Source: Beijerinckiaceae bacterium (lineage in GTDB: Bacteria > Pseudomonadota > Alphaproteobacteria > Rhizobiales > Beijerinckiaceae). Taken from it: a stretch of DNA of 64,000 bases. The position numbers were made by a program, and so were the translations under genes. The notes below the pieces were generated by a model. That model was not told the DNA's origin, searched no databases, and saw nothing but the letters and a program-made list of their open reading frames with translations. Location of the stretch: contig JAIETL010000033.1 in the NCBI GenBank assembly GCA_019745195.1, positions 62,001 through 126,000 on the forward strand. The letters are read 5' to 3'. Position 1 is the stretch's first letter, and each line of letters begins with the position of its first letter. Positions 1-64,000 of the stretch are shown in pieces.

Positions 1-51
1 GAGCCGCGCCAGATCGGGCGCCTTGCGCGCGCCGTCGCCGCCCTTGCTCAC
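1..51 (-). CDS. rnc: Ribonuclease III, N-terminal fragment (truncated by window edge)
   Basis: Reverse-strand GTG start at 49-51 overlaps the lepB stop (GTGA); reads MSKGGDGARKAPDLARL; lepB-rnc is a conserved gene order. Confidence 0.5.
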   Translation of the reverse strand, partial: MSKGGDGARKAPDLARL

Positions 52-830
52 TTGATCCCGCTGAACAGGCGGCCCCAGCGCACGGTCCAGGGCCATTCCC
101 AGATGCGCCAGGCCGAAGCCCCGTCCTCGATCGAGAAGAAGATGATCTCGGCCCGGCCGACGAAGTTCTCGAACGGCACGAAGCCGACGCTGCGGTCGCG
201 CGAATCGAGCGAGTTGTCGCGGTTGTCGCCCATCATGAAGAAATGGCCGGCCGGCACGGTGAACACGGCGGTGTTGTCGAAGGTGCCGGTGTCGCCCTCG
301 TTCTCGATGATCTGGTGGCTGACGCCATTGGGCAGCGTCTCGCGATATTGCATCACCGGCCGGCTGCGGCCCCAATTGTCCTGGGCGACATAGTCCGCGA
401 TGCGTTCGCGCTTCACGGCTGTGTTGTTGATGTGCAGGATGCCGTCGATCATCTGGATGCGGTCGCCCGGCAGGCCGACGACGCGCTTGATGTAGTCCGT
501 CGAGTTGTCGGTCGGCAGCTTGAAGACGGCGATGTCGCCGCGCTTGGGCTCGGCCGCCCAGACCCGGCCGGAGAAAAGCGGCGGACTGAACGGAACAGAA
601 TGCTTGGAATAGCCGTATGTATACTTCGAGACGAACAGGTAGTCGCCGATCAGCAGCGTCGGGATCAGCGAGCCCGATGGAATGTTGAACGGCTGGAACA
701 GCAGAGTGCGGATGACGAGCGCGATCAGAAGGGCCTGGACGACGACCTTGATCGTTTCGAGAATGCCACCCTCGTCCTTGGCGGGCTTGTCCCGGGCCGT
801 CTTGTTCTTGATCTCGGCGTCGTTGGCCAC
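48..830 (-). CDS. lepB: Signal peptidase I
   Basis: ORF 48..971; motifs PFNIPSGSLIPTLLIGDYLFVSKYTYGYS, KRVVGLPGDRIQ, GDNRDNSLDSR; probable GTG start at 830 (VANDAEIKNK). Confidence 0.95.
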   Translation of the reverse strand: MANDAEIKNKTARDKPAKDEGGILETIKVVVQALLIALVIRTLLFQPFNIPSGSLIPTLLIGDYLFVSKYTYGYSKHSVPFSPPLFSGRVWAAEPKRGDIAVFKLPTDNSTDYIKRVVGLPGDRIQMIDGILHINNTAVKRERIADYVAQDNWGRSRPVMQYRETLPNGVSHQIIENEGDTGTFDNTAVFTVPAGHFFMMGDNRDNSLDSRDRSVGFVPFENFVGRAEIIFFSIEDGASAWRIWEWPWTVRWGRLFSGIK

Positions 831-1099
831 GCGGGCGCTCCTGTCCAGGCTGTCAGCGGGCGGTCTAGCCCACTCTGGCCCGCCCGACAACGGCGCTGCC
901 GCATCCCGGGCGCGCATCGCCGGATCGCGGACGGACCGAAACCGGCCTGGCATGGGATTGCGTCTTTTCATGGCGACAGCCGCGTTGCGTCGTGATCAAA
1001 GCCGCATGCATGACCGAAATCTCGCGCTCGCAGGATATCGGAGCGGCTGGCGCGACCGCTCCCGCGCCGACCTCTCCATGACATCGCCCCGCTGAAGCC

Positions 1100-2092
1100 A
1101 TGATCCCGCTCATCTCCCCCTCCGCCGGCAGGTCGCACGCGCTCGTCGGCCTCGCCGTTGCGCTCGTCGCCTTCGCTGCCGCGCTGGCCCTGCGTTTCGG
1201 CCTCGACAACGTTTTGCCGCCCGGTTTTCCATTCCTGACGTTCTTTCCGGCCGTGATCGTCACCGCCGTGTTCTGCGGCGTCTGGGCCGGCTCGCTCTGC
1301 GCGCTGCTGTGCGGGCTTGCGGCCTGGTACTGGTTTGTGCCGCCGTCGGGTTTCGGGCTCGATGGTCAGAGTGCGCTGGCGATGGGTTTTTATGTCTTCA
1401 TCGTCGTGGTCGACATCGCGTTGATCCACGTCATGCACCGGGCGATGCACCGTCTCCGGCAGGAGAAGGCGCATTCGGCCGGCATGGCCGAGCAGCAGCG
1501 CACCATGTTCGAGGAATTGCAGCACCGCGTCGCCAACAACATGGCCTTCGTCGCGAGCCTGCTCAACATGTCGCGCCGGCGCATCGCCCAGGACCCTGCC
1601 GCCGCGCCACTCGTGATCGACGAGGCGCGCGCCCGCATCGAGACGATGGCGCGCATCCACCGCCGGCTGCACGATCCCAACAGCGTCGATCTCGCGGTCG
1701 GGGTCTATCTCGACGAACTTTGCCGCGACGTGCTGTCGGCCTCGGGCGCGCAGGGCGTGACCTGCAAGGTAGAAGCGCCGGCCATGACGCTCGACATCCG
1801 CACGCTGACGGCGCTCTCGCTCTTCGTGACCGAGGTGATGACCAATTCGATCAAGCACGCCTTTCCGGAAGGGCGCGGCGGAACGATCGCGGTCCGGCTG
1901 GAACGCCGTGATGAGGACACGCTCGAACTGACCATTGCTGATGACGGCGTCGGCCTCGATCCGGCCAGCGTCGCCAAACCCGGCCACGGCCTCGGCCTGC
2001 GCATCATCAAGGCTCTGGGCGCGCAGTTGCGCGGGGAGTACAGCTTGGAGAGCGCCGGCGGCACGAAGACGCGGCTGGTGTTTCCGGGCTGA
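1100..2092 (+). CDS. Sensor histidine kinase (DUF4118-like membrane region + HisKA_2/HWE-type kinase)
   Basis: N-terminal TM segments; H-box EELQHRVANNMAFVASLL; N-box TNSIKHAFP; DDGVGLDP and GLGLRII. Confidence 0.88.
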   Translation: MIPLISPSAGRSHALVGLAVALVAFAAALALRFGLDNVLPPGFPFLTFFPAVIVTAVFCGVWAGSLCALLCGLAAWYWFVPPSGFGLDGQSALAMGFYVFIVVVDIALIHVMHRAMHRLRQEKAHSAGMAEQQRTMFEELQHRVANNMAFVASLLNMSRRRIAQDPAAAPLVIDEARARIETMARIHRRLHDPNSVDLAVGVYLDELCRDVLSASGAQGVTCKVEAPAMTLDIRTLTALSLFVTEVMTNSIKHAFPEGRGGTIAVRLERRDEDTLELTIADDGVGLDPASVAKPGHGLGLRIIKALGAQLRGEYSLESAGGTKTRLVFPG

Positions 2093-2108
2093 GGACGAAC
2101 GGCGCGGC

Positions 2109-2516
2109 TCAACCGAGCGGAACCGCCCGCGCCTCGATCACGACGAATGCCTGCGCCAGCGGCGGCTCGTCGGTCATCGTGACATGAACTATCGCCTCGA
2201 AACCCTCCGGCGTCATGGCCTTAAGCCGTGCCGCCGCGCCGCCCGTCAGATTTAGCGTCGGCCGCCCGCCCGGCAGGTTGACCACCTCCATGTCGCGCCA
2301 GAACACGCCGGCGCGCAGGCCGGTGCCGAGCGCCTTGGAGCAGGCCTCCTTGGCGGCGAAGCGCCGCGCATAGGATTCGGCCCGCGTCGCCCTCCGGTCG
2401 GACTTCGCCCGTTCGCCTGCGGTGAAGACGCGTTCGGTGAAGCGATCGCCGAAGCGCGCCAGCGATTTCTCGATGCGGCGGATGTCGCAGAGGTCGGAGC
2501 CGATGCCGAGGATCAT
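2109..2516 (-). CDS. acpS: Holo-[acyl-carrier-protein] synthase
   Basis: [32 protein letters not shown]...[18 protein letters not shown]. Confidence 0.96.
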
Positions 2517-2525
2517 CAGGCTGGT

Positions 2526-3272
2526 TTACGCAGACGCGCGCCCCTCGTCCATCGCCACTCGCATCGTCGCGATCGCGGCCTCGAACCCGACGAAGATCGC
2601 CTCGCCGACGAGAAAATGTCCGATGTTGAACTCGACGAACTCCGGCACGGCCGCCAGCGTGCGGGCCGTGTCGTAGTCCAGCCCATGCCCGGCATGGACC
2701 TCGATCCCCAGCGAGGCGGCATAGGCCGCGCCCCGCGCCAGTCGCTCGAATTCGGTGTGCGCCTTGTCGTGATGCCCGTCCGCGACGGCATGGCACCAGG
2801 TTCCGGTATGCAGCTCGACGACCGGCGCACCGAGCGTCCTCGCCATGGCGATCGGCGCCTCGTCCGCCTCGATGAACAGCGAGACGCGGCAGCCCGCCGC
2901 TTTCAGCCGCGCGATCTGGGGCGCCAGCGCCGCCTGCTGGCCCACCACGTCGAGCCCGCCCTCGGTGGTGCGCTCCTCGCGCTTTTCGGGCACGAGGCAG
3001 GCGGCATGGGGCCGCAGTCGCTCTGCCAGCGCGATCATCTCGTCGGTCGCGGCCATCTCGAAGTTCAGCGGCTTCGTCAGTTCGGTTGCCAGACGCTCCA
3101 TGTCGGCGTCGCGGATGTGGCGGCGGTCCTCGCGCAGATGCGCGGTGATGCCGTCCGCACCGGCCGCGATAGCAAGATGGGCGGCGCGCACCGGGTCGGG
3201 CAGGGCGCCGCCGCGCGCGTTCCGCACGGTCGCGACATGGTCGATATTCACACCCAGCCGCAGCCGATCCAT
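2526..3272 (-). CDS. pdxJ: Pyridoxine 5'-phosphate synthase
   Basis: [31 protein letters not shown]...[10 protein letters not shown]...[16 protein letters not shown]. Confidence 0.97.
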
Positions 3273-3401
3273 CGCGCTCACCCCCCGTCTCTGGGCGTCG
3301 TGCATAGACCCTTGGGCAGGGCCGCTCAAGGCAAGGTGTTTGATCGACGAGGCCACGTTTGCTGATGGTTTCGACGATCGGCGCAACGCGTTCTTCGCGA
3401 T

Positions 3402-5228
3402 TTGGTAACCGCACCGGCAGTCATCGCTCGCGCACCGGCTTCACCGAAGGCAATCGTAAAGGCCCCGGCGCTAGCCTCCGTGGCGGGTAGAGACGACAAG
3501 AGTGGACGGGGCGACGTGCAGCTCGCGGTGAAATCGAACAATTTCGAGCAGGACATCGCGCAGGATCGTCGCGATTCGAGCCAGGTCGCCGAGCGCGCGC
3601 TCGGCCGCGTCATCTCCTGCGACGGCTCGCGCGCCACCATCGCCAGCGCGGTTTCCGGCGCGAGCCGGCTCGGCCCGGATGCCTGGACGATCGGCAAGCT
3701 GATCTCGGTCAATCTTGGCCACACCCGTCTCGTCGGGCTGGTCTACCAGATGCGCGCGGTGAAGAGCGCCTGGGACGAGGCCGGCGACAACGCCATCCAT
3801 ATCGATGTCGAACTGCTGGGAGAGGTCGTAGAGGCGCAGGGCGGCGGCACGCGCTTCCAGTCCGGCATCTCGACCTATCCGCCGATCGGCACGCTTGCGC
3901 ATCGCATCCGCGCCGGAGATCTGGCGCTGGTCCATGATCTGGGAGCCCGGCAGGGCGTAACCATCGGTGCGCTGACGCAGGATGCGGGCATCCCGGCCAC
4001 CGTCTGCATCGAGGACATGCTGGCGCGCCATTTCGCCATTCTCGGCACCACGGGCGTCGGCAAGTCGAGCGCCGTCGCGCTGCTGCTGCGGCGCGCGATC
4101 GCGGTCAAGCCGAAGCTGCGGGTGCTGATCCTCGATCCGCACAATGAATACGCCCACGCCTTCCCCGACAAGTCGGTGTCCATGGAAGCCGACACGCTCG
4201 ACCTGCCGTTCTGGATGTTCCGGCTCGACGAATTCGCCGATGTCGTCTTCCGCGGCCGTCCGGCCATGGAAGACGAAACCGACATCCTGCGCGAGGTCGT
4301 CGCCAGCGCACGCAGCCGCTATCGCGCCGCAGCCAGCCACGATCTCGCGCGCGATCTCGGGGCGTCGCTGCTGAAGCGCCCGCTCGACGCCAATGCGCCG
4401 CGTCCGACGGCCGAGACCGGGGCGGCGTCCGCCGACGCGCCGACGCCCTACCGGATGAAGGACGCGCTCGCGATCATCGACGAGCTGATCGGCCTGCACG
4501 AGATCCGCTACCCGCGCGGCGCGCTGCGTTCGCTCCGGGTGAGGCTGGAAGCGCTGTATGGCGATCCGCGCTACCACTTCATGTTCGCCCGCGCCAACAT
4601 GATCGAGACCATGGCTCCCGTGGTCGGCCAGATCTTCCGCCTGCCGCATCACGGCCGGCCGATCAGCGTGTTCCAGCTTGCCGGGTTGCCTTCGGAGGTC
4701 GTCAACGCGGTCGCCTCCGTTCTGGCGCGCCTCGCCTTCGACCTCGCCATGGCCAGCCAGGGCGGCTACGAGGTTCTGGTGCTCTGCGAGGAGGCGCATC
4801 GCTATGTGCCGTCCGACCCTGCGCTCGGCTTCGCGCCGACGCGTCAGGCCATCGCCCGCATCGCCAAGGAAGGCCGCAAATATGGCTGCTATCTCGGCGT
4901 GGTGACGCAGCGGCCCGGCGAACTCGATTCGACGATCCTGTCGCAATGCTCGACCATCTTCGCGATGCGGCTGGCCAATGAGCGCGACCAGCAGATCATC
5001 CGCTCGGCCATCGCCGATGCATCGGCGAGCACGATCGCCTTCCTGTCCTCGATCGGCAATCGCGAGGCGATCGCCTTCGGCGAGGGCGTCGCGACGACGA
5101 TGCGGATGCGCTTCGCAGAGTTGCAGCCGCATGAACTGCCGGAGATGGCGCTGGCGCATGGCGGCGCGGCCCCAAGGGGCGAGCCGCTGCTCGAGGAGAT
5201 GATCCGGCGGATGCGCGGGACAAGCTGA
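3402..5228 (+). CDS. HerA-like ATP-binding protein (HAS-barrel + DUF87 ATPase)
   Basis: Walker [16 protein letters not shown], Walker [48 protein letters not shown]; true start may be downstream. Confidence 0.88.
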
Positions 5229-5336
5229 GGCGATCCGGCTCTGCGACGGGAGAAATCTTGCATCTCGCCTGCTTTGCCTGTAAGGCCCCGATCAACTCAT
5301 TCTCCCTGCATCGCCGAGACTGGAAGGAGCCGCACC

Positions 5337-5723
5337 ATGGCTCGCGTCACCGTTGAAGACTGCATCGACAAGATCGACAACCGCTTCGAGCTTGTCCTGC
5401 TCGCGAGCCACCGCGCCCGCATGATCCAGTCGGGCTCGCCGATCCTGGTGAGCCGCGACAACGACAAGAACCCGGTCGTCGCCCTGCGCGAGATCGCCGA
5501 CGAGAAGCTCAAGCCCGAGGATCTCAAGGAAGACCTGATCCATTCGCTGCAGAAGCATGTCGAGGTCGACGAGCCGGAGCAGGAGACGGTGCCGCTGCTG
5601 GCGGCGCCGAACGCATCCACCTCCGACTCGGAGGTCCAGTTCGACCGCATGAGCGAGGACGACCTGCTGCGCGGCCTCGACGGTCTCGTGCCGCCGACCG
5701 AGAGCGCAGACGACGAGGATTGA
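5337..5723 (+). CDS. rpoZ: DNA-directed RNA polymerase omega subunit
   Basis: [33 protein letters not shown]...[12 protein letters not shown]. Confidence 0.97.
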
Positions 5724-5778
5724 TCCATCCGGGGCCTGTCTGCCTCGCGACTGAATCGGTTTCTTCACCGCATTTGCT

Positions 5779-5803
5779 AAAGCCCGGCCCTGCCGGGCTT
5801 TTT
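5779..5803 (+). terminator. Rho-independent terminator after rpoZ
   Basis: AAGCCCGGC-CCT-GCCGGGCTT followed by T tract. Confidence 0.8.
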
Positions 5804-5911
5804 CATGCCTGCCATCCGGCAATTCGCCTTGCCGCCCGCACCGCCCGCACCGATATTGAGCAGCGGAGGGAACAACGGCGTGGAATCGGTCAGGCAGGTA
5901 AGAGGGCCCGC

Positions 5912-8134
5912 ATGGGCATGATGCGGCAATACGAGCTCGTCGACCGGGTCAGGAGCTACAACCCCAACACCGACGAAGACCTGCTCAACCGGGCCTATGT
6001 CTACGCCATGCGGGCGCATGGCACGCAGAAGCGCGCCTCGGGCGACCCCTTCTTCGCCCATCCCCTCGAAGTGGCCGCGCTCCTGACCGATCTCAAGCTC
6101 GACGACGCCACCATCGTCGCGGCCGTCCTGCACGACACGGTCGAGGATACGGCCGCCACGCTCGAAGAGATCGAGAGCATGTTCGGCCCCGATATCCGCC
6201 GGCTGGTGGACGGTCTGACCAAGATCAAGAAGCTCGATCTCGTCTCCAAGAAGGCCGCCCAGGGCGAGAATTTCCGCAAGCTGCTGCTGGCGATCGTCGA
6301 CGATGTCCGCGTGTTGCTCGTCAAGCTCGCCGACCGGCTGCACAACATGCGCACGCTGCATTACATGGCGCCGGAAAAACGCCTGCGCATCGCCGAGGAA
6401 ACGGCCGAGATCTACGCTCCGCTGGCCGGCCGCATGGGCATGCAGGAGCTGCGCGAGGAGCTGGAGGAACTGGCCTTCCGCCACATCAAGCCCGAGGCGC
6501 ACGCCACGGTGACGAAGCGGCTGGAGGAGGTGACCGAGCGCGAGGGCAAGGTCATCGGCGAGATTGAGCGCGACCTCAAGGACAAGCTCGCCGCGCGCGG
6601 CATCCATGCCGAGGTCTCCGGCCGGCGCAAGCGCCCCTACTCGATCTGGAAGAAGATGGAGCGCAAATCGGTCTCCTTCGAGCAGCTTTCCGACATTTTC
6701 GGCTTCCGCGTTCTCGTCGACCAGCCGGAGGATTGCTACCGCGTGCTCGGCATCGTCCACATGACCTGGCCGATGGTGCCCGGCCGCTACAAGGACTACA
6801 TCTCGACGCCCAAGCAGAACGACTACCGCTCGATCCACACCACCGTGGTCGGGCCGGGCCACAGCCGCGTCGAGCTGCAGATCCGCACCGACACCATGGA
6901 CCGCATCGCCGAATACGGCATCGCCGCCCATGCCCATTACAAGGACGGGCGCACCACCGAACTCGCGCAATACGCCGATGAGAGCCGGGCCTATCAATGG
7001 CTCCGGCGCACGGTCGATCTCTTGGCCGAGGGCGACAGCCCCGAGGAGTTCCTCGAGCACACCAAGCTCGAACTCTTCCACGATCAGGTCTTCTGCTTCA
7101 CGCCAAAAGGCCGGCTGATCGCCCTGCCGCGCGGCGCGACGCCGATCGACTTCGCCTATGCGGTCCACACCGATGTCGGCAACAGCGCGGTCGGGGCCAA
7201 GATCAACGGCCGCATCGCCCCACTGCTCACTGAACTTGCGAATGGCGACGAGGTCGAGATCACGCGCGCCGAGGGCCAGGCCCCGCCGGCCGCATGGGAA
7301 TCGCTCGTCGTCACCGGCAAGGCCCGCGCCGCCATACGCCGGGCCACGCGCGCCGCCGTTCGCCGCCAATATGCCGGGCTCGGCCGCCAGATCCTGGAGC
7401 GCGCCTTCTCGCGTGCCGAGCGCGTCTTCTCCGACGACAAGCTCAAGGCCGCGCTGAAGCGCCTTGCCCGCACGGCGGTCGACGACGTGCTCGCGGCGGT
7501 GGGGCGCGGCGAGATGTATTCCGGCGACGTGGTCAAGGCGGTCTATCCCGATCTCGAGCCCGAGAAGCGCCCCGCGCCCGAGCCCAAGGCCGGCGCGACG
7601 ACCGGCAACGGCAAGGGCTGGTTCGAGCTGCGCAAGGGCGACAACCTCAAATTCAAGCTGCCGGGCGAGACGCCCGACGCGGATGCGATCCCGATCCGGG
7701 GCCTGAGCGGCGACCTGCCGGTGCGCTTCGCGCCCGATGGCGGCGCGGTGCCGGGAGACCGCATCGTCGGCATCCTGACGCCCGGAGAGGGCGTGACGAT
7801 CTATCCGATCCAGTCGACGGCGTTGGCCGCCTTCGACAACGAGCCTGATCGCTGGCTCGATGTCCGCTGGGACCTCGACGACAAGGCGCCGCAGCGCTTC
7901 CCTGCCCGTATCGCGCTGAAATCGATCAACGAGCCTGGCTCTCTCGCCCAGATCACCACGACCATCGCCGAGCATGACGGCAATATCGACGCGGTCGCGA
8001 TGGTGCGTCCCAACCCGGACTTCACCGATGTCACCATCGACCTGACGGTCTGGGATTTGAAGCATCTCAGCGCCATCATCAGCGAATTGCGCCAGAAGCG
8101 CGTGATCAGCCGCGTGGAGCGGGTGGTTGGGTAG
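5912..8134 (+). CDS. rsh: Bifunctional (p)ppGpp synthetase/hydrolase (RSH family)
   Basis: HD region VAAVLHDTVEDT, synthetase region, TGS and ACT domains; 741 aa. Confidence 0.96.
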   Translation: MGMMRQYELVDRVRSYNPNTDEDLLNRAYVYAMRAHGTQKRASGDPFFAHPLEVAALLTDLKLDDATIVAAVLHDTVEDTAATLEEIESMFGPDIRRLVDGLTKIKKLDLVSKKAAQGENFRKLLLAIVDDVRVLLVKLADRLHNMRTLHYMAPEKRLRIAEETAEIYAPLAGRMGMQELREELEELAFRHIKPEAHATVTKRLEEVTEREGKVIGEIERDLKDKLAARGIHAEVSGRRKRPYSIWKKMERKSVSFEQLSDIFGFRVLVDQPEDCYRVLGIVHMTWPMVPGRYKDYISTPKQNDYRSIHTTVVGPGHSRVELQIRTDTMDRIAEYGIAAHAHYKDGRTTELAQYADESRAYQWLRRTVDLLAEGDSPEEFLEHTKLELFHDQVFCFTPKGRLIALPRGATPIDFAYAVHTDVGNSAVGAKINGRIAPLLTELANGDEVEITRAEGQAPPAAWESLVVTGKARAAIRRATRAAVRRQYAGLGRQILERAFSRAERVFSDDKLKAALKRLARTAVDDVLAAVGRGEMYSGDVVKAVYPDLEPEKRPAPEPKAGATTGNGKGWFELRKGDNLKFKLPGETPDADAIPIRGLSGDLPVRFAPDGGAVPGDRIVGILTPGEGVTIYPIQSTALAAFDNEPDRWLDVRWDLDDKAPQRFPARIALKSINEPGSLAQITTTIAEHDGNIDAVAMVRPNPDFTDVTIDLTVWDLKHLSAIISELRQKRVISRVERVVG

Positions 8135-8164
8135 GGTGCGTCCCGTGGGCGAAGGGCGCATGAA

Positions 8165-8290
8165 CCCCTCCCCCTCGTGGGGAGGGGTTGGGGTGGGGGT
8201 CGATCGACCGGGTGAGAGACCGCTCGTCGCCCGCTCACCAGGCGGCACGCCCCCCATCCCCATACCCTTCCCCACGAGGGGGAAGGGAGG
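8165..8290. repeat. Palindromic intergenic element, family 3 copy A
   Basis: CCCCTCCCCCTCGTGGGGAGGGG ... CCCTTCCCCACGAGGGGGAAGGGAGG; related copy at 56913-57012. Confidence 0.85.
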
Positions 8291-8381
8291 AGCCCACCCT
8301 GCTTGGCGATGCGGTCTGAGAGACGGGCGGTTGCGTCAAGGCCGTTTCTCCTGCGTCTTCGTAGCCGGCTGGCGCTAACCG

Positions 8382-9110
8382 ATGGAATGGACCGACGAGG
8401 GGACGATCATCGGCGCTCGCCAGCACGGCGAGAGTTCGCTGATCCTCGAAGTCATGACCCGCGACCACGGCCGCCATCTCGGCCTCGTGCGCGGCGGGCG
8501 CTCGGCGAGGAAGCAGGCGGCGCTGCAGCCCGGCAACGCGGTCTCCGTCACCTGGCGCGCGCGGATCGACGAGCATCTCGGCGAGTATCGTGTCGAACTC
8601 CTGACCTCGCATGCCGCCAGGCTGATCGAGGCTCCGGTCGCGCTCTATGGGCTTGCCACCGTCTCGGCCCTGCTGCGGCTGCTGCCCGAGCGCGATCCCC
8701 ATCCCGGCTTGCACGAGGCGCTGGTGGTTCTGGTCGAGCATTTGCACGAAGCGGCGCTCGCCCCGGCGCTGGTCGTGCGTTTTGAGATTGCGATGCTGGC
8801 AGAACTCGGCTTCGGGCTCGATCTGACCCGCTGCGCCGTCACCGGAAACATGGATGACCTGACCCATGTCTCGCCGAAATCCGGCAAGGCCGTCAGCCGT
8901 ATGGCAGCCGCGCCCTATCTCGACCGGCTGCTGGCGCTGCCGTCCTTCCTCTCGGAAGGGCAGGGCGGGCGGGCGCCCTCGGTCGCCGACATCGCGGCGG
9001 GCTTCGCGCTGACCGGCCATTTCCTGCGCCGGCATCTCTGGGAGCCGCGCGGGCTGGCTGAACCGGCGGAGCGGGCGCGGTTGGTGGAGCTGACTGCGAA
9101 AATCCACTGA
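8382..9110 (+). CDS. recO: DNA repair protein RecO
   Basis: MEWTDEGTIIGARQHGESSLILEVMTRDHGRHLGLVRGGRS. Confidence 0.95.
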   Translation: MEWTDEGTIIGARQHGESSLILEVMTRDHGRHLGLVRGGRSARKQAALQPGNAVSVTWRARIDEHLGEYRVELLTSHAARLIEAPVALYGLATVSALLRLLPERDPHPGLHEALVVLVEHLHEAALAPALVVRFEIAMLAELGFGLDLTRCAVTGNMDDLTHVSPKSGKAVSRMAAAPYLDRLLALPSFLSEGQGGRAPSVADIAAGFALTGHFLRRHLWEPRGLAEPAERARLVELTAKIH

Positions 9111-9196
9111 TTTCTTGCTGTTTGAGGCGACGCCGGCTTGGCTGCGCTTGCATCGGCTCGGCATGGTCGTGCCAAGTGATTCGAGCGTCACCCCAC

Positions 9197-9307
9197 AGCC
9201 CTCATCCTGAGGAGCGAGCTTTGCTCGCGTCTCGAAGGATGCTCCAGCCAGTGCGTTCTGGAGCATCCTTCGAGACGCCGCTTACGCGGCTCCTCAGGAT
9301 GAGGGCT
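9197..9307. repeat. Palindromic intergenic element, family 1 copy A
   Basis: AGCCCTCATCCTGAGGAGC ... GCTCCTCAGGATGAGGGCT; second copy at 61618-61725. Confidence 0.92.
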
Positions 9308-9341
9308 GACAGGAAACGGCCGAGAGTGTTGGGACTGAACC

Positions 9342-11588
9342 ATGGGCAAGCCCGTCGAGCCGCCGCCGGAGGATGAATCCGAGCGCATCGATCTCAAGAC
9401 CGCGCTGGAGGAGCGCTATCTCGCCTACGCGCTCTCCACCATCATGCACCGCGCCTTGCCGGACGCGCGCGACGGTCTGAAGCCCGTCCATCGCCGCATC
9501 CTGCATGCCATGCGGCTGCTCAGGCTCGACCCCGGCCAGATGCACAAGAAATGCGCCCGCATCGTCGGCGATGTCATCGGCAAGTTCCATCCCCATGGCG
9601 ACCAGTCGGTCTACGACGCGCTGGTCCGGCTCGCGCAGGATTTCGCCCAGCGCTATCCGCTCGTCGACGGGCAGGGCAATTTCGGCAATATCGACGGCGA
9701 TAACGCCGCCGCCTACCGCTACACCGAAGCGCGGATGACCGAGGTCGCGCGCCTCCTGCTCGACGGCATCGAGGAGGACGCGGTCGATTTCCGCGAGACC
9801 TATAATGGCGAAGACGAGGAGCCGGTCGTCCTGCCGGCCGCCTTCCCGAACCTGCTCGCCAACGGTTCGCAGGGCATCGCCGTCGGGATGGCGACCGCGA
9901 TCCCGCCGCACAACGCCGCCGAACTCTGCGACGCGGCGCTCTACCTGATCCAGCACCCCGAGGCGACGTCCGAACAGTTGATGACCTTCGTGCCCGGTCC
10001 GGATTTCCCGACAGGCGGGGTCATCGTCGAATCGCGCGCCTCGATGATCGAGACCTACCGCACCGGGCGCGGCGCCTTTCGCACCCGGGCGCGCTGGTCT
10101 GTGGAGGATCAGGGCCGCGGAACCTGGCTCGCGGTCGTGACCGAGATCCCCTACATGGTCCAGAAGGGCCGGCTGATCGAGAAGCTGGCCGAACTCTTCA
10201 ACGACAAGAAGCTCCCGCTCGTCGCCGATATCCGCGACGAATCGGCGGAGGACATCCGCGTCGTCATCGAGCCGCGCGCCCGCACCGTCGACGCCAATCT
10301 GATGATGGAGCAGCTCTTCCGGCTGACCGAGCTGGAAGCGCGCATCTCGATGAACATGAACGTGCTGACCGGCGGGCTCGTGCCGCGCGTGCTCGGGCTG
10401 AACGAGGCCCTGCGCGCCTGGCTCGACCACCGCCGCGAGGTGCTGCAGCGCCGCTCGCGCTTCCGGCTGGGGCAGATCGAGAAGCGGCTGGAGATCCTGC
10501 GCGGCCTGCTGATCGTCTATCTCGACCTCGACCGGGTGATCAAGATCATCCGCGAGGAGGACGAGCCGAAGACCGAGCTGATGCGCGTCTTCGAACTGTC
10601 GGAGGTGCAGGCCAACGCCATCCTCGACACCCGCCTGCGCGCGCTGCGCAAGCTGGAGGAGATGGCGCTCAAGACCGAGCTCGACGAATTGACCGTCGAG
10701 AAGGGCCAGATCGAGGCGCTGCTCGGCTCCGACGCCACCCAGTGGAAGATGATCGCGCACGACATCCGGCAGGTGAAGAAGCTGTTCGGGCCGGAGACGG
10801 CGATCGGCAAGCGACGCACCACCTTCGCCGATATGCCCGACACGACCGATCTCGACCTGACCCAGGCGATGGTCGAGCGCGAGCCGGTGACGGTGGTGAT
10901 CACGAAGAAGGGCTGGATCAGGGCTTTGAAGGGCCATGTCCAGGATTTGTCGACGCTCGCCTTCAAGGGCGATGACGGGCTGAAGCTGGCCTTCTTCACC
11001 GAGACGACGGCCAAGATCCTGGTGCTCGCCTCCAACGGCAAGGTCTTCACGCTGGACGCCGCCAAGCTGCCGGGCGGGCGCGGTTTCGGCGACCCGATCC
11101 GCCTGATGATCGAGCTGGAGGAGCATGCCGGCATCGTCTCGGCCTTCCCTTACCGGCCGGGCCTCAAGCTGCTGATGGTGACGACGGACGGGCGCGGCTT
11201 CGTCGCTCCGACCGACGATATCGTCGCCAACACCCGCAAAGGGCGGCAGGTGCTGAATGTCGAGATGCCGGTCGAGGCGCTGCTGGCCGCCCCGGCCGAG
11301 GGCGACCATGTCGCCGTCATCGGCGAGAACCGCAAGCTGGTCTGCTTCCCGCTCGCGGAAGTCGCCGAGATGGCGCGCGGCAAGGGCGTGCGGCTGCAGC
11401 GCTACAAGGATGGCGGTTTGTCCGATGCCAAGACCTTCGCGCTGGCGGACGGCCTGACCTGGCGCGACACATCGGGCCGGACCTGGACCGTAGCGCAGAG
11501 CGAGCTGACCGAATGGATCGGCCACCGGGGCGAGGCCGGCCGCCTGCCGCCAAAAGGCTTTCCGAAGAACAACAGGTTCGGGGGGTGA
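9342..11588 (+). CDS. parC: DNA topoisomerase IV subunit A
   Basis: [32 protein letters not shown]; 748 aa with C-terminal blades. Confidence 0.95.
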
Positions 11589-11591
11589 TTT

Positions 11592-11735
11592 CCTTCTCCC
11601 CTCGCGGGAGAAGGTGGCTCCGCGAAGCCGAGACGGATGAGGGGTCGCGCCGCCCTCTGGCAAGCAGCCCCTGCAAGGCCGCGACCACCCCTCATCCGCC
11701 CCTGCCGGGGCACCTTCTCCCGCAAGGGGAGAAGG
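11592..11735. repeat. Palindromic intergenic element, family 2 copy A
   Basis: CCTTCTCCCCTCGCGGGAGAAGGTGG...GGATGAGGGGT ... ACCCCTCATCCG...CACCTTCTCCCGCAAGGGGAGAAGG. Confidence 0.92.
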
Positions 11736-11827
11736 GAAAGAGGCGGCAACGCCTCGGAAATATTAATCCTTATCAGCGAGTTGGCAGCCTTCGCGGACTC
11801 TCCCCCGCAACCACCTGAATCAAACTC

Positions 11828-12433
11828 TCACCGGATCGGCGCGCCAACGACGCCGACTTCCAGTCCCAGCGTCAGCTTGTCCGTCACGGCCCATTCGACG
11901 CCCGCCCGCGCCTCGGGCCTGACCGCCAGTTCGCTGCGCGAGAACGGCCCGGAGAACGAGTTCGCGCCGAAGCGCCAGCTCTCGTTGACGGCCTGAGCGC
12001 CGACCTTGGTGTAGAGCAGCACGTCGGGCGTCACGAGGACGCCGGTCTTGATCTGGAAAGCCCCGGCGAAGTCGCGGCTGTAGGCTGCGCTGTTGAAGCC
12101 CGGCGTGGCATAGCCGCCGATCGCCGGCATGTAGTCGACCGCGCCGACGATGCCGTAGATAAAATTGCCGTCGCGCCACATCGTGCCGGCTTCGAGCCCG
12201 ATCGTCGGCCCCGCCTGCGTGCCCGACCGCTTCGAGGTGCTGACCTGGAAGCCCGTCGAGATGCGGGCATAGGAGCCGTCCCACTTGACGCCGCCCGGCG
12301 CGAGCGTCGGCTCCGACCAGGCGAAGGAGGGCACGGTGGCAAAACCCGTCATCGGCAGAAAGGCCTGCGCCTGCGCGATGGTGCCGCCGAGAAGCAGTGC
12401 GCAGAGCGCGCCGCAGGAAACCGAAACTTTCAC
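11828..12433 (-). CDS. Exported beta-barrel-like outer-membrane protein of unknown function
   Basis: Signal peptide MKVSVSCGALCALLLGGTIAQAQA; alternating beta-rich repeats (FIYGIVGAVDYMP, PDVLLYTKVGAQ, LGLEVGVVG). Confidence 0.6.
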   Translation of the reverse strand: MKVSVSCGALCALLLGGTIAQAQAFLPMTGFATVPSFAWSEPTLAPGGVKWDGSYARISTGFQVSTSKRSGTQAGPTIGLEAGTMWRDGNFIYGIVGAVDYMPAIGGYATPGFNSAAYSRDFAGAFQIKTGVLVTPDVLLYTKVGAQAVNESWRFGANSFSGPFSRSELAVRPEARAGVEWAVTDKLTLGLEVGVVGAPIR

Positions 12434-12533
12434 GTCGAACCTGTCCTCGCCGCGTCGCTGCTGCTGAGGCTAGCAGAAGGTCGTGCGATTGTCGCGGATT
12501 TGTGGCGCTGCAGCCGGCGTGCGGGGGCTGGCT

Positions 12534-13553
12534 TCAGTTCAATTTGGTCTTGAGTTTGAGGAAGCGCAGCGTCCGGTCGGCGGTGGCGGCATCGAGCCGC
12601 TTGTAGTCGCGCAGCGCGTCGTCGAGATCTTGAGAGGAGAAATAGAGCCTCCGGCCGCGCAGCTCCAGCAAGGCACGGAAAGCCTCTTCGCCGATGGACA
12701 GCGAGCGGCAGATCACCGCGATGCCGCTCACGTCGCGCTGCATCAGCACGCGCAGCGCCTGCTCGGTGCTGATCGCGCCGGCCTGCGCCAACACCTGCGC
12801 CAGATGATAGGCGCGGTCGTCCTCGGCCAGCATGGTCACGACATCGTCGAGTTCGCGGACGGACGCCGTCAGATCGGCCAGAAGCAGCTTCACTTCGAGG
12901 CGCTGCTGACGAGCCTGCTGCGCCAGCGATGCGCCGTCCGCCGTCTGCGCCGCGCTGCCGTCGTTCAACTGCCTGACGATCTGGAGAACGCGCTGCGCCC
13001 GCTGCGGCGACAGATCGGACCGCCGCGCCAAGGCGCCTGTGATGATGGCGTCGCCGCTGCTGCGCTGCAGCAGCTTGTCGAAGCCGCCTTCGGAGAACGC
13101 TGCGCCCTGGTTCGCGCTGACGGTCTGCAGTACGTCGCGATCGCCGCGCTGAACCAGGATGTCGGTCAGCCCCTCCGAGAGCCGTGCGCGCTCGGCGATG
13201 GCGACGAGATGAGCTTGCGACTGGCTGACGGCGATGGCGGCGAGGTCGGTGTCGCTCAAAACCGGCGAGAGCTTCAGCACGAGGCGCGCTACATCGGAAT
13301 CGCTGTCGCTGGCCAGCGTCACCGCGACTTCGCGTGGCAGGCTCGGCACGGCCGCGATCTGGTCGGCATAGTCCTTACGGTCGGTGCTTTCGAGATGGGA
13401 CAGCGAATGGACGGCGATCTCGCCGTAATGCGCCTTGGCGAGGTCGCTGGGCTCTTCGTCGAGCAGGAACAGGTCGGTGACCGCGTTGAGAAGCTGCCGC
13501 CGGGAATCCGACGACATGTCGGCCGGCATCCGTGTCAGATTACGCAGCATCAA
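12534..13553 (-). CDS. DUF2336-family protein
   Basis: Helical-repeat protein; MLRNLTRMPADMSSDSRRQLLNAVTDLFLLDEEPSDLAKAHYGEIAVHSL resembles the DUF2336 family. Confidence 0.7.
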   Translation of the reverse strand: MMLRNLTRMPADMSSDSRRQLLNAVTDLFLLDEEPSDLAKAHYGEIAVHSLSHLESTDRKDYADQIAAVPSLPREVAVTLASDSDSDVARLVLKLSPVLSDTDLAAIAVSQSQAHLVAIAERARLSEGLTDILVQRGDRDVLQTVSANQGAAFSEGGFDKLLQRSSGDAIITGALARRSDLSPQRAQRVLQIVRQLNDGSAAQTADGASLAQQARQQRLEVKLLLADLTASVRELDDVVTMLAEDDRAYHLAQVLAQAGAISTEQALRVLMQRDVSGIAVICRSLSIGEEAFRALLELRGRRLYFSSQDLDDALRDYKRLDAATADRTLRFLKLKTKLN

Positions 13554-13653
13554 GGCCCCCGAGGCGATCGTTTAGCGCGAAGACTTTGCGCTAGATCGGC
13601 TTGATTTAATCTTAACTGGCGTGCCGAATGACAATGCAAAGCAATGAATACTG

Positions 13654-13688
13654 CTTTTGATTGCATAATGATCTGATGCAATCAAAAG
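13654..13688. promoter_or_regulatory. Perfect 13-bp inverted repeat in an AT-rich intergenic region
   Basis: CTTTTGATTGCAT-aatgatctg-ATGCAATCAAAAG between the uxaA-like 3' end and the DUF2336 gene start. Confidence 0.6.
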
Positions 13689-13716
13689 TTGTAATTCGCA
13701 ATTCAGCTACGTCGCC

Positions 13717-14919
13717 TCACGCTGCGGGCAGGCAGGCCGGCCCGAGCGGCTCGAAGCTCTTATAGGTCAGGATGAACTCCTGATGGCCTAGCTCTTCCGA
13801 CTTCGTGCGCGCGCCTTGCGCCAGCGAGACGACGAGATCGCGGATTTCGGCCCCGACCTCGTCGAGCCCGGCGAGGCCCTCCAGGATTCGGCCGGCATCG
13901 ATATCCATATCGTCTTCCATGCGCCGCCAGGTCTCGGGGTTGGCGCAGATCTTCACCACCGGGGAGATCGCCGAGCCGACGACTGAGCCGCGCCCCGTGA
14001 CGAACAGCACGCAATGCGCCCCGCAGGCGATCAACTCGGCGATCTCGGCATTGTCGTTGATGTTGGGAAAACCGAAGCGCACCTCGCCATCGGGCACGAC
14101 GTCGAGCAGATACAGGCCCCCGCGCGGGGGCAAGTCGCCGGGTTTGAGCAACCCCGAAATGGGCGAAGCGCCCGATTTGGCATAGGCGCCCATCGACTTC
14201 TCCTCGATGGTGGAGAGCCCTCCCTCGGCGTTGCCGGCCGCAAAGGAGCCATAGCCCAGCGTGGCGTAGTAGCGCGCGGCCTTCGCCACCGACTGCTCCA
14301 GCACCGCTCCGAGCTCCGGCGTGATCGCGCGCGCCGCCATGATGTGCTCGCAGCCGATCAGCTCGCCGGTTTCCTCGAAAATGCAGGCAGCGCCCTCGGC
14401 GATGAGCTGGTCGAAGGCGCGCCCCGCCGCCGGATTTCCGGTGATGCCCGAGGTGCCGTCCGAGCCGCCGCAGACCGTGCCGACGATCAGCTCGGAGACG
14501 GCCATGGCCACGGTCTCCTGCGCGTCGAGCAGGTCGCGCTGTGCTTCGACGAAGGCCCGCCCCTCCCTGATCGAGGCGCGTGTGCCGCCGGTTCCCTGGA
14601 TGATCAGCGTCTTCACCGGCCGCCCCGACGCCGCGACCACGCGCTCCAGCGCGTATTTGTTGAAGCTCTCGCAGCCCAGCGAGACCAGCAGCACCGCCCC
14701 GACATTGGGATGGGTGCAGAGCCGCTCCATCATCTTTTCGGCATATCCGTTCGGATAGCAGCCGGGAAAACCGATGACGTGGACGCCTTCCTCGCGCCAG
14801 GGCAGGGCGATCTCGCGGGCGACATGGTGCGCGCATTCGACGAGATAGGCCACCGCCACGACATTACGGATGCCCTTGCGCCCGTTGGAACGGAGATAGC
14901 CTTGCATAGGGCCGATCAC
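13717..14919 (-). CDS. UxaA-family sugar-acid dehydratase/lyase, large (C-terminal type) subunit
   Basis: GYLRSNGRKGIRNVVAVAYLVECAHHVAREIA...GFPGCYPNGYAEKMMERLCTHPNVGAVLLVSLGCE; CGGSDGTSGITGNPAAG. Confidence 0.85.
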   Translation of the reverse strand: MIGPMQGYLRSNGRKGIRNVVAVAYLVECAHHVAREIALPWREEGVHVIGFPGCYPNGYAEKMMERLCTHPNVGAVLLVSLGCESFNKYALERVVAASGRPVKTLIIQGTGGTRASIREGRAFVEAQRDLLDAQETVAMAVSELIVGTVCGGSDGTSGITGNPAAGRAFDQLIAEGAACIFEETGELIGCEHIMAARAITPELGAVLEQSVAKAARYYATLGYGSFAAGNAEGGLSTIEEKSMGAYAKSGASPISGLLKPGDLPPRGGLYLLDVVPDGEVRFGFPNINDNAEIAELIACGAHCVLFVTGRGSVVGSAISPVVKICANPETWRRMEDDMDIDAGRILEGLAGLDEVGAEIRDLVVSLAQGARTKSEELGHQEFILTYKSFEPLGPACLPAA

Positions 14920-14948
14920 GCTGCTTCTCCGCTGGTCGCCGAGGCTCC

Positions 14949-15100
14949 CCTTCTCCCCTTGCGGGAGAAGGTGGCGCGAAGCGCCGGATGAGGGGTGGTC
15001 GTGCGCTCGCCAATGAGGTCAGCGCCAGGTTCATCAGAAAGGTTCGTGCGACCCCTCATCCGGCCGCTCCGCGGCCACCTTCTCCCGCAAGGGGAGAAGG
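14949..15100. repeat. Palindromic intergenic element, family 2 copy B (inside the uxaA-like operon)
   Basis: CCTTCTCCCCTTGCGGGAGAAGGTGGCGCGAAGCGCCGGATGAGGGGT ... ACCCCTCATCCGGCCGCTCCGCGGCCACCTTCTCCCGCAAGGGGAGAAGG. Confidence 0.93.
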
Positions 15101-15409
15101 ATTTCCCGCCGCGCCGCGCTCATCCTCCAGATGATAGGTCGGCGTGTAGTCGCTCTTCATGTTGTGGACATGGACATGGCTGCCCGCCGCGATCGTCGTC
15201 GTCGCCACGCCGATCGGGGCGCCGTATTTCAGGATCTTTTCGCCGGGAGCGATGGCCCGGCGCGCGACCTTATGGGCGAGAGCGATATCGCGGTCGATGA
15301 CCGCCATGCCCGCGCCGGTCTCGACCGTCTCGCCCACCCGCAGCCGCACCCGCGCGACGAAGATAGTGTCGCGCGGGTCGAGCAGGATAAGGCGGTGGTC
15401 GTGGGTCAT
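15056..15409 (-). CDS. UxaA-family small subunit (SAF domain), C-terminus encoded by the repeat
   Basis: MTHDHRLILLDPRDTIFVARVRLRVGETVETG...KILKYGAPIGVATTTIAAGSHVHVHNMKSDY; last 14 aa PSPLAGEGGRGAAG and stop lie in the repeat. Confidence 0.82.
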   Translation of the reverse strand: MTHDHRLILLDPRDTIFVARVRLRVGETVETGAGMAVIDRDIALAHKVARRAIAPGEKILKYGAPIGVATTTIAAGSHVHVHNMKSDYTPTYHLEDERGAAGNPSPLAGEGGRGAAG

Positions 15410-16056
15410 CAGAACTTGCCGAATTTCAGATAGGCCTCCTGCGGGTCCATGCCGGACAGGATCGCGCTGCGCACCTTGTTCTCGGCGCCGATCGCCACCT
15501 CGGCCTTGTCCAGCACCTCCCCGATCACCTCGACGGGGATGCGCACGACGCCGTCGCGGTCGCCCAGGATGTAGTCGCCGGGCCTGATCCAGACCTCGCC
15601 GATCTTCACCGGCTCGTCGACCGCCTTGGGCAGCCAGACGCCGACGATGTCGCGCGGCGTGTAGGCCTTGAAGAAGGCCTGGAAGCCCATCTCGATCATG
15701 AATTCGGTGTCGCGTGACAGCCCGTCGATGACGCAGCCGCGCACGCCCTTGTTCTTCAGCGTCTCGGCCGAAAGCTCGCCCATCAGCGCGACCTCTTCGG
15801 TGTTGGGCTGGCAGACCCAGACATGGCCGGGTTTCGCCGCCGAGAGCAGGCCGGTCCAGCCGAGCAGCGTCTCATGCGCGTCGAATTCGCCGGTCTTGCC
15901 CTCGACCGTGAAGGCCGGCCCGGCCAGCTTCTCGGTCGGCAACAGTGGGCGCAGTTCCGGCGGCAGGGTGAATTCGGAAAGGCCCATGGCGCGCATCACG
16001 TCGTGGATGATGCCGGTGTAGCAGCGCGACAGGCGCGGGGTCAGGTCGTCGCTCAT
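15409..16056 (-). CDS. RraA-family protein (possible 4-hydroxy-2-oxoglutarate-type aldolase)
   Basis: SDDLTPRLSRCYTGIIHDVMRAMGL...LKNKGVRGCVIDGLSRDTEFM...PGDYILGDRDGVVRIP. Confidence 0.85.
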   Translation of the reverse strand: MSDDLTPRLSRCYTGIIHDVMRAMGLSEFTLPPELRPLLPTEKLAGPAFTVEGKTGEFDAHETLLGWTGLLSAAKPGHVWVCQPNTEEVALMGELSAETLKNKGVRGCVIDGLSRDTEFMIEMGFQAFFKAYTPRDIVGVWLPKAVDEPVKIGEVWIRPGDYILGDRDGVVRIPVEVIGEVLDKAEVAIGAENKVRSAILSGMDPQEAYLKFGKF

Positions 16057-16140
16057 AAATCCTCCCGTGCAGGCTTGTGTCGCCTGTCAGGGGGCAGAGT
16101 GGGGGCAGGGCTTCCGGGCGACAAGTGCGTTGTCCGCCTA

Positions 16141-16220
16141 CCGTCATTGCGAGCGAAGCGAAGCAATCCAGCGTCTCGCTCGACGTCTCCTGGATTGCTT
16201 CGCTTCGCTCGCAACGACGG
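16141..16220. repeat. Palindromic intergenic element, family 4 copy A
   Basis: CCGTCATTGCGAGCGAAGCGAAGCAATCCA ... TGGATTGCTTCGCTTCGCTCGCAACGACGG. Confidence 0.95.
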
Positions 16221-16234
16221 GGGAGCTTAAGCCG

Positions 16235-16981
16235 CTACCCCACCCGTTCCCAGCCTTGCGGGCTCAGGCGCTCCTGCGGCAGGAAGCGCGCCTTGTAGGC
16301 CATCTTGGGCGAGCCCTCGACCCAGTAGCCGAGATAGACGTAAGGCAGGCCGAGCCGGCGGGCGCGCTCGATATGGTCGAGCACCATGAAGGTGCCGAGC
16401 GAACGCGCCTCCAGCGCGGGGTCGAACACCGAATAGACCATGGAGAGACCGTCGCTCAGCGTGTCGGTCAGCGCCATGGCGAAGAGATCGCCCTGGCCCC
16501 GCCCGGTGAAGCCTGAATCGGGGCCGCGCCGGCGGTATTCGATCAGCGCCGTCTCGACATGGCTGTCCTCGATCATCATGGCGAAGTCGAGCGCCGACAT
16601 CGTCGCCATGCCGCCCTCCGGGTGGCGCTCGTCGAGATAGCCGCGAAACAGCGAATAGTGCTCCGAGCGCGGCTGCGGCGGCAGCACCTCGCCGATCAGG
16701 TCGCTGTTGTGGGAGAGTACCTTGCGGAAGCTGCGCGAGGGGCGGAAATCGGCGACGCGGACGCGCACGGAGACGCAGGAGCGGCAGGTCTCGCAGGCCG
16801 GGCGATAGGCGATGCTCTGCGAGCGTCGGAAGCCGCCCTGGCTCAGCACGTCGTTGAGGTCGCGCGCGCGGGCTCCCACGAGATGGGTAAAGACCTTGCG
16901 CTCCTCGCGCCCCGGCAGATAGGGGCACGCGGTCGGCGACGTCAGGTAGAATTGCGGGGCGTCCCGCAATGGCTTCGTCAC
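16235..16981 (-). CDS. bpt: Aspartate/glutamate leucyltransferase (arginyltransferase family)
   Basis: [28 protein letters not shown]...[23 protein letters not shown]...[24 protein letters not shown]; probable GTG start at 16981. Confidence 0.92.
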
Positions 16982-17100
16982 GTTCGGCTGGCTCCAGGCA
17001 CCGCTTCGCTCCGCAGTGTAGCAGCGGCGATGGCGGCGGCAACACGATGGTCGTGATGGAATGCGGATGCTAGGTCGTGTTCCGCTTTTGGAGAAGACCG

Positions 17101-17322
17101 ATGGCAATCCTCAAGATCAGCTTGCCGGATGACATTGCGAAGCAGCTCAAATCCCTCGCTCAAAACCGTGGGCTAAGCGTCAACAAGCTCGTTGAGGAGA
17201 TAAGCGTGCAGGCTGTTGCGGTATGGGATACCGAGACCCACTTCCGGAGGGTCTCGGCCCGCGTCGGCACGGATGCGGCGCTCGCGGTTCTGGATCGGCT
17301 CGACGCCGCAGACCGGGGCTAA
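17101..17322 (+). CDS. Small ribbon-helix-helix/HicB-antitoxin-like protein, no adjacent toxin
   Basis: [73 protein letters not shown]. Confidence 0.65.
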
Positions 17323-17330
17323 CTTTCGTC

Positions 17331-17801
17331 TCAGGCCCGCACCACCACGAGCCCGGTCAGGATGTCGTGGCCCAGCCGCTTGTCGGCGCGCACGAAGCCG
17401 ATCAGGATGTCGAGCACCCACAGGCCGACCGTGCCCGCCGCCACATAGAAGAGCAGCGCGTGGACGGCCGCCGCGAGCGCATCGGGCCGCCCGCCATTGA
17501 CGGTCTCGACCCGCAGCCCGGCCATACGCATGCCCCAGGTCGCCTGCCTGCGTCCGCCGATCGTGATCGCCGCATAGACGAAGGCGGTGGCGGCTACTGC
17601 GGGGAAGAGCAACCAGCCGAGGCCCAGCGTCAGCACGCCCAGCACGCTGATCGCAACGACCAGCAGCCAGCTCAGGATGAACACGACGACGATGTCGCCG
17701 ATCCAGGCGAAGATGCGCGAGCCCATCACGCCGCTGACATCCTGCACAGGGCGCTGCTCGATCGGCGTGATCGGGGAAGAGCCGTAACGGGTGTCGCTCA
17801 T
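17331..17801 (-). CDS. RDD-family membrane protein
   Basis: VMGSRIFAWIGDIVVVFILSWLLVV...GGRRQATWGMRMAGLRVETVNGG. Confidence 0.88.
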   Translation of the reverse strand: MSDTRYGSSPITPIEQRPVQDVSGVMGSRIFAWIGDIVVVFILSWLLVVAISVLGVLTLGLGWLLFPAVAATAFVYAAITIGGRRQATWGMRMAGLRVETVNGGRPDALAAAVHALLFYVAAGTVGLWVLDILIGFVRADKRLGHDILTGLVVVRA

Positions 17802-17905
17802 TTGGGGCCGTGATCCTTGTGCCGTGCCGGGCGAGATTGCCCGCACCACACAATGTTTGATCGGCCTTCCGGTTCCGCAAGATCGCATTGCAAAAACTGG
17901 CGCGC

Positions 17906-19147
17906 TCAGCCGCCGGACGTTTCCCCGCGCGGAAAGATGCGGCGCGGCGCGTAGCCGTTCTCGCGCAGCGCATGCTCGATCATGCGGCTGTGGTCGTCGC
18001 CGCGGGTCTCGACCGTGACGTCGAGGCTCACGCCCTTGGCCGGCACGTCGAGGAATAGCCGGCCATGGCTGACCTCGAGGATGTTGGCCCCCTCCGCGCC
18101 CAGCAGGCTCGCGACCTTGCCGAGCAGGCCCGGCCGGTCGCTGGTGGTCAGGCGGAAGGCGACGATGCGGTGCTCGCGCTCCAGTTCGCGCACCATGATC
18201 GCAGCCAGCAGGCGGGTGTCGATGTTGCCGCCACAGAGCACGAGCCCGACCTTTCGGCCGGCATAGCGCGCGGGCTCCTTCAGCATCGCCGCGAGCCCGG
18301 CCGCGCCCGCGCCCTCGGCCAAAGTATGTTGAAGACAGGCATAGGCGTTGACGGCGCGCTCGATCAGATCCTCGCCGACCAGAACGATGTCGGCCACGAG
18401 GCTTGAGACGATCGGCAGCGTCTGCACGCCGACGGTCTTGACCGCGATGCCCTCGGCCAGCGTCGCGCCGCCGATGTCGAGGTCTTCCGCATTCACGGCG
18501 TTGTAGAAGGAGGGGTAGAGCGCAGCCTCCACGCCGATCAGCTCGATCTCTGGCTTCAGCGCCTTGGCCGCCACCGCATTGCCCGCCATCAGGCCGCCGC
18601 CGCCCAGCGGGATGATCAGCATGTCGAGATCGGGCTCGTCGTCGAGCATCTCGCAGGCGACCGTGCCCTGGCCGGCCATGATCGCCGGGTCGTCGTAGGG
18701 GTGGACCAGCACGAGCCCTTCTTCATCGGCCAGCTCGCGGGCCTTCTGCGCCGATTCGTAGAGCGTCTCCCCATGCAGCACGACGCGCGCGCCGTGAGCA
18801 CGCGTGTTCTCGACCTTCACCAGCGGCGTCGTCTCGGGCATCACGATCGTGGCGGGAATGCCGAAACGGCGCGCGTGATAGGCGACCGCCTGGGCATGGT
18901 TGCCGGCCGACATCGCGATGACGCCGCGCGCCTTCTCGTCCTCGTCCAGCGTCAGCAGCCTGTTGACCGCGCCGCGCTCCTTGAAGGAGGCCGTCGCCTG
19001 CATGTTCTCGTGCTTGACCAGCACGGTCGCGCCGGTGAGCTCCGACAGGCGGGGGGCCAGGATCAGCGGCGTGCGCAGGACATGGCCTTCGATGCGGGCG
19101 GCCGCCGCCTCGACATCGGCGAAGCTGATCGCGAAAGGCTCTTTCAT
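17906..19147 (-). CDS. ilvA: Threonine ammonia-lyase with C-terminal ACT domain
   Basis: LVKHENMQATASFKERGAVNRLL, GVIAMSAGNHAQAVAYHA, PLGGGGLMAGNAVA, DRPGLLGKVASLLGAEGANILEVSHGR. Confidence 0.9.
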   Translation of the reverse strand: MKEPFAISFADVEAAAARIEGHVLRTPLILAPRLSELTGATVLVKHENMQATASFKERGAVNRLLTLDEDEKARGVIAMSAGNHAQAVAYHARRFGIPATIVMPETTPLVKVENTRAHGARVVLHGETLYESAQKARELADEEGLVLVHPYDDPAIMAGQGTVACEMLDDEPDLDMLIIPLGGGGLMAGNAVAAKALKPEIELIGVEAALYPSFYNAVNAEDLDIGGATLAEGIAVKTVGVQTLPIVSSLVADIVLVGEDLIERAVNAYACLQHTLAEGAGAAGLAAMLKEPARYAGRKVGLVLCGGNIDTRLLAAIMVRELEREHRIVAFRLTTSDRPGLLGKVASLLGAEGANILEVSHGRLFLDVPAKGVSLDVTVETRGDDHSRMIEHALRENGYAPRRIFPRGETSGG

Positions 19148-19177
19148 CGCCAGCGTTCCATGATTGGCCCCATCGCC

Positions 19178-20509
19178 TCAGACTTGCCGCGGCGCGAGCG
19201 CGCCGTCGCCGAAGAATCCGCCCGGCCGCAGCACGAGAACCGCCGCCAGCAGGGCATAGACGGCGATGTCGCGCTGTTCGAGCGGCATGGTCGAGGACCA
19301 GAGCACTTCGAACAGCGCGATGCAAAGTCCGCCCAGCGCCGCCCCCGAAACCGAGCCGATGCCGCCGAGCACCGCCGCGACCAGCGCCTTCAGCCCAAGC
19401 GAAAAGCCGCCGGCGAACCCCATTCCGCCATAGATCGCGGTGACGATCACGCCGGCGACGCCGCAGGCCGCGCAGGCGAGGATCACCGCCTTGTCGAGTA
19501 CGGCGCGCGCATCGACGCCAAACAGCGCGGCGGTGCTTGCGTCGTCCGACACGGCCCGCCAGGCCCGGCCGTAAGGCGAGCGTTTGATCAGCAGCACGAT
19601 CGCGAGCGTTGCGGTCAGCCCGATCGCCGCCAGCGCGAGCCCGAGCGGGGTCGCTGTAACGATAAAGCTGTCCGCCCGTGCCAGCGCCCAGGGCTGGTTG
19701 AAGACCGGCGGCAGCCAGCGCAGGTCCGGCCCCTGTGCAAGCCGCAGATATTCCGACAAGGCGATGGCGAGCCCGATCGTGGCGATCAGCACCTGCTGGC
19801 CGCTGGCGCGCCCGAGTGGCCGCAGCACGAAGCGGCTCATCGCGAAGCCGTGCAGTGCGCAGACCAGAACGGCGACGCCGAAGGCGACGATCAGCCCCGA
19901 CGCCGGGGTCGAAACGGCCAGCGACAGAATCAGCGCGACGGCCACCACGCTGGCGAGCGCGCCCAGCGCCGCGAATTCGCCGAAGCTCAGAATGATCCGC
20001 CCGGTCAGCCCGTAGACCAGCGCATAGGAACAGGCGAGCAGCGCATAGATCGCGGCCGAGGGCAGGGCCGCCAGTCCCTGTTGCAGGCCATAGGCGAGGT
20101 GGGGCGGCAGTTCGGGCAGGATTTCGGGACGCCCCGCGCCGGGGTCGGGCGGCGGCTCCTCGCGGTTCTCCAGATAGAAGCGCCGCATCAGGTAGAAGCT
20201 GGCGTCCGGCATCGGTTGTCCGTCCGAGGCCACGCCGATCAGTTCGCCCCGCCGCAAGCTGCGGCCTTCGCCGGCGAAGAGGCAGTCGATCACCCGCCGC
20301 TGCGGCGTCCCGCCCCAACGCTCGATCAGGTAGGGAATGCGCAGCGTGTTGGCAGATGGCCCGGCTTGCGGCGGCTCCACGACAATCCGTGCCCCGGGCG
20401 GGTTGAACGGCAGGATCGCCTGCCTGCAGAGCCGCTGCTGGTCGGTGTCGAAGCGCTCGCCGCAGGAGGCGAGGGCGAGAGCCAGCAGAATCGGCGGGAG
20501 GAGGCGCAT
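19178..20509 (-). CDS. LivH-type branched-chain amino acid ABC permease with N-terminal lipoprotein-like domain
   Basis: N-terminus MRLLPPILLALALASCGERF (lipobox LASC) plus about 125 aa soluble region, then AIYALLACSYALVYGLTGRIILSFGEFAALGAL...AVLGGIGSVSGAALGGLCIALFE. Confidence 0.85.
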   Translation of the reverse strand: MRLLPPILLALALASCGERFDTDQQRLCRQAILPFNPPGARIVVEPPQAGPSANTLRIPYLIERWGGTPQRRVIDCLFAGEGRSLRRGELIGVASDGQPMPDASFYLMRRFYLENREEPPPDPGAGRPEILPELPPHLAYGLQQGLAALPSAAIYALLACSYALVYGLTGRIILSFGEFAALGALASVVAVALILSLAVSTPASGLIVAFGVAVLVCALHGFAMSRFVLRPLGRASGQQVLIATIGLAIALSEYLRLAQGPDLRWLPPVFNQPWALARADSFIVTATPLGLALAAIGLTATLAIVLLIKRSPYGRAWRAVSDDASTAALFGVDARAVLDKAVILACAACGVAGVIVTAIYGGMGFAGGFSLGLKALVAAVLGGIGSVSGAALGGLCIALFEVLWSSTMPLEQRDIAVYALLAAVLVLRPGGFFGDGALAPRQV

Positions 20510-20548
20510 TAGGCCGACGCTAGCGCTGACGCGTCTCGCTTGAAACAC

Positions 20549-20655
20549 CGTCGTCATCCCGGGCGGAGCGCAGCGCAGACCCGGGATCCATTCCGGAACC
20601 GGTCGGGAGTAGGTCCCGGATCGGCGCGGCTTCGCCGCTTGTTAGGAACGACACG
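20549..20655. repeat. Palindromic intergenic element, family 5 copy A
   Basis: CGTCGTCATCCCGGGC...GACCCGGGATCCATTCCGGAAC...GGTCCCGGATCGGCGCGGCTTCGCCGCTTG; related copy at 31391-31506. Confidence 0.85.
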
Positions 20656-20682
20656 CGTTCTCCGGATATCGACCTGGTCAGA

Positions 20683-21747
20683 TCAAAGCCCCGCCTTCAG
20701 CCGCGAAGCCAATTTCGGCGCGAAATAGCTCAGCACCCCGTCCGCGCCGGCGCGCTTGAACGCCATCAGGCTCTCGACCATCGCCTTGTCGCCGTCGAGC
20801 CAGCCATTCTGGGCGGCGGCCACGATCATCGCGTACTCGCCCGAGACCTGGTAGGCGAAGGTCGGCACGCGGAAATGGTCCTTCACGCGGGCCACGATGT
20901 CGAGATAGGGCATTCCGGGCTTGATCATGACCATGTCCGCGCCTTCCTCCAGATCGAGCGCGACCTCGGCGATCGCCTCGTCGGAATTGCCGGGGTCCAT
21001 CTGGTAGGTGCGCTTGTCGCCGATCAGCGTCGCGTTGGTGCCGATCGCGTCGCGGAACGGGCCGTAAAAGGCCGAGGCGTATTTCGCCGCATAGGCCATG
21101 ATCTGGACGTCCTCATGGCCCGACGCGTCGAGCGCCGCCCGGATCGCGCCCACACGCCCGTCCATCATGTCAGACGGCGCGATCACGTCGGCCCCGGCAT
21201 CGGCCAGCGCCAGCGCCTGCTGGGTCAGGATGCGCACGCTGGCGTCGTTGAGGATGCGCTCGCCCGCCATCACGCCGTCATGGCCGTGCGACGTGTAGGG
21301 GTCGAGCGCCGCATCGCAGATGATGCCGATCTGCGGAACCTCGGCCTTGATGGCGCGCACCGCACGGCACATCAGGTTGCGCGCGTTCAGCGCCTCCGAG
21401 CCGGTCGCGTCGCGCAGGGATTTCTCGACGAAGGGGAAGGGCGCGATCGCCGGGATGCCGAGTTCCGCCGCGTGCGCCGCCTGGCGCACCGCCTCCTCGA
21501 TATTGAGCCGGTCGACACCGGGCATCCAGGCGACGGGAGAGCGCGCGGTCTGGGAATCGACCAGGAACATCGGCCAGATCAGGTCGGCGGTGGTCAGGAC
21601 GGTTTCGCGCACCAGCCGGCGCGACCAGTCCGCCTTGCGGTTGCGCCGCATGCGCCGCGTCAGCCCGAGCGTATCGGCGGCCTTCTGCACCGCCTCGTCC
21701 TGCCGCGCCTGCGGCGTCGGGAAAGGCTGTACCACCCGAGATGCCAT
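20683..21747 (-). CDS. hemB: Delta-aminolevulinic acid dehydratase
   Basis: LTTADLIWPMFLVDS, GIICDAALDPYTSHGHDG, DVIAPSDMMDGRVGAIRAALD, MIKPGMPYLDIV. Confidence 0.97.
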   Translation of the reverse strand: MASRVVQPFPTPQARQDEAVQKAADTLGLTRRMRRNRKADWSRRLVRETVLTTADLIWPMFLVDSQTARSPVAWMPGVDRLNIEEAVRQAAHAAELGIPAIAPFPFVEKSLRDATGSEALNARNLMCRAVRAIKAEVPQIGIICDAALDPYTSHGHDGVMAGERILNDASVRILTQQALALADAGADVIAPSDMMDGRVGAIRAALDASGHEDVQIMAYAAKYASAFYGPFRDAIGTNATLIGDKRTYQMDPGNSDEAIAEVALDLEEGADMVMIKPGMPYLDIVARVKDHFRVPTFAYQVSGEYAMIVAAAQNGWLDGDKAMVESLMAFKRAGADGVLSYFAPKLASRLKAGL

Positions 21748-21947
21748 GCTCGTCTCCGCCCCGCCTCTCGCCGCTCTCCGGGCGGCGGTTTCGTCTGTGA
21801 GGCGATGTTAGCACATCGGAACCGTTCCAAAACAAGCGCGATCGTCGCAAGTCCCGTCCGCGCGCGGCGGTGTGGGCCGAAACCCGCGTTGACAAGCGCA
21901 GCCCGCGCGGACCAGAACCGCCGTTGATGCCGAGGATGCCGACCACG

Positions 21948-23033
21948 ATGTCGCAGGACGCCGAAACCCGAGACGCCGACGCGCTGGACGCCGAGATCAT
22001 CTGCGAGCGCCGCGGCGCCGCCGGCGTCGTGGTGCTGAACCGGCCAAAGGCGCTTAACGCGCTGTCCTTCGGCATGGTGCGCGAACTGGCGCGCGCGCTC
22101 GACGCATGGGAGCGCGATCCGCAGGTTACCCGCGTCGTCGTCACCAGTGCGAGCGAGAAGGCGTTCTCGGCCGGCGGCGACATCCGGGCGCTGCACGATC
22201 TCGGCCGCGCCGGCCGCCAGCCTGAGATGCTGGCGTTCTGGCGCGAGGAGTACATCCTCAACGCCCGCATCAAGACCTATCCAAAGCCCTATGTCGCGCT
22301 GATCGACGGCATCGTTATGGGCGGCGGCGTCGGCATCTCGCTGCATGGCAGCCATCGCATCGCCGGCGAGCGCTACCTTTTCGCCATGCCGGAAGTCGGC
22401 ATCGGTTTCTTCCCCGATGTCGGCGCGACCCATGCGCTGCCCCGCCTGCCGGGGGCGGCGGGGACATATCTTGCACTGACGGGAGACCGCGTCGGCGCGG
22501 CCGACGCTCTGGCGCTCGGTCTCGCGACCCATGCCGTGCCAAGCAGCCGGATGGCCGAGCTGGTGGATGCGCTGACCGCAAGGGGCGGCCTCGACGATAT
22601 CCTCGGGGATTTCGGCCACGATCCCGGCCCACAAAAGCTCGCGCCCGAGCGCGCGGTCATCGCGCGCTGCCTCGGCCAGCCGAGCCTCGACGCGGTACTG
22701 GCGAGCCTGGCGCGCGAGGCTGAGGCCGGCAGCGCTTTCGCGGCCAAGGCGCTGCAGACGATCCGGTCCAAATCGCCGACCAGCGTCGCCATCGCCTTCG
22801 AGCAGATGCGCCTCGGCGGAGCGATGAGTTTCAGCGAGGCCATGACGACCGAGTTCCGCATCGTCTCGCGCATCGTCGCCGGCCAGGAGTTCTACGAGGG
22901 CGTGCGCGCCGTCGTCATCGACAAGGACAACGCGCCGCGTTGGCAGCCCGACACGATCGAGCAGCTCGATGCGTCGGCGATCGCTGCCTATTTCGCCCCG
23001 CTCGGCGCGGATGACCTCGTGCTGGAGGGCTGA
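21948..23033 (+). CDS. Enoyl-CoA hydratase/isomerase family, probable 3-hydroxyisobutyryl-CoA hydrolase
   Basis: VVLNRPKALNALSFGMVREL, AFSAGGDIRALHDLG, IDGIVMGGGVGISLHGSHRIA, MPEVGIGFFPDVGATHALPRLPG. Confidence 0.9.
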   Translation: MSQDAETRDADALDAEIICERRGAAGVVVLNRPKALNALSFGMVRELARALDAWERDPQVTRVVVTSASEKAFSAGGDIRALHDLGRAGRQPEMLAFWREEYILNARIKTYPKPYVALIDGIVMGGGVGISLHGSHRIAGERYLFAMPEVGIGFFPDVGATHALPRLPGAAGTYLALTGDRVGAADALALGLATHAVPSSRMAELVDALTARGGLDDILGDFGHDPGPQKLAPERAVIARCLGQPSLDAVLASLAREAEAGSAFAAKALQTIRSKSPTSVAIAFEQMRLGGAMSFSEAMTTEFRIVSRIVAGQEFYEGVRAVVIDKDNAPRWQPDTIEQLDASAIAAYFAPLGADDLVLEG

Positions 23034-23036
23034 GCG

Positions 23037-23486
23037 ATGGGCCCCGGAGCCGATGGCGAGGCGGGTTCGATCGCCATGGAGATGTCGGCCGCGCCGGGCG
23101 GCGTGGCGCGGCCGATGCGGTTCCGCCGTTTCCTGGTCTGGCTGCTGCGCCTGCTCTCGGTCGTCTGGCTGGCCAAGGGGCTGATGGCCTGGGCGGTGAT
23201 CTTCGGCATCGGCACACCGAACCAGCCGCCCTTTGAGGCGAGGCTGTTGAGCTTCCAGGCGATCACCGTCTATTTCGCCGTGATCGACCTCGTCGCGGCG
23301 GTAGGCCTGTGGCTGGTCTCGACCTGGGGCGGCGTGCTCTGGCTGCTCGCGACGATCAGCCAGTTGCTGCTCGGCTTCTTCTTCCCGCGCCTGCTGCCGA
23401 TGACGACGCTGCTGGCCGTCGGCTACGGCACGCTGATCGTGGCCTATTTCGCCGCGACCTGGGCGGCGGAAAACGAGGCCGCTTAA
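23037..23486 (+). CDS. DUF6163-like membrane protein
   Basis: Four predicted TM segments; position between the hydratase and ldtR. Confidence 0.65.
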   Translation: MGPGADGEAGSIAMEMSAAPGGVARPMRFRRFLVWLLRLLSVVWLAKGLMAWAVIFGIGTPNQPPFEARLLSFQAITVYFAVIDLVAAVGLWLVSTWGGVLWLLATISQLLLGFFFPRLLPMTTLLAVGYGTLIVAYFAATWAAENEAA

Positions 23487-23692
23487 GCCGACAGGGCCGC
23501 TCCAATGCCGCCCATCACGGTAACAAAGACTTTAGCTTGAGCAATTCCGGCTTCATTTTGGATTCACCGAAACGGCTAAACCTCTGATTCATCCTGATAT
23601 TTAAACTCGTTTTCATCCGCGCCGGGTATGGTGTTTCTCAGAAGCGGACCGGGAGACAAATCCTGGCCGGTATTCAACAGGCGGGATATACC

Positions 23693-24205
23693 ATGAAAGC
23701 GAGCGTAAAGACTTCGGCTCCGGCCGTTGCGGATGATGCTGATCTTAAGGTCAAGCCTCTCTATCTCGAATCCCTGACGCTGGTCGAGCGGCTGCATCGC
23801 CGCCTGCTGGACGTCATCAAGGACGAATTCGAGCGTCGCAGCCGCGACGACGTCAACAGCGTGCAGGCGCTGCTGCTCTACAACATCGGCGATGCCGAGC
23901 TCAGCGCCAGCGAACTGCGGACCCGGGGCTACTATCTCGGCTCGAACGTGTCCTACAACGTCAAGAAGCTGGTCGAGCTCGGCTATCTCCATCACGCCCG
24001 CTCGCGGATCGACCGTCGTTCGGTGCGCATCAGCCTGACCGAAAAGGGCAAGGATGTGCACAATCTCGTGAAGGGCGTGTACGACAAGCATGTCCGCACG
24101 GTTGAGCAGATCGGCGGCATCGCCTCGGACGATTTCGAGCGCATGAACAACGCCCTGCTGCGGCTCGAGCGTTTCTGGACCGATCAGATCCGCTACAAGC
24201 TCTAG
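23693..24205 (+). CDS. ldtR: MarR-family transcriptional regulator LdtR
   Basis: LTLVERLHRRLLDVIKDEFERRSRDDVNSVQALLLYNIGDAELSASELRTRGYYLGSNVSYNVKKLVELGYL; adjacent to an L,D-transpeptidase gene. Confidence 0.85.
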   Translation: MKASVKTSAPAVADDADLKVKPLYLESLTLVERLHRRLLDVIKDEFERRSRDDVNSVQALLLYNIGDAELSASELRTRGYYLGSNVSYNVKKLVELGYLHHARSRIDRRSVRISLTEKGKDVHNLVKGVYDKHVRTVEQIGGIASDDFERMNNALLRLERFWTDQIRYKL

Positions 24206-24529
24206 GATCGCCGCATTCCCGCACTGTCCGGCGCGTGCGCGCCGCGCAGGCCCGGCTGGTCGCAGACCGGCCGGGCTGTGCCGTCGAGGCGACACGGCCG
24301 GTGTTTCCGCGCGGTGAGGCCTGCAAACGCGCCCTTGCGCGGCATCCGCCCTAAAATCGCCGCGCTCATCACGAGACGTTAAGTGTGTTAGGAGATCGTT
24401 GCATCGATCGCTGTCGCTACCGGCTGCCCTCGGGCTTTCGGCAACGGCGGGGAATTTGGTGCGCGCTTGCCCGGACTGAGACCGCCCGGAGCCGGTCTTG
24501 GCACGCTGACGTCGATGATGAGGACTGAC

Positions 24530-25771
24530 ATGTCGAATCTGAGCCTGACCCGCCGCGAGACCATGCTGGGTCTGCTTTCGGGAGCGGCCGCCACGGCGGC
24601 GGCCCCTGCCTTCGCCCAGCAGGCGGAATGGCGCCAGAATTATGACGCCGGCTCGCGCAACGCCGTCGTGCGCTCCTCCACCCCGATGCTCTCGCCGGAA
24701 TCGCTGGCCGCCACCGAACAGGCAATCGCAGCCTATCGCGATCTCGCCGCGCGCGGCGGCTGGCCGGCCGTCCAGCTCGGCGACAGGCTCGCCGTCGGTT
24801 CGCGCGGCCCCGGCGTCGTCGCGCTGCGCCAGCGCCTGATCCTGACGGGCGACCTCGACGCCAATGCCGGCGGCAGCAACGTCTATGATTCCTATGTCGA
24901 GGCCGGCGTGCGGCGCTTCCAGTCGCGCATGGGCCTGTCGACCACGGGCGCGATCAACCGCGCCACGGTTACGGCACTGAACGTGCCGATCGACCGCCGC
25001 ATCCGCCAGCTCGAGACCAACGTCGTGCGCCTGCGCACCTGGTCGGGCAATCTCGGCGGGCGCTACGTCGTCGCCAACATTCCGGCCGCGATGGTCGAGA
25101 CCGTCGAGAACGGCGTCGTCGCGACACGCCACGCCGCCGGCGTCGGCAAGATCGACCGGCAGTCGCCGCTGCTCTCGACCAAGATCCCAGAGGTCAATTT
25201 CAACCCGACCTGGACCGTGCCCGCCTCGATCATCCGCAAGGATCTGATCCCGAAGATGCGCAAGGAGCCGTCCTACCTGACCGAGAACAAGATCCGCATC
25301 ATCGGCCCCAGCGGCGAGATCGCGCCCGAGCGCGTCAACTGGAACTCAGACGAGGCGACCCGCTACACCTTCCGTCAGGACCCCGGCGGCGAGTTCAACT
25401 CGCTCGGCTTCGTGCGCATCAACATTCCCAGCCCGCACGGCGTCTACATGCACGACACGCCCGCCAAGGGCATTTTCGGCGACGATTTCCGGTTCGTCTC
25501 CTCGGGCTGCATTCGCGTCCAGAACGTGCGCGACTACATCGCCTGGCTGCTCAAGGAGACGCCCGGCTGGGATCGCGCCAAGATCGACGCCACGATCCAG
25601 TCCGGCGAGCGCGTCAACGCCCGCATCGCCAATCCCGTGCCGTGCTACTGGGTCTATGTCACCGCCTGGGCTTCGCCCGAAGGCGGCGTCCAGTTCCGCG
25701 ACGACATCTACAACAAGGACGGGCTTGGACCCGCGCCGGTCGCCGCGCTGCAGGGCGAGCAGGACATCTGA
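24530..25771 (+). CDS. ldtP: L,D-transpeptidase (YkuD domain, PG-binding domain), Tat-like signal
   Basis: SLTRRETMLGLLSGAAATAAAPAFAQ; YDSYVEAGVRRFQSRMGLSTTGAINRATVTALN; MHDTPAKGIFGDDFRFVSSGCIRVQNV. Confidence 0.87.
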   Translation: MSNLSLTRRETMLGLLSGAAATAAAPAFAQQAEWRQNYDAGSRNAVVRSSTPMLSPESLAATEQAIAAYRDLAARGGWPAVQLGDRLAVGSRGPGVVALRQRLILTGDLDANAGGSNVYDSYVEAGVRRFQSRMGLSTTGAINRATVTALNVPIDRRIRQLETNVVRLRTWSGNLGGRYVVANIPAAMVETVENGVVATRHAAGVGKIDRQSPLLSTKIPEVNFNPTWTVPASIIRKDLIPKMRKEPSYLTENKIRIIGPSGEIAPERVNWNSDEATRYTFRQDPGGEFNSLGFVRINIPSPHGVYMHDTPAKGIFGDDFRFVSSGCIRVQNVRDYIAWLLKETPGWDRAKIDATIQSGERVNARIANPVPCYWVYVTAWASPEGGVQFRDDIYNKDGLGPAPVAALQGEQDI

Positions 25772-25799
25772 GGCTTCGGCTTTCCGTCATCGTCAGAAG

Positions 25800-25824
25800 C
25801 CCGCCGGTCTGTCCGGCGGGTTTT
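25800..25824 (+). terminator. Rho-independent terminator after ldtP
   Basis: CCCGCCGG-TCTGT-CCGGCGGG-TTTT. Confidence 0.85.
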
Positions 25825-26002
25825 CCGTTGATGGGGCCTGCCGCGGAAAGGCGCGTCCGGATGTCTGGACCGGGCCAAGACCGGCAGCGGGCGCGGCGCG
25901 CCATACGCGACCATCTACCGCTTGGACAGCCTCGCGCCTCATGATACGGACGCCCCGACCGCGCCGGGCCGTGATCGGCCACCGAATCGTCAGGAGCCGG
26001 AT

Positions 26003-27301
26003 ATGACGCAAGCCGCCGCCGCCACGCACCTCTCGAACTCCTTCTTCGCCGCCTCTCTGGCGGATGCCGATCCCGAGATCGCGCGCGCCATCGAACTCGA
26101 GCTCGGCCGCCAGCGCGACGAGATCGAGCTGATCGCGTCGGAAAACATCGTCTCCAGCGCCGTGCTCGAAGCGCAGGGCTCGGTGATGACCAACAAATAC
26201 GCGGAAGGGTATCCCGGCCGGCGCTATTATGGCGGCTGCCAGTTCGTCGACATCGCCGAGAAGCTGGCGATCGAGCGTGCGACGCGCCTGTTCGGCTGCG
26301 CCTTCGCCAATGTCCAGCCGAACTCCGGCAGCCAGGCGAATCAGGCCGTGTTCATGGCACTGATGCAGCCCGGCGATACCTTCATGGGGCTCGATCTCGC
26401 TGCCGGCGGACATTTGACGCATGGCGCGCCGGTCAACCAGTCCGGCAAATGGTTCAACGTCGTCTCCTATGGCGTCTGCGTCGTCGATCAGCTGATCGAC
26501 TACGAGGCGCTGGAGCGGCTCGCCCGCGAGCACAGGCCCAAGGTCATCGTGGCGGGCGGCTCGGCCTATGCGCGGCATTGGGACTTCGCGCGCTTCCGCG
26601 CCATCGCCGACGAGGTCGGCGCGTATCTCTTTGTCGACATGGCCCATTTCGCCGGTCTTGTGGCCGGCGGCGCGCATCCCTCGCCGTTCCCGCACGCCCA
26701 TGTCGCGACGACGACGACGCACAAGACCCTGCGTGGCCCGCGCGGCGGCATGATCCTGACCAATGACGAGGCGCTGGCGAAGAAGTTCAATTCGGCGATC
26801 TTCCCCGGCATCCAGGGCGGGCCGCTGATGCATGTCATCGCCGCCAAGGCGGTGTCGTTCCAGGAGGCGCTTCAGCCCGAGTTCAAGCTCTACGCCCGCG
26901 CCGTGGTCGAGAATGCGAAGGCCCTGGCCGAGACGCTGAAGACCAAGGGCTTCGACCTCGTCACCGGCGGCACCGACAACCACCTGATGCTGGTCGACCT
27001 GCGCTCCAAGAAGATCACCGGCAAGGCGGCGGAAGCCGCGCTCGGCCGCGCCCACATCACCTGCAACAAGAACGGTATCCCCTTCGATCCGGAAAAGCCG
27101 ATGGTCACCTCCGGCATCCGGCTCGGCACGCCGGCAGCGACCTCGCGCGGCTTCGGCGTCGTCGAGTTCCAGCGCGTCGGCGAGCTGATCGCCGAGGTGC
27201 TGGACGGGCTCAGCGTCAATGGCGAGGAGGGCAACGCGGCCGTCGAGGCGGCGGTGAAGGCCAAGGCCAAGGAGCTGACGGGCCGGTTCCCGATCTATTG
27301 A
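26003..27301 (+). CDS. glyA: Serine hydroxymethyltransferase
   Basis: [64 protein letters not shown]. Confidence 0.98.
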
Positions 27302-27362
27302 AGGCGCGGCGTTGTGCGTGCCTCCAGGCGGCCTTATAACTGAGTAAGCCGAGGACAGGACA

Positions 27363-27608
27363 ATGAAGACCGCGATAACCATCGACGAATTGCAGCAGAT
27401 GGCAAACGCGAACGTCGTGTCGTTGCCGCATGAGGAGGACGAATTCGTTCGGCCTGCCGATGGCTCCAATTCGTCCTGGGTCGCCGAGGCGCGCGCCCGA
27501 TCCGCACGTATAGCGGAGCTTATGCAGACGGTTCGCGAGCTGACTCGGCAACGGTCTATGTACGACACGGTCGATCTGGAACGTTGGCTCGATGAACGTG
27601 AGGACTGA
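27363..27608 (+). CDS. Putative antitoxin-like small protein, partner of the PIN gene
   Basis: 81 aa; overlaps the start of the PIN ORF by 17 nt; MKTAITIDELQQMANANVVSLPHEEDEFVRPADGSNSSWVAEARARSARIAEL. Confidence 0.6.
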   Translation: MKTAITIDELQQMANANVVSLPHEEDEFVRPADGSNSSWVAEARARSARIAELMQTVRELTRQRSMYDTVDLERWLDERED

Positions 27609-28071
27609 CCGCCGACCTCAGGCACCGTCGCGCGTTCTCATTGTCGACAGCAACATTATCCTGGGCTGCGCGCTTGGGCTCCGTGCAGGGGATGTCTTGC
27701 AGTTCGTCGGCAGATATCGACTGCTCGCGACCTCCCAGCGCGCGGTTCAAGAGATCAAGGTTGTCGCTCAGAGGTTGACTGAGCAGGGCAACCCTACCGC
27801 TGGTTTTGCGAACGACCTTGTCAAAGGGCTGTGGATCGTTGCGGAAGCCGAGTATGCGCCGCTCGTTGTGGAGGCAGCGAGGGCCCTTTTACTCGGCCCT
27901 CCGTCTCGGAACGGGAAAACGACCGACGCGCACGTGCTTGCGTTGGCCTGGCTGGCCGGCGCCGACATCTGGTCGCATGACCGGGACTTCGCCGGAACCG
28001 GCTGGCCGTCTTGGTCCAGCGCCAATCTCCGGGCGGCGTTGGCGCGTGAAACGCATCTGAGCGAAGACTGA
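27592..28071 (+). CDS. PIN-domain protein (putative ribonuclease toxin)
   Basis: [59 protein letters not shown], typical PIN acidic-residue spacing. Confidence 0.8.
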
Positions 28072-28081
28072 AAGCCGCCCC

Positions 28082-28579
28082 ATGCGCTGTCCCTATTGCG
28101 GCTCCCTGGACACGCAGGTGAAGGATTCCCGCCCCACCGACGACCATGCCTCGATCCGCCGCAGGCGCGTCTGCCCCGATTGCGGCGGCCGCTTCACCAC
28201 CTTCGAGCGGGTGCAATTGCGGGAGCTCGTCGTGGTCAAGCGCTCGGGCCGGCGGACAGCCTTCGACCGCGACAAGCTGCAAACGTCCATAGAGCACGCG
28301 CTGCGCAAGCGCCCGGTCGCGCCCGAACGGATCGAGCGGATGGTCAACGGCATCGTGCGCCAGCTCGAAAGCGCAGGCGAGGGCGAGATCGCCAGTTCCG
28401 CCATCGGCGAACTGGTCATGGAAGGGCTCAAGGCGCTCGACGACGTCGCCTATGTCCGCTTCGCCTCGGTCTACAAGAATTTTCGCGAGGCCCGCGATTT
28501 CGAGGAGATTCTGGGCCAGCTCAGCGCCGACGAGATCGAGGGCGGGGATACAGCCCCGCCCTTCCGCGACGATGACTGA
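28082..28579 (+). CDS. nrdR: Transcriptional regulator NrdR
   Basis: [66 protein letters not shown]. Confidence 0.98.
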
Positions 28580-29717
28580 GGCCGATCCAGCGCAGGCCGC
28601 GATCGACCGCCATTTCATGCGTCAGGCGCTGGCGTTCGGCGCGCGCGGGCAGGGGATGACATGGCCGAACCCCTGCGTCGGCGCGCTGGTGACGCAGGAG
28701 ACGCCGAACGGCCCCGTCATCGTCGCGCGCGGTCACACGCAGCCCGGCGGCCGACCCCATGGCGAGGCGAACGCCTTCGACCGCGCCGGCCCCAGCGCAG
28801 CCGCAGGCGGCACGCTCTACGTCACGCTCGAACCCTGCTCGCATCGCACCATCCGGGCAGCGACGCCTTGCGTCGAGCGTACAATTCTGGCCGGCGTGAC
28901 GCGTGTCGTCGCGGCGATGGCCGATCCCAACCCGCTGTTTCGCGGACTGGGCTTCGCGCTCCTGCGCACGGCCGGTCTCAAGGTGACGACCGGCGTGCTG
29001 GAAAGCGAGGCGCAGGCAGCCCATCGCGGTCATGTGCTGCGGGTGACGCAGGGCCGCCCGATGGTGACCTTCAAGGTCGCGCGCACGGCCGACGGCTATG
29101 CCGGCGGGGCAGGGGGCTCGCGGCTCGCCGTGTCCTGCCCGGCGGCGTCGGCCTGGGTGCATCTCCAGCGCGCACATCACGACGCGATCATGCTCGGCAT
29201 CGGCTCGGTGCTGGCCGACGACCCGCTGCTGACGGTGCGGCTGCCGGGCATGGCCGGCCGCTCGCCGATCCGGGTCATCCTCGATTCGCATCTACGCCTG
29301 CCGCTCGACGGGCAGTTTGTGCGCACGGCGGGCGAGGTTCCGGTCTGGGCGATCGCAACCGAATCTGCGCCCCTCTCCAATGAGACCGCGCTGGTCGCCG
29401 CCGGCGTCGAGGTGATGCGCGTCGGCGCTGCGCTGGACGGCCATCTCGATCTGACAGATGCGCTGCGGCTGCTCGGCGCACGCGGCATCACGCGCGTGTT
29501 CTCCGAAGGCGGGCCGACCGTGGGCGAGAAGCTGGCGCAGGCCGGCCTCGCCGACGAGGTCATCGTCTCGACCTCGCCGAATGCGCTGGGCCACCCCGGC
29601 GTGGTCGCCGTGCGCCCGGGCCTTGCGGCCCTGCTGGCCAACCCCGACATCTATCAGCGCGTCGAAACCGGCCTGATCGGCCATGATCGTTTCGAGCATT
29701 TTTCGAGGATCGCCTGA
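28572..29717 (+). CDS. ribD: Bifunctional riboflavin deaminase/reductase RibD
   Basis: [43 protein letters not shown]; start overlaps nrdR end by 8 nt. Confidence 0.95.
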
Positions 29718-30364
29718 TGTTCACCGGCATCGTCACCGCCATCGGCACGGTCGTGGAAGCGCAGGCCAAGGGGCCGAGCCTGAAGCGCCTCGCCATCGCC
29801 TGTCCCTGGGAGGCCGCCGGCATCGAGATCGGCGCCTCGATCGCCTGCGCCGGCGTCTGCCTCACCGTGACGGCCCTGCGCTCGCGCGACGATGGCAATC
29901 CCGGCTGCGTCTTTCAAGTCGAGGCGGCGGCCGAGACGCTGGCCAAGACGCTGGTCGGCGACTGGACGCCCGGCACGGCGGTCAATCTGGAGCGCTCGCT
30001 CAAGGTCGGCGACGAACTCGGCGGCCATCTCGTCACCGGCCATGTCGATGGCGTCGCCATCATCGAGTCGATCGAGCCGATTCCCGCCGATCCCGACCAG
30101 CCCTGGGGCGCGACCGCCCGCTTTCATATCCGCGCGCCCAGGACGCTCGCGCCCTTCATCGCGAGCAAGGGCTCGATCTGCCTCGACGGCACCTCGCTCA
30201 CCGTCAACAGCGTCGCCGACGATGTCTTCACCGTGCTGCTGATCCCGCATTCCTTCAGCGTCACCACCTGGGGCGCGCGCAAGGCCGGCGACGCGATCCA
30301 TCTCGAGGTCGATCTGATGGCGCGTTACGCCGCGCGGCTTGCGGAGGCGCGCGCGCAGGGGTAA
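29717..30364 (+). CDS. ribE: Riboflavin synthase, alpha subunit
   Basis: [44 protein letters not shown]. Confidence 0.96.
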   Translation: MFTGIVTAIGTVVEAQAKGPSLKRLAIACPWEAAGIEIGASIACAGVCLTVTALRSRDDGNPGCVFQVEAAAETLAKTLVGDWTPGTAVNLERSLKVGDELGGHLVTGHVDGVAIIESIEPIPADPDQPWGATARFHIRAPRTLAPFIASKGSICLDGTSLTVNSVADDVFTVLLIPHSFSVTTWGARKAGDAIHLEVDLMARYAARLAEARAQG

Positions 30365-30397
30365 CCAGCGCCCTCAACCCCGCAAGGACAAGAACCC

Positions 30398-30907
30398 ATG
30401 GCCGGACCCCGGCAAACTTCGGCCGACAAGGTCGCAACGCCTGCCGCGCCGCTAGACGGCGCGCGCGTCCTCGTCGTCGAGGCGCGCTTTTACGACAATC
30501 TCGCCGACGAACTGCTCGCAGGCGCGCTCGCCGTGCTCGACGAGGCGGATTGCCGCGTCGATGTCGTCACCGTACCCGGCGCGCTCGAAATCCCCTCCGC
30601 GATCATCATCGGCCTGCGCGCCGCCGACGAGGTGGTCGATCCCTATGAGGCGGTCGTGGCGCTCGGGACCGTCATCCGTGGCGAAACCGGCCATTACGAC
30701 ATCGTCGCCGGCGAAAGCTCGCGCGCGCTGATGGACCTGTCGGTGGCCTTCGCGCTGCCGCTCGGCAACGGCATCCTGACGGTCGAGAACGAGGCGCAGG
30801 CCTGGGCGCGGGCCAACCGCTCCGAGATGGACAAGGGCGGCGGTGCGGCGGAAGCGGCGCTCAGCGTTCTGCGCTACAAGCGCTCGCTCGGGGAGCAGTC
30901 CAAATGA
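30398..30907 (+). CDS. ribH: 6,7-dimethyl-8-ribityllumazine synthase
   Basis: [61 protein letters not shown]. Confidence 0.96.
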
Positions 30908-31371
30908 GCCGCGCGGAAATGCGGCGCGGCGCGCGGCTCTCCGTCGTGCAGGCGCTCTACGAGATGGAGATCGGCGGGCGCGGCGTGGTCGAGGCCATGG
31001 CCGAGTTCGAGGCCTTCTGGATCGGCAAGGAGGTCGAGGACATCGAACTTCCCAAGGCCGAGATCGCCTTCTTCCGCGATCTGCTCGGCGGCGTCGTGCG
31101 CGAGCAGCGCCTGATCGACCGCTCGGTCGACGAGACGCTGGCCGCCGGCTGGCCGCTCAAGCGCGTTGAGGCGGTGGTGCGCGCCGTGCTGAGGGCCGGT
31201 GCCTATGAGCTCGCGTTCCGCAAGGACGTGCCCGGCCGCGCCGTCATCTCCGAATATGTCGCCGTGACGCGCGCCTTCTACGAGGGCGAAGAGATCGGCA
31301 TGGTCAACGCCGTGCTTGACAAGATGGCGCGCGACTTTCGCGCCGAAGAGTTCGACCAGCCGGCTGCGTGA
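30904..31371 (+). CDS. nusB: Transcription antitermination protein NusB
   Basis: [19 protein letters not shown]...[30 protein letters not shown]. Confidence 0.95.
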
Positions 31372-31390
31372 ATATCGTTCGTTCTGAATG

Positions 31391-31506
31391 ACGTCGTCAT
31401 CCCGGGCGACCGAAGGGAGGCCCGGGACCCATTCCGGAACGTTTCCGATGAATGTTCTGGAATGGGTCCCGGATCGGCGCGGCTTCGCCGCTTGTCCGGG
31501 ACGACT
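31391..31506. repeat. Palindromic intergenic element, family 5 copy B
   Basis: ACGTCGTCATCCCGGGC...GGGACCCATTCCGGAAC...GTTCTGGAATGGGTCCCGGATCGGCGCGGCTTCGCCGCTTGTCCGGGACGAC. Confidence 0.92.
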
Positions 31507-31536
31507 GGCGTTTACTGACGGGATGTTGCGGGTCAG

Positions 31537-32535
31537 ATGAAGACGGACACGGAACGCCCCGGCGAGTTCGAACTCATCGCCCGCTATTTCGCGCCGATCG
31601 CGGGTGCAGGCGGCCTCGGTCTTCTCGACGATGCCGGGTTGATTCGCCCCGCGCGCGGCTACGAGATCGTGGTCACGGCCGACGCGCTCGTCGCCGGCGT
31701 GCATTTCTTCCCCGACGATCCGCCGGCCTCGATCGCCCGCAAGGCGCTGGCAGTGAACCTGTCCGACCTCGCGGCCAAGGGCGCGAAGCCGGACGGTTTC
31801 GTGCTCTCGCTCGTTCTGCCACGTGGCTGGACGGAAGACTGGCTCGGCGGTTTCGCCCAAGGCCTCAAGCACATCGCCGACGAGGGCGGCTGCCCGTTGA
31901 TCGGCGGCGACACCGTCTCGACTCCCGGCCCGCTGACGCTCTCGATCACCGCCTTCGGCAGCGTGCCGGCCGGGCGCATGGTCGTTCGCTCCGGCGCAAA
32001 GCCCGGCGACATCCTGCTGGTTTCGGGCTCGATCGGTGACGGCGCGCTCGGCCTGAAGGTCCATGGGCCGGACAGGCCGGACTGGGTGGCGGCGCTCACC
32101 GAAGCCGATCGGGCTCATCTCGCCGACCGCTATCTGCATCCCCGCCCGCGCCTCGCACTCGCTGCCGCCCTGCAGGCGCATGCGTCCTCGGCGATGGACG
32201 TCTCGGACGGGCTGATCGGCGATCTCGCCAAGCTGCTGTCGGCCTCTCGCATCGGCGCTGAGGTCGATCTCGACGCCGTGCCGCTCTCAGGCCCGGCCCG
32301 CGCCGCGATCATGGCCGATCCCGCATTGCTGGAACTGGCCTGGACCGGTGGCGACGATTACGAAATTCTCTGCACCGCGCCGGGAAGAGACTATCCTTCT
32401 CTGGTCGCGGCAGGCGAGGCGGCCGGCGTTCCGCTGGCCGTCATCGGGCGCATCACGGCCGACGCCGGTACGGTGCGCTACCTCCAGCAGGGCCAGCCGC
32501 GTGAATTCGCGCGCCGGTCCTTCACCCATTTCTGA
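31537..32535 (+). CDS. thiL: Thiamine-monophosphate kinase
   Basis: GEFELIARYFAPIAG, LLDDAGLI, KALAVNLSDLAAKGAKP, GGDTVSTPGPLTLSITAFG, AMDVSDGLIGDL. Confidence 0.95.
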   Translation: MKTDTERPGEFELIARYFAPIAGAGGLGLLDDAGLIRPARGYEIVVTADALVAGVHFFPDDPPASIARKALAVNLSDLAAKGAKPDGFVLSLVLPRGWTEDWLGGFAQGLKHIADEGGCPLIGGDTVSTPGPLTLSITAFGSVPAGRMVVRSGAKPGDILLVSGSIGDGALGLKVHGPDRPDWVAALTEADRAHLADRYLHPRPRLALAAALQAHASSAMDVSDGLIGDLAKLLSASRIGAEVDLDAVPLSGPARAAIMADPALLELAWTGGDDYEILCTAPGRDYPSLVAAGEAAGVPLAVIGRITADAGTVRYLQQGQPREFARRSFTHF

Positions 32536-32581
32536 GCGTCGTCCCCGATCCGGCCGCGCTCACCGACCGGCGGCCGATGCC

Positions 32582-33787
32582 ATGACCAAGCCCGTGAACG
32601 CGACCGAAGGCGACGTCCTCGCCAGACGCAATGCGCTGGTGCTCGCCTGCGCGCAGGGGCTGGGCGGCGCGAGCCCGGCCATCGTGATCTCGCTCGGCGG
32701 CATCGTCGGAGCCGGTCTCGTCGCTGACAAGACCTTCGCCACGGTGCCGGTCAGCCTGATGCAGCTTGGCATCGCGGCGGGCGTCATTCCGGCCGCCATG
32801 CTGATGCGGCGCTACGGGCGGCGCAGCGGCTATCTCGTCGGCGCGACGACCGGCGTGATCGCCTCCAGCATCGCGGCGGCCGGGGCGGGCATGCGCGTGT
32901 TCTGGCTGTTCTGTCTCGGCACCTTTCTGTGCGGGGTCTACGGCGCCTTCGTGCAGAGCTACCGCTTTGCCGCCGCCGACACCGCCAGCGAGGCGTTCAA
33001 GGCCAGGGCGATCTCCTGGGTGATGATCGGCGGGCTGGCGGCGGCGGTCATCGGCCCGCAATCGGTCTACTGGACGCGCGACCTGACGCCGGACGCGCCA
33101 TTCGCGGCGAGCTTTCTGGCGCAGGGCGCGCTTGCCTTCCTCGCCATCGGCGTCGTGCTGCTGCTGCGCGCCCCGCCGGTCGCGGTGGTGAAGTCCGGCG
33201 GCGGCCGGCCGCTCTCCGAGATCATGCGCCAGCCGAAATTCATCGCCTCGGTCTCGGCCGCGCTCGTCGCCTATGGCCTGATGAGCTTCGTCATGACGGC
33301 CGCCCCGCTCGCCATGGTCGGCTGCGGCCATTCGGTCGGGGATGCGGCGCTCGGCATCCAGTGGCATGTGCTGGCGATGTTCGGCCCGAGCTTCTTCACC
33401 GGCAAGCTGATCGCCCGCTACGGCAAGGAAACGATCACGGCGGTCGGCCTCGGCCTGACCGCGCTCGCCGCCATCGTGGGCCTGAGCGGCCTCAGCGTCG
33501 GCCATTTCTGGATCGCGCTGGTGCTGCTCGGCCTGGGCTGGAATTTCGGCTTCATCGGCGCGACCGCGCTCGTCACCGACTGCTACCGGCCCGAAGAACG
33601 CGTCAAGGTCCAGGCGGCCAACGACTTTCTGGTGTTCGGCTCGGTCGCCATCGCGTCGTTCTCGGCTGGCGGCCTGCTCAATGCCGGCGGCTGGGACAGC
33701 GTCAACTGGCTGGTCTTCCCGCCCGTCGCGGTCGCGCTAGCGCTGGTCGGCTGGCAGGCCTTGCAGCGGCGCGCTGCGGCGGTCTGA
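32582..33787 (+). CDS. MFS transporter
   Basis: About 12 TM segments; MLMRRYGRRSGYLVGATTG. Confidence 0.88.
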   Translation: MTKPVNATEGDVLARRNALVLACAQGLGGASPAIVISLGGIVGAGLVADKTFATVPVSLMQLGIAAGVIPAAMLMRRYGRRSGYLVGATTGVIASSIAAAGAGMRVFWLFCLGTFLCGVYGAFVQSYRFAAADTASEAFKARAISWVMIGGLAAAVIGPQSVYWTRDLTPDAPFAASFLAQGALAFLAIGVVLLLRAPPVAVVKSGGGRPLSEIMRQPKFIASVSAALVAYGLMSFVMTAAPLAMVGCGHSVGDAALGIQWHVLAMFGPSFFTGKLIARYGKETITAVGLGLTALAAIVGLSGLSVGHFWIALVLLGLGWNFGFIGATALVTDCYRPEERVKVQAANDFLVFGSVAIASFSAGGLLNAGGWDSVNWLVFPPVAVALALVGWQALQRRAAAV

Positions 33788-33827
33788 TCCTTGCAATTCC
33801 AGTCGCGAAGCCGAGCAGGAGACACCA

Positions 33828-34625
33828 ATGCGGCCACACCAGTTCACGGTTCCCGCCGGGCGGCTGCCGCCCGGCGCTATCGGCCATAACCGCGGCGTCG
33901 TCCGATCCAACTACGCTTTCATGCCGCCCGAAGGCGTGCTCGTCAGCCGCCTGCCGCAATACGAGGCGACGATCGGGCGCATTCTGGCAGCCCCCGTGCT
34001 GGGTGCGCGCTTCGCCCAGTTCGTGCTCGAGATCGAGCCGGGCGGCGGCTCGCGCGGCGAGGTTCGCGAGGATGGCGTTCAGCATTTTTTCTATGTGCTG
34101 TCGGGCTCGGCGCAGGTCTCGATCGCCGGCTCGTTACCGGCCGAACTGACCGAAGGCGGCTTTGCCTATGTTCCGCCCGGCCTGCCGTTCTCGCTGCGCA
34201 ATGGCGGCCCCGACAAACTCCGCGTGCTCGGCCTGCGCAAGCGCTACGAGGCGATCGACTTGCCCGCTCCGGAGCCGATCATCTCTCATCGCGACCGGGT
34301 GCCGGTGACGAACCATACCGGCCTGGAGGGACGCGGCTTCCAGTTCCTGCTCCCATACGGCGACATGCGCTTCGATTTCGAGATGAACCTGATGTGGTTC
34401 AAGCCCGGGGCCTGCTTTCCCGATGTCGAGACCCATGTGATGGAGCACGGGCTCTACATGCTGGAAGGGCAGGGGCTCTATTTCCTCGGCGACGAATGGC
34501 ACGAGATCTGGGTGCAGGATTTCATCTGGATGGGCGGCTTCTGTCCGCAGCAATTCTACCCGACCGGTTTTTCCGACGCCGCCTACCTGCTCTACAAGAA
34601 CGTCAATCGCGACGTGGCGTTGTAA
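33828..34625 (+). CDS. allE: (S)-ureidoglycine aminohydrolase-like bicupin
   Basis: NRGVVRSNYAFMPPEGVLVSRLPQ...EDGVQHFFYVLSG...VMEHGLYMLEGQGLYFLGDEWHEIWVQDFIWMGGFCPQQFYPTG. Confidence 0.85.
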   Translation: MRPHQFTVPAGRLPPGAIGHNRGVVRSNYAFMPPEGVLVSRLPQYEATIGRILAAPVLGARFAQFVLEIEPGGGSRGEVREDGVQHFFYVLSGSAQVSIAGSLPAELTEGGFAYVPPGLPFSLRNGGPDKLRVLGLRKRYEAIDLPAPEPIISHRDRVPVTNHTGLEGRGFQFLLPYGDMRFDFEMNLMWFKPGACFPDVETHVMEHGLYMLEGQGLYFLGDEWHEIWVQDFIWMGGFCPQQFYPTGFSDAAYLLYKNVNRDVAL

Positions 34626-34881
34626 GGCGGTTGCGGGCTTCGATGGCGATGATCGTTCTGTCGATCCGGGCCATGGCTTCGCTATGGCCAACGACGCGTC
34701 CCGCGCGCATATCGGCGAGCCCTGCCGCAATGCCCTCGACGATAGCTGTCTCGCGATCGATGTAGTGAGCCACAGCCTCGGCGACGAGGAAAGAACGGCT
34801 GCGCCGGGGCGCGCTCGCGAGTCGATCCAGCCGCTGCATGACCTCAATCGGCATTCGTAATGTGACTGTCTTGCTCGGCAT
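34603..34881 (-). CDS. Ribbon-helix-helix (ParD/CopG-like) protein without adjacent toxin
   Basis: MPSKTVTLRMPIEVMQRLDRLASAPRRSRSFLVAEAVAHYIDRE; 3' end overlaps allE 3' end by 23 nt. Confidence 0.75.
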   Translation of the reverse strand: MPSKTVTLRMPIEVMQRLDRLASAPRRSRSFLVAEAVAHYIDRETAIVEGIAAGLADMRAGRVVGHSEAMARIDRTIIAIEARNRLTTPRRD

Positions 34882-35118
34882 CATGCTCTATCACTCAACG
34901 TGGTTGCAGTCTGTCCCGCTTCACCTGACATCTCATCCCAATTGTCAGTCGCGCCGTTTGCGATTTTGTCCGAAACTTGGCAGAAAGCCCGCCGACACTG
35001 GCGATCCGAAATCCGGAGCTGAGCCCCTTAGCCCCGTTTCTGCATCTTTGGCGTTCAAGAACCGATAAGGCACGGCCCTCTGGCCGTCCGGGACGAAATC
35101 TCGAGGTCAGGAAACCGA

Positions 35119-37275
35119 ATGTCCGCTTTGCTCATCATTATCCTCCTGAGTGCGCTGTCGATCGCATATGGCGTCTGGGCCTATGCCGACGTCATGAAGC
35201 GCGACGCCGGCAACCAGCGCATGCAGGAGATCTCCGCTGCTGTCGCCGAAGGTGCGCAGGCCTATCTCAAGCGCCAGTACATCACCATCGCCATGGTCGG
35301 CGTCGTGCTTTTCGTCGCCCTTGCCTGGCTGCTCGGCCAGTGGGTCGCGATCGGCTTCCTGATCGGCGCGGTGCTCTCGGGGGTCGCCGGCTTCATCGGC
35401 ATGAACGTCTCCGTGCGCGCCAACGTCCGCACCGCCCAGGCCGCGATGCAGTCGCTGGGTGACGGTCTCGACGTCGCCTTCAAGGCCGGCGCGGTCACCG
35501 GCATGCTGGTCGCCGGCCTCGCGCTGCTCGGCGTCGCGGTCTATTACGGCGTCCTGACCTCCATGCTCGGCTTCACCCCGTCGAGCCGCGTCGTCATCGA
35601 TTCGCTCGTCGCGCTCGGCTTCGGCGCCTCGCTGATCTCGATCTTCGCCCGTCTCGGCGGCGGCATTTTCACTAAAGGAGCCGATGTCGGCGCCGACCTC
35701 GTCGGCAAGGTCGAGGCCGGCATCCCCGAGGACGATCCGCGCAACCCCGCCACGATCGCCGACAATGTCGGCGATAATGTCGGCGACTGCGCCGGCATGG
35801 CGGCCGACCTGTTCGAGACCTATGCGGTCACGCTCGTCGCCACCATGGTGCTCGCCGCGATCTTTTTCGCCGGACAGGCGACGCTCGGCACGATGATGCT
35901 CTATCCGATGGCGATCGGCGCGGCCTGCATCGTCACCTCGATCATCGGCACCTTCTTCGTCAAGCTCGGCGCCAACCAGTCGATCATGGGCGCGCTCTAC
36001 AAGGGCTTCATCGCCGCCGGCGTGCTCTCGATCGGCGCGATCGCGGCCGTGAACTACCTGATGTTTGGCGGCTTCTCGGCCTCCTTCACCACGGTGCAGG
36101 GCGTCACCTTCACCTCGGGCGGGCTCTTCGCCTGCGCGCTGGTCGGCCTCGCGGTGACGCTGCTGATCGTCGTCATCACCGAATACTACACCGGCACGGG
36201 CAAGCGTCCGGTCGTCTCGATCGCGCAGGCCTCGGTCACCGGCCACGGCACCAACGTCATCCAGGGCCTCGCGGTTTCGCTGGAATCGACCGCGCTGCCG
36301 ACGATCGTGATCATCGCCGGCATCATCGTCTCCTACGGGCTTGCCGGCCTGTTCGGCATCGCCATCGCCACCACGGCGATGCTGGCGCTGGCCGGCGTCG
36401 TCGTGGCGCTCGACGCCTTCGGCCCGGTCACCGACAATGCCGGCGGCATCGCCGAGATGGCGGGCCTGCCCAAGGAGGTCCGCCACTCCACCGACGCGCT
36501 CGACGCGGTGGGCAACACCACCAAGGCGATCACCAAGGGCTATGCCATCGGCTCGGCGGGCCTCGGCGCGCTGGTGCTGTTCGCGGCCTACACCTCGGAC
36601 CTGAACTTCTTCATCGCCGAGGCCAACAAGGCGGGCTCGACCACGTTCCAGTACTTCAAGGGCGTGGTCGTCGATTTCTCGCTGTCCAACCCCTATGTCG
36701 TCGTCGGCCTGCTGCTCGGCGGCCTGATCCCCTTCCTCTTCGCCGGCATGGGCATGACCGCGGTCGGCCGCGCCGCAGGTTCGGTGGTGGAGGAGGTCCG
36801 TCGCCAGTTCAAGGAGAAGCCCGGCATCATGGACGGCACCGAGCGGCCCGACTATGCGCGGGCCGTCGACCTGCTGACCAAGGCCGCGATCAAGGAGATG
36901 ATCGTGCCCTCGCTGCTGCCCGTGCTCGCGCCGATCGTGACCTTCTTTGCGATCAACGCCATCGCCGGCAAGAACCAGGCCTTTGCCGCCGTCGGCGCCA
37001 TGCTGATGGGCGTCATCGTCACCGGCATCTTCGTGGCGATCTCGATGACCTCGGGCGGCGGCGCCTGGGACAACGCCAAGAAGTCCTTCGAGGACGGTTT
37101 CGTCGACAAGGACGGCGTCCGCCACATGAAGGGCTCGGAGGCGCACAAGGCCTCCGTCACCGGCGACACCGTCGGCGACCCCTACAAGGACACGGCGGGC
37201 CCCGCCGTGAACCCGGCGATCAAGATCACCAACATCATCGCGCTCTTGCTGCTGGCGATCCTGGCGCATAGCTGA
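35119..37275 (+). CDS. hppA: Membrane-bound proton-translocating pyrophosphatase, K+-independent type
   Basis: [70 protein letters not shown]. Confidence 0.97.
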
Positions 37276-37297
37276 GCCGGCCGGCAAAATGAAAATG

Positions 37298-37327
37298 CCC
37301 CGCGGAGCGATCCGCGGGGTTTCTTCT
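37298..37327 (+). terminator. Rho-independent terminator after hppA
   Basis: CCCCGCGGA-gcga-TCCGCGGGG then TTTCTTCTT. Confidence 0.85.
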
Positions 37328-37437
37328 TTGCGCGCAGCGGTTTGTCGAACCGCATTGAATCAGATTGTCCGGTCCGTCGCCTGATGGCCCGGAAAGCGAT
37401 TTCTCCCGTGGTCGCCCTTCGGTTCTGCGACGAATGC

Positions 37438-37469
37438 AAAAAGCCCGGGGCTGACGCTCCGGGCTTTTT
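37438..37469. terminator. Bidirectional terminator between hppA and bamE
   Basis: AAAAAGCCCGG-ggctgacgct-CCGGGCTTTTT. Confidence 0.82.
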
Positions 37470-37493
37470 CGTCTTGAAACCACTGACGCGGCG

Positions 37494-37994
37494 CTACCCC
37501 CCGAACGGATTGAACCGCGTCACGCCCTTGAACAGGTTGCGCAGGAAGCTCTGCTCCTCGCCGCCGGTGGCGGTGGTGCGGCTGATGAAGTCGAAGATCA
37601 CGCCGTCCTGGAGGCCGTAATTGGCGATGCGCTCGACTTTGAAGGCCTTGTTGAAATAGACCACCAGCACCTTCTGGTCGACGACGCTGAGCTCCTGGAA
37701 CTGGAAGCGCCGGCGCACTGTCTGGCTGATGTAGTAGAAGGTCCGGTTGCCGACGGTCGATGTCGTCGAAGGCGTGCCGAGCGTCGACAGCACGGTCTGT
37801 ACGTCCATGCCGGGGCGCACCTGCGCGATCAGCCCGTCATCCATGACGAAGCCGCGCGTATACTCCTCGTTCAGGCCGGCAGAGGTCGGAATCCGGAAGC
37901 CGCTGGAATCGGGGCCACACCCTGCGAGCGCGAGAGACGAGGTCGCAAGCAGGCCCAGCAGGGCGACACGGCGGGTAGGGACGATCATGCGCAC
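37494..37994 (-). CDS. bamE: Outer membrane protein assembly factor BamE
   Basis: Lipoprotein signal SLALAGC; GLIAQVRPGMDVQTVLSTLGTPSTTSTVGNRTFYYISQ. Confidence 0.9.
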   Translation of the reverse strand: MRMIVPTRRVALLGLLATSSLALAGCGPDSSGFRIPTSAGLNEEYTRGFVMDDGLIAQVRPGMDVQTVLSTLGTPSTTSTVGNRTFYYISQTVRRRFQFQELSVVDQKVLVVYFNKAFKVERIANYGLQDGVIFDFISRTTATGGEEQSFLRNLFKGVTRFNPFGG

Positions 37995-38113
37995 GCGATC
38001 CGAAAGCCGGCGCGGCCCTGGGGCGTGACCCCATGCCGCTTGTCAAACAGGTAGGCCTTGGCGTAACGCCCGAGAATGGCTTTGGCAAGGCAACGGCGCG
38101 GGGGCGGCTTCTG

Positions 38114-38656
38114 ATGTTCGGCCTGTTCCGCAAGCGGGAGGAGCGGCTCGCGCCGGTCAATGCGCTGTTCGCCCGGGTGGCCGAGGCGTCGCGCCTGCCA
38201 GCGCTGTATCTGGATGGCGGCGTGCCCGACACCTTCGAGGGTCGCTTCGATTCGCTCTCTCTGCACGCCTTCCTCGTGATGCGCCGGCTGCGGGCGCTGC
38301 CGGCTCCGGCGGCCGACCTGGCCCAGGATTTCGTCGATGCCTGCTTCGCCTATCTCGAACTCGGCCTGCGCAATGGCGGCGTCAGCGACATCGCCGTGCC
38401 CAAGCGCATGAAGAAGATCGCCGCCAGCTTCTATGGCCGCGTCCAGGCCTTCGAGACAGCGCTCATGTCCGATGAGCCGAAGGCTCTGGTCGATGCGCTC
38501 GCCCGCAACCTCGGCGCGGGCGACGGCGCGGCGCTTCTTGCCGATTACGTCAGGCGCAGCGAGGCGGCGCTTGGCGTGCTCGATCTCGACGCCCTGCTGT
38601 CGCGGCCGGTGCTGTTCCCGTCGATCTCCGCCGCAGAGGGCGCCGATGACCGCTGA
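38114..38656 (+). CDS. Ubiquinol-cytochrome c chaperone family protein
   Basis: SLHAFLVMRRLRALPAPAADLAQDFVDACFAYLELGLRNGGVSDIAVPKRMKKIAASFYGRVQAFETAL. Confidence 0.88.
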   Translation: MFGLFRKREERLAPVNALFARVAEASRLPALYLDGGVPDTFEGRFDSLSLHAFLVMRRLRALPAPAADLAQDFVDACFAYLELGLRNGGVSDIAVPKRMKKIAASFYGRVQAFETALMSDEPKALVDALARNLGAGDGAALLADYVRRSEAALGVLDLDALLSRPVLFPSISAAEGADDR

Positions 38657-39209
38657 TCCCGCCGCCGGGCTGCCCTTCAGCCATCCTGTTCGGGTCGAGA
38701 CGATCCGCCAGCGCGGCACGAAGGCTGAGGTCGCCGTCGACGCCGCGACGCTGCCGCGTATCGCGGCCGCGCTCGACATCGCCTCGCTGGAGCGCCTCGA
38801 CGGCCGCTTCACCCTGACGCGCAACGGCGAGCGCGTGCGGCTGGAGGGGCATGTCGAGGCGGCGCTGCATCAGGTCTGCATCGTCACGCTCGAGCCTTTC
38901 GCGGTTGCGCTGTCGGTCCCGGTCAGGCTCGATTTCCTGCCCGAGACGGAACTCGCCGTCATCGCGGCGCGCGCCGCCAAGGATAGCGGTGAGGGCGCGA
39001 TCGATATCGAGGTCAATCTCAACGAGGACGACCCGCCCGAGCCGATCGTCGATGGCGTCATCGATCTCGGCGCGGTGATGCTGGAGTTTCTCGCGCTTTC
39101 GCTCGATCCTTATCCGCGCAAGCCCGGCGCGGCCTTCGAATCGCCTGAGCCCGATGTGCTGATGCAATCGCCATTTGCCGCGCTCGCACGGCTGAAGCGG
39201 GACGAATGA
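38646..39209 (+). CDS. DUF177/YceD-family protein
   Basis: FSHPVRVETIRQRGTKAEVAVDAATLPRIAAAL...VDGVIDLGAVMLEFLALSLDPYPRKPG; upstream of plsX. Confidence 0.88.
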   Translation: MTADPAAGLPFSHPVRVETIRQRGTKAEVAVDAATLPRIAAALDIASLERLDGRFTLTRNGERVRLEGHVEAALHQVCIVTLEPFAVALSVPVRLDFLPETELAVIAARAAKDSGEGAIDIEVNLNEDDPPEPIVDGVIDLGAVMLEFLALSLDPYPRKPGAAFESPEPDVLMQSPFAALARLKRDE

Positions 39210-39317
39210 AGCGCGGGGCGTCGCGTTCCGGCGCTTGCGGCTGCGTGCTAAGTCGCTATTGTCCCGGCCGCATCGCGCCCGCTCCTGCCGGCCGCCACCG
39301 GGACTGACCAGCACCTC

Positions 39318-40400
39318 ATGACACGACCGGTTACAATCGCGCTCGATGCGATGGGCGGAGACCACGGCCCGTCCGTGGTGATCCCGGGCGCGGCCCTTAC
39401 GCTCGAACGCAGGCCCGATGCGCGCTTCGTCATCTTCGGCGACGAGGCCCTGGTGTTGCCGCTGCTCGACGCCCATCCGAAGCTGAAGGCGGTCACGACC
39501 TTCCACCACACCGAGGTCTCGGTGAAGATGGACGACAAGCCGAGCCAGGCCCTGCGCTATGGCCGCTACAAATCGTCGATGTGGCGCGCCATCGACGCCA
39601 CCAAGACCGGCGAGGCCGACGTCACCGTCTCGGCCGGCAACACCGGCGCGCTGATGGCGATGTCGAAATTCTGCCTGAAGTCGATGCCCCAGGTCGATCG
39701 TCCGGCGATCGCGGCGCTCTGGCCGACGGTGCGCGGCGAGAGCGTCGTGCTCGATGTCGGCGCCACCATCGGCGCGGACGCCCGCCATCTCGTCGATCTC
39801 GCCATCATGGGCGCGGCGATGGCGCGCGTCGTCTTCGATCTCGACAGCCCCACCGTCGGACTGCTCAATGTCGGCGTCGAGGAGATCAAGGGCGTCGAGG
39901 CGGTCAAGGAGGCCGGCCGCATCCTGCGCGAAAGCAATCTGCCGCATCTGACCTATCACGGCTTCGTCGAGGGCGACGATCTCGGCAAGGGCACCGTGGA
40001 CGTGGTCGTGACGGAAGGGTTCACAGGCAACATCGCGCTCAAGACGGCCGAGGGCACCGCGCGCCAGATCAGCTCTTATCTGAAGGCCGCGATGAGCCGG
40101 TCGCTGATGGCCAAGATCGGCTATGTCTTCGCGCGCGGCGCCTTTGCCGCGCTGAAGGACAAGATGGACCCGCGCAAGGTCAATGGCGGCGTCTTCCTCG
40201 GGCTCGAAGGCATCGTCATCAAGAGCCATGGCGGCACGGATGCGATCGGCTTTTCCAGCGCGACAGAGCTTGCATACGAGATGGCCCGCGACGATCTGAT
40301 GGCGAAGCTGCGCGAGATGGCGACGATCGCGCATCCCGACGCGCTGGCCAAATCCGCGCCTGCGGAGGCGCACGCGAAGCCGGCTTCCGCCGCCGAGTAA
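39318..40400 (+). CDS. plsX: Phosphate acyltransferase PlsX
   Basis: [68 protein letters not shown]. Confidence 0.97.
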
Positions 40401-40412
40401 GGAAGGCCAGAC

Positions 40413-41390
40413 GTGTCGATTTTGCGCTCCGTCATTGCCGGCTGCGGCTCCTATCTGCCGCAGCGCATCGTCACCAACGCCGAACTCGCGACCCGCGTCG
40501 ACACCACCGATGAGTGGATCGTCCAGCGCACGGGAATCCGCCAGCGCCATGTCGCGGCCGCAGACGAGCCGACCTCGGTGCTGGGGCTGAAGGCGGCGCA
40601 GGCCGCGCTCGCCGATGCGGGGCTCGACGCCGCGCAGATCGACCTCATCATCGTCGCCACCGCGACGCCGGACCACACCTTTCCCGCCACTGCGACGCAG
40701 ATCCAGTCGGCGCTCGGCATCAATGGCGGCGCGGCCTTCGATCTTCAGGCCGTCTGCTCGGGCTTCGTCTTCGCGCTCACCACGGCCGACAAGTTCCTCA
40801 CCAGCGGCGCGGCGCGTGCGGCCCTCGTCATCGGCGCGGAAACCTTCTCGCGCATCCTCGACTGGGAGGACCGCACCACCTGCGTGCTCTTCGGCGACGG
40901 GGCCGGCGCGGTTGTGATGGTCGCGCAGCCGGCCGAGGGTACATTGGCCGATCGCGGCGTGCTGACCACGCATATCCGCTCTGACGGCCGCTATAAGGAC
41001 AAGCTCTATGTCGATGGCGGCGCGGGCTCGACCAGCACGGTCGGCTTCCTGCGCATGGAGGGCAAGGAGGTCTTCCGCCACGCGGTCGTCAATCTCGCCG
41101 AGACGGTGCGTCACACCTTCGAGGTCACCGGCCTGAGCGGGGCCGACATCGACTGGTTCGTGCCCCACCAGGCCAATCGTCGCATCATCGACGCCACGGC
41201 CGACAAGCTCGGCATCGGCACGGACCGCGTCGTCGTCACGGTCGATCACCACGGCAACACCTCGGCCGCCTCGATCCCGCTGGCGCTCGCCGAAGCGCAT
41301 GCCGACGGGCGCATCAAACGCGGCCAGCTCGTGCTGATCGAGGCGATGGGCGGCGGCTTCACCTGGGGTTCGGCGCTGATCCGCTGGTGA
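40413..41390 (+). CDS. fabH: Beta-ketoacyl-ACP synthase III
   Basis: [77 protein letters not shown]. Confidence 0.97.
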
Positions 41391-41580
41391 GGGCCGGCGG
41401 CGAAATCATTGCCATTTGTGACAGTTTTATCGGGCTTTTCCGCTTTTCCGTCAAAGCTGCCGACAGATTGGCCAGCGGATGGATTGACCCGCGTGGCGGG
41501 TGCGCCTAGCGTCCGGCGTCCGTAATGGCGAAGGGCAGGCGGCAAGCCCGTCAGCCGAAATAACGCCTTGGAGGATATGA

Positions 41581-41895
41581 ATGGCGGGGCAAACGGTCAC
41601 TCGCGCGGATCTGTGCGAGGCTGTCTATCAGAAGATCGGTCTGTCGCGGACGGAGTCGTCGAAGCTCGTCGAGGCGGTGCTCGACGAGATCTGCGACGCG
41701 GTCGCGCGTGGCGAGAACGTCAAGCTGTCCTCGTTCGGCTCGTTCGTCGTGCGAGACAAGGGCGAGCGAATCGGTCGTAATCCCAAGACAGGTGTCGAGG
41801 TGCCGATCGAGCCGCGTCGCGTGATGGTGTTCAAGCCGTCCAACGTGATGAAGGCCCGCATCAACGGCGAGGTTGGCGAGGACGAAGACGCGTGA
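41581..41895 (+). CDS. ihfA: Integration host factor subunit alpha
   Basis: [67 protein letters not shown]. Confidence 0.97.
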
Positions 41896-42428
41896 CTCTG
41901 GAGTTTCCTGACGGCGACCAAGAGGCCGAATTGGACAACAAGAGCCCAGATGCCTTCCGGACCATCAGCGAGGTCGCCGAAGACCTCGATATTCCGCAAC
42001 ATGTGCTGCGTTTCTGGGAAACGCGCTTTGCCCAGATCAAGCCGCTCAAGCGCGGCGGCGGCCGGCGCTATTATCGGCCCGACGACGTCGCGCTGCTGAA
42101 AGGCATCCGCCGGCTCCTCTACGGCGAGGGTTACACGATCAAGGGGCTCCAGCGCATCCTCAAGGAGCAGGGGCCGCGCCATGTCCAGGCGATCGGCCGA
42201 GGCGGCCCCGTCGGACCGCGCCCAGCCGACCAGGCGCCGAAGCCGGCCGGGACCGGGCCGGCGCCATCCTTTGGCGGCCAGTCTGCCGCCATGCCAACGC
42301 CGCGCCCGCAGCCCGCCGCAGAGGTTCCGGACCATCTCACGGTGCTGTCCGTCATCCTCGCCGAACTGGGCGAATGCCGGCGCATCCTGCAGGGCGCGAT
42401 CCAGCCGCGGACCGCAGAGAGCGTCTGA
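41892..42428 (+). CDS. MerR-family transcriptional regulator
   Basis: [69 protein letters not shown]. Confidence 0.93.
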
Positions 42429-42461
42429 GACCCGCATCCAGTATCCGAAGGAGCGGCCGCC

Positions 42462-42776
42462 ATGGCCTGGATCTATCTGGCTATCGCGGGCCTGTTCGAG
42501 GTCGGCTGGGCGATCGGCCTGAAATACACGCAAGGCTTCACCCGCCTCGTGCCGACCGTTCTCACCGTCGCCAGCATGGTCGTCAGTCTCGGCCTGCTCG
42601 GCCTTGCGCTCAAGAGCCTCCCCGTCGGCACGGCCTACGCGATATGGACCGGTATCGGCACGATCGGCACCGCGATCCTCGGCATCGTGCTGCTTGGAGA
42701 ACCCGCGACCGCGCTGAGGCTCGCCTGCATCGGCCTGATCGTGGCCGGCATCGTCGGCCTCAAGCTGGTGTCCTGA
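42462..42776 (+). CDS. sugE: SMR-family transporter, SugE/Gdx-like
   Basis: [33 protein letters not shown]...[26 protein letters not shown]. Confidence 0.9.
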
Positions 42777-42787
42777 TCGCATCCAAG

Positions 42788-42923
42788 ACCGTCTCGAAAC
42801 TCGCTCCGGTGAGTCGGCTGGCGTGGCTTTCGAGAGCCGGAGCGGAGCGGACTTCATGTCCGTGAGCACCGGAAGCGCAGAGAGCCGCGTCAGACGGCCG
42901 CCGGAGTAGAGTTTCGAGACGGG
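42788..42923. repeat. Nested palindromic intergenic element (single copy in window)
   Basis: CGTCTCGAAACTC...CTCCGG outer arms repeated inverted at 42901-42922; inner CGCTCCGG/CCGGAGCG. Confidence 0.75.
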
Positions 42924-42926
42924 CTC

Positions 42927-43094
42927 TCAGCGTCGGAAGGCGTCCGGCCAATTGCCGCTGCGCTCGAGCAGCACGATCACGACGATCACCGCCAGCGTGA
43001 CGGCGAGCGTAAGCAGCTTTGCGTTCCACGGCGTGCCGCGGCCGATCAGCCAGATCAGCGTCAGGCCGATCAGAAGGGGGACGAAATACTCCAT
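42927..43094 (-). CDS. Small membrane protein, 55 aa (below the ORF-track cutoff)
   Basis: MEYFVPLLIGLTLIWLIGRGTPWNAKLLTLAVTLAVIVVIVLLERSGNWPDAFRR; two hydrophobic segments. Confidence 0.55.
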   Translation of the reverse strand: MEYFVPLLIGLTLIWLIGRGTPWNAKLLTLAVTLAVIVVIVLLERSGNWPDAFRR

Positions 43095-43150
43095 ACGCCC
43101 TGTCTAGCCGATCGCGGCCGGCCGTGAAACCCGCAAGCCGGCCGCCCTCG

Positions 43151-43375
43151 TCAGGCCGTCGCCGCAGCCTTCTTCCTCGTCGGCTTCGCCTTGGGCTCCG
43201 GCGGCGGCTCGGCCGCCTCTTTGGCGAGCCTGAGCGCCCGCAGCGCATCGATCTTCTTGCGCGCGGCGGCCTCTTCGGCGGCGATCTTGCCGCTCGACTT
43301 CTGCTTCTCGCGCGGCGCGTCCTGAACGGCGTTGACGTCGTGCCATCCGCGCGGGCCGTGATGATCGCCTGCCAT
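43151..43375 (-). CDS. Small basic hypothetical protein
   Basis: MAGDHHGPRGWHDVNAVQDAPREKQKSSGKIAAEEAAARKKIDALRALRLAKEAAEPPPEPKAKPTRKKAAATA. Confidence 0.55.
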   Translation of the reverse strand: MAGDHHGPRGWHDVNAVQDAPREKQKSSGKIAAEEAAARKKIDALRALRLAKEAAEPPPEPKAKPTRKKAAATA

Positions 43376-43584
43376 GATACTCTCCCCAAACTCTGGAACC
43401 CTGCGTCGAAGGTGCGCCGAGGCCGCGCCGGGCGCAAGCCCGTTCGCGGCGCGTCGTGCCATGGCCGGCGACGGCGCATTTCTTCACGCTTCGGTAGGCA
43501 AAAGGCGGCTACACCGGCATCGGGGGTCAAAAGGCGGCCGGGTCGGCCGCCATGTCGCAGGGTTTGGGCGGCGTCGTGGAGGCC

Positions 43585-44757
43585 ATGCAGCGACAATTCC
43601 GTCTCGACGTAATCCGGGTTTGTGCGCTTTTTGTCCTTGCCGCGAGCGTGGCCGGCCTGTTCCCGTTCGTCTCAGCCGGTCTCGGGTTGCCGGCCACGGC
43701 TGCGCTGCTGGTCCAGTTTCTGTGCTGGGCTGCGGCCGGCTGGGCGGCGCTGCTGGCCATGTCGCGCGCGCAGCGACGCTTTCGCGCCTATCTCGACCCG
43801 CTCGAGACCATGCTGGCAGAGGCTCTGGCGAGCCGCCTGGACCGGGAGGCGCAGGCCGCGCCCGTGCCAGCCGCGCCGCATGGACATGACGAGCCCATGG
43901 CCGCGGCGCTGCGGCGCTCGCAACTTGCCGCGATCAGCGACACGGTCTCCGCAAGCTCGTCGATGCTGCGGGTCTCGACCACGGAACTCACCTATGCCAC
44001 GGCCGAAACCCGCGACGGCCTGACTGCTCTGGCCGAGCACTCGCAGCGTTCGGAAGCCGCGGCCGGCGATGTCGCTTTGGCGCAGCAGCGCATGCTGGCC
44101 GCCAGTTCCGCGCTGGAGGAGCGCCTGCGCTCGACCTTCGACATGGTGGTCAAGGCCGACGAACTCGCCCGCGACACCTCCGGCCTCGTCGGCCAGCTCG
44201 ACGCCGGCGCCTCGCGGATCGGCGAGGTCGTCTCGCTGATCCAGTCGATCGCGGGTCAGACCAATCTGCTGGCGCTCAACGCCACCATCGAGGCGGCCCG
44301 CGCCGGCGAGGCGGGCAGGGGCTTTGCGGTCGTGGCCGGCGAGGTCAAGGCGCTCGCCCACAAGACGGCACAGGCCGCGCGCGAGATCGCCGAGCAGGTC
44401 AACGCGATCCAGGACACCTCGATCCGCTCGGCCGGCGCGATCCGCCTGATCTCGGAACGGGTCGGCGAAGCGGAGTTGCATGCCTGCGAGATGTCGACGG
44501 CGCTGGATGTGCAGGCCAAGGCCGTCGGCCATGTCGCCGCGCTGGCGATGGAGACGCTCCAGCACGCCAGCGAGAGCTGGCGCGGCGTCGCCCATATCGA
44601 GATCCAGGCCGGCGCATCGGAGCAGATCGCGGCGATTCTCGACCGCACCGCCCAGACGATCACGGATGCGAGCCGCGATCTGGAGCGGTTGCTGGCGGAA
44701 ACGGTAAATCAGGCGTCTGCCACAGCAGACGTGCCGAAGCAGGCCGTGGTCACCTGA
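43585..44757 (+). CDS. Methyl-accepting chemotaxis protein without a ligand-binding or obvious HAMP domain
   Basis: Two N-terminal TM segments; MCP tip [40 protein letters not shown]. Confidence 0.88.
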
Positions 44758-44793
44758 CGCCGACAGCGGGAGCCAGCCGCGCGGACAGGTGCG

Positions 44794-45081
44794 TCAGCCG
44801 TCGTTGGAGGAGTTGAGCTCGCCCATCGTCAGGGCCGCGTCGCCGCCGATGCCGGCCGCCTGCCGCAGCGCCTCGTTGACGCGGTCCTGCCAGCCCGGGC
44901 CGGCGCTCTGGAAATGCTCCAGCACGTCGCTGTCGATCCGCAGCGTCACCATCTCGCGCGCGCCGGGCACGAGCTTGCGCGCCTGCGGCGCGGGCGCAGC
45001 GGGCTTCGGCGCGGCCGGCCTGAACAGCGCTTCGGCCTTGTCGCGGGCGCTGTCGGGCCGGCGGGTGCGATCGCTGCTCAT
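44794..45081 (-). CDS. BrnA-family antitoxin-like protein, no adjacent BrnT
   Basis: KLVPGAREMVTLRIDSDVLEHFQSAGPGWQDRVNEALRQAAGI. Confidence 0.8.
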   Translation of the reverse strand: MSSDRTRRPDSARDKAEALFRPAAPKPAAPAPQARKLVPGAREMVTLRIDSDVLEHFQSAGPGWQDRVNEALRQAAGIGGDAALTMGELNSSNDG

Positions 45082-45175
45082 GAGTCGAGACCTTTGCCGG
45101 AACAACCAGGCCGCAGGAGGTGCGGCCGATGGCGCGAGACTGCGGCGATTCCACGATTCGCGATATGAAGAAAAA

Positions 45176-45253
45176 TGGTCGGAGCGAGAGGATTCGAACC
45201 TCCGACCCCTTGTCCCCCAGACAAGTGCGCTAACCGGGCTGCGCTACGCTCCG
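45176..45253 (-). tRNA. tRNA-Pro (anticodon GGG), CCA encoded
   Basis: CGGAGCG...CACTTGTCTGGGGGACAAG...GGTTCGAATCC...CGCTCCGACCA on minus strand. Confidence 0.95.
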
Positions 45254-45431
45254 ACGGCTCGGCTTATAGAGTCGGGCGCAGGCGGATGCAATGCGCTTTG
45301 CGCCGCTATCCGCATCCGGCCAAAGCGGCACACTGCGTCAGCCCCGCCGTTAACTGTCGCTTAAGGCTGTGATTGCGCGCGGCGGCGCTTCTCGGCATCG
45401 TCGTTTCGGGACGGGGGTCCTGACGGCGGAG

Positions 45432-46256
45432 ATGACCATGTCGATGGCGACTGCCGCGGCCGGACGGCGTGAGCCGGCGGCCCTGTCCCCCACGCGGCCG
45501 GCGGGTTCGGTCGAGACCTTCTTCCGCGCGCTTGCGCCGAACTGGCATTCCCAATGGGCCTGGGACCATTACGAACCGACGATTCTCGGCCTCGCCCATC
45601 AGTTCGGCCTGCGCCGCGTCTGCGAGATCGGCGGCGGACGCGACCCGCTGTTCTCGGTCGAGGCGGCCGCCCGCAACAACATCGTGCTCACCGTCAACGA
45701 CATCGACGCCGGCGAACTCGCGCTGACCCCGCCGGGTCTGGCGACCGCGCGCTTCGACATCGCCGGCGACCTGTCGGAGCCCGACATCGCGCGCGGCGGC
45801 TACGACCTGATGGTCTCGCGCATGGTCTTCGAGCATGTCCACGATGTCGAGCGGGCCTGGACCAACATCCATGCGTTGCTTGCGCCTGGCGGCGTCGCGC
45901 TCGCCTTCTTCCCGACGCTCTGGGCCCCGGTCTTCGCGCTGAACCACATCCTGCCGGAAAAAGCCTCGCGCGCCATCGTGCATGCGCTGTTCCCGGGCCG
46001 CCGCGACGATGGCGGCGATCCGAAATTTCCCGCCTTCTACGACCAATGCCGCGGCAGCCGCGCGACGCTCGAGCCGATGCTGCGCCGCGCCGGCTTCAGC
46101 GATATCCATGTCCAGCGCTTCTGGGGTCATGGCTATTTCGACCGCATGCCGGTTTTGAAGCAGGCGGACCACGCCTTCAACGCGCTGGCCGCGAAGATCG
46201 GCTGGGATTTTGTCACCACCTACGCCTATGTCGTGGTGCGCAAGGACAAGGTCTGA
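45432..46256 (+). CDS. Class I SAM-dependent methyltransferase
   Basis: RVCEIGGGRDPLFSVEAA...YDLMVSRMVFEHVHDVERAWTNIHALLAPGGVALAFFPT. Confidence 0.85.
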   Translation: MTMSMATAAAGRREPAALSPTRPAGSVETFFRALAPNWHSQWAWDHYEPTILGLAHQFGLRRVCEIGGGRDPLFSVEAAARNNIVLTVNDIDAGELALTPPGLATARFDIAGDLSEPDIARGGYDLMVSRMVFEHVHDVERAWTNIHALLAPGGVALAFFPTLWAPVFALNHILPEKASRAIVHALFPGRRDDGGDPKFPAFYDQCRGSRATLEPMLRRAGFSDIHVQRFWGHGYFDRMPVLKQADHAFNALAAKIGWDFVTTYAYVVVRKDKV

Positions 46257-47504
46257 TCAGCGCGCGACTGCAGGATCCCGCGTCGCTGGATCCTTCAGCG
46301 CCGCCAGCCCCCAGACCAGCCCGAGCAGCAGGTAGAAATGCCGCCAGTGGTCGGTGTCGATCTGGATGCCCTGCAGGATCGTCACGAACAGCACCGACCA
46401 GAGCACGATCGCGTGGTTCTGCGTCGGAGTGCGGCGAAAGACCAGCGTCCAGCCGACATAGGCCGTCGCGCCCATCAGGCCGAGCCAGGCGAAGCCGCCG
46501 AGCCAGCCATAGGAGGCGAAGGCGTTGATGTAGACGTTGTGCGGGTCTTCCGGGAAGAAGAACCGGAAGCGCAGCGGCCCGAAACCGTTGGGCAGGTCGA
46601 GCAGCAGCGGGATCGCGCGCAACTGGTTGCCGAAGCGCCCGGTGACGCCCTGGTCGTAGCTCTGGTCGAGCGTGGCGCGGACCTCGAAGACCTCGCGGAT
46701 GGCTTCGAACGACAGCGCCACCAGCAGCGCCGCGACGAGCGCGCCCAGCGCGACAAGCGTCAGGAAGACGATGCGCGTGCGGCGTGAGGCGTTGGGCGAG
46801 GTCAGGAAGGTCAGCGCGATCATCATCAGCGCGGCGGCCGCGAGGTTGCCCCAGGCGCCGCGCGAGAACGTCAGGAACAGGGCCGCCAGCGGCAGGCTCA
46901 TGATGGCGAGCCCGCGCAGCAGGCCGATGCGGCCGATCAGGATGTGCTGCAATGCAAACACGATCGGCAGCACCAGAAAGGGGCCGAGCACGTTGGGGTC
47001 CTTGAACGTGCCCGAGGCGCGCCCGTAGAGCGAGAACACGGAGCCCAGACCCGCCACGTCGAAGTAGCCGAGCAGGCCGGCGAAGCTCGCGCACCATGCG
47101 GCGAAGAGGTAGCCCTTGCGCAGCGTCTCGATGCGGCCATAGGCGTCATCGGCCATGATCGCGGCAAGGAAGATCGCGGTGATCATCAGATAGACCGAGA
47201 CGGCGGTGAAGCGCACCGAGGGCGCCTCGTCCATCCACGGGACTAGCGAGACCACGCCGCCGAGATTGTAGAGCAGCAGCAGCAGCGCCAGCGGGATCAG
47301 CTTCTGCGAGAAGCGCACGCCGGTCAGCGCGAAGACGAACAAAGTCAGCAGGAAGACGAGCTCATAGGGCGAGGGCTCGATCAGCGCGAAGCCGCTGCAG
47401 GCCGCCAGCAGCCAGAGCGTGCCGCGCTTGATCGCGGCGTAGGAGATCGTCAGGCCGCGCGGGCGGCCATGGCCGGCGTCGGTGCGGTCGGCGAACGCGC
47501 TCAA
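46257..47504 (-). CDS. O-antigen ligase/Wzy-like polysaccharide polymerase
   Basis: Polytopic membrane protein; TFSRGAWGNLAAAALMM; PHNVYINAFASYGWLGGFAWLGL. Confidence 0.85.
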   Translation of the reverse strand: MSAFADRTDAGHGRPRGLTISYAAIKRGTLWLLAACSGFALIEPSPYELVFLLTLFVFALTGVRFSQKLIPLALLLLLYNLGGVVSLVPWMDEAPSVRFTAVSVYLMITAIFLAAIMADDAYGRIETLRKGYLFAAWCASFAGLLGYFDVAGLGSVFSLYGRASGTFKDPNVLGPFLVLPIVFALQHILIGRIGLLRGLAIMSLPLAALFLTFSRGAWGNLAAAALMMIALTFLTSPNASRRTRIVFLTLVALGALVAALLVALSFEAIREVFEVRATLDQSYDQGVTGRFGNQLRAIPLLLDLPNGFGPLRFRFFFPEDPHNVYINAFASYGWLGGFAWLGLMGATAYVGWTLVFRRTPTQNHAIVLWSVLFVTILQGIQIDTDHWRHFYLLLGLVWGLAALKDPATRDPAVAR

Positions 47505-49054
47505 TAGGCGTTCTCGTTCTTGGTCATCAGCGAGAGCGGTGTCTTGACCAGGATGTAGATGTCGAGCAGCACCGACCAGTTCTCGATATAGTAGAGGTCG
47601 TGCTCGACGCGGCGCTGGATCTTGTCCTCTGTGTCGGTCTCGCCGCGCCAGCCATTGACCTGGGCCCAGCCGGTGATGCCGGGCTTGACCTTGTGGCGGG
47701 CGAAATAGCCGTCGACGACCTGCTCATAGGCGCGATCCGAGGCCTTGGCGTGGATCGCGTGGGGGCGGGGGCCGACCAGCGAGAGATCGCCTTTCAGGAC
47801 GACGTTGAAGAGCTGCGGCAGTTCGTCGATCGAGGTCTTGCGGATGAAACGGCCCACACGGGTCACGCGCGGATCGTCCTTGGTGACCTGCTTGCTCGCG
47901 GCGAAGTCGCTCATCTCGTGATAGAGCGAGCGGAACTTGAACACCTCGATCAGTTCGTTGTTGAAACCGTAGCGCTTCTGCCGGAACAGCACCGGCCCCT
48001 TCGAGTCGAGCTTGATCGCGATCGCGGTGGCGATCATCAGCGGCGAGAGCGCGATCAGCGCCAGCGTGCCGACGACCTTGTCGAACAGGAACTTGACGAC
48101 GATGTCCCAGTCCGCGATCGGCCGGTCGAAGACGTCGAGCACCGGCACCGCGCCGATATAGGAATAGGAGCGCGGCCGGAACCTGAGCTTCGACATATGC
48201 GCCGAGAGGCGGATATCGATCGGCAGCACCCAGAGCTTGCGCAGCATGGTCAAAAGCCGCGCCTCGGCCGAGATCGGCAGGGTGAAGATCACGAGGTCGA
48301 GCTTGGTGCGGCGCGCGAATTCGACGAGATCGTCGATCGTGCCGAGCTTCGGATAACCCGCGACGAGATCGGGCGAGCGGTCGTCGTTGCGGTCGTCGAA
48401 GACGCCGCAGACACGCAGGCCGGTGTCGCGCTGCATCTCCAGCGCCTTGATCAGCGCCTCGCCGGCCTCGCCGCCGCCGACGATCGCGGTGCGGCGCTCC
48501 AGCCGGCCCATCCGGGTGAGGTGGCGCACGCCCAGCGTGACGCAAAGCCGCTCGAACAGCAGCGCGCCAAGGCCGCCGGCATAGAGGCTCGCCAGCCAGA
48601 CGCGCGAGACCTGGTCGCCGATCTTTAGGAAGAAGAACGCCGCCAGCGTGATCAGGAACAGGGTGGTCCAGCCGGCCGTGAGCCTGACCGCCATGGTGAT
48701 GAAATGGCGCAACGCGCCGATATGGTAGAGCTGAAGGGCCTGGAAGGTGCCCAGCGCCCCAACGGCGAGCAGCGGAATCGTGATCTGGTAGGTCGTCGCG
48801 CTTTCGACATTGCCGGCGACGTAGAGCCAGTAGACGAACCCGCCGACGCCGACCACCGCCAGCACGTCGAACAGCCGCACGAAGCCCTCGATCATCACCG
48901 GAGAGAGCGTCGGCTTGACCGGCATGGCGGCGATGCGTTCGGCCAGCGGGTGGAAGACGCGGGTCGGGCGGGCGGCATCGGCGCCGGCCATGTCCGCCAT
49001 CGTTGCGGAGGCCGCATCGACCTTGATCAGATCGCGAACATCGAAGGCGCCCAT
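47501..49054 (-). CDS. Undecaprenyl-phosphate glucose phosphotransferase (priming glycosyltransferase)
   Basis: [79 protein letters not shown]. Confidence 0.93.
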
Positions 49055-49579
49055 GACGTCACATCCCTGGTCCGACCGGCGCGGCGATGCCCGTCGATCT
49101 TGACCAAGCGCTACTCCAAAATGCTCACGGAAGGCTTAATCCGACGCCTCGCTGTTTCCGGGGATTCGCCGCCAGGCGGGCCGGGGAGGGTGCGATCTCG
49201 CGCACCGGCTTCGCCGTGAAAGCGCGTCTGGACGTCGGCTGCGGGAAAGCTGTTTTTCGCCTGACCGATCAAGGTATTGATGCAGTTTTTCTTGATGCGG
49301 AATCCGCGTGAAGTTTCCAGAAAAGTGATGAAATCGCCTCCGATCGTTGACAGAAATAGAGTTTTCGGGCATATCAGCTCTTGATGAGTGTCTGAGAAGC
49401 ACATTTTTGAGCGGAACATGTCCTCGGCGAGAGCCGTTTCTGGATATGACGCTGTGCTGCTTGGGTGGCGGTCCCCACCGAAGTCTTATTCTCGAACTCA
49501 TCCTGAAAACTCAAACGATTGCCGAACCGGCCGGACCTGCACCCGCACCGTCCGACATCCGTTCCGCCCTGTGTGCTCC

Positions 49580-49933
49580 ATGTCTTTCCATTGGTTGATT
49601 CTGCTCGCGGCCATCGCCGTCGAGATCGTCGCGACGGCCGCGCTGAAGTCGTTCGTCTCGGCCCCTCTGCTCGTCGCCATCCTGCCGCTCCTCCTGATCG
49701 GACTGTCCTTCGCCCTCCTCAGCGTCGCGCTGCGGGTCATCCCTCTGGCGGTCGCCTATGCGGTCTGGGAGGGGCTCGGCATCGTCGGCATCGCCGTCGC
49801 CGGGCATTGGCTCTTCGGCGAGCACCTGACCCCCGGACGTATTGTCGCGCTGGCCGCGATCATCGCCGGCATCGTTCTGCTGGAGCGTGGCGTCGCCAGC
49901 GGCGGAGGCGATGAAGAGGGGAGCCCGGCATGA
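49580..49933 (+). CDS. mdtJ: SMR transporter, MdtJ-like subunit
   Basis: MSFHWLILLAAIAVEIVATAALK...IPLAVAYAVWEGLGIVGIAVAGHWLFGE, resembles E. coli MdtJ (VAYALWEGIGI). Confidence 0.8.
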   Translation: MSFHWLILLAAIAVEIVATAALKSFVSAPLLVAILPLLLIGLSFALLSVALRVIPLAVAYAVWEGLGIVGIAVAGHWLFGEHLTPGRIVALAAIIAGIVLLERGVASGGGDEEGSPA

Positions 49934-50268
49934 TCGCCCCCCTTCTTCCGCAGTCGCTCGCCCTGCTCTGGCTGGCGCTGGCCGTCATCCTCGAAGTCGG
50001 CGGAACCTGGCTGCTCAAGCTCTCCGACGGCATGAAGCGCCGATGGCACGGCGCGCTCGGCGTGGCGCTGGTCATCGGCGCCTTCGCCGCGCTCGCGCAG
50101 GCGATCCGCGGCATGGACCTCTCGGTCGCCTACGCAGTCTGGGGCGGGGCGGGGCTGGTGATCACCGCGATCATCGGCGCGCTCGTCTTCGGCCAGCGCA
50201 TCCGTCCGGGCGGCTGGGCCGGGATGGGGCTCGTCATCGCCGACGTCGTGGCGTTGAAGCTGCTGTAG
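49930..50268 (+). CDS. mdtI: SMR transporter, MdtI-like subunit
   Basis: LAVILEVGGTWLLKLSDGMKRR...AALAQAIRGMDLSVAYAVWGGAGLV...FGQRIRPGGWAGMGLVIADVVALKLL, closely resembles MdtI; ATGA overlap with mdtJ. Confidence 0.82.
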   Translation: MIAPLLPQSLALLWLALAVILEVGGTWLLKLSDGMKRRWHGALGVALVIGAFAALAQAIRGMDLSVAYAVWGGAGLVITAIIGALVFGQRIRPGGWAGMGLVIADVVALKLL

Positions 50269-50340
50269 CGCGCGTTCCGGTCGGCTGGAATCAGCCGAGC
50301 GAAACGAATTCGCGCGAGATCATTGTCCTAACCACGGCGC

Positions 50341-51504
50341 TCAGCGTCCGCGCGCCGCCATGGCATCCGCATAGGCCGCCAGCACCCCGTCGATCATGGC
50401 GTCGAGCGCGAAGTTCTGGCGCACATGCTCGGCGAGATCGGCCGCCTGCACCAACCGCTGCGCCTGCGGCGTCGCCAGCATCGACAGGATCGCGTCGGCG
50501 AGGATCACCGGGTCGTCGGGCGGGATCAGCCGGCCGCGATGCGCCGGGCCGTAGATCTCCTTGATGCCGCCGACATCGGTCGAGATCAGCGGCTGGGCCG
50601 CGGCGGCGGCCTCCAGAATGACATAGGGCAGCGATTCCGCCCGTGACGGGATCACCATGATGCGCGCCTGCGACAGCGCCTTGCGGATCGGCCCCGGCGG
50701 CTCGAACACGCATTGCCCGTCGACGCCCTGCTGCACGGTCATGCGCCGAAGCTCCGCCTCGTCGGGGCCTGAACCGACGATCAGCATGCGCGGCGTCAGC
50801 CCGTCGCGCTTTCTGAGCAGGCTGAGCGCCTCGATCAGCGTGTCGACGCCCTTGGCCGAGCGCAACTCGCCGAGATAGACGAGGTCGTATCCGGCCTGCG
50901 CGTGGTCGATCGGCTCGAACTCGGCCTCCGAGATGCCGTTCAGCACGATGCGGTGATCGGTTGCCGGCATGTGCCCGATATGGGCCTCGAAACGCCCGGC
51001 GATGAAGGCGCTCTCGAACAGGAACATGTCGGTGGCGCGCTCCAGCAGGCGCTCGACCGCCATATAGACCTTATGTTCGATGCTGCCCGGCTTGTAGTTG
51101 AAGCTGCCGCCATGAGGGGTATAGGCGGTGACGTAAGCGCGCTTCGGCGTCACCAGCGCAGGCAGGCGCGCATAGACGCCGCCCTTGGAGCCATGGGCAT
51201 GGACGATGTCGGGGGCGAGACGCGCGCGCGTCGAGGTCGCGCTCGCCTGGGCCCTGGCGTCGGTGAAGCTGGGATAGCGCGACATCGGAACCCGCGTCAC
51301 GCCGAGCGCGAGCTGGGGACCAAGCTCGGCGAAGACCTCGTCGGCGCGCGCGCCGCCCGTCGTCGAATCGCAGAAGATTCCGACCTCGTGCCCGCGCGCG
51401 ACCTGTCCGCGCGCCAGATCCTGGACATGGCGGAACAGCCCGCCGAGCGGGGCCCGGAAGACATGCAGGATGCGCAGCCGGCGCGCGGGGGCGGCGTCCG
51501 TCAT
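50341..51504 (-). CDS. Glycosyltransferase family 4
   Basis: RILHVFRAPLGGLFRHVQDLARGQVARGHEVGIF...DIVHAHGSKGGVYARL...PSRAESLPYVILEAAAAAQPLISTDVGGIKE. Confidence 0.92.
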   Translation of the reverse strand: MTDAAPARRLRILHVFRAPLGGLFRHVQDLARGQVARGHEVGIFCDSTTGGARADEVFAELGPQLALGVTRVPMSRYPSFTDARAQASATSTRARLAPDIVHAHGSKGGVYARLPALVTPKRAYVTAYTPHGGSFNYKPGSIEHKVYMAVERLLERATDMFLFESAFIAGRFEAHIGHMPATDHRIVLNGISEAEFEPIDHAQAGYDLVYLGELRSAKGVDTLIEALSLLRKRDGLTPRMLIVGSGPDEAELRRMTVQQGVDGQCVFEPPGPIRKALSQARIMVIPSRAESLPYVILEAAAAAQPLISTDVGGIKEIYGPAHRGRLIPPDDPVILADAILSMLATPQAQRLVQAADLAEHVRQNFALDAMIDGVLAAYADAMAARGR

Positions 51505-51523
51505 GGCGATCTCCCGCTGGTCT

Positions 51524-52087
51524 TCAGAACCAGCGTTCCTTGATGACGATGGTGTCGCCGGGCTGTACGGCATAGGTGATCGGCACCGAGGCCGTAATCA
51601 ACTGGCCCTCGACCTGCCGCGTGACCTCGGCCCAGGAGCGCTGCCCGCGCGGCGTGAAGCCGCCGGCGATGGCGACCGCGGTCTGCACGGTCATGCCATT
51701 GACGTAAGGGAACTGGCCAGAATTGGCGACCTCGCCGAGGACGAAGAAGGGGCGGTAGGCGTCGATCTCGACCGAGACCTTCGGCTCGCGCAGGAAGCCT
51801 CCGCGCAGCTTGGCCTCGATCGCCCGTTCGAGCTGCTGCGTGGTGCGCCCTTGCGCCTCCACCGTATCGATCAGCGGCATCGAAATCCGCCCCGCGCCAT
51901 CGACCGCGTAGATATTGGAAAGATTGTCCTGCCCGAAGACGATGATCCTGAGCCGGTCGCCGCTGGCGAGGCGATAGGGCCCCTGCGTCTCGGCGACAGC
52001 GTATTCGGACGCGACATAGCGCGGCGCGCAGGCGCCCGCCGCTAGGGCGGCGGCCAGTGCGAGAGAGGCGAGCTGTCGACTCATCAC
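51524..52087 (-). CDS. Polysaccharide export (Wza-like) lipoprotein
   Basis: ALAAGACAPRYVASEYAVAETQGPYRLASGDRLRIIVFGQDNLSNIYAVDGAGRISMPLIDTVEAQGRTTQQLERAIEAKL. Confidence 0.9.
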   Translation of the reverse strand: MMSRQLASLALAAALAAGACAPRYVASEYAVAETQGPYRLASGDRLRIIVFGQDNLSNIYAVDGAGRISMPLIDTVEAQGRTTQQLERAIEAKLRGGFLREPKVSVEIDAYRPFFVLGEVANSGQFPYVNGMTVQTAVAIAGGFTPRGQRSWAEVTRQVEGQLITASVPITYAVQPGDTIVIKERWF

Positions 52088-52291
52088 GTGCGATACCCAT
52101 GCAGAAACTGCATTCAGAGTTAGGTCGACGTGGTTAACAAAGCGTGACGCGCGACCTCATCTGCTCTCGATAGTTGTCGCGCCCGCTCAGCGCCTCCCTC
52201 CGCGACATTAACCGGCCACTAACCTTAATCGGGTTTGCTTGACCCTGCGTCCCTGTTCAGGGGGCGACAGTTTTGCGTGAATGGATGGGTC

Positions 52292-54442
52292 ATGACCGCT
52301 CACACCGATAGCCAGATGCGGGATGCCGGCGAGAGCCGGGGCGACATGCTCGATCTCGCGGCGCTCTGGGCTGCGATCAAGCAGCGCAAGGCCTGGATCA
52401 TCGGGCCCACGCTGGCGGCGCTCGGCCTGTCCTTCGTCGCCGTCAACCTGATTCCGGCGCGCTACACCGGCGAGGCCCGCATCCTGCTGGAGAACCGCGA
52501 CAGCTTCTACACCCGCCCCGGCCAGAACGGCGGGGAGGGTGGCGGCCAGCAGTTCGACAGCGAGGCCGTGCAGAGCCAGGTCCAGCTCATCATGTCGCGC
52601 GATCTCGCGCGCGAGGCGATCAAGCGCATCGGCCTCGTCGGCAACAGCGAGTTCGATTCGGGCGCGGGCGCGCTGAATGCGCTCAAGAAGATCGGCGTGC
52701 TGGTCGGGCTCGGCGCGCATCCGGCCGACCGCTCGCCCGAGGAGCGCGTGCTGGAGAAATACTACGACCGGCTGCTGGTCTTCCCCGTAGGCAAGTCCCG
52801 CATCGTCTCGGTCGAGTTCACCTCGCAGGATCCTGCGCTCGCCGCCAAGGGCGCCAACATCATCGCCAACACCTATCTGGAGACTCAGGAGGCCGCCAAG
52901 CAGGACACCGCCCGCAGCGCCTCCTCCTGGCTCTCGACCACGATCGAGCCCCTGCGCAAGCGCGTCGCCGAGGCCGAGGCCAAGGTCGAGGAGTTCCGCT
53001 CGCGCAACGGCCTGCTGGTCGGCGCCAACAACACCACCATCACCTCGCAGCAGCTCGCCGACCTCTCGACGCAGCTCTCCGATGCACGCCGCCAGCAGGC
53101 CGAGGCGCAGGCCAAGGCCGGGCTGATCCGCGACGCCATCCGGCAGGGCCGCACCTTCGAGATCCCCGACGTCGCCAACAACGAGCTCGTCCGCCGGCTG
53201 ATCGAGCAGCGCGTCAACCTGCGCGCCCAGATCGCGCTCGAATCGCGCAACCTTCTCTCCGAGCATCCGCGGATCAAGGAGCTCAACGCCCAGCTCGCCG
53301 ATCTCGAGGGCCAGCTTCGCGGCGCGGCCGAGCGCACGGTCCGCACGCTGGAGAACGAGGCCAAGATCGCCAGCCAGCGCATCGAGAGCTTCACCGCCGC
53401 GCTCGACGGCCAGAAGAAGAACGTCTCCAGCGCCAACGACAGCGAGGTCCAGCTCCGCGCGCTCGAGCGCGAGGCCAAGACGCTGCGCGACCAGCTCGAA
53501 CAGTACATGCTGCGCTATCGCGAGGCGGTCGCCCGCGACGCCGTCAACGCGACGCCCGCCGACGCGCGCGTGATCTCGCGCGCCATCGAGCCGACCGAAC
53601 CGTCCTTCCCCAAGAAGATCCCGACCATGATCGTCGCGACGCTGGCGACCTTCCTCGTCGCGCTCGCCACCATCGTCTCGCGCGAACTGCTCAACGGGCA
53701 GGCCGGCGCGCCCGCCAATACGCCGCGCCGCGCGCCGGGCTGGGTCGGTCAGGGAGCGGCCGCGCCGCGCACCGATCCGCGCCGCGAGCGCGTCGCTGGG
53801 CTGCTGACCCATGCCGGCAGGCTCGGCCAGCTCACGCTCGATCCCGACAGGCCGGAGCAGACGCTGGTCGAACTCGCCGCCCGCATCGAGGAGCCGGCGC
53901 GCGGCATGGCCCCGCTGCTGCTGGTGCTCGATGGCGGCGCGGCCGGCGCGACCACGGCGCGCGACCTCGCCGAGCATCTCTCGCGCCGCTGCCGCTGCAT
54001 CATCGTCGATCTCGTCGCCGACCGCGACCGCCGTGAGCCCGGCTTCTCCGAGCTGCTCGCCGGCGAGGCGTTGTTCTCCGACATCATCATGCGCGAACCC
54101 GGCTCGCGTCTCCACCGCATCGGCCCCGGCCATGCCGGCCGCGACGCCGTGCTGGCCGCGCCTGACCTCGTCGAGGTCGCGCTCGACGCACTCTGCGAGA
54201 CCTATGACTGGGTGCTCGTCGCCGCCGCCTCCAACGACGACAGCGCCGTCCTCTCGCCGCTCGCGGGCCGCGCCCAGGCCGGTCTCGTCATGGCCGGCAC
54301 GGCCAGCAACGGCCATGCGGTCGAGGCGGCCTATCGTCTCGCGGACCTGACCAAGGCTCCCGTGTCGCTGGTGCTCGACCAGCCCCATGACGGGCAGGGC
54401 CTGCCCTTCGACGCCCGCGAGCGCGACGCGGCCGAGGCCTGA
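52292..54442 (+). CDS. Wzz/GumC-like chain-length protein with degenerate BY-kinase-like C-terminal domain
   Basis: Wzz-type N-terminus (IKQRKAWIIGPTLAALGLSFVAVNLIPARYTGEARILLENRD), coiled coil, second TM; C-terminal LLVLDGGAAGATTARDLAEHL...IIVDLVADRDRR...WVLVAAASND. Confidence 0.87.
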   Translation: MTAHTDSQMRDAGESRGDMLDLAALWAAIKQRKAWIIGPTLAALGLSFVAVNLIPARYTGEARILLENRDSFYTRPGQNGGEGGGQQFDSEAVQSQVQLIMSRDLAREAIKRIGLVGNSEFDSGAGALNALKKIGVLVGLGAHPADRSPEERVLEKYYDRLLVFPVGKSRIVSVEFTSQDPALAAKGANIIANTYLETQEAAKQDTARSASSWLSTTIEPLRKRVAEAEAKVEEFRSRNGLLVGANNTTITSQQLADLSTQLSDARRQQAEAQAKAGLIRDAIRQGRTFEIPDVANNELVRRLIEQRVNLRAQIALESRNLLSEHPRIKELNAQLADLEGQLRGAAERTVRTLENEAKIASQRIESFTAALDGQKKNVSSANDSEVQLRALEREAKTLRDQLEQYMLRYREAVARDAVNATPADARVISRAIEPTEPSFPKKIPTMIVATLATFLVALATIVSRELLNGQAGAPANTPRRAPGWVGQGAAAPRTDPRRERVAGLLTHAGRLGQLTLDPDRPEQTLVELAARIEEPARGMAPLLLVLDGGAAGATTARDLAEHLSRRCRCIIVDLVADRDRREPGFSELLAGEALFSDIIMREPGSRLHRIGPGHAGRDAVLAAPDLVEVALDALCETYDWVLVAAASNDDSAVLSPLAGRAQAGLVMAGTASNGHAVEAAYRLADLTKAPVSLVLDQPHDGQGLPFDARERDAAEA

Positions 54443-54445
54443 GCC

Positions 54446-55672
54446 TTACTCCTCGGCGGTGCGGCTGCGGCCGCGCGCCTTGTCGAGCAAACCCGACGCC
54501 CGATGCGCGAGCTTCAGCAGGCGCGGCTGTGTCTTGATCCAGCGTTTGGCGGAGCGTCTGGCGCGGGCGACGCCGGCGAAGAGCCGGCCCTTCGCTGTCA
54601 CGGGCACGAAGGTATCGACCAGTTCGTCGCGCTCGTCGCAGATCGTCGTCTTGTAGCGCGCCTCGCCGACGCCGAGGTCGAAGCAGGTGATGCCGGCCTG
54701 GCACTGCAGCTTGATCAGGTCGATCAGCAGGATTTCGCCGGGGCTGGTCTTGGCGACTTCGCTCTCCATGTCGAACGAGGTCGCCATGCCCGAGAAGCGC
54801 TGCCCCTGCACTGCGCCGACATAGGTCGCGATCGAACGGCCGGCGAGGTCGAGCGAATAAAGCTGGAGCGCCGGCCGCTCGCCGCTGGCGCCCTCTTTCA
54901 GGAAGCCGCGCATGGCGGGGTCGGCGAAGGGGTCGGCGATGCCCATGGCCGCGAACCGCATCGCCTTCTGCGCGAGGAACGCCGCGATCACGCGCTCGAT
55001 CTCGGCGTCGCTCGTCGCCCTGACCACCTGCGACGGACCGAAGGTCGAAAAGCGGTTGCGCTTGTTCTTGAGCTTCTTGTGGGCATGGCTGCTCATCGCG
55101 CGGCGCAAGGCGCCGTCGCAGTCGCCGGCCGTGAGCGCGAGTTTGTAGGATCCGCTTGGGCTCGGGCCGGCCGCCAGCAGCGCCATCGGGTTGGCGATGC
55201 CCCGCCACTCGACCGGCTGGTTGACGAAGACGAAGGCGTCGAGCCCGCCGATCGCCGCGGCGATCTCCAGCAACATGGCGCGCGTCGCCCCCGCATCGAG
55301 GCTCGCCGCGAAATCGGGCGCATAGACGCCCATATGGTAGTTGGCGTGCTTGCCGCCGATGAACTCCGCGAAGCGGATGCCGTTGCGCCGCGTGATCACC
55401 AGCGGCAGGATCGCCAGCGGCTGCCCGCGCCCATCGCGCAGCACGACATGGCGGAAATCCATGCCATGCGAGCGGCCGACGGTGGCGACGAAGGCCGCGA
55501 CCCATGCATGCGCCTGATAGGGTGTCAGCAGCGCCATCTCCTCGAGCGCGCGCCAGTCCGCAGCGACGGCCGAGATATCGCTTTCCACCGTGACGCTGGC
55601 GTAGCCGCGCGCCGCCGCGCTCTGGCGCGGAGCCAGAGCCAGGGCTGCGGGGCGTTCGGCGAGGGCGGACAT
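54446..55672 (-). CDS. GNAT-family N-acetyltransferase, CelD/BioF2-like
   Basis: DWRALEEMALLTPYQAHAWVAAF; RFSGMATSFDMESEVAKTSPGEILLIDLIKLQCQAGITCFDLGVGEARYKTTICDE. Confidence 0.85.
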   Translation of the reverse strand: MSALAERPAALALAPRQSAAARGYASVTVESDISAVAADWRALEEMALLTPYQAHAWVAAFVATVGRSHGMDFRHVVLRDGRGQPLAILPLVITRRNGIRFAEFIGGKHANYHMGVYAPDFAASLDAGATRAMLLEIAAAIGGLDAFVFVNQPVEWRGIANPMALLAAGPSPSGSYKLALTAGDCDGALRRAMSSHAHKKLKNKRNRFSTFGPSQVVRATSDAEIERVIAAFLAQKAMRFAAMGIADPFADPAMRGFLKEGASGERPALQLYSLDLAGRSIATYVGAVQGQRFSGMATSFDMESEVAKTSPGEILLIDLIKLQCQAGITCFDLGVGEARYKTTICDERDELVDTFVPVTAKGRLFAGVARARRSAKRWIKTQPRLLKLAHRASGLLDKARGRSRTAEE

Positions 55673-55807
55673 CGGCGGTCGATCCGGGGCTGCGCGGAAT
55701 TCGCCAGCGTTTTAACCCGGCATTGTGAACAGACCGGGCAGGATCGACCTGTCGGCCAAGAGCTTTGGCGAACAGCGTTAGCAAGCGGTTGCCGCGGACG
55801 AGAGATA

Positions 55808-56860
55808 ATGAGCCTGCGCCACAAAGCCTTCTCGGCCGTGTTCAAGGCGATCGCGCTGACCCGCGCCGACCGATGGGGCAGGGGCTTCGCGCAAGGCATG
55901 GGCGTCATCCTGACGCTGCACCATGTCCGCCCGGCCAGCGCCGACCCGTTCCGGCCCAACGGCCTGCTGGAGATCACGCCGGGGTTTCTCGATGCGACGC
56001 TGCGGCTGATCCGGGCCGAGGGCTACGACATCGTCTCGCTCGACGAGGCGCTGGTGCGGCTGACATCGTTCAAACCCGGCCGCTTCTTCGTCGCACTGAC
56101 CTTCGACGACGGCTATCGCGACAATGTCGAGCATGCCTGGCCGGTGCTGGCCAAGCACGACGCACCCTGGACGCTCTTCGTCACGCCGGGCTTCGCCGAC
56201 CGCACCGCGCGACTCTGGTGGCTGGAACTGGAGGAGGCGATCCGCGCGCTGCCGCGCTTCTCCGTCGAGCTGCCGGGCAGCGGTTTTTCGGCCCGGACGG
56301 AGACGCCGGCCGAAAAGCAGCTCGCCTTCGACCAGCTCTACTGGCGTCTGCGCAAACAGCCGGAAGCGATTCTGCTCTCGGTGATTTCCGATCTCACGCG
56401 GCAGGCGGGAATCGACGCGGCAGCGCTGGTCGAGCGCGAATGCCTGCCCTGGGAGACGCTGCGTTCGCTCTCGGGCGCGCCCGGCGTCACCATCGGCGCG
56501 CATACGCTCAGCCACCCCATGCTGGCCAAGCACCCGGCCGAATTCGCCCGCGCCGAGATTGTCGAGAGCAAAACCCGGCTGGAGGCCGAACTCGGCAGCC
56601 CCATCCGCCACTTCGCCTATCCGGTCGGCGATCCGACATCCGCTGGACCGCGTGAGTTCGGTATGGCTGGGGAGGCGGGTTTCGCAAGCGCGGTGACGAC
56701 GCGGCCGGGCCATCTCTTCGAGCCGCATGCCCGGCATCTGCAGGCGCTGCCGCGCGTCTCGCTGAATGGGTTTCACCAGAGTGAGGAGGCGGTGCGGGCG
56801 CTGCTCTCGGGGCTGCCGTTCCTGCTGTGGAACCGGGGGCGGCGGGTGAATGTAGGGTAG
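55808..56860 (+). CDS. Polysaccharide deacetylase family protein
   Basis: FVALTFDDGYRDNVEHAWPVLAKHDAPWTLFVTPGF; VTIGAHTLSHPMLAKH; IRHFAYPVGDP. Confidence 0.93.
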   Translation: MSLRHKAFSAVFKAIALTRADRWGRGFAQGMGVILTLHHVRPASADPFRPNGLLEITPGFLDATLRLIRAEGYDIVSLDEALVRLTSFKPGRFFVALTFDDGYRDNVEHAWPVLAKHDAPWTLFVTPGFADRTARLWWLELEEAIRALPRFSVELPGSGFSARTETPAEKQLAFDQLYWRLRKQPEAILLSVISDLTRQAGIDAAALVERECLPWETLRSLSGAPGVTIGAHTLSHPMLAKHPAEFARAEIVESKTRLEAELGSPIRHFAYPVGDPTSAGPREFGMAGEAGFASAVTTRPGHLFEPHARHLQALPRVSLNGFHQSEEAVRALLSGLPFLLWNRGRRVNVG

Positions 56861-56912
56861 GCTCGCCGCGAGCCTGATCCACGCGCTGACGCGTCAGGGT
56901 TTAGCGCGGAAG

Positions 56913-57012
56913 CCCCTCCCCCTTGTGGGGAGGGGGGCCAACGACCGGGCGAGCGCTCACCAGGCGGAACGCCCCCCATCCCCATACCCTTCCCCACGAG
57001 GGCGAAGGGAGG
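56913..57012. repeat. Palindromic intergenic element, family 3 copy B
   Basis: CCCCTCCCCCTTGTGGGGAGGGG...CACCAGGCGGAACGCCCCCCATCCCCATACCCTTCCCCACGAGGGCGAAGGGAGG, strongly similar to 8165-8290. Confidence 0.88.
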
Positions 57013-57057
57013 AGCAAGTTCGGCTAAGGTTCGCGGTGACAAACGCTGTGTCGCACC

Positions 57058-57267
57058 TCAAACCCCGTCCTTACGCTCCATCCACCTGATCAGCGGCAGC
57101 AGCGGCAGCACCCAGGCCAGTCCCAGCGCGATGTAGGCGATCGTCTGCACGAGCTTGGGCGCATCGGTGATGCGGCCCTGCGCCAGCGCCATTGCGACCA
57201 GCGCGTAGACGCAGACGAAGACGAGGATCGCGACCGTCCCGATCAGCTTGCGGCGGCTCTGGGTCAT
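57058..57267 (-). CDS. DUF2842 small membrane protein
   Basis: MTQSRRKLIGTVAILVFVCVYALVAMALAQGRITDAPKLVQTIAYIALGLAWVLPLLPLIRWMERKDGV. Confidence 0.85.
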   Translation of the reverse strand: MTQSRRKLIGTVAILVFVCVYALVAMALAQGRITDAPKLVQTIAYIALGLAWVLPLLPLIRWMERKDGV

Positions 57268-57395
57268 CGCATCGTCTCCGGCGAGGACGCGGCGGCTGCG
57301 ACGATGCGGGCGTTGTCGGGCGTTTTCATGGGGTCTATCTGTCACCGGAAGCCGCGCTTGTGAAGCGCGACATCTGCGACCGGAAGCCAAGACCC

Positions 57396-58460
57396 GTGAC
57401 CATCGCCCTCGACAGACCCGTTATCGAGACCAGCCAAAGCGCAGGCCGCGCGGCCGTGCGCCGCTGGCTCTGGACCGTCGCGGCGCTGGTCTTCGTCATG
57501 GTGGTGGTCGGCGGCGCGACGCGGCTGACGGGCTCGGGGCTGTCGATCACCGAATGGCGGCCCGTCACCGGCGCGCTGCCGCCGCTGTCGGACGCCGCCT
57601 GGCTGAGCGAGTTCGAGAAGTATCGCTTAAGCCCGCAATACCAACTCCTCAACGCCGGCATGAGCCTCGGTGATTTCAAGTTCATCTACTGGTGGGAATG
57701 GGGCCACCGCCAGCTCGGCCGCTTCATCGGGCTGGTCTATCTCGGCGGTTTCCTGATCGTCGCGGCCCTGCGCATCCTGCCTTGGCGGCAGAGCGTCATC
57801 CTGTTCGGCATGGGCCTGCTGCTCGCGCTGCAAGGCGCGATCGGCTGGATCATGGTGGCGTCGGGACTCCAGCCGGGCATGGTCGCGGTCGCGCCGGTCA
57901 AGCTGACGCTGCATCTCACCTTCGCCGGACTGTTCTTTGCGTCCGTCGTCGCCTTCGCCACCACGCTGACGCCGCCGCGCCGGACCGAGGCCGGGCAGGG
58001 CAGGTCGGCAGCGTGGCTGCTGTTGGCGCTGACCTTCGCGCAGATCGCGCTTGGCGGGCTGGTCGCCGGCTCGAAGGCTGGCTTCACCTTCAACACCTGG
58101 CCGCTGATGGACGGCGCGCTGATCCCGTCAGGCGCGACGCTGTTCGCCCAGACGCCGTTCTGGGAAAACTTCGTCGATAATGTCGCGCTGGTGCAGTTCA
58201 ACCACCGCGTCGGGGCCTATCTGCTGCTGGCCTTTGCGATCTGGCATGCCTTAAGCCTGCGCCGCGCCGCACTGGGCTCAGGCGGGGCGAAACGCGCCAC
58301 GGCGCTCGCCGGCATGATGCTGGCGCAGGGCGCGCTCGGCGTCGTCACGCTGGTGCTGGTCGTGCCGCTTTGGGCGGGGCTGGCGCATCAGGCGCTCGCC
58401 TTCGCAATTCTGGCGATGGCGGTGGTGCATGTGACGCGGCTGACGGGCAGTAGGGAGTAG
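57396..58460 (+). CDS. ctaA: Heme A synthase (COX15/CtaA)
   Basis: VVGGATRLTGSGLSITEWRPVTGALPPLSDAAW...KFIYWWEWGHRQLGRFIGLVY...GTRT-type TFNTWPLMDG; GTG start. Confidence 0.95.
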   Translation: MTIALDRPVIETSQSAGRAAVRRWLWTVAALVFVMVVVGGATRLTGSGLSITEWRPVTGALPPLSDAAWLSEFEKYRLSPQYQLLNAGMSLGDFKFIYWWEWGHRQLGRFIGLVYLGGFLIVAALRILPWRQSVILFGMGLLLALQGAIGWIMVASGLQPGMVAVAPVKLTLHLTFAGLFFASVVAFATTLTPPRRTEAGQGRSAAWLLLALTFAQIALGGLVAGSKAGFTFNTWPLMDGALIPSGATLFAQTPFWENFVDNVALVQFNHRVGAYLLLAFAIWHALSLRRAALGSGGAKRATALAGMMLAQGALGVVTLVLVVPLWAGLAHQALAFAILAMAVVHVTRLTGSRE

Positions 58461-58542
58461 GCAGTCGCCAGTAGGGCAGGGACGGAAAGCCGAAGCGGTT
58501 CGGCAACCGACTGCCTACTGCCCATTGCCGACTGCCTCGTTT

Positions 58543-59820
58543 TCACGCCAGCGCCTGATCCAGATCGTCGATGATGTCGGCGACGTCCTCGAGGCCGATG
58601 GAGAGTCGCACCACCTCCGGGCCTGCGCCCGACGCCGTCTTCTGCGCGTCCGAAAGTTGGCGGTGCGTGGTCGAGGCCGGGTGGATCACCAGCGAGCGCG
58701 TGTCGCCGATATTGGCCAGATGCGAGAACAGTTTCAGGTTCGTCACCAGCTTCACGCCGGCGTCGTAGCCGCCCTTGAGGCCGAAGGTAAAGACCGCGCC
58801 CGCACCCTTGGGGCAATAGCGCTGCGCCAGTGCGTGGTACTTGTTGTCGGGCAGGCCGGCATAGCTGACCCACTCCACCGCCGGATGCTTCTGGAGATGC
58901 TGCGCGACGGCAAGTGTCGACTCGCAATGGCGCTGCATCCGCAGGGGCAGCGTCTCGATGCCGGTCAGGATCATGAAGGCGTTGAAGGGGGCCAGCGCCG
59001 GGCCCATGTCGCGCAGGCCAAGCACCCGGCAGGCGATCGCGAAGGCGAAATTGCCGAAGGTCTCGCCGAGCACCATGCCGTTATACTCCGGCCGTGGCTT
59101 TGACAGCATCGGGTAGCGCTCGTCGCCGACCCAGTTGAACGTGCCGCCATCGACGATGATGCCGCCGATCGAATTGCCGTGCCCGCCCAGAAATTTCGTC
59201 ATCGAATGCACGACGATGTCGGCCCCGTGCTCGAAGGGCCGGATCAGATAGGGGCTCGCCATCGTGTTGTCGACGATGAGCGGGATGTTGTGCTTTTTGG
59301 CGATCGCCGCGATGCCGGCGATATCGACCACGACGCCGCCGGGATTGGCGATGGACTCGATGAAGATCGCCTTGGTCTTGGGCGTCACCGCGGCCGCAAA
59401 GGCCTCCAGATCGTCTGAATCGGCCCAGATCACGCTCCAGCCGAAGTTCTTGTAGGAGTGGTTGAACTGGTTGATCGAGCCGCCATAGAGCTTCTTGGCC
59501 GCGACGAACTCGTCGCCCGGCTGCAGCAGTGCATGGAAGCACAGGAACTCGGCCGCGTGGCCGGACGCGACCGCCAGCGCCGCCGTGCCGCCCTCCAGCG
59601 CCGCGACGCGCTCCTCCAGCACTGCGTTGGTCGGGTTGCCGATGCGGGTGTAGATGTTGCCAAAAGCCTGCAAGCCGAACAGCGAGGCGGCATGGTCGAC
59701 ATCGTCGAAGACGAAGGACGTCGTCTGGTAGATCGGTGTTGCGCGCGCCCCCGTCGCGGCGTCGGGGGCCGCGCCGGCATGGATCGCGAGCGTGTGGAAA
59801 CCGGGTGCGCGGTCGGTCAT
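58543..59820 (-). CDS. metY: O-acetylhomoserine aminocarboxypropyltransferase (sulfhydrylase)
   Basis: GFHTLAIHAGAAPDAATGARATPIYQTTSFVFDDVDHAASLFGLQAFGNIYTRIGNPT; VHSMTKFLGGHGNSIGG. Confidence 0.93.
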   Translation of the reverse strand: MTDRAPGFHTLAIHAGAAPDAATGARATPIYQTTSFVFDDVDHAASLFGLQAFGNIYTRIGNPTNAVLEERVAALEGGTAALAVASGHAAEFLCFHALLQPGDEFVAAKKLYGGSINQFNHSYKNFGWSVIWADSDDLEAFAAAVTPKTKAIFIESIANPGGVVVDIAGIAAIAKKHNIPLIVDNTMASPYLIRPFEHGADIVVHSMTKFLGGHGNSIGGIIVDGGTFNWVGDERYPMLSKPRPEYNGMVLGETFGNFAFAIACRVLGLRDMGPALAPFNAFMILTGIETLPLRMQRHCESTLAVAQHLQKHPAVEWVSYAGLPDNKYHALAQRYCPKGAGAVFTFGLKGGYDAGVKLVTNLKLFSHLANIGDTRSLVIHPASTTHRQLSDAQKTASGAGPEVVRLSIGLEDVADIIDDLDQALA

Positions 59821-59911
59821 GGCGGGCTCCGTGGGGACTTCTGATCCGGGACGATGCGTTCGTTTTAAAGAACGCTCGGGATGGCGTCAATGAAGCCGCC
59901 ATGCCATCGGT

Positions 59912-59987
59912 CGTCATTGCGAGCGCAGCGAAGCAATCCAGCCTCTCGCGCCGACCACTGGATTGCTTCGCTGCGCTCGCAATGACG
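59912..59987. repeat. Palindromic intergenic element, family 4 copy B
   Basis: CGTCATTGCGAGCGCAGCGAAGCAATCCA ... TGGATTGCTTCGCTGCGCTCGCAATGACG, perfect 29-bp arms. Confidence 0.96.
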
Positions 59988-59995
59988 GATGCGCC

Positions 59996-60526
59996 TCACG
60001 TGCCCGGCCGGTGGATCGTCAGCTTCTGAAAACCCTTGCCGGCCAGCACCGGCTTCTTCGACGACAATATCCGCGAATTGATGCCCTGCCAGCCGATCTC
60101 GCCCGAGAGCCGGCCATACTCGATCTTGGGGCAGCGGTTCATGATCACGGTGACGCCCTTTGCCTCGGCCCGTGCGGCCGCATCGTCGTTGCGCACCGAA
60201 AGCTGCATCCAGATCACCTTCGGCAGCGGATCGAGCGCCAGCGCCTCGTCGGTGATAGGCCCCGCCGCTTCCGAATTGCGAAAAATCTCGACCATGTCGA
60301 TCGCGCCGGGGATGTCCTTCAGAGAGCCGTAGACAGTCTTGCCGAGCAGCGTCTGCCCGGCGAGGCCGGGATTGACCGGGATCACGTCATAGCCGCGATC
60401 AAGCAGGTACTTTGTCACGATCCAGCTCGGCCGCGCCTCGCTGGCCGACGCGCCGACCAGCGCGATGCGCTTCACGGATTTCAGGATGTCGCGGATGAGG
60501 GCGTCGGGGTAGGCGTCGTGGGTCAT
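59996..60526 (-). CDS. CoA-binding protein (YccU/YneT-like)
   Basis: RDILKSVKRIALVGASASEARPSWIVTKYLLDRGYDVIPVNPGLAGQTLLGKTVYGSLKDIPGAIDMVEIFRNSE. Confidence 0.9.
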   Translation of the reverse strand: MTHDAYPDALIRDILKSVKRIALVGASASEARPSWIVTKYLLDRGYDVIPVNPGLAGQTLLGKTVYGSLKDIPGAIDMVEIFRNSEAAGPITDEALALDPLPKVIWMQLSVRNDDAAARAEAKGVTVIMNRCPKIEYGRLSGEIGWQGINSRILSSKKPVLAGKGFQKLTIHRPGT

Positions 60527-60550
60527 TGCAGGCCGTGTTCCGAGAGTCAG

Positions 60551-60718
60551 GCACGAGGAACCCCTCTCCCGGAGGGAGAGGGGCAGGGGTGAGGGGTCGG
60601 ACGTTCTCCGCATGAGACGAGACCTGACCGGAGCCTCCGCACGCGCTGATGTCTCGCTGGTCACACGTCCATCACCTCACCCCTGCCCCTTTCCTTACAG
60701 GAGAGGAGTTCCTCGTGC
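60551..60718. repeat. Palindromic intergenic element, family 3-related
   Basis: GCACGAGGAACCCCTCTCCCGGAGGGAGAGGGGCAGGGGTGAGGGGT ... CCTCACCCCTGCCCC...GGAGAGGAGTTCCTCGTGC. Confidence 0.85.
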
Positions 60719-60737
60719 ATCACCGTCCAACGCGGTG

Positions 60738-61550
60738 CTACCCCTCCCAGACCGGAGCCCGCTTCTCCATGAACGCGCCGATGCCTTCCTCCGCGTCGCG
60801 CGCGAGCATGTTCTCGGCCATCACCGCCGAGGCATGGTCGTAGGCCGCGGCCAGCCCCATCTCGCGCTGTTCGTAGAAGGCCTTTTTGCCGATTCTGACG
60901 GTCGCCGGCGCTTTCGAGGCGATCACCGCCGCGAGCCGGCCGGCCTCCGCCAGCGCACCGCCTGCCGGAACGACCCGGTTGACGAGCCCCATCCGCGCCG
61001 CCTCATCGGCCGGGACCATCTCGCCCAGAAGCAGCATCTCCATGGCGTGCTTGGCGGAAAGGTTGCGCGAGAGCGCGACCATGGGCGTCGAGCAGAACAG
61101 GCCGATATGGACGCCCGGCGTGCAGAACCGCGCCTCGGCCCCCGCCACCGCGAGGTCGCAGCACGCCACGAGCTGGCAGCCGGCGGCCGTCGCCGTTCCT
61201 TCGACCGCCGCGATGACCGGCTGGGGCAGGGCGGTGATTGCTTGCATCACCGCCGAGCAGCGCCCGAGCACCTGCGTGAAATAGGCCCGGCCCCGGTCCG
61301 CGTCGGCGCGCCGCGCGCTCATCTCCTTGAGGTCGTGGCCGGCGCAGAACACCGGCCCTTCCGCCGACAGGATCACCGCCTTGACCGTGCGGTCCGCCGC
61401 GATTGCGGCAAAGGTCTCCGCCAGCGCCGCCAGCATCGCCTCGCTGAGCGGGTTGCGCGCCTGCGGCCGGTTCAGAATGAGCGTCGCGACACCTTCGGCG
61501 TCGGAACGCAACAGGATCGCGGCGGCCTCGGGCTTGGCATGGGCATTCAT
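60738..61550 (-). CDS. Enoyl-CoA hydratase family protein
   Basis: LILNRPQARNPLSEAMLAAL, VFCAGHDLKEMSARR, AVEGTATAAGCQLVACCDLAVAGAEARFCTPGVHIGLFCSTP. Confidence 0.92.
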   Translation of the reverse strand: MNAHAKPEAAAILLRSDAEGVATLILNRPQARNPLSEAMLAALAETFAAIAADRTVKAVILSAEGPVFCAGHDLKEMSARRADADRGRAYFTQVLGRCSAVMQAITALPQPVIAAVEGTATAAGCQLVACCDLAVAGAEARFCTPGVHIGLFCSTPMVALSRNLSAKHAMEMLLLGEMVPADEAARMGLVNRVVPAGGALAEAGRLAAVIASKAPATVRIGKKAFYEQREMGLAAAYDHASAVMAENMLARDAEEGIGAFMEKRAPVWEG

Positions 61551-61617
61551 CGCAGGGCCTTTCGCAGCGTTGCCTATTGTCGCTGCCGCCTCTCCATGCT
61601 GCAAGACTGGCATTCTC

Positions 61618-61725
61618 AGCCCTCATCCTGAGGAGCGGGCGTCAGCCCGCGTCTCGAAGGATGCTCCAGCGCGCTCTGAAGCATCCTTCGAGACGCCGCT
61701 CGCGCGGCTCCTCAGGATGAGGGCT
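61618..61725. repeat. Palindromic intergenic element, family 1 copy B
   Basis: AGCCCTCATCCTGAGGAGC...CGTCTCGAAGGATGCT...AGCATCCTTCGAGACG...GCTCCTCAGGATGAGGGCT. Confidence 0.94.
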
Positions 61726-61761
61726 CAGGTTGAAAAGCAATGGCCGAACGATGGTTCCCGC

Positions 61762-62190
61762 ATGACCACAGCCATGACCGCCTCCGAGATCGAGAGCTAT
61801 CTCGACCGCGTCTTTCCGCAGTTGCACTACGGCGGCCGGACCTATTTCGTCGAGGAGGTCGGGCCGCTGACCGCCCGGCTGCGCTGCGACTACCACGAGA
61901 AGCACCTGCGGCCAGGCGGCACCATCTCCGGCCCCACCATGATGGCGCTGGCGGACCTCTCGCTCTATGTCGCGATCCTGGCCCAGATCGGCCCGGTCGG
62001 CCTCGCGGTCACGACGAGCCTCACCTACAATTTCCTGCGCAAGCCGGGGCAGGCGGCGCTGATCGCCGAATGCCGGCTGCTCAAGCTTGGCAGGCGGCTG
62101 GCCGTCGGCGAGGTCTCGCTGTTCTCGCAGGGCGAGAGCGAAATCGTCTGCCACGCGACGGGGACCTATTCGATCCCGGCGGAGCGGTGA
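61762..62190 (+). CDS. PaaI-family thioesterase
   Basis: LRPGGTISGPTMMALADLSLYVAILAQIGPVGLAVTTSLTYNFLRKPG. Confidence 0.88.
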   Translation: MTTAMTASEIESYLDRVFPQLHYGGRTYFVEEVGPLTARLRCDYHEKHLRPGGTISGPTMMALADLSLYVAILAQIGPVGLAVTTSLTYNFLRKPGQAALIAECRLLKLGRRLAVGEVSLFSQGESEIVCHATGTYSIPAER

Positions 62191-62423
62191 CACCCTTGTC
62201 ACTCCGGTTCCGGTGCTGCGCCGCCTTGGAGCGTTAGGAGGGACGGATTTACGGTATCCAGATACCTTTCGCGACATCTCATTCAAAAAAAAGAGATTTC
62301 TGCCGCGATAGACAATTCTGTGCGCTTGACACCCCGCGCCCTCGCCCCTATCCACCGCCTCACATCGCCGCCGGTTTCCGGCGGCTTGTCATTTTCTTAT
62401 CAGCCAATCGAAAGGGCGCCGCG

Positions 62424-62885
62424 ATGAAGACCATGTCGCTGAAACCCGCCGATGTCGAAAAGAAGTGGGTTGTGATCGACGCCTCCGGGCTCGTCGTCGG
62501 CCGTCTCGCCACCATCGTGGCGTTGCGCCTGCGCGGCAAGCACAAGGCGAATTACACGCCCCATGTCGACTGCGGCGACAACATCGTGATCGTGAATGCC
62601 GACAAGGTCGTCCTGACCGGCCGCAAGCGCGACCAGAAGATCTATTATCACCACACCGGCTATGCCGGCGGCATCAAGGAACGCTCGGCCAAGTTCATCC
62701 TGGAAGGCCGCTTCCCTGAGCGCATCGTCGAGAAGGCCGTCGAGCGCATGCTGCCGCGCGGTCCTCTGTTCCGCCAGATCCTCGGCAATCTGCGCGTCTA
62801 CAAGGGCGCCGAGCATCCCCATGCCGCCCAGTCGCCGGAGGCGCTCGACGTCGCCGCGCTCAACCGCAAGAATGCGAGGGTCTGA
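62424..62885 (+). CDS. rplM: 50S ribosomal protein L13
   Basis: [56 protein letters not shown]. Confidence 0.98.
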
Positions 62886-62887
62886 TC

Positions 62888-63367
62888 ATGGCCGAGGTTC
62901 TCCAGTCTCTCGCCGATCTCGGCGGCGCCGCCAAGGCGGCTCAGCCGGACGCGCCCGTCCACGTCAAGAAGGTCGACGCCCAGGGCCGCGCCTATGCCAC
63001 CGGCAAGCGCAAGAACGCCATCGCCCGCGTCTGGATCAAGCCGGGCTCCGGCAAGATCACGGTCAACACCCGTGACCAGGAGGTCTATTTCGCCCGTCCC
63101 GTGCTGCGCATGGTTCTGCAGCAGCCGCTGCAGCTCGTCGAGCGCATGACCCAGTACGACGTCGTCGTCACGGTCAAGGGCGGCGGTCTCTCCGGCCAGG
63201 CCGGCGCGGTCCGCCATGGCATCTCCAAGGCCCTGACCTTCTTCGAGCCCGAGCTTCGCGGCCCGCTCAAGAAGGGCGGGTTCCTGACCCGCGATTCGCG
63301 CGTCGTCGAGCGCAAGAAGTTCGGCAAGGCCAAGGCCCGCCGCAGCTTCCAGTTCTCGAAGCGCTGA
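62888..63367 (+). CDS. rpsI: 30S ribosomal protein S9
   Basis: [26 protein letters not shown]...[27 protein letters not shown]. Confidence 0.98.
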
Positions 63368-63395
63368 TCGTTCCACGCTTCATCGGTATGCATCA

Positions 63396-63422
63396 GGGCG
63401 GCTCGCAAGAGCCGCCCTTTTG
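63396..63422 (+). terminator. Rho-independent terminator after rpsI
   Basis: GGGCGGCTC-GCAA-GAGCCGCCC-TTTT. Confidence 0.92.
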
Positions 63423-63438
63423 CTATCGGATGCCGTGT

Positions 63439-63514
63439 CGTCTTTGCGAGCGAAGCGAAGCAATCCAGCGGCTCGCGCCGACCTCTGGATTGCTTCGCTT
63501 CGCTCGCAAAGACG
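63439..63514. repeat. Palindromic intergenic element, family 4 copy C
   Basis: CGTCTTTGCGAGCGAAGCGAAGCAATCCA ... TGGATTGCTTCGCTTCGCTCGCAAAGACG, perfect 29-bp arms. Confidence 0.96.
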
Positions 63515-63541
63515 GCGTTCAATGATCAGCAGGAGCCGCCC

Positions 63542-64000
63542 ATGACCCGTCCCGTCCTCATCGTCACCGGCGGCAGCCGCGGCATCGGCGCCGCTGTCTG
63601 CATCATGGCGGCGCAGCGCGGCTACGATGTCGCGGTGAACTATCAGGGCAATGCTGCGGCTGCGGCCAAAGTCGTCGCGGACTGCGAGGCGGCGGGCGCG
63701 AAAGCCGTCGCGATCCAGGGCGACATGGCGAGCGCCACCGACATCATCCGTCTCTTCGCCGAGGCCAAAGCTGCGCTGGGTCCGATCAGCCACGTCGTCA
63801 ACAACGCCGGCATTACGGGCAAGGCGAGCCCGCTGGCCGATGCCGACACCGCGGTCATCCGCGCCTGCATCGACGTTAACGTAACGGGCGCGATCCTCGT
63901 GGCGCGCGAGGCGGCGAGGGCTTTGACCTCCAACACCGAGGCCCCGGCAAAGGCGATCGTCAACATCTCCTCGGCCGCCGCCACGCTGGGCTCGCCGGGC
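63542..64000 (+). CDS. SDR-family oxidoreductase (partial, runs off window)
   Basis: MTRPVLIVTGGSRGIGAAVCIMAAQRGYDVAVNYQGN...HVVNNAGITGK...NVTGAILVAREAAR...AIVNISSAAATLGSPG. Confidence 0.92.
   Translation, partial: MTRPVLIVTGGSRGIGAAVCIMAAQRGYDVAVNYQGNAAAAAKVVADCEAAGAKAVAIQGDMASATDIIRLFAEAKAALGPISHVVNNAGITGKASPLADADTAVIRACIDVNVTGAILVAREAARALTSNTEAPAKAIVNISSAAATLGSPG

Follow-up and report, generated by a model that had tools for sequence, protein, structure and literature searches.

A 152-bp palindromic repeat in the window (the whole stretch of DNA that was analysed, 64,000 nucleotides) is very probably one copy of a non-autonomous Bosea palindrome family of ~120–230 bp, which here replaced the C-terminus of a UxaA-type small subunit and which is tolerated in protein linkers and termini. 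When aligned with related species, the element is seen to occupy the site of their last few small-subunit codons, and it abolished the ATGA overlap through which the subunit genes are linked in nearly every relative.

The palindrome in the UxaA-type operon

The window was assigned to its host through the large subunit, whose best named relatives are species of the soil bacterium Bosea; the window genome (G000) is a draft of 107 contigs. The element had initially been annotated as lying inside an RraA / small / large operon, and gene order on the minus strand and Pfam domains agree with this. The first gene is RraA-like and of the aldolase family (15409–16056, PF03737), and its stop overlaps the start of the small subunit (TGATG). 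The small subunit is a SAF-domain (UxaA-type) protein of 117 aa (15056–15409, PF08666 and orthologue alignment), and is followed by a large subunit of the galactarate/altronate dehydratase family with a GTG start (13717–14919, PF04295 and PF20629). The palindrome (14949–15100) consists of two arms of ~50 nt each and a central loop, with outer arms at 15100–15078 and 14971–14949; its orientation is arbitrary because the sequence is near-palindromic.

Read on the minus strand, the palindrome (15100–14949) begins precisely on a codon boundary of the small-subunit gene, and the open reading frame (15409–15056) terminates in HLEDERGAAGN followed by PSPLAGEGGRGAAG and TGA. The last 14 codons (PSPLAGEGGRGAAG, 15100–15059) and the TGA (15058–15056, within GGATGAGGGG) are thus supplied by the repeat, as had been proposed. 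A frameshift or an earlier true stop was rejected, since the small subunit aligns in frame with its orthologues up to the element and the alignment gives neither any support. From this TGA to the large-subunit GTG the spacer is 136 nt. A candidate ribosome-binding site for the large subunit (GGAGAAG, 14924–14930, minus strand), assigned from its sequence, lies outside the palindrome and is predicted to be base-paired either way in the local transcript fold.

The foldback, previously estimated at roughly 150 bp, measures 152 bp, and its transcript was folded at −136.9 kcal/mol (z = −9.5; equalled by 0 of 200 shuffles). No terminator-like site was found on the minus strand, and a terminator reading was dropped for this reason. 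An Rfam search of the element gave nothing above the gathering score (sub-threshold matches were mostly long plant-type miRNA hairpins), and membership in an Rfam RNA family was rejected. The small subunit was modelled with AlphaFold2 (30 orthologues); the SAF core was confident, with pLDDT mostly >90 up to residue 80, and residues 101–117 were below 50, so that the PSPLAGEGGRGAAG tail is predicted to be disordered. Tryptic peptides predicted from element-bearing proteins are GAAGNPSPLAGEGGR for the small subunit and SAVTDEGSLDLSGK or AATTPHPSAAQTASPAR for IleRS. A different palindrome family (CGTCATTGCGAGCGAAGCGAAGCAATCCAG arms) was observed directly upstream of the operon (16141–16220), with further copies in the window at 59912–59987 and 63439–63514.

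The subunit junction in related genomes

For comparison, the junction was examined in 29 other loci of Bosea and in ~80 more, which are mostly alphaproteobacterial. The repeat is lacking from 27 of the 30 Bosea loci; there the small subunit ends in HLEDERKAGASA, KAGASA, KAGAAQ or similar, and its TGA overlaps the large-subunit ATG as ATGA. In the ~80 further loci the two genes usually overlap or stand between a few and a few tens of bases apart. The tail is absent from every orthologue without the repeat (29 other Bosea and ~80 further loci). The claims that the repeat recoded a protein end and parts the two subunit genes were borne out: because 27 of 30 Bosea loci lack the repeat, the C-terminus has been replaced, and stop and start have been moved 136 nt apart where relatives have the ATGA overlap or a spacing of few bases.

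The three Bosea loci with a junction palindrome are those of the window, G049 and G058. In G049 a copy of the window's repeat family lies at almost the same small-subunit codon (tail PSPLAGEGGAARSAVTDEGSRNQAGEPG), and G058 (Bosea sp. CS1GBMeth4, L046) has a different, short GC palindrome placed after the small subunit's own stop. In a tree of the junction region (2.1 kb of RraA, small and large subunit) the window clusters with the empty loci of G001, G007 and G032 (100/99), G049 clusters with the empty loci of G006, G028 and G047 (100/99), and G058 is placed elsewhere; the window and G049 elements are not mutual nearest copies. Since the tree puts each carrier among empty relatives and the element comparison agrees, three separate events at the junction are indicated and one ancestral insertion is disfavoured.

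Copies, frames and probable mobility of the family

The window genome has 62 matches to a 60-nt arm query, which also found matches in 53 of 67 genus genomes. After examination of 38 regions of the window genome, at least 36 two-armed copies of 122–226 bp were recognized, a lower bound because the arm query scored 40 of 81 candidates. With 62 arm matches and 36 complete two-armed elements in the same genome, the window palindrome is not a chance structure. Most of the 36 copies are intergenic (as judged by a gene finder using codon usage learned from window ORFs), and eight affect proteins, four being read through in frame and four giving tails. A second copy in the window (11592–11735; L174 2191–2338) follows the stop codon of a gene of the topoisomerase/gyrase A type at a distance of ~2 nt.

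Across the 36 copies, frames open from end to end were PSPLAGEG (40/72), FSPCGRRW (39/59) and LLPLREKV (10/67), and 18 readings could not be named. All four read-through genes from the DNA search of the window genome are entered in the PSPLAGEG frame, a preference that is suggestive only, as four genes of one genome; the genus-wide peptide search is no test of it because that search was seeded with the PSPLAGEG frame. An order-wide peptide search matched 8 of 249 genomes. Two further arrangements were seen: a tandem array of several element copies (L208, G045 C59 44352–47498; peptides PSPPAGEGWGEGSRDA...) adjoining a DUF559/endonuclease-like ORF, and, in three species (L202, L205 and L206), a penicillin-binding-protein 1C-like ORF whose N-terminus carries an element in the FSPRGRRW frame, both ORFs being named by eye.

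Mobilisation by a RAYT transposase was rejected: PF01797 gave no match in the window genome, with control genomes positive, and is present in 6 of 67 genus genomes. When MITE features were sought, terminal arms were present and no constant target-site duplication was found in 36 flank pairs. The element is best read as a non-autonomous mobile palindrome, mostly intergenic, which survives in genes at linkers or termini.

Other genes carrying the element

In the window genome, in-frame read-through concerns glyS, ileS, a MidA-type methyltransferase gene (PF02636) and cimA at its N-terminus, and tails are supplied to uxaA-small, a NuoF-like flavoprotein, yggS and a YkuD-domain ORF. Gene names follow Pfam and NCBIfam family assignments; tails were compared with orthologues for uxaA-small and the NuoF-like gene.

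The glyS element of the window genome (residues ~631–673) is placed between the tRNA_synt_2f domain (PF02092, to residue 624) and the DALR anticodon-binding domain (PF05746, from residue 703). Among 53 taxa this linker holds the element in frame in 13, all in the PSPLxGEG frame; it is short in 35 (mostly GEGASAN) and occupied by other inserts in 5. Mapped on the glyS tree, the state of the element requires 10 changes, of which well-supported branches force at least six (gains or losses); some of the repeated gain at this site could instead reflect loss or gene exchange. Two in-frame elements within one glyS were observed in two species (G048, L180/L295; G019, L188/L296). The same glyS linker in G009 (L290) and the cimA N-terminus in G028 (L324) contain other in-frame repeats that look palindromic (PTPTLPHEGGEG / PTLPHKGGEG); because these differ from the element, more than one repeat family seems to be read in frame.

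In ileS the element (residues ~484–531 in the window genome) was found in G000, G059 and G049, and relatives mostly have 3–5 (e.g. DTLGN) or 17–20 residues there. The best solved IleRS relative has one residue between the two flanks of the element site; an AlphaFold model of IleRS was discarded (mean pLDDT 50, shallow alignment). As the essential tRNA synthetase genes glyS and ileS are each single-copy in the window genome, the element-bearing enzymes would have to work if the cell is to live. The midA gene is uninterrupted in 39 of 41 genomes and carries an additional 147 nt in G000. Relatives of cimA begin with MSAARIHL or with an unrelated N-terminal extension, and in G000 the element lies between MSEPMGQPV and KAARIHL. 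For the NuoF-like gene, 19 relatives end in AAE (..DRPPLPLAAE or similar), the G000 gene ends in SSLLPLREKVAARSADG and that of G058 ends in a whole element.

Possible consequences for the operon

The element would have arrived by insertion. Its PSPLAGEG frame appears often to be stop-free and would give a Pro/Gly/Ser/Glu-rich peptide of a kind tolerated at termini and linkers, and the large subunit may restart at GTG 14919 with the GGAGAAG at 14930–14924, outside the hairpin. This often open frame with its tolerated peptide, together with the separate start site acquired by the large subunit, presumably explains why the element was kept. The extra residues are probably neutral. Translational coupling between the subunits may be weakened by the hairpin; its outer stem would open during translation, because ribosomes on the small subunit go 45 nt into the stem before the stop.

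It is unlikely that the hairpin is instead kept as a regulator, with an RNase III cut or an exonuclease block setting the small:large subunit ratio as in REP or NEMIS hairpins. The fold within the operon is very strong, this junction has independently received a palindrome in two further Bosea lineages, and ribosome stalling has been reported for REPs no more than 15 nt from a stop (PMC12306157), but 27 of 30 Bosea loci manage without a palindrome, the three junction inserts differ in sequence and length, the family is mostly found at intergenic sites unrelated to this one and the minus strand has no terminator-like site. A damaging insertion, after which the large subunit would be poorly translated and the operon would be heading for decay, is quite improbable: the coupling overlap is gone and the new ribosome site is predicted to be paired, but that site stands just upstream of the large-subunit GTG, and the large-subunit frame is intact (400 aa) and 90–93% identical to Bosea orthologues. 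An adaptive tail altering enzyme assembly or activity is very unlikely: a PSPLAGEG-frame tail is present on the small subunit in two lineages but is predicted to be disordered and outside the SAF domain, and the window and G049 tails diverge beyond the first arm. An assembly or sequencing artefact is hardly credible even for a draft of 107 contigs, as an independent genome (G049) has the same family at the same position and in-frame copies occur in near-complete assemblies with one or two contigs (e.g. G048, G019, G039).

Relation to known palindromic repeats

The reading of palindromic repeats in frame is best known from Rickettsia. Rickettsia palindromic elements (RPE) and their Wolbachia counterpart (WPE) are many-copy repeats of ~100–150 bp which lie in frame within unrelated conserved genes (PMC10969869, PMC2229807, PMC3767692). 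The Bosea element resembles them in behaviour: it is likewise an alphaproteobacterial palindrome of ~150 bp, present in many copies and in frame in unrelated conserved genes. The family comprises 36 two-armed copies of 122–226 bp, the window copy folds strongly, and glyS, ileS, midA and cimA of G000 stay open where empty orthologues exist. It differs from RPE in that the Bosea host is free-living and high-GC, the glyS linker changes state at least 6 times and gene tails take stop codons from the element.

By description, RIME and similar intergenic palindromes of rhizobia may be the group to which the element belongs; RIME are mentioned in PMC2573895 as intergenic repeats of Hyphomicrobiales; going by that mention RIME is intergenic, whereas the Bosea element is also coding. 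REP/BIME palindromes are, like the Bosea element, often near gene ends, but E. coli REPs are 14–40 nt and seldom overlap coding regions (PMC12306157), and the window genome is without a RAYT (PF01797). ERIC, NEMIS/Correia and other MITE-like repeats are short inverted repeats which may be fused in frame to host ORFs (PMC2229807); they belong to other taxa and have other sequences, and the Bosea copies are without a constant target-site duplication. A literature search (which falls short of most subscription papers) found no title or abstract on coding palindromes in Bosea, nothing on palindromic in-frame insertion in aminoacyl-tRNA synthetases and nothing for RIME1 together with palindromic.

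For annotation, tails of the PSPLAGEG type should be recognized as repeat DNA and not as conserved protein. There is about an even chance that Bosea has its own protein-coding palindrome system, independent of that of Rickettsia, in which a mobile repeat, its preferred frame encoding a benign disordered linker, is repeatedly acquired at the same linkers of essential enzymes and which forms a natural source of linkers and protein ends. Bosea is free-living and offers numerous independent insertions for which empty relatives exist, and it can therefore be tested which protein sites tolerate inserts and whether selection shapes the coding frame of the repeat.
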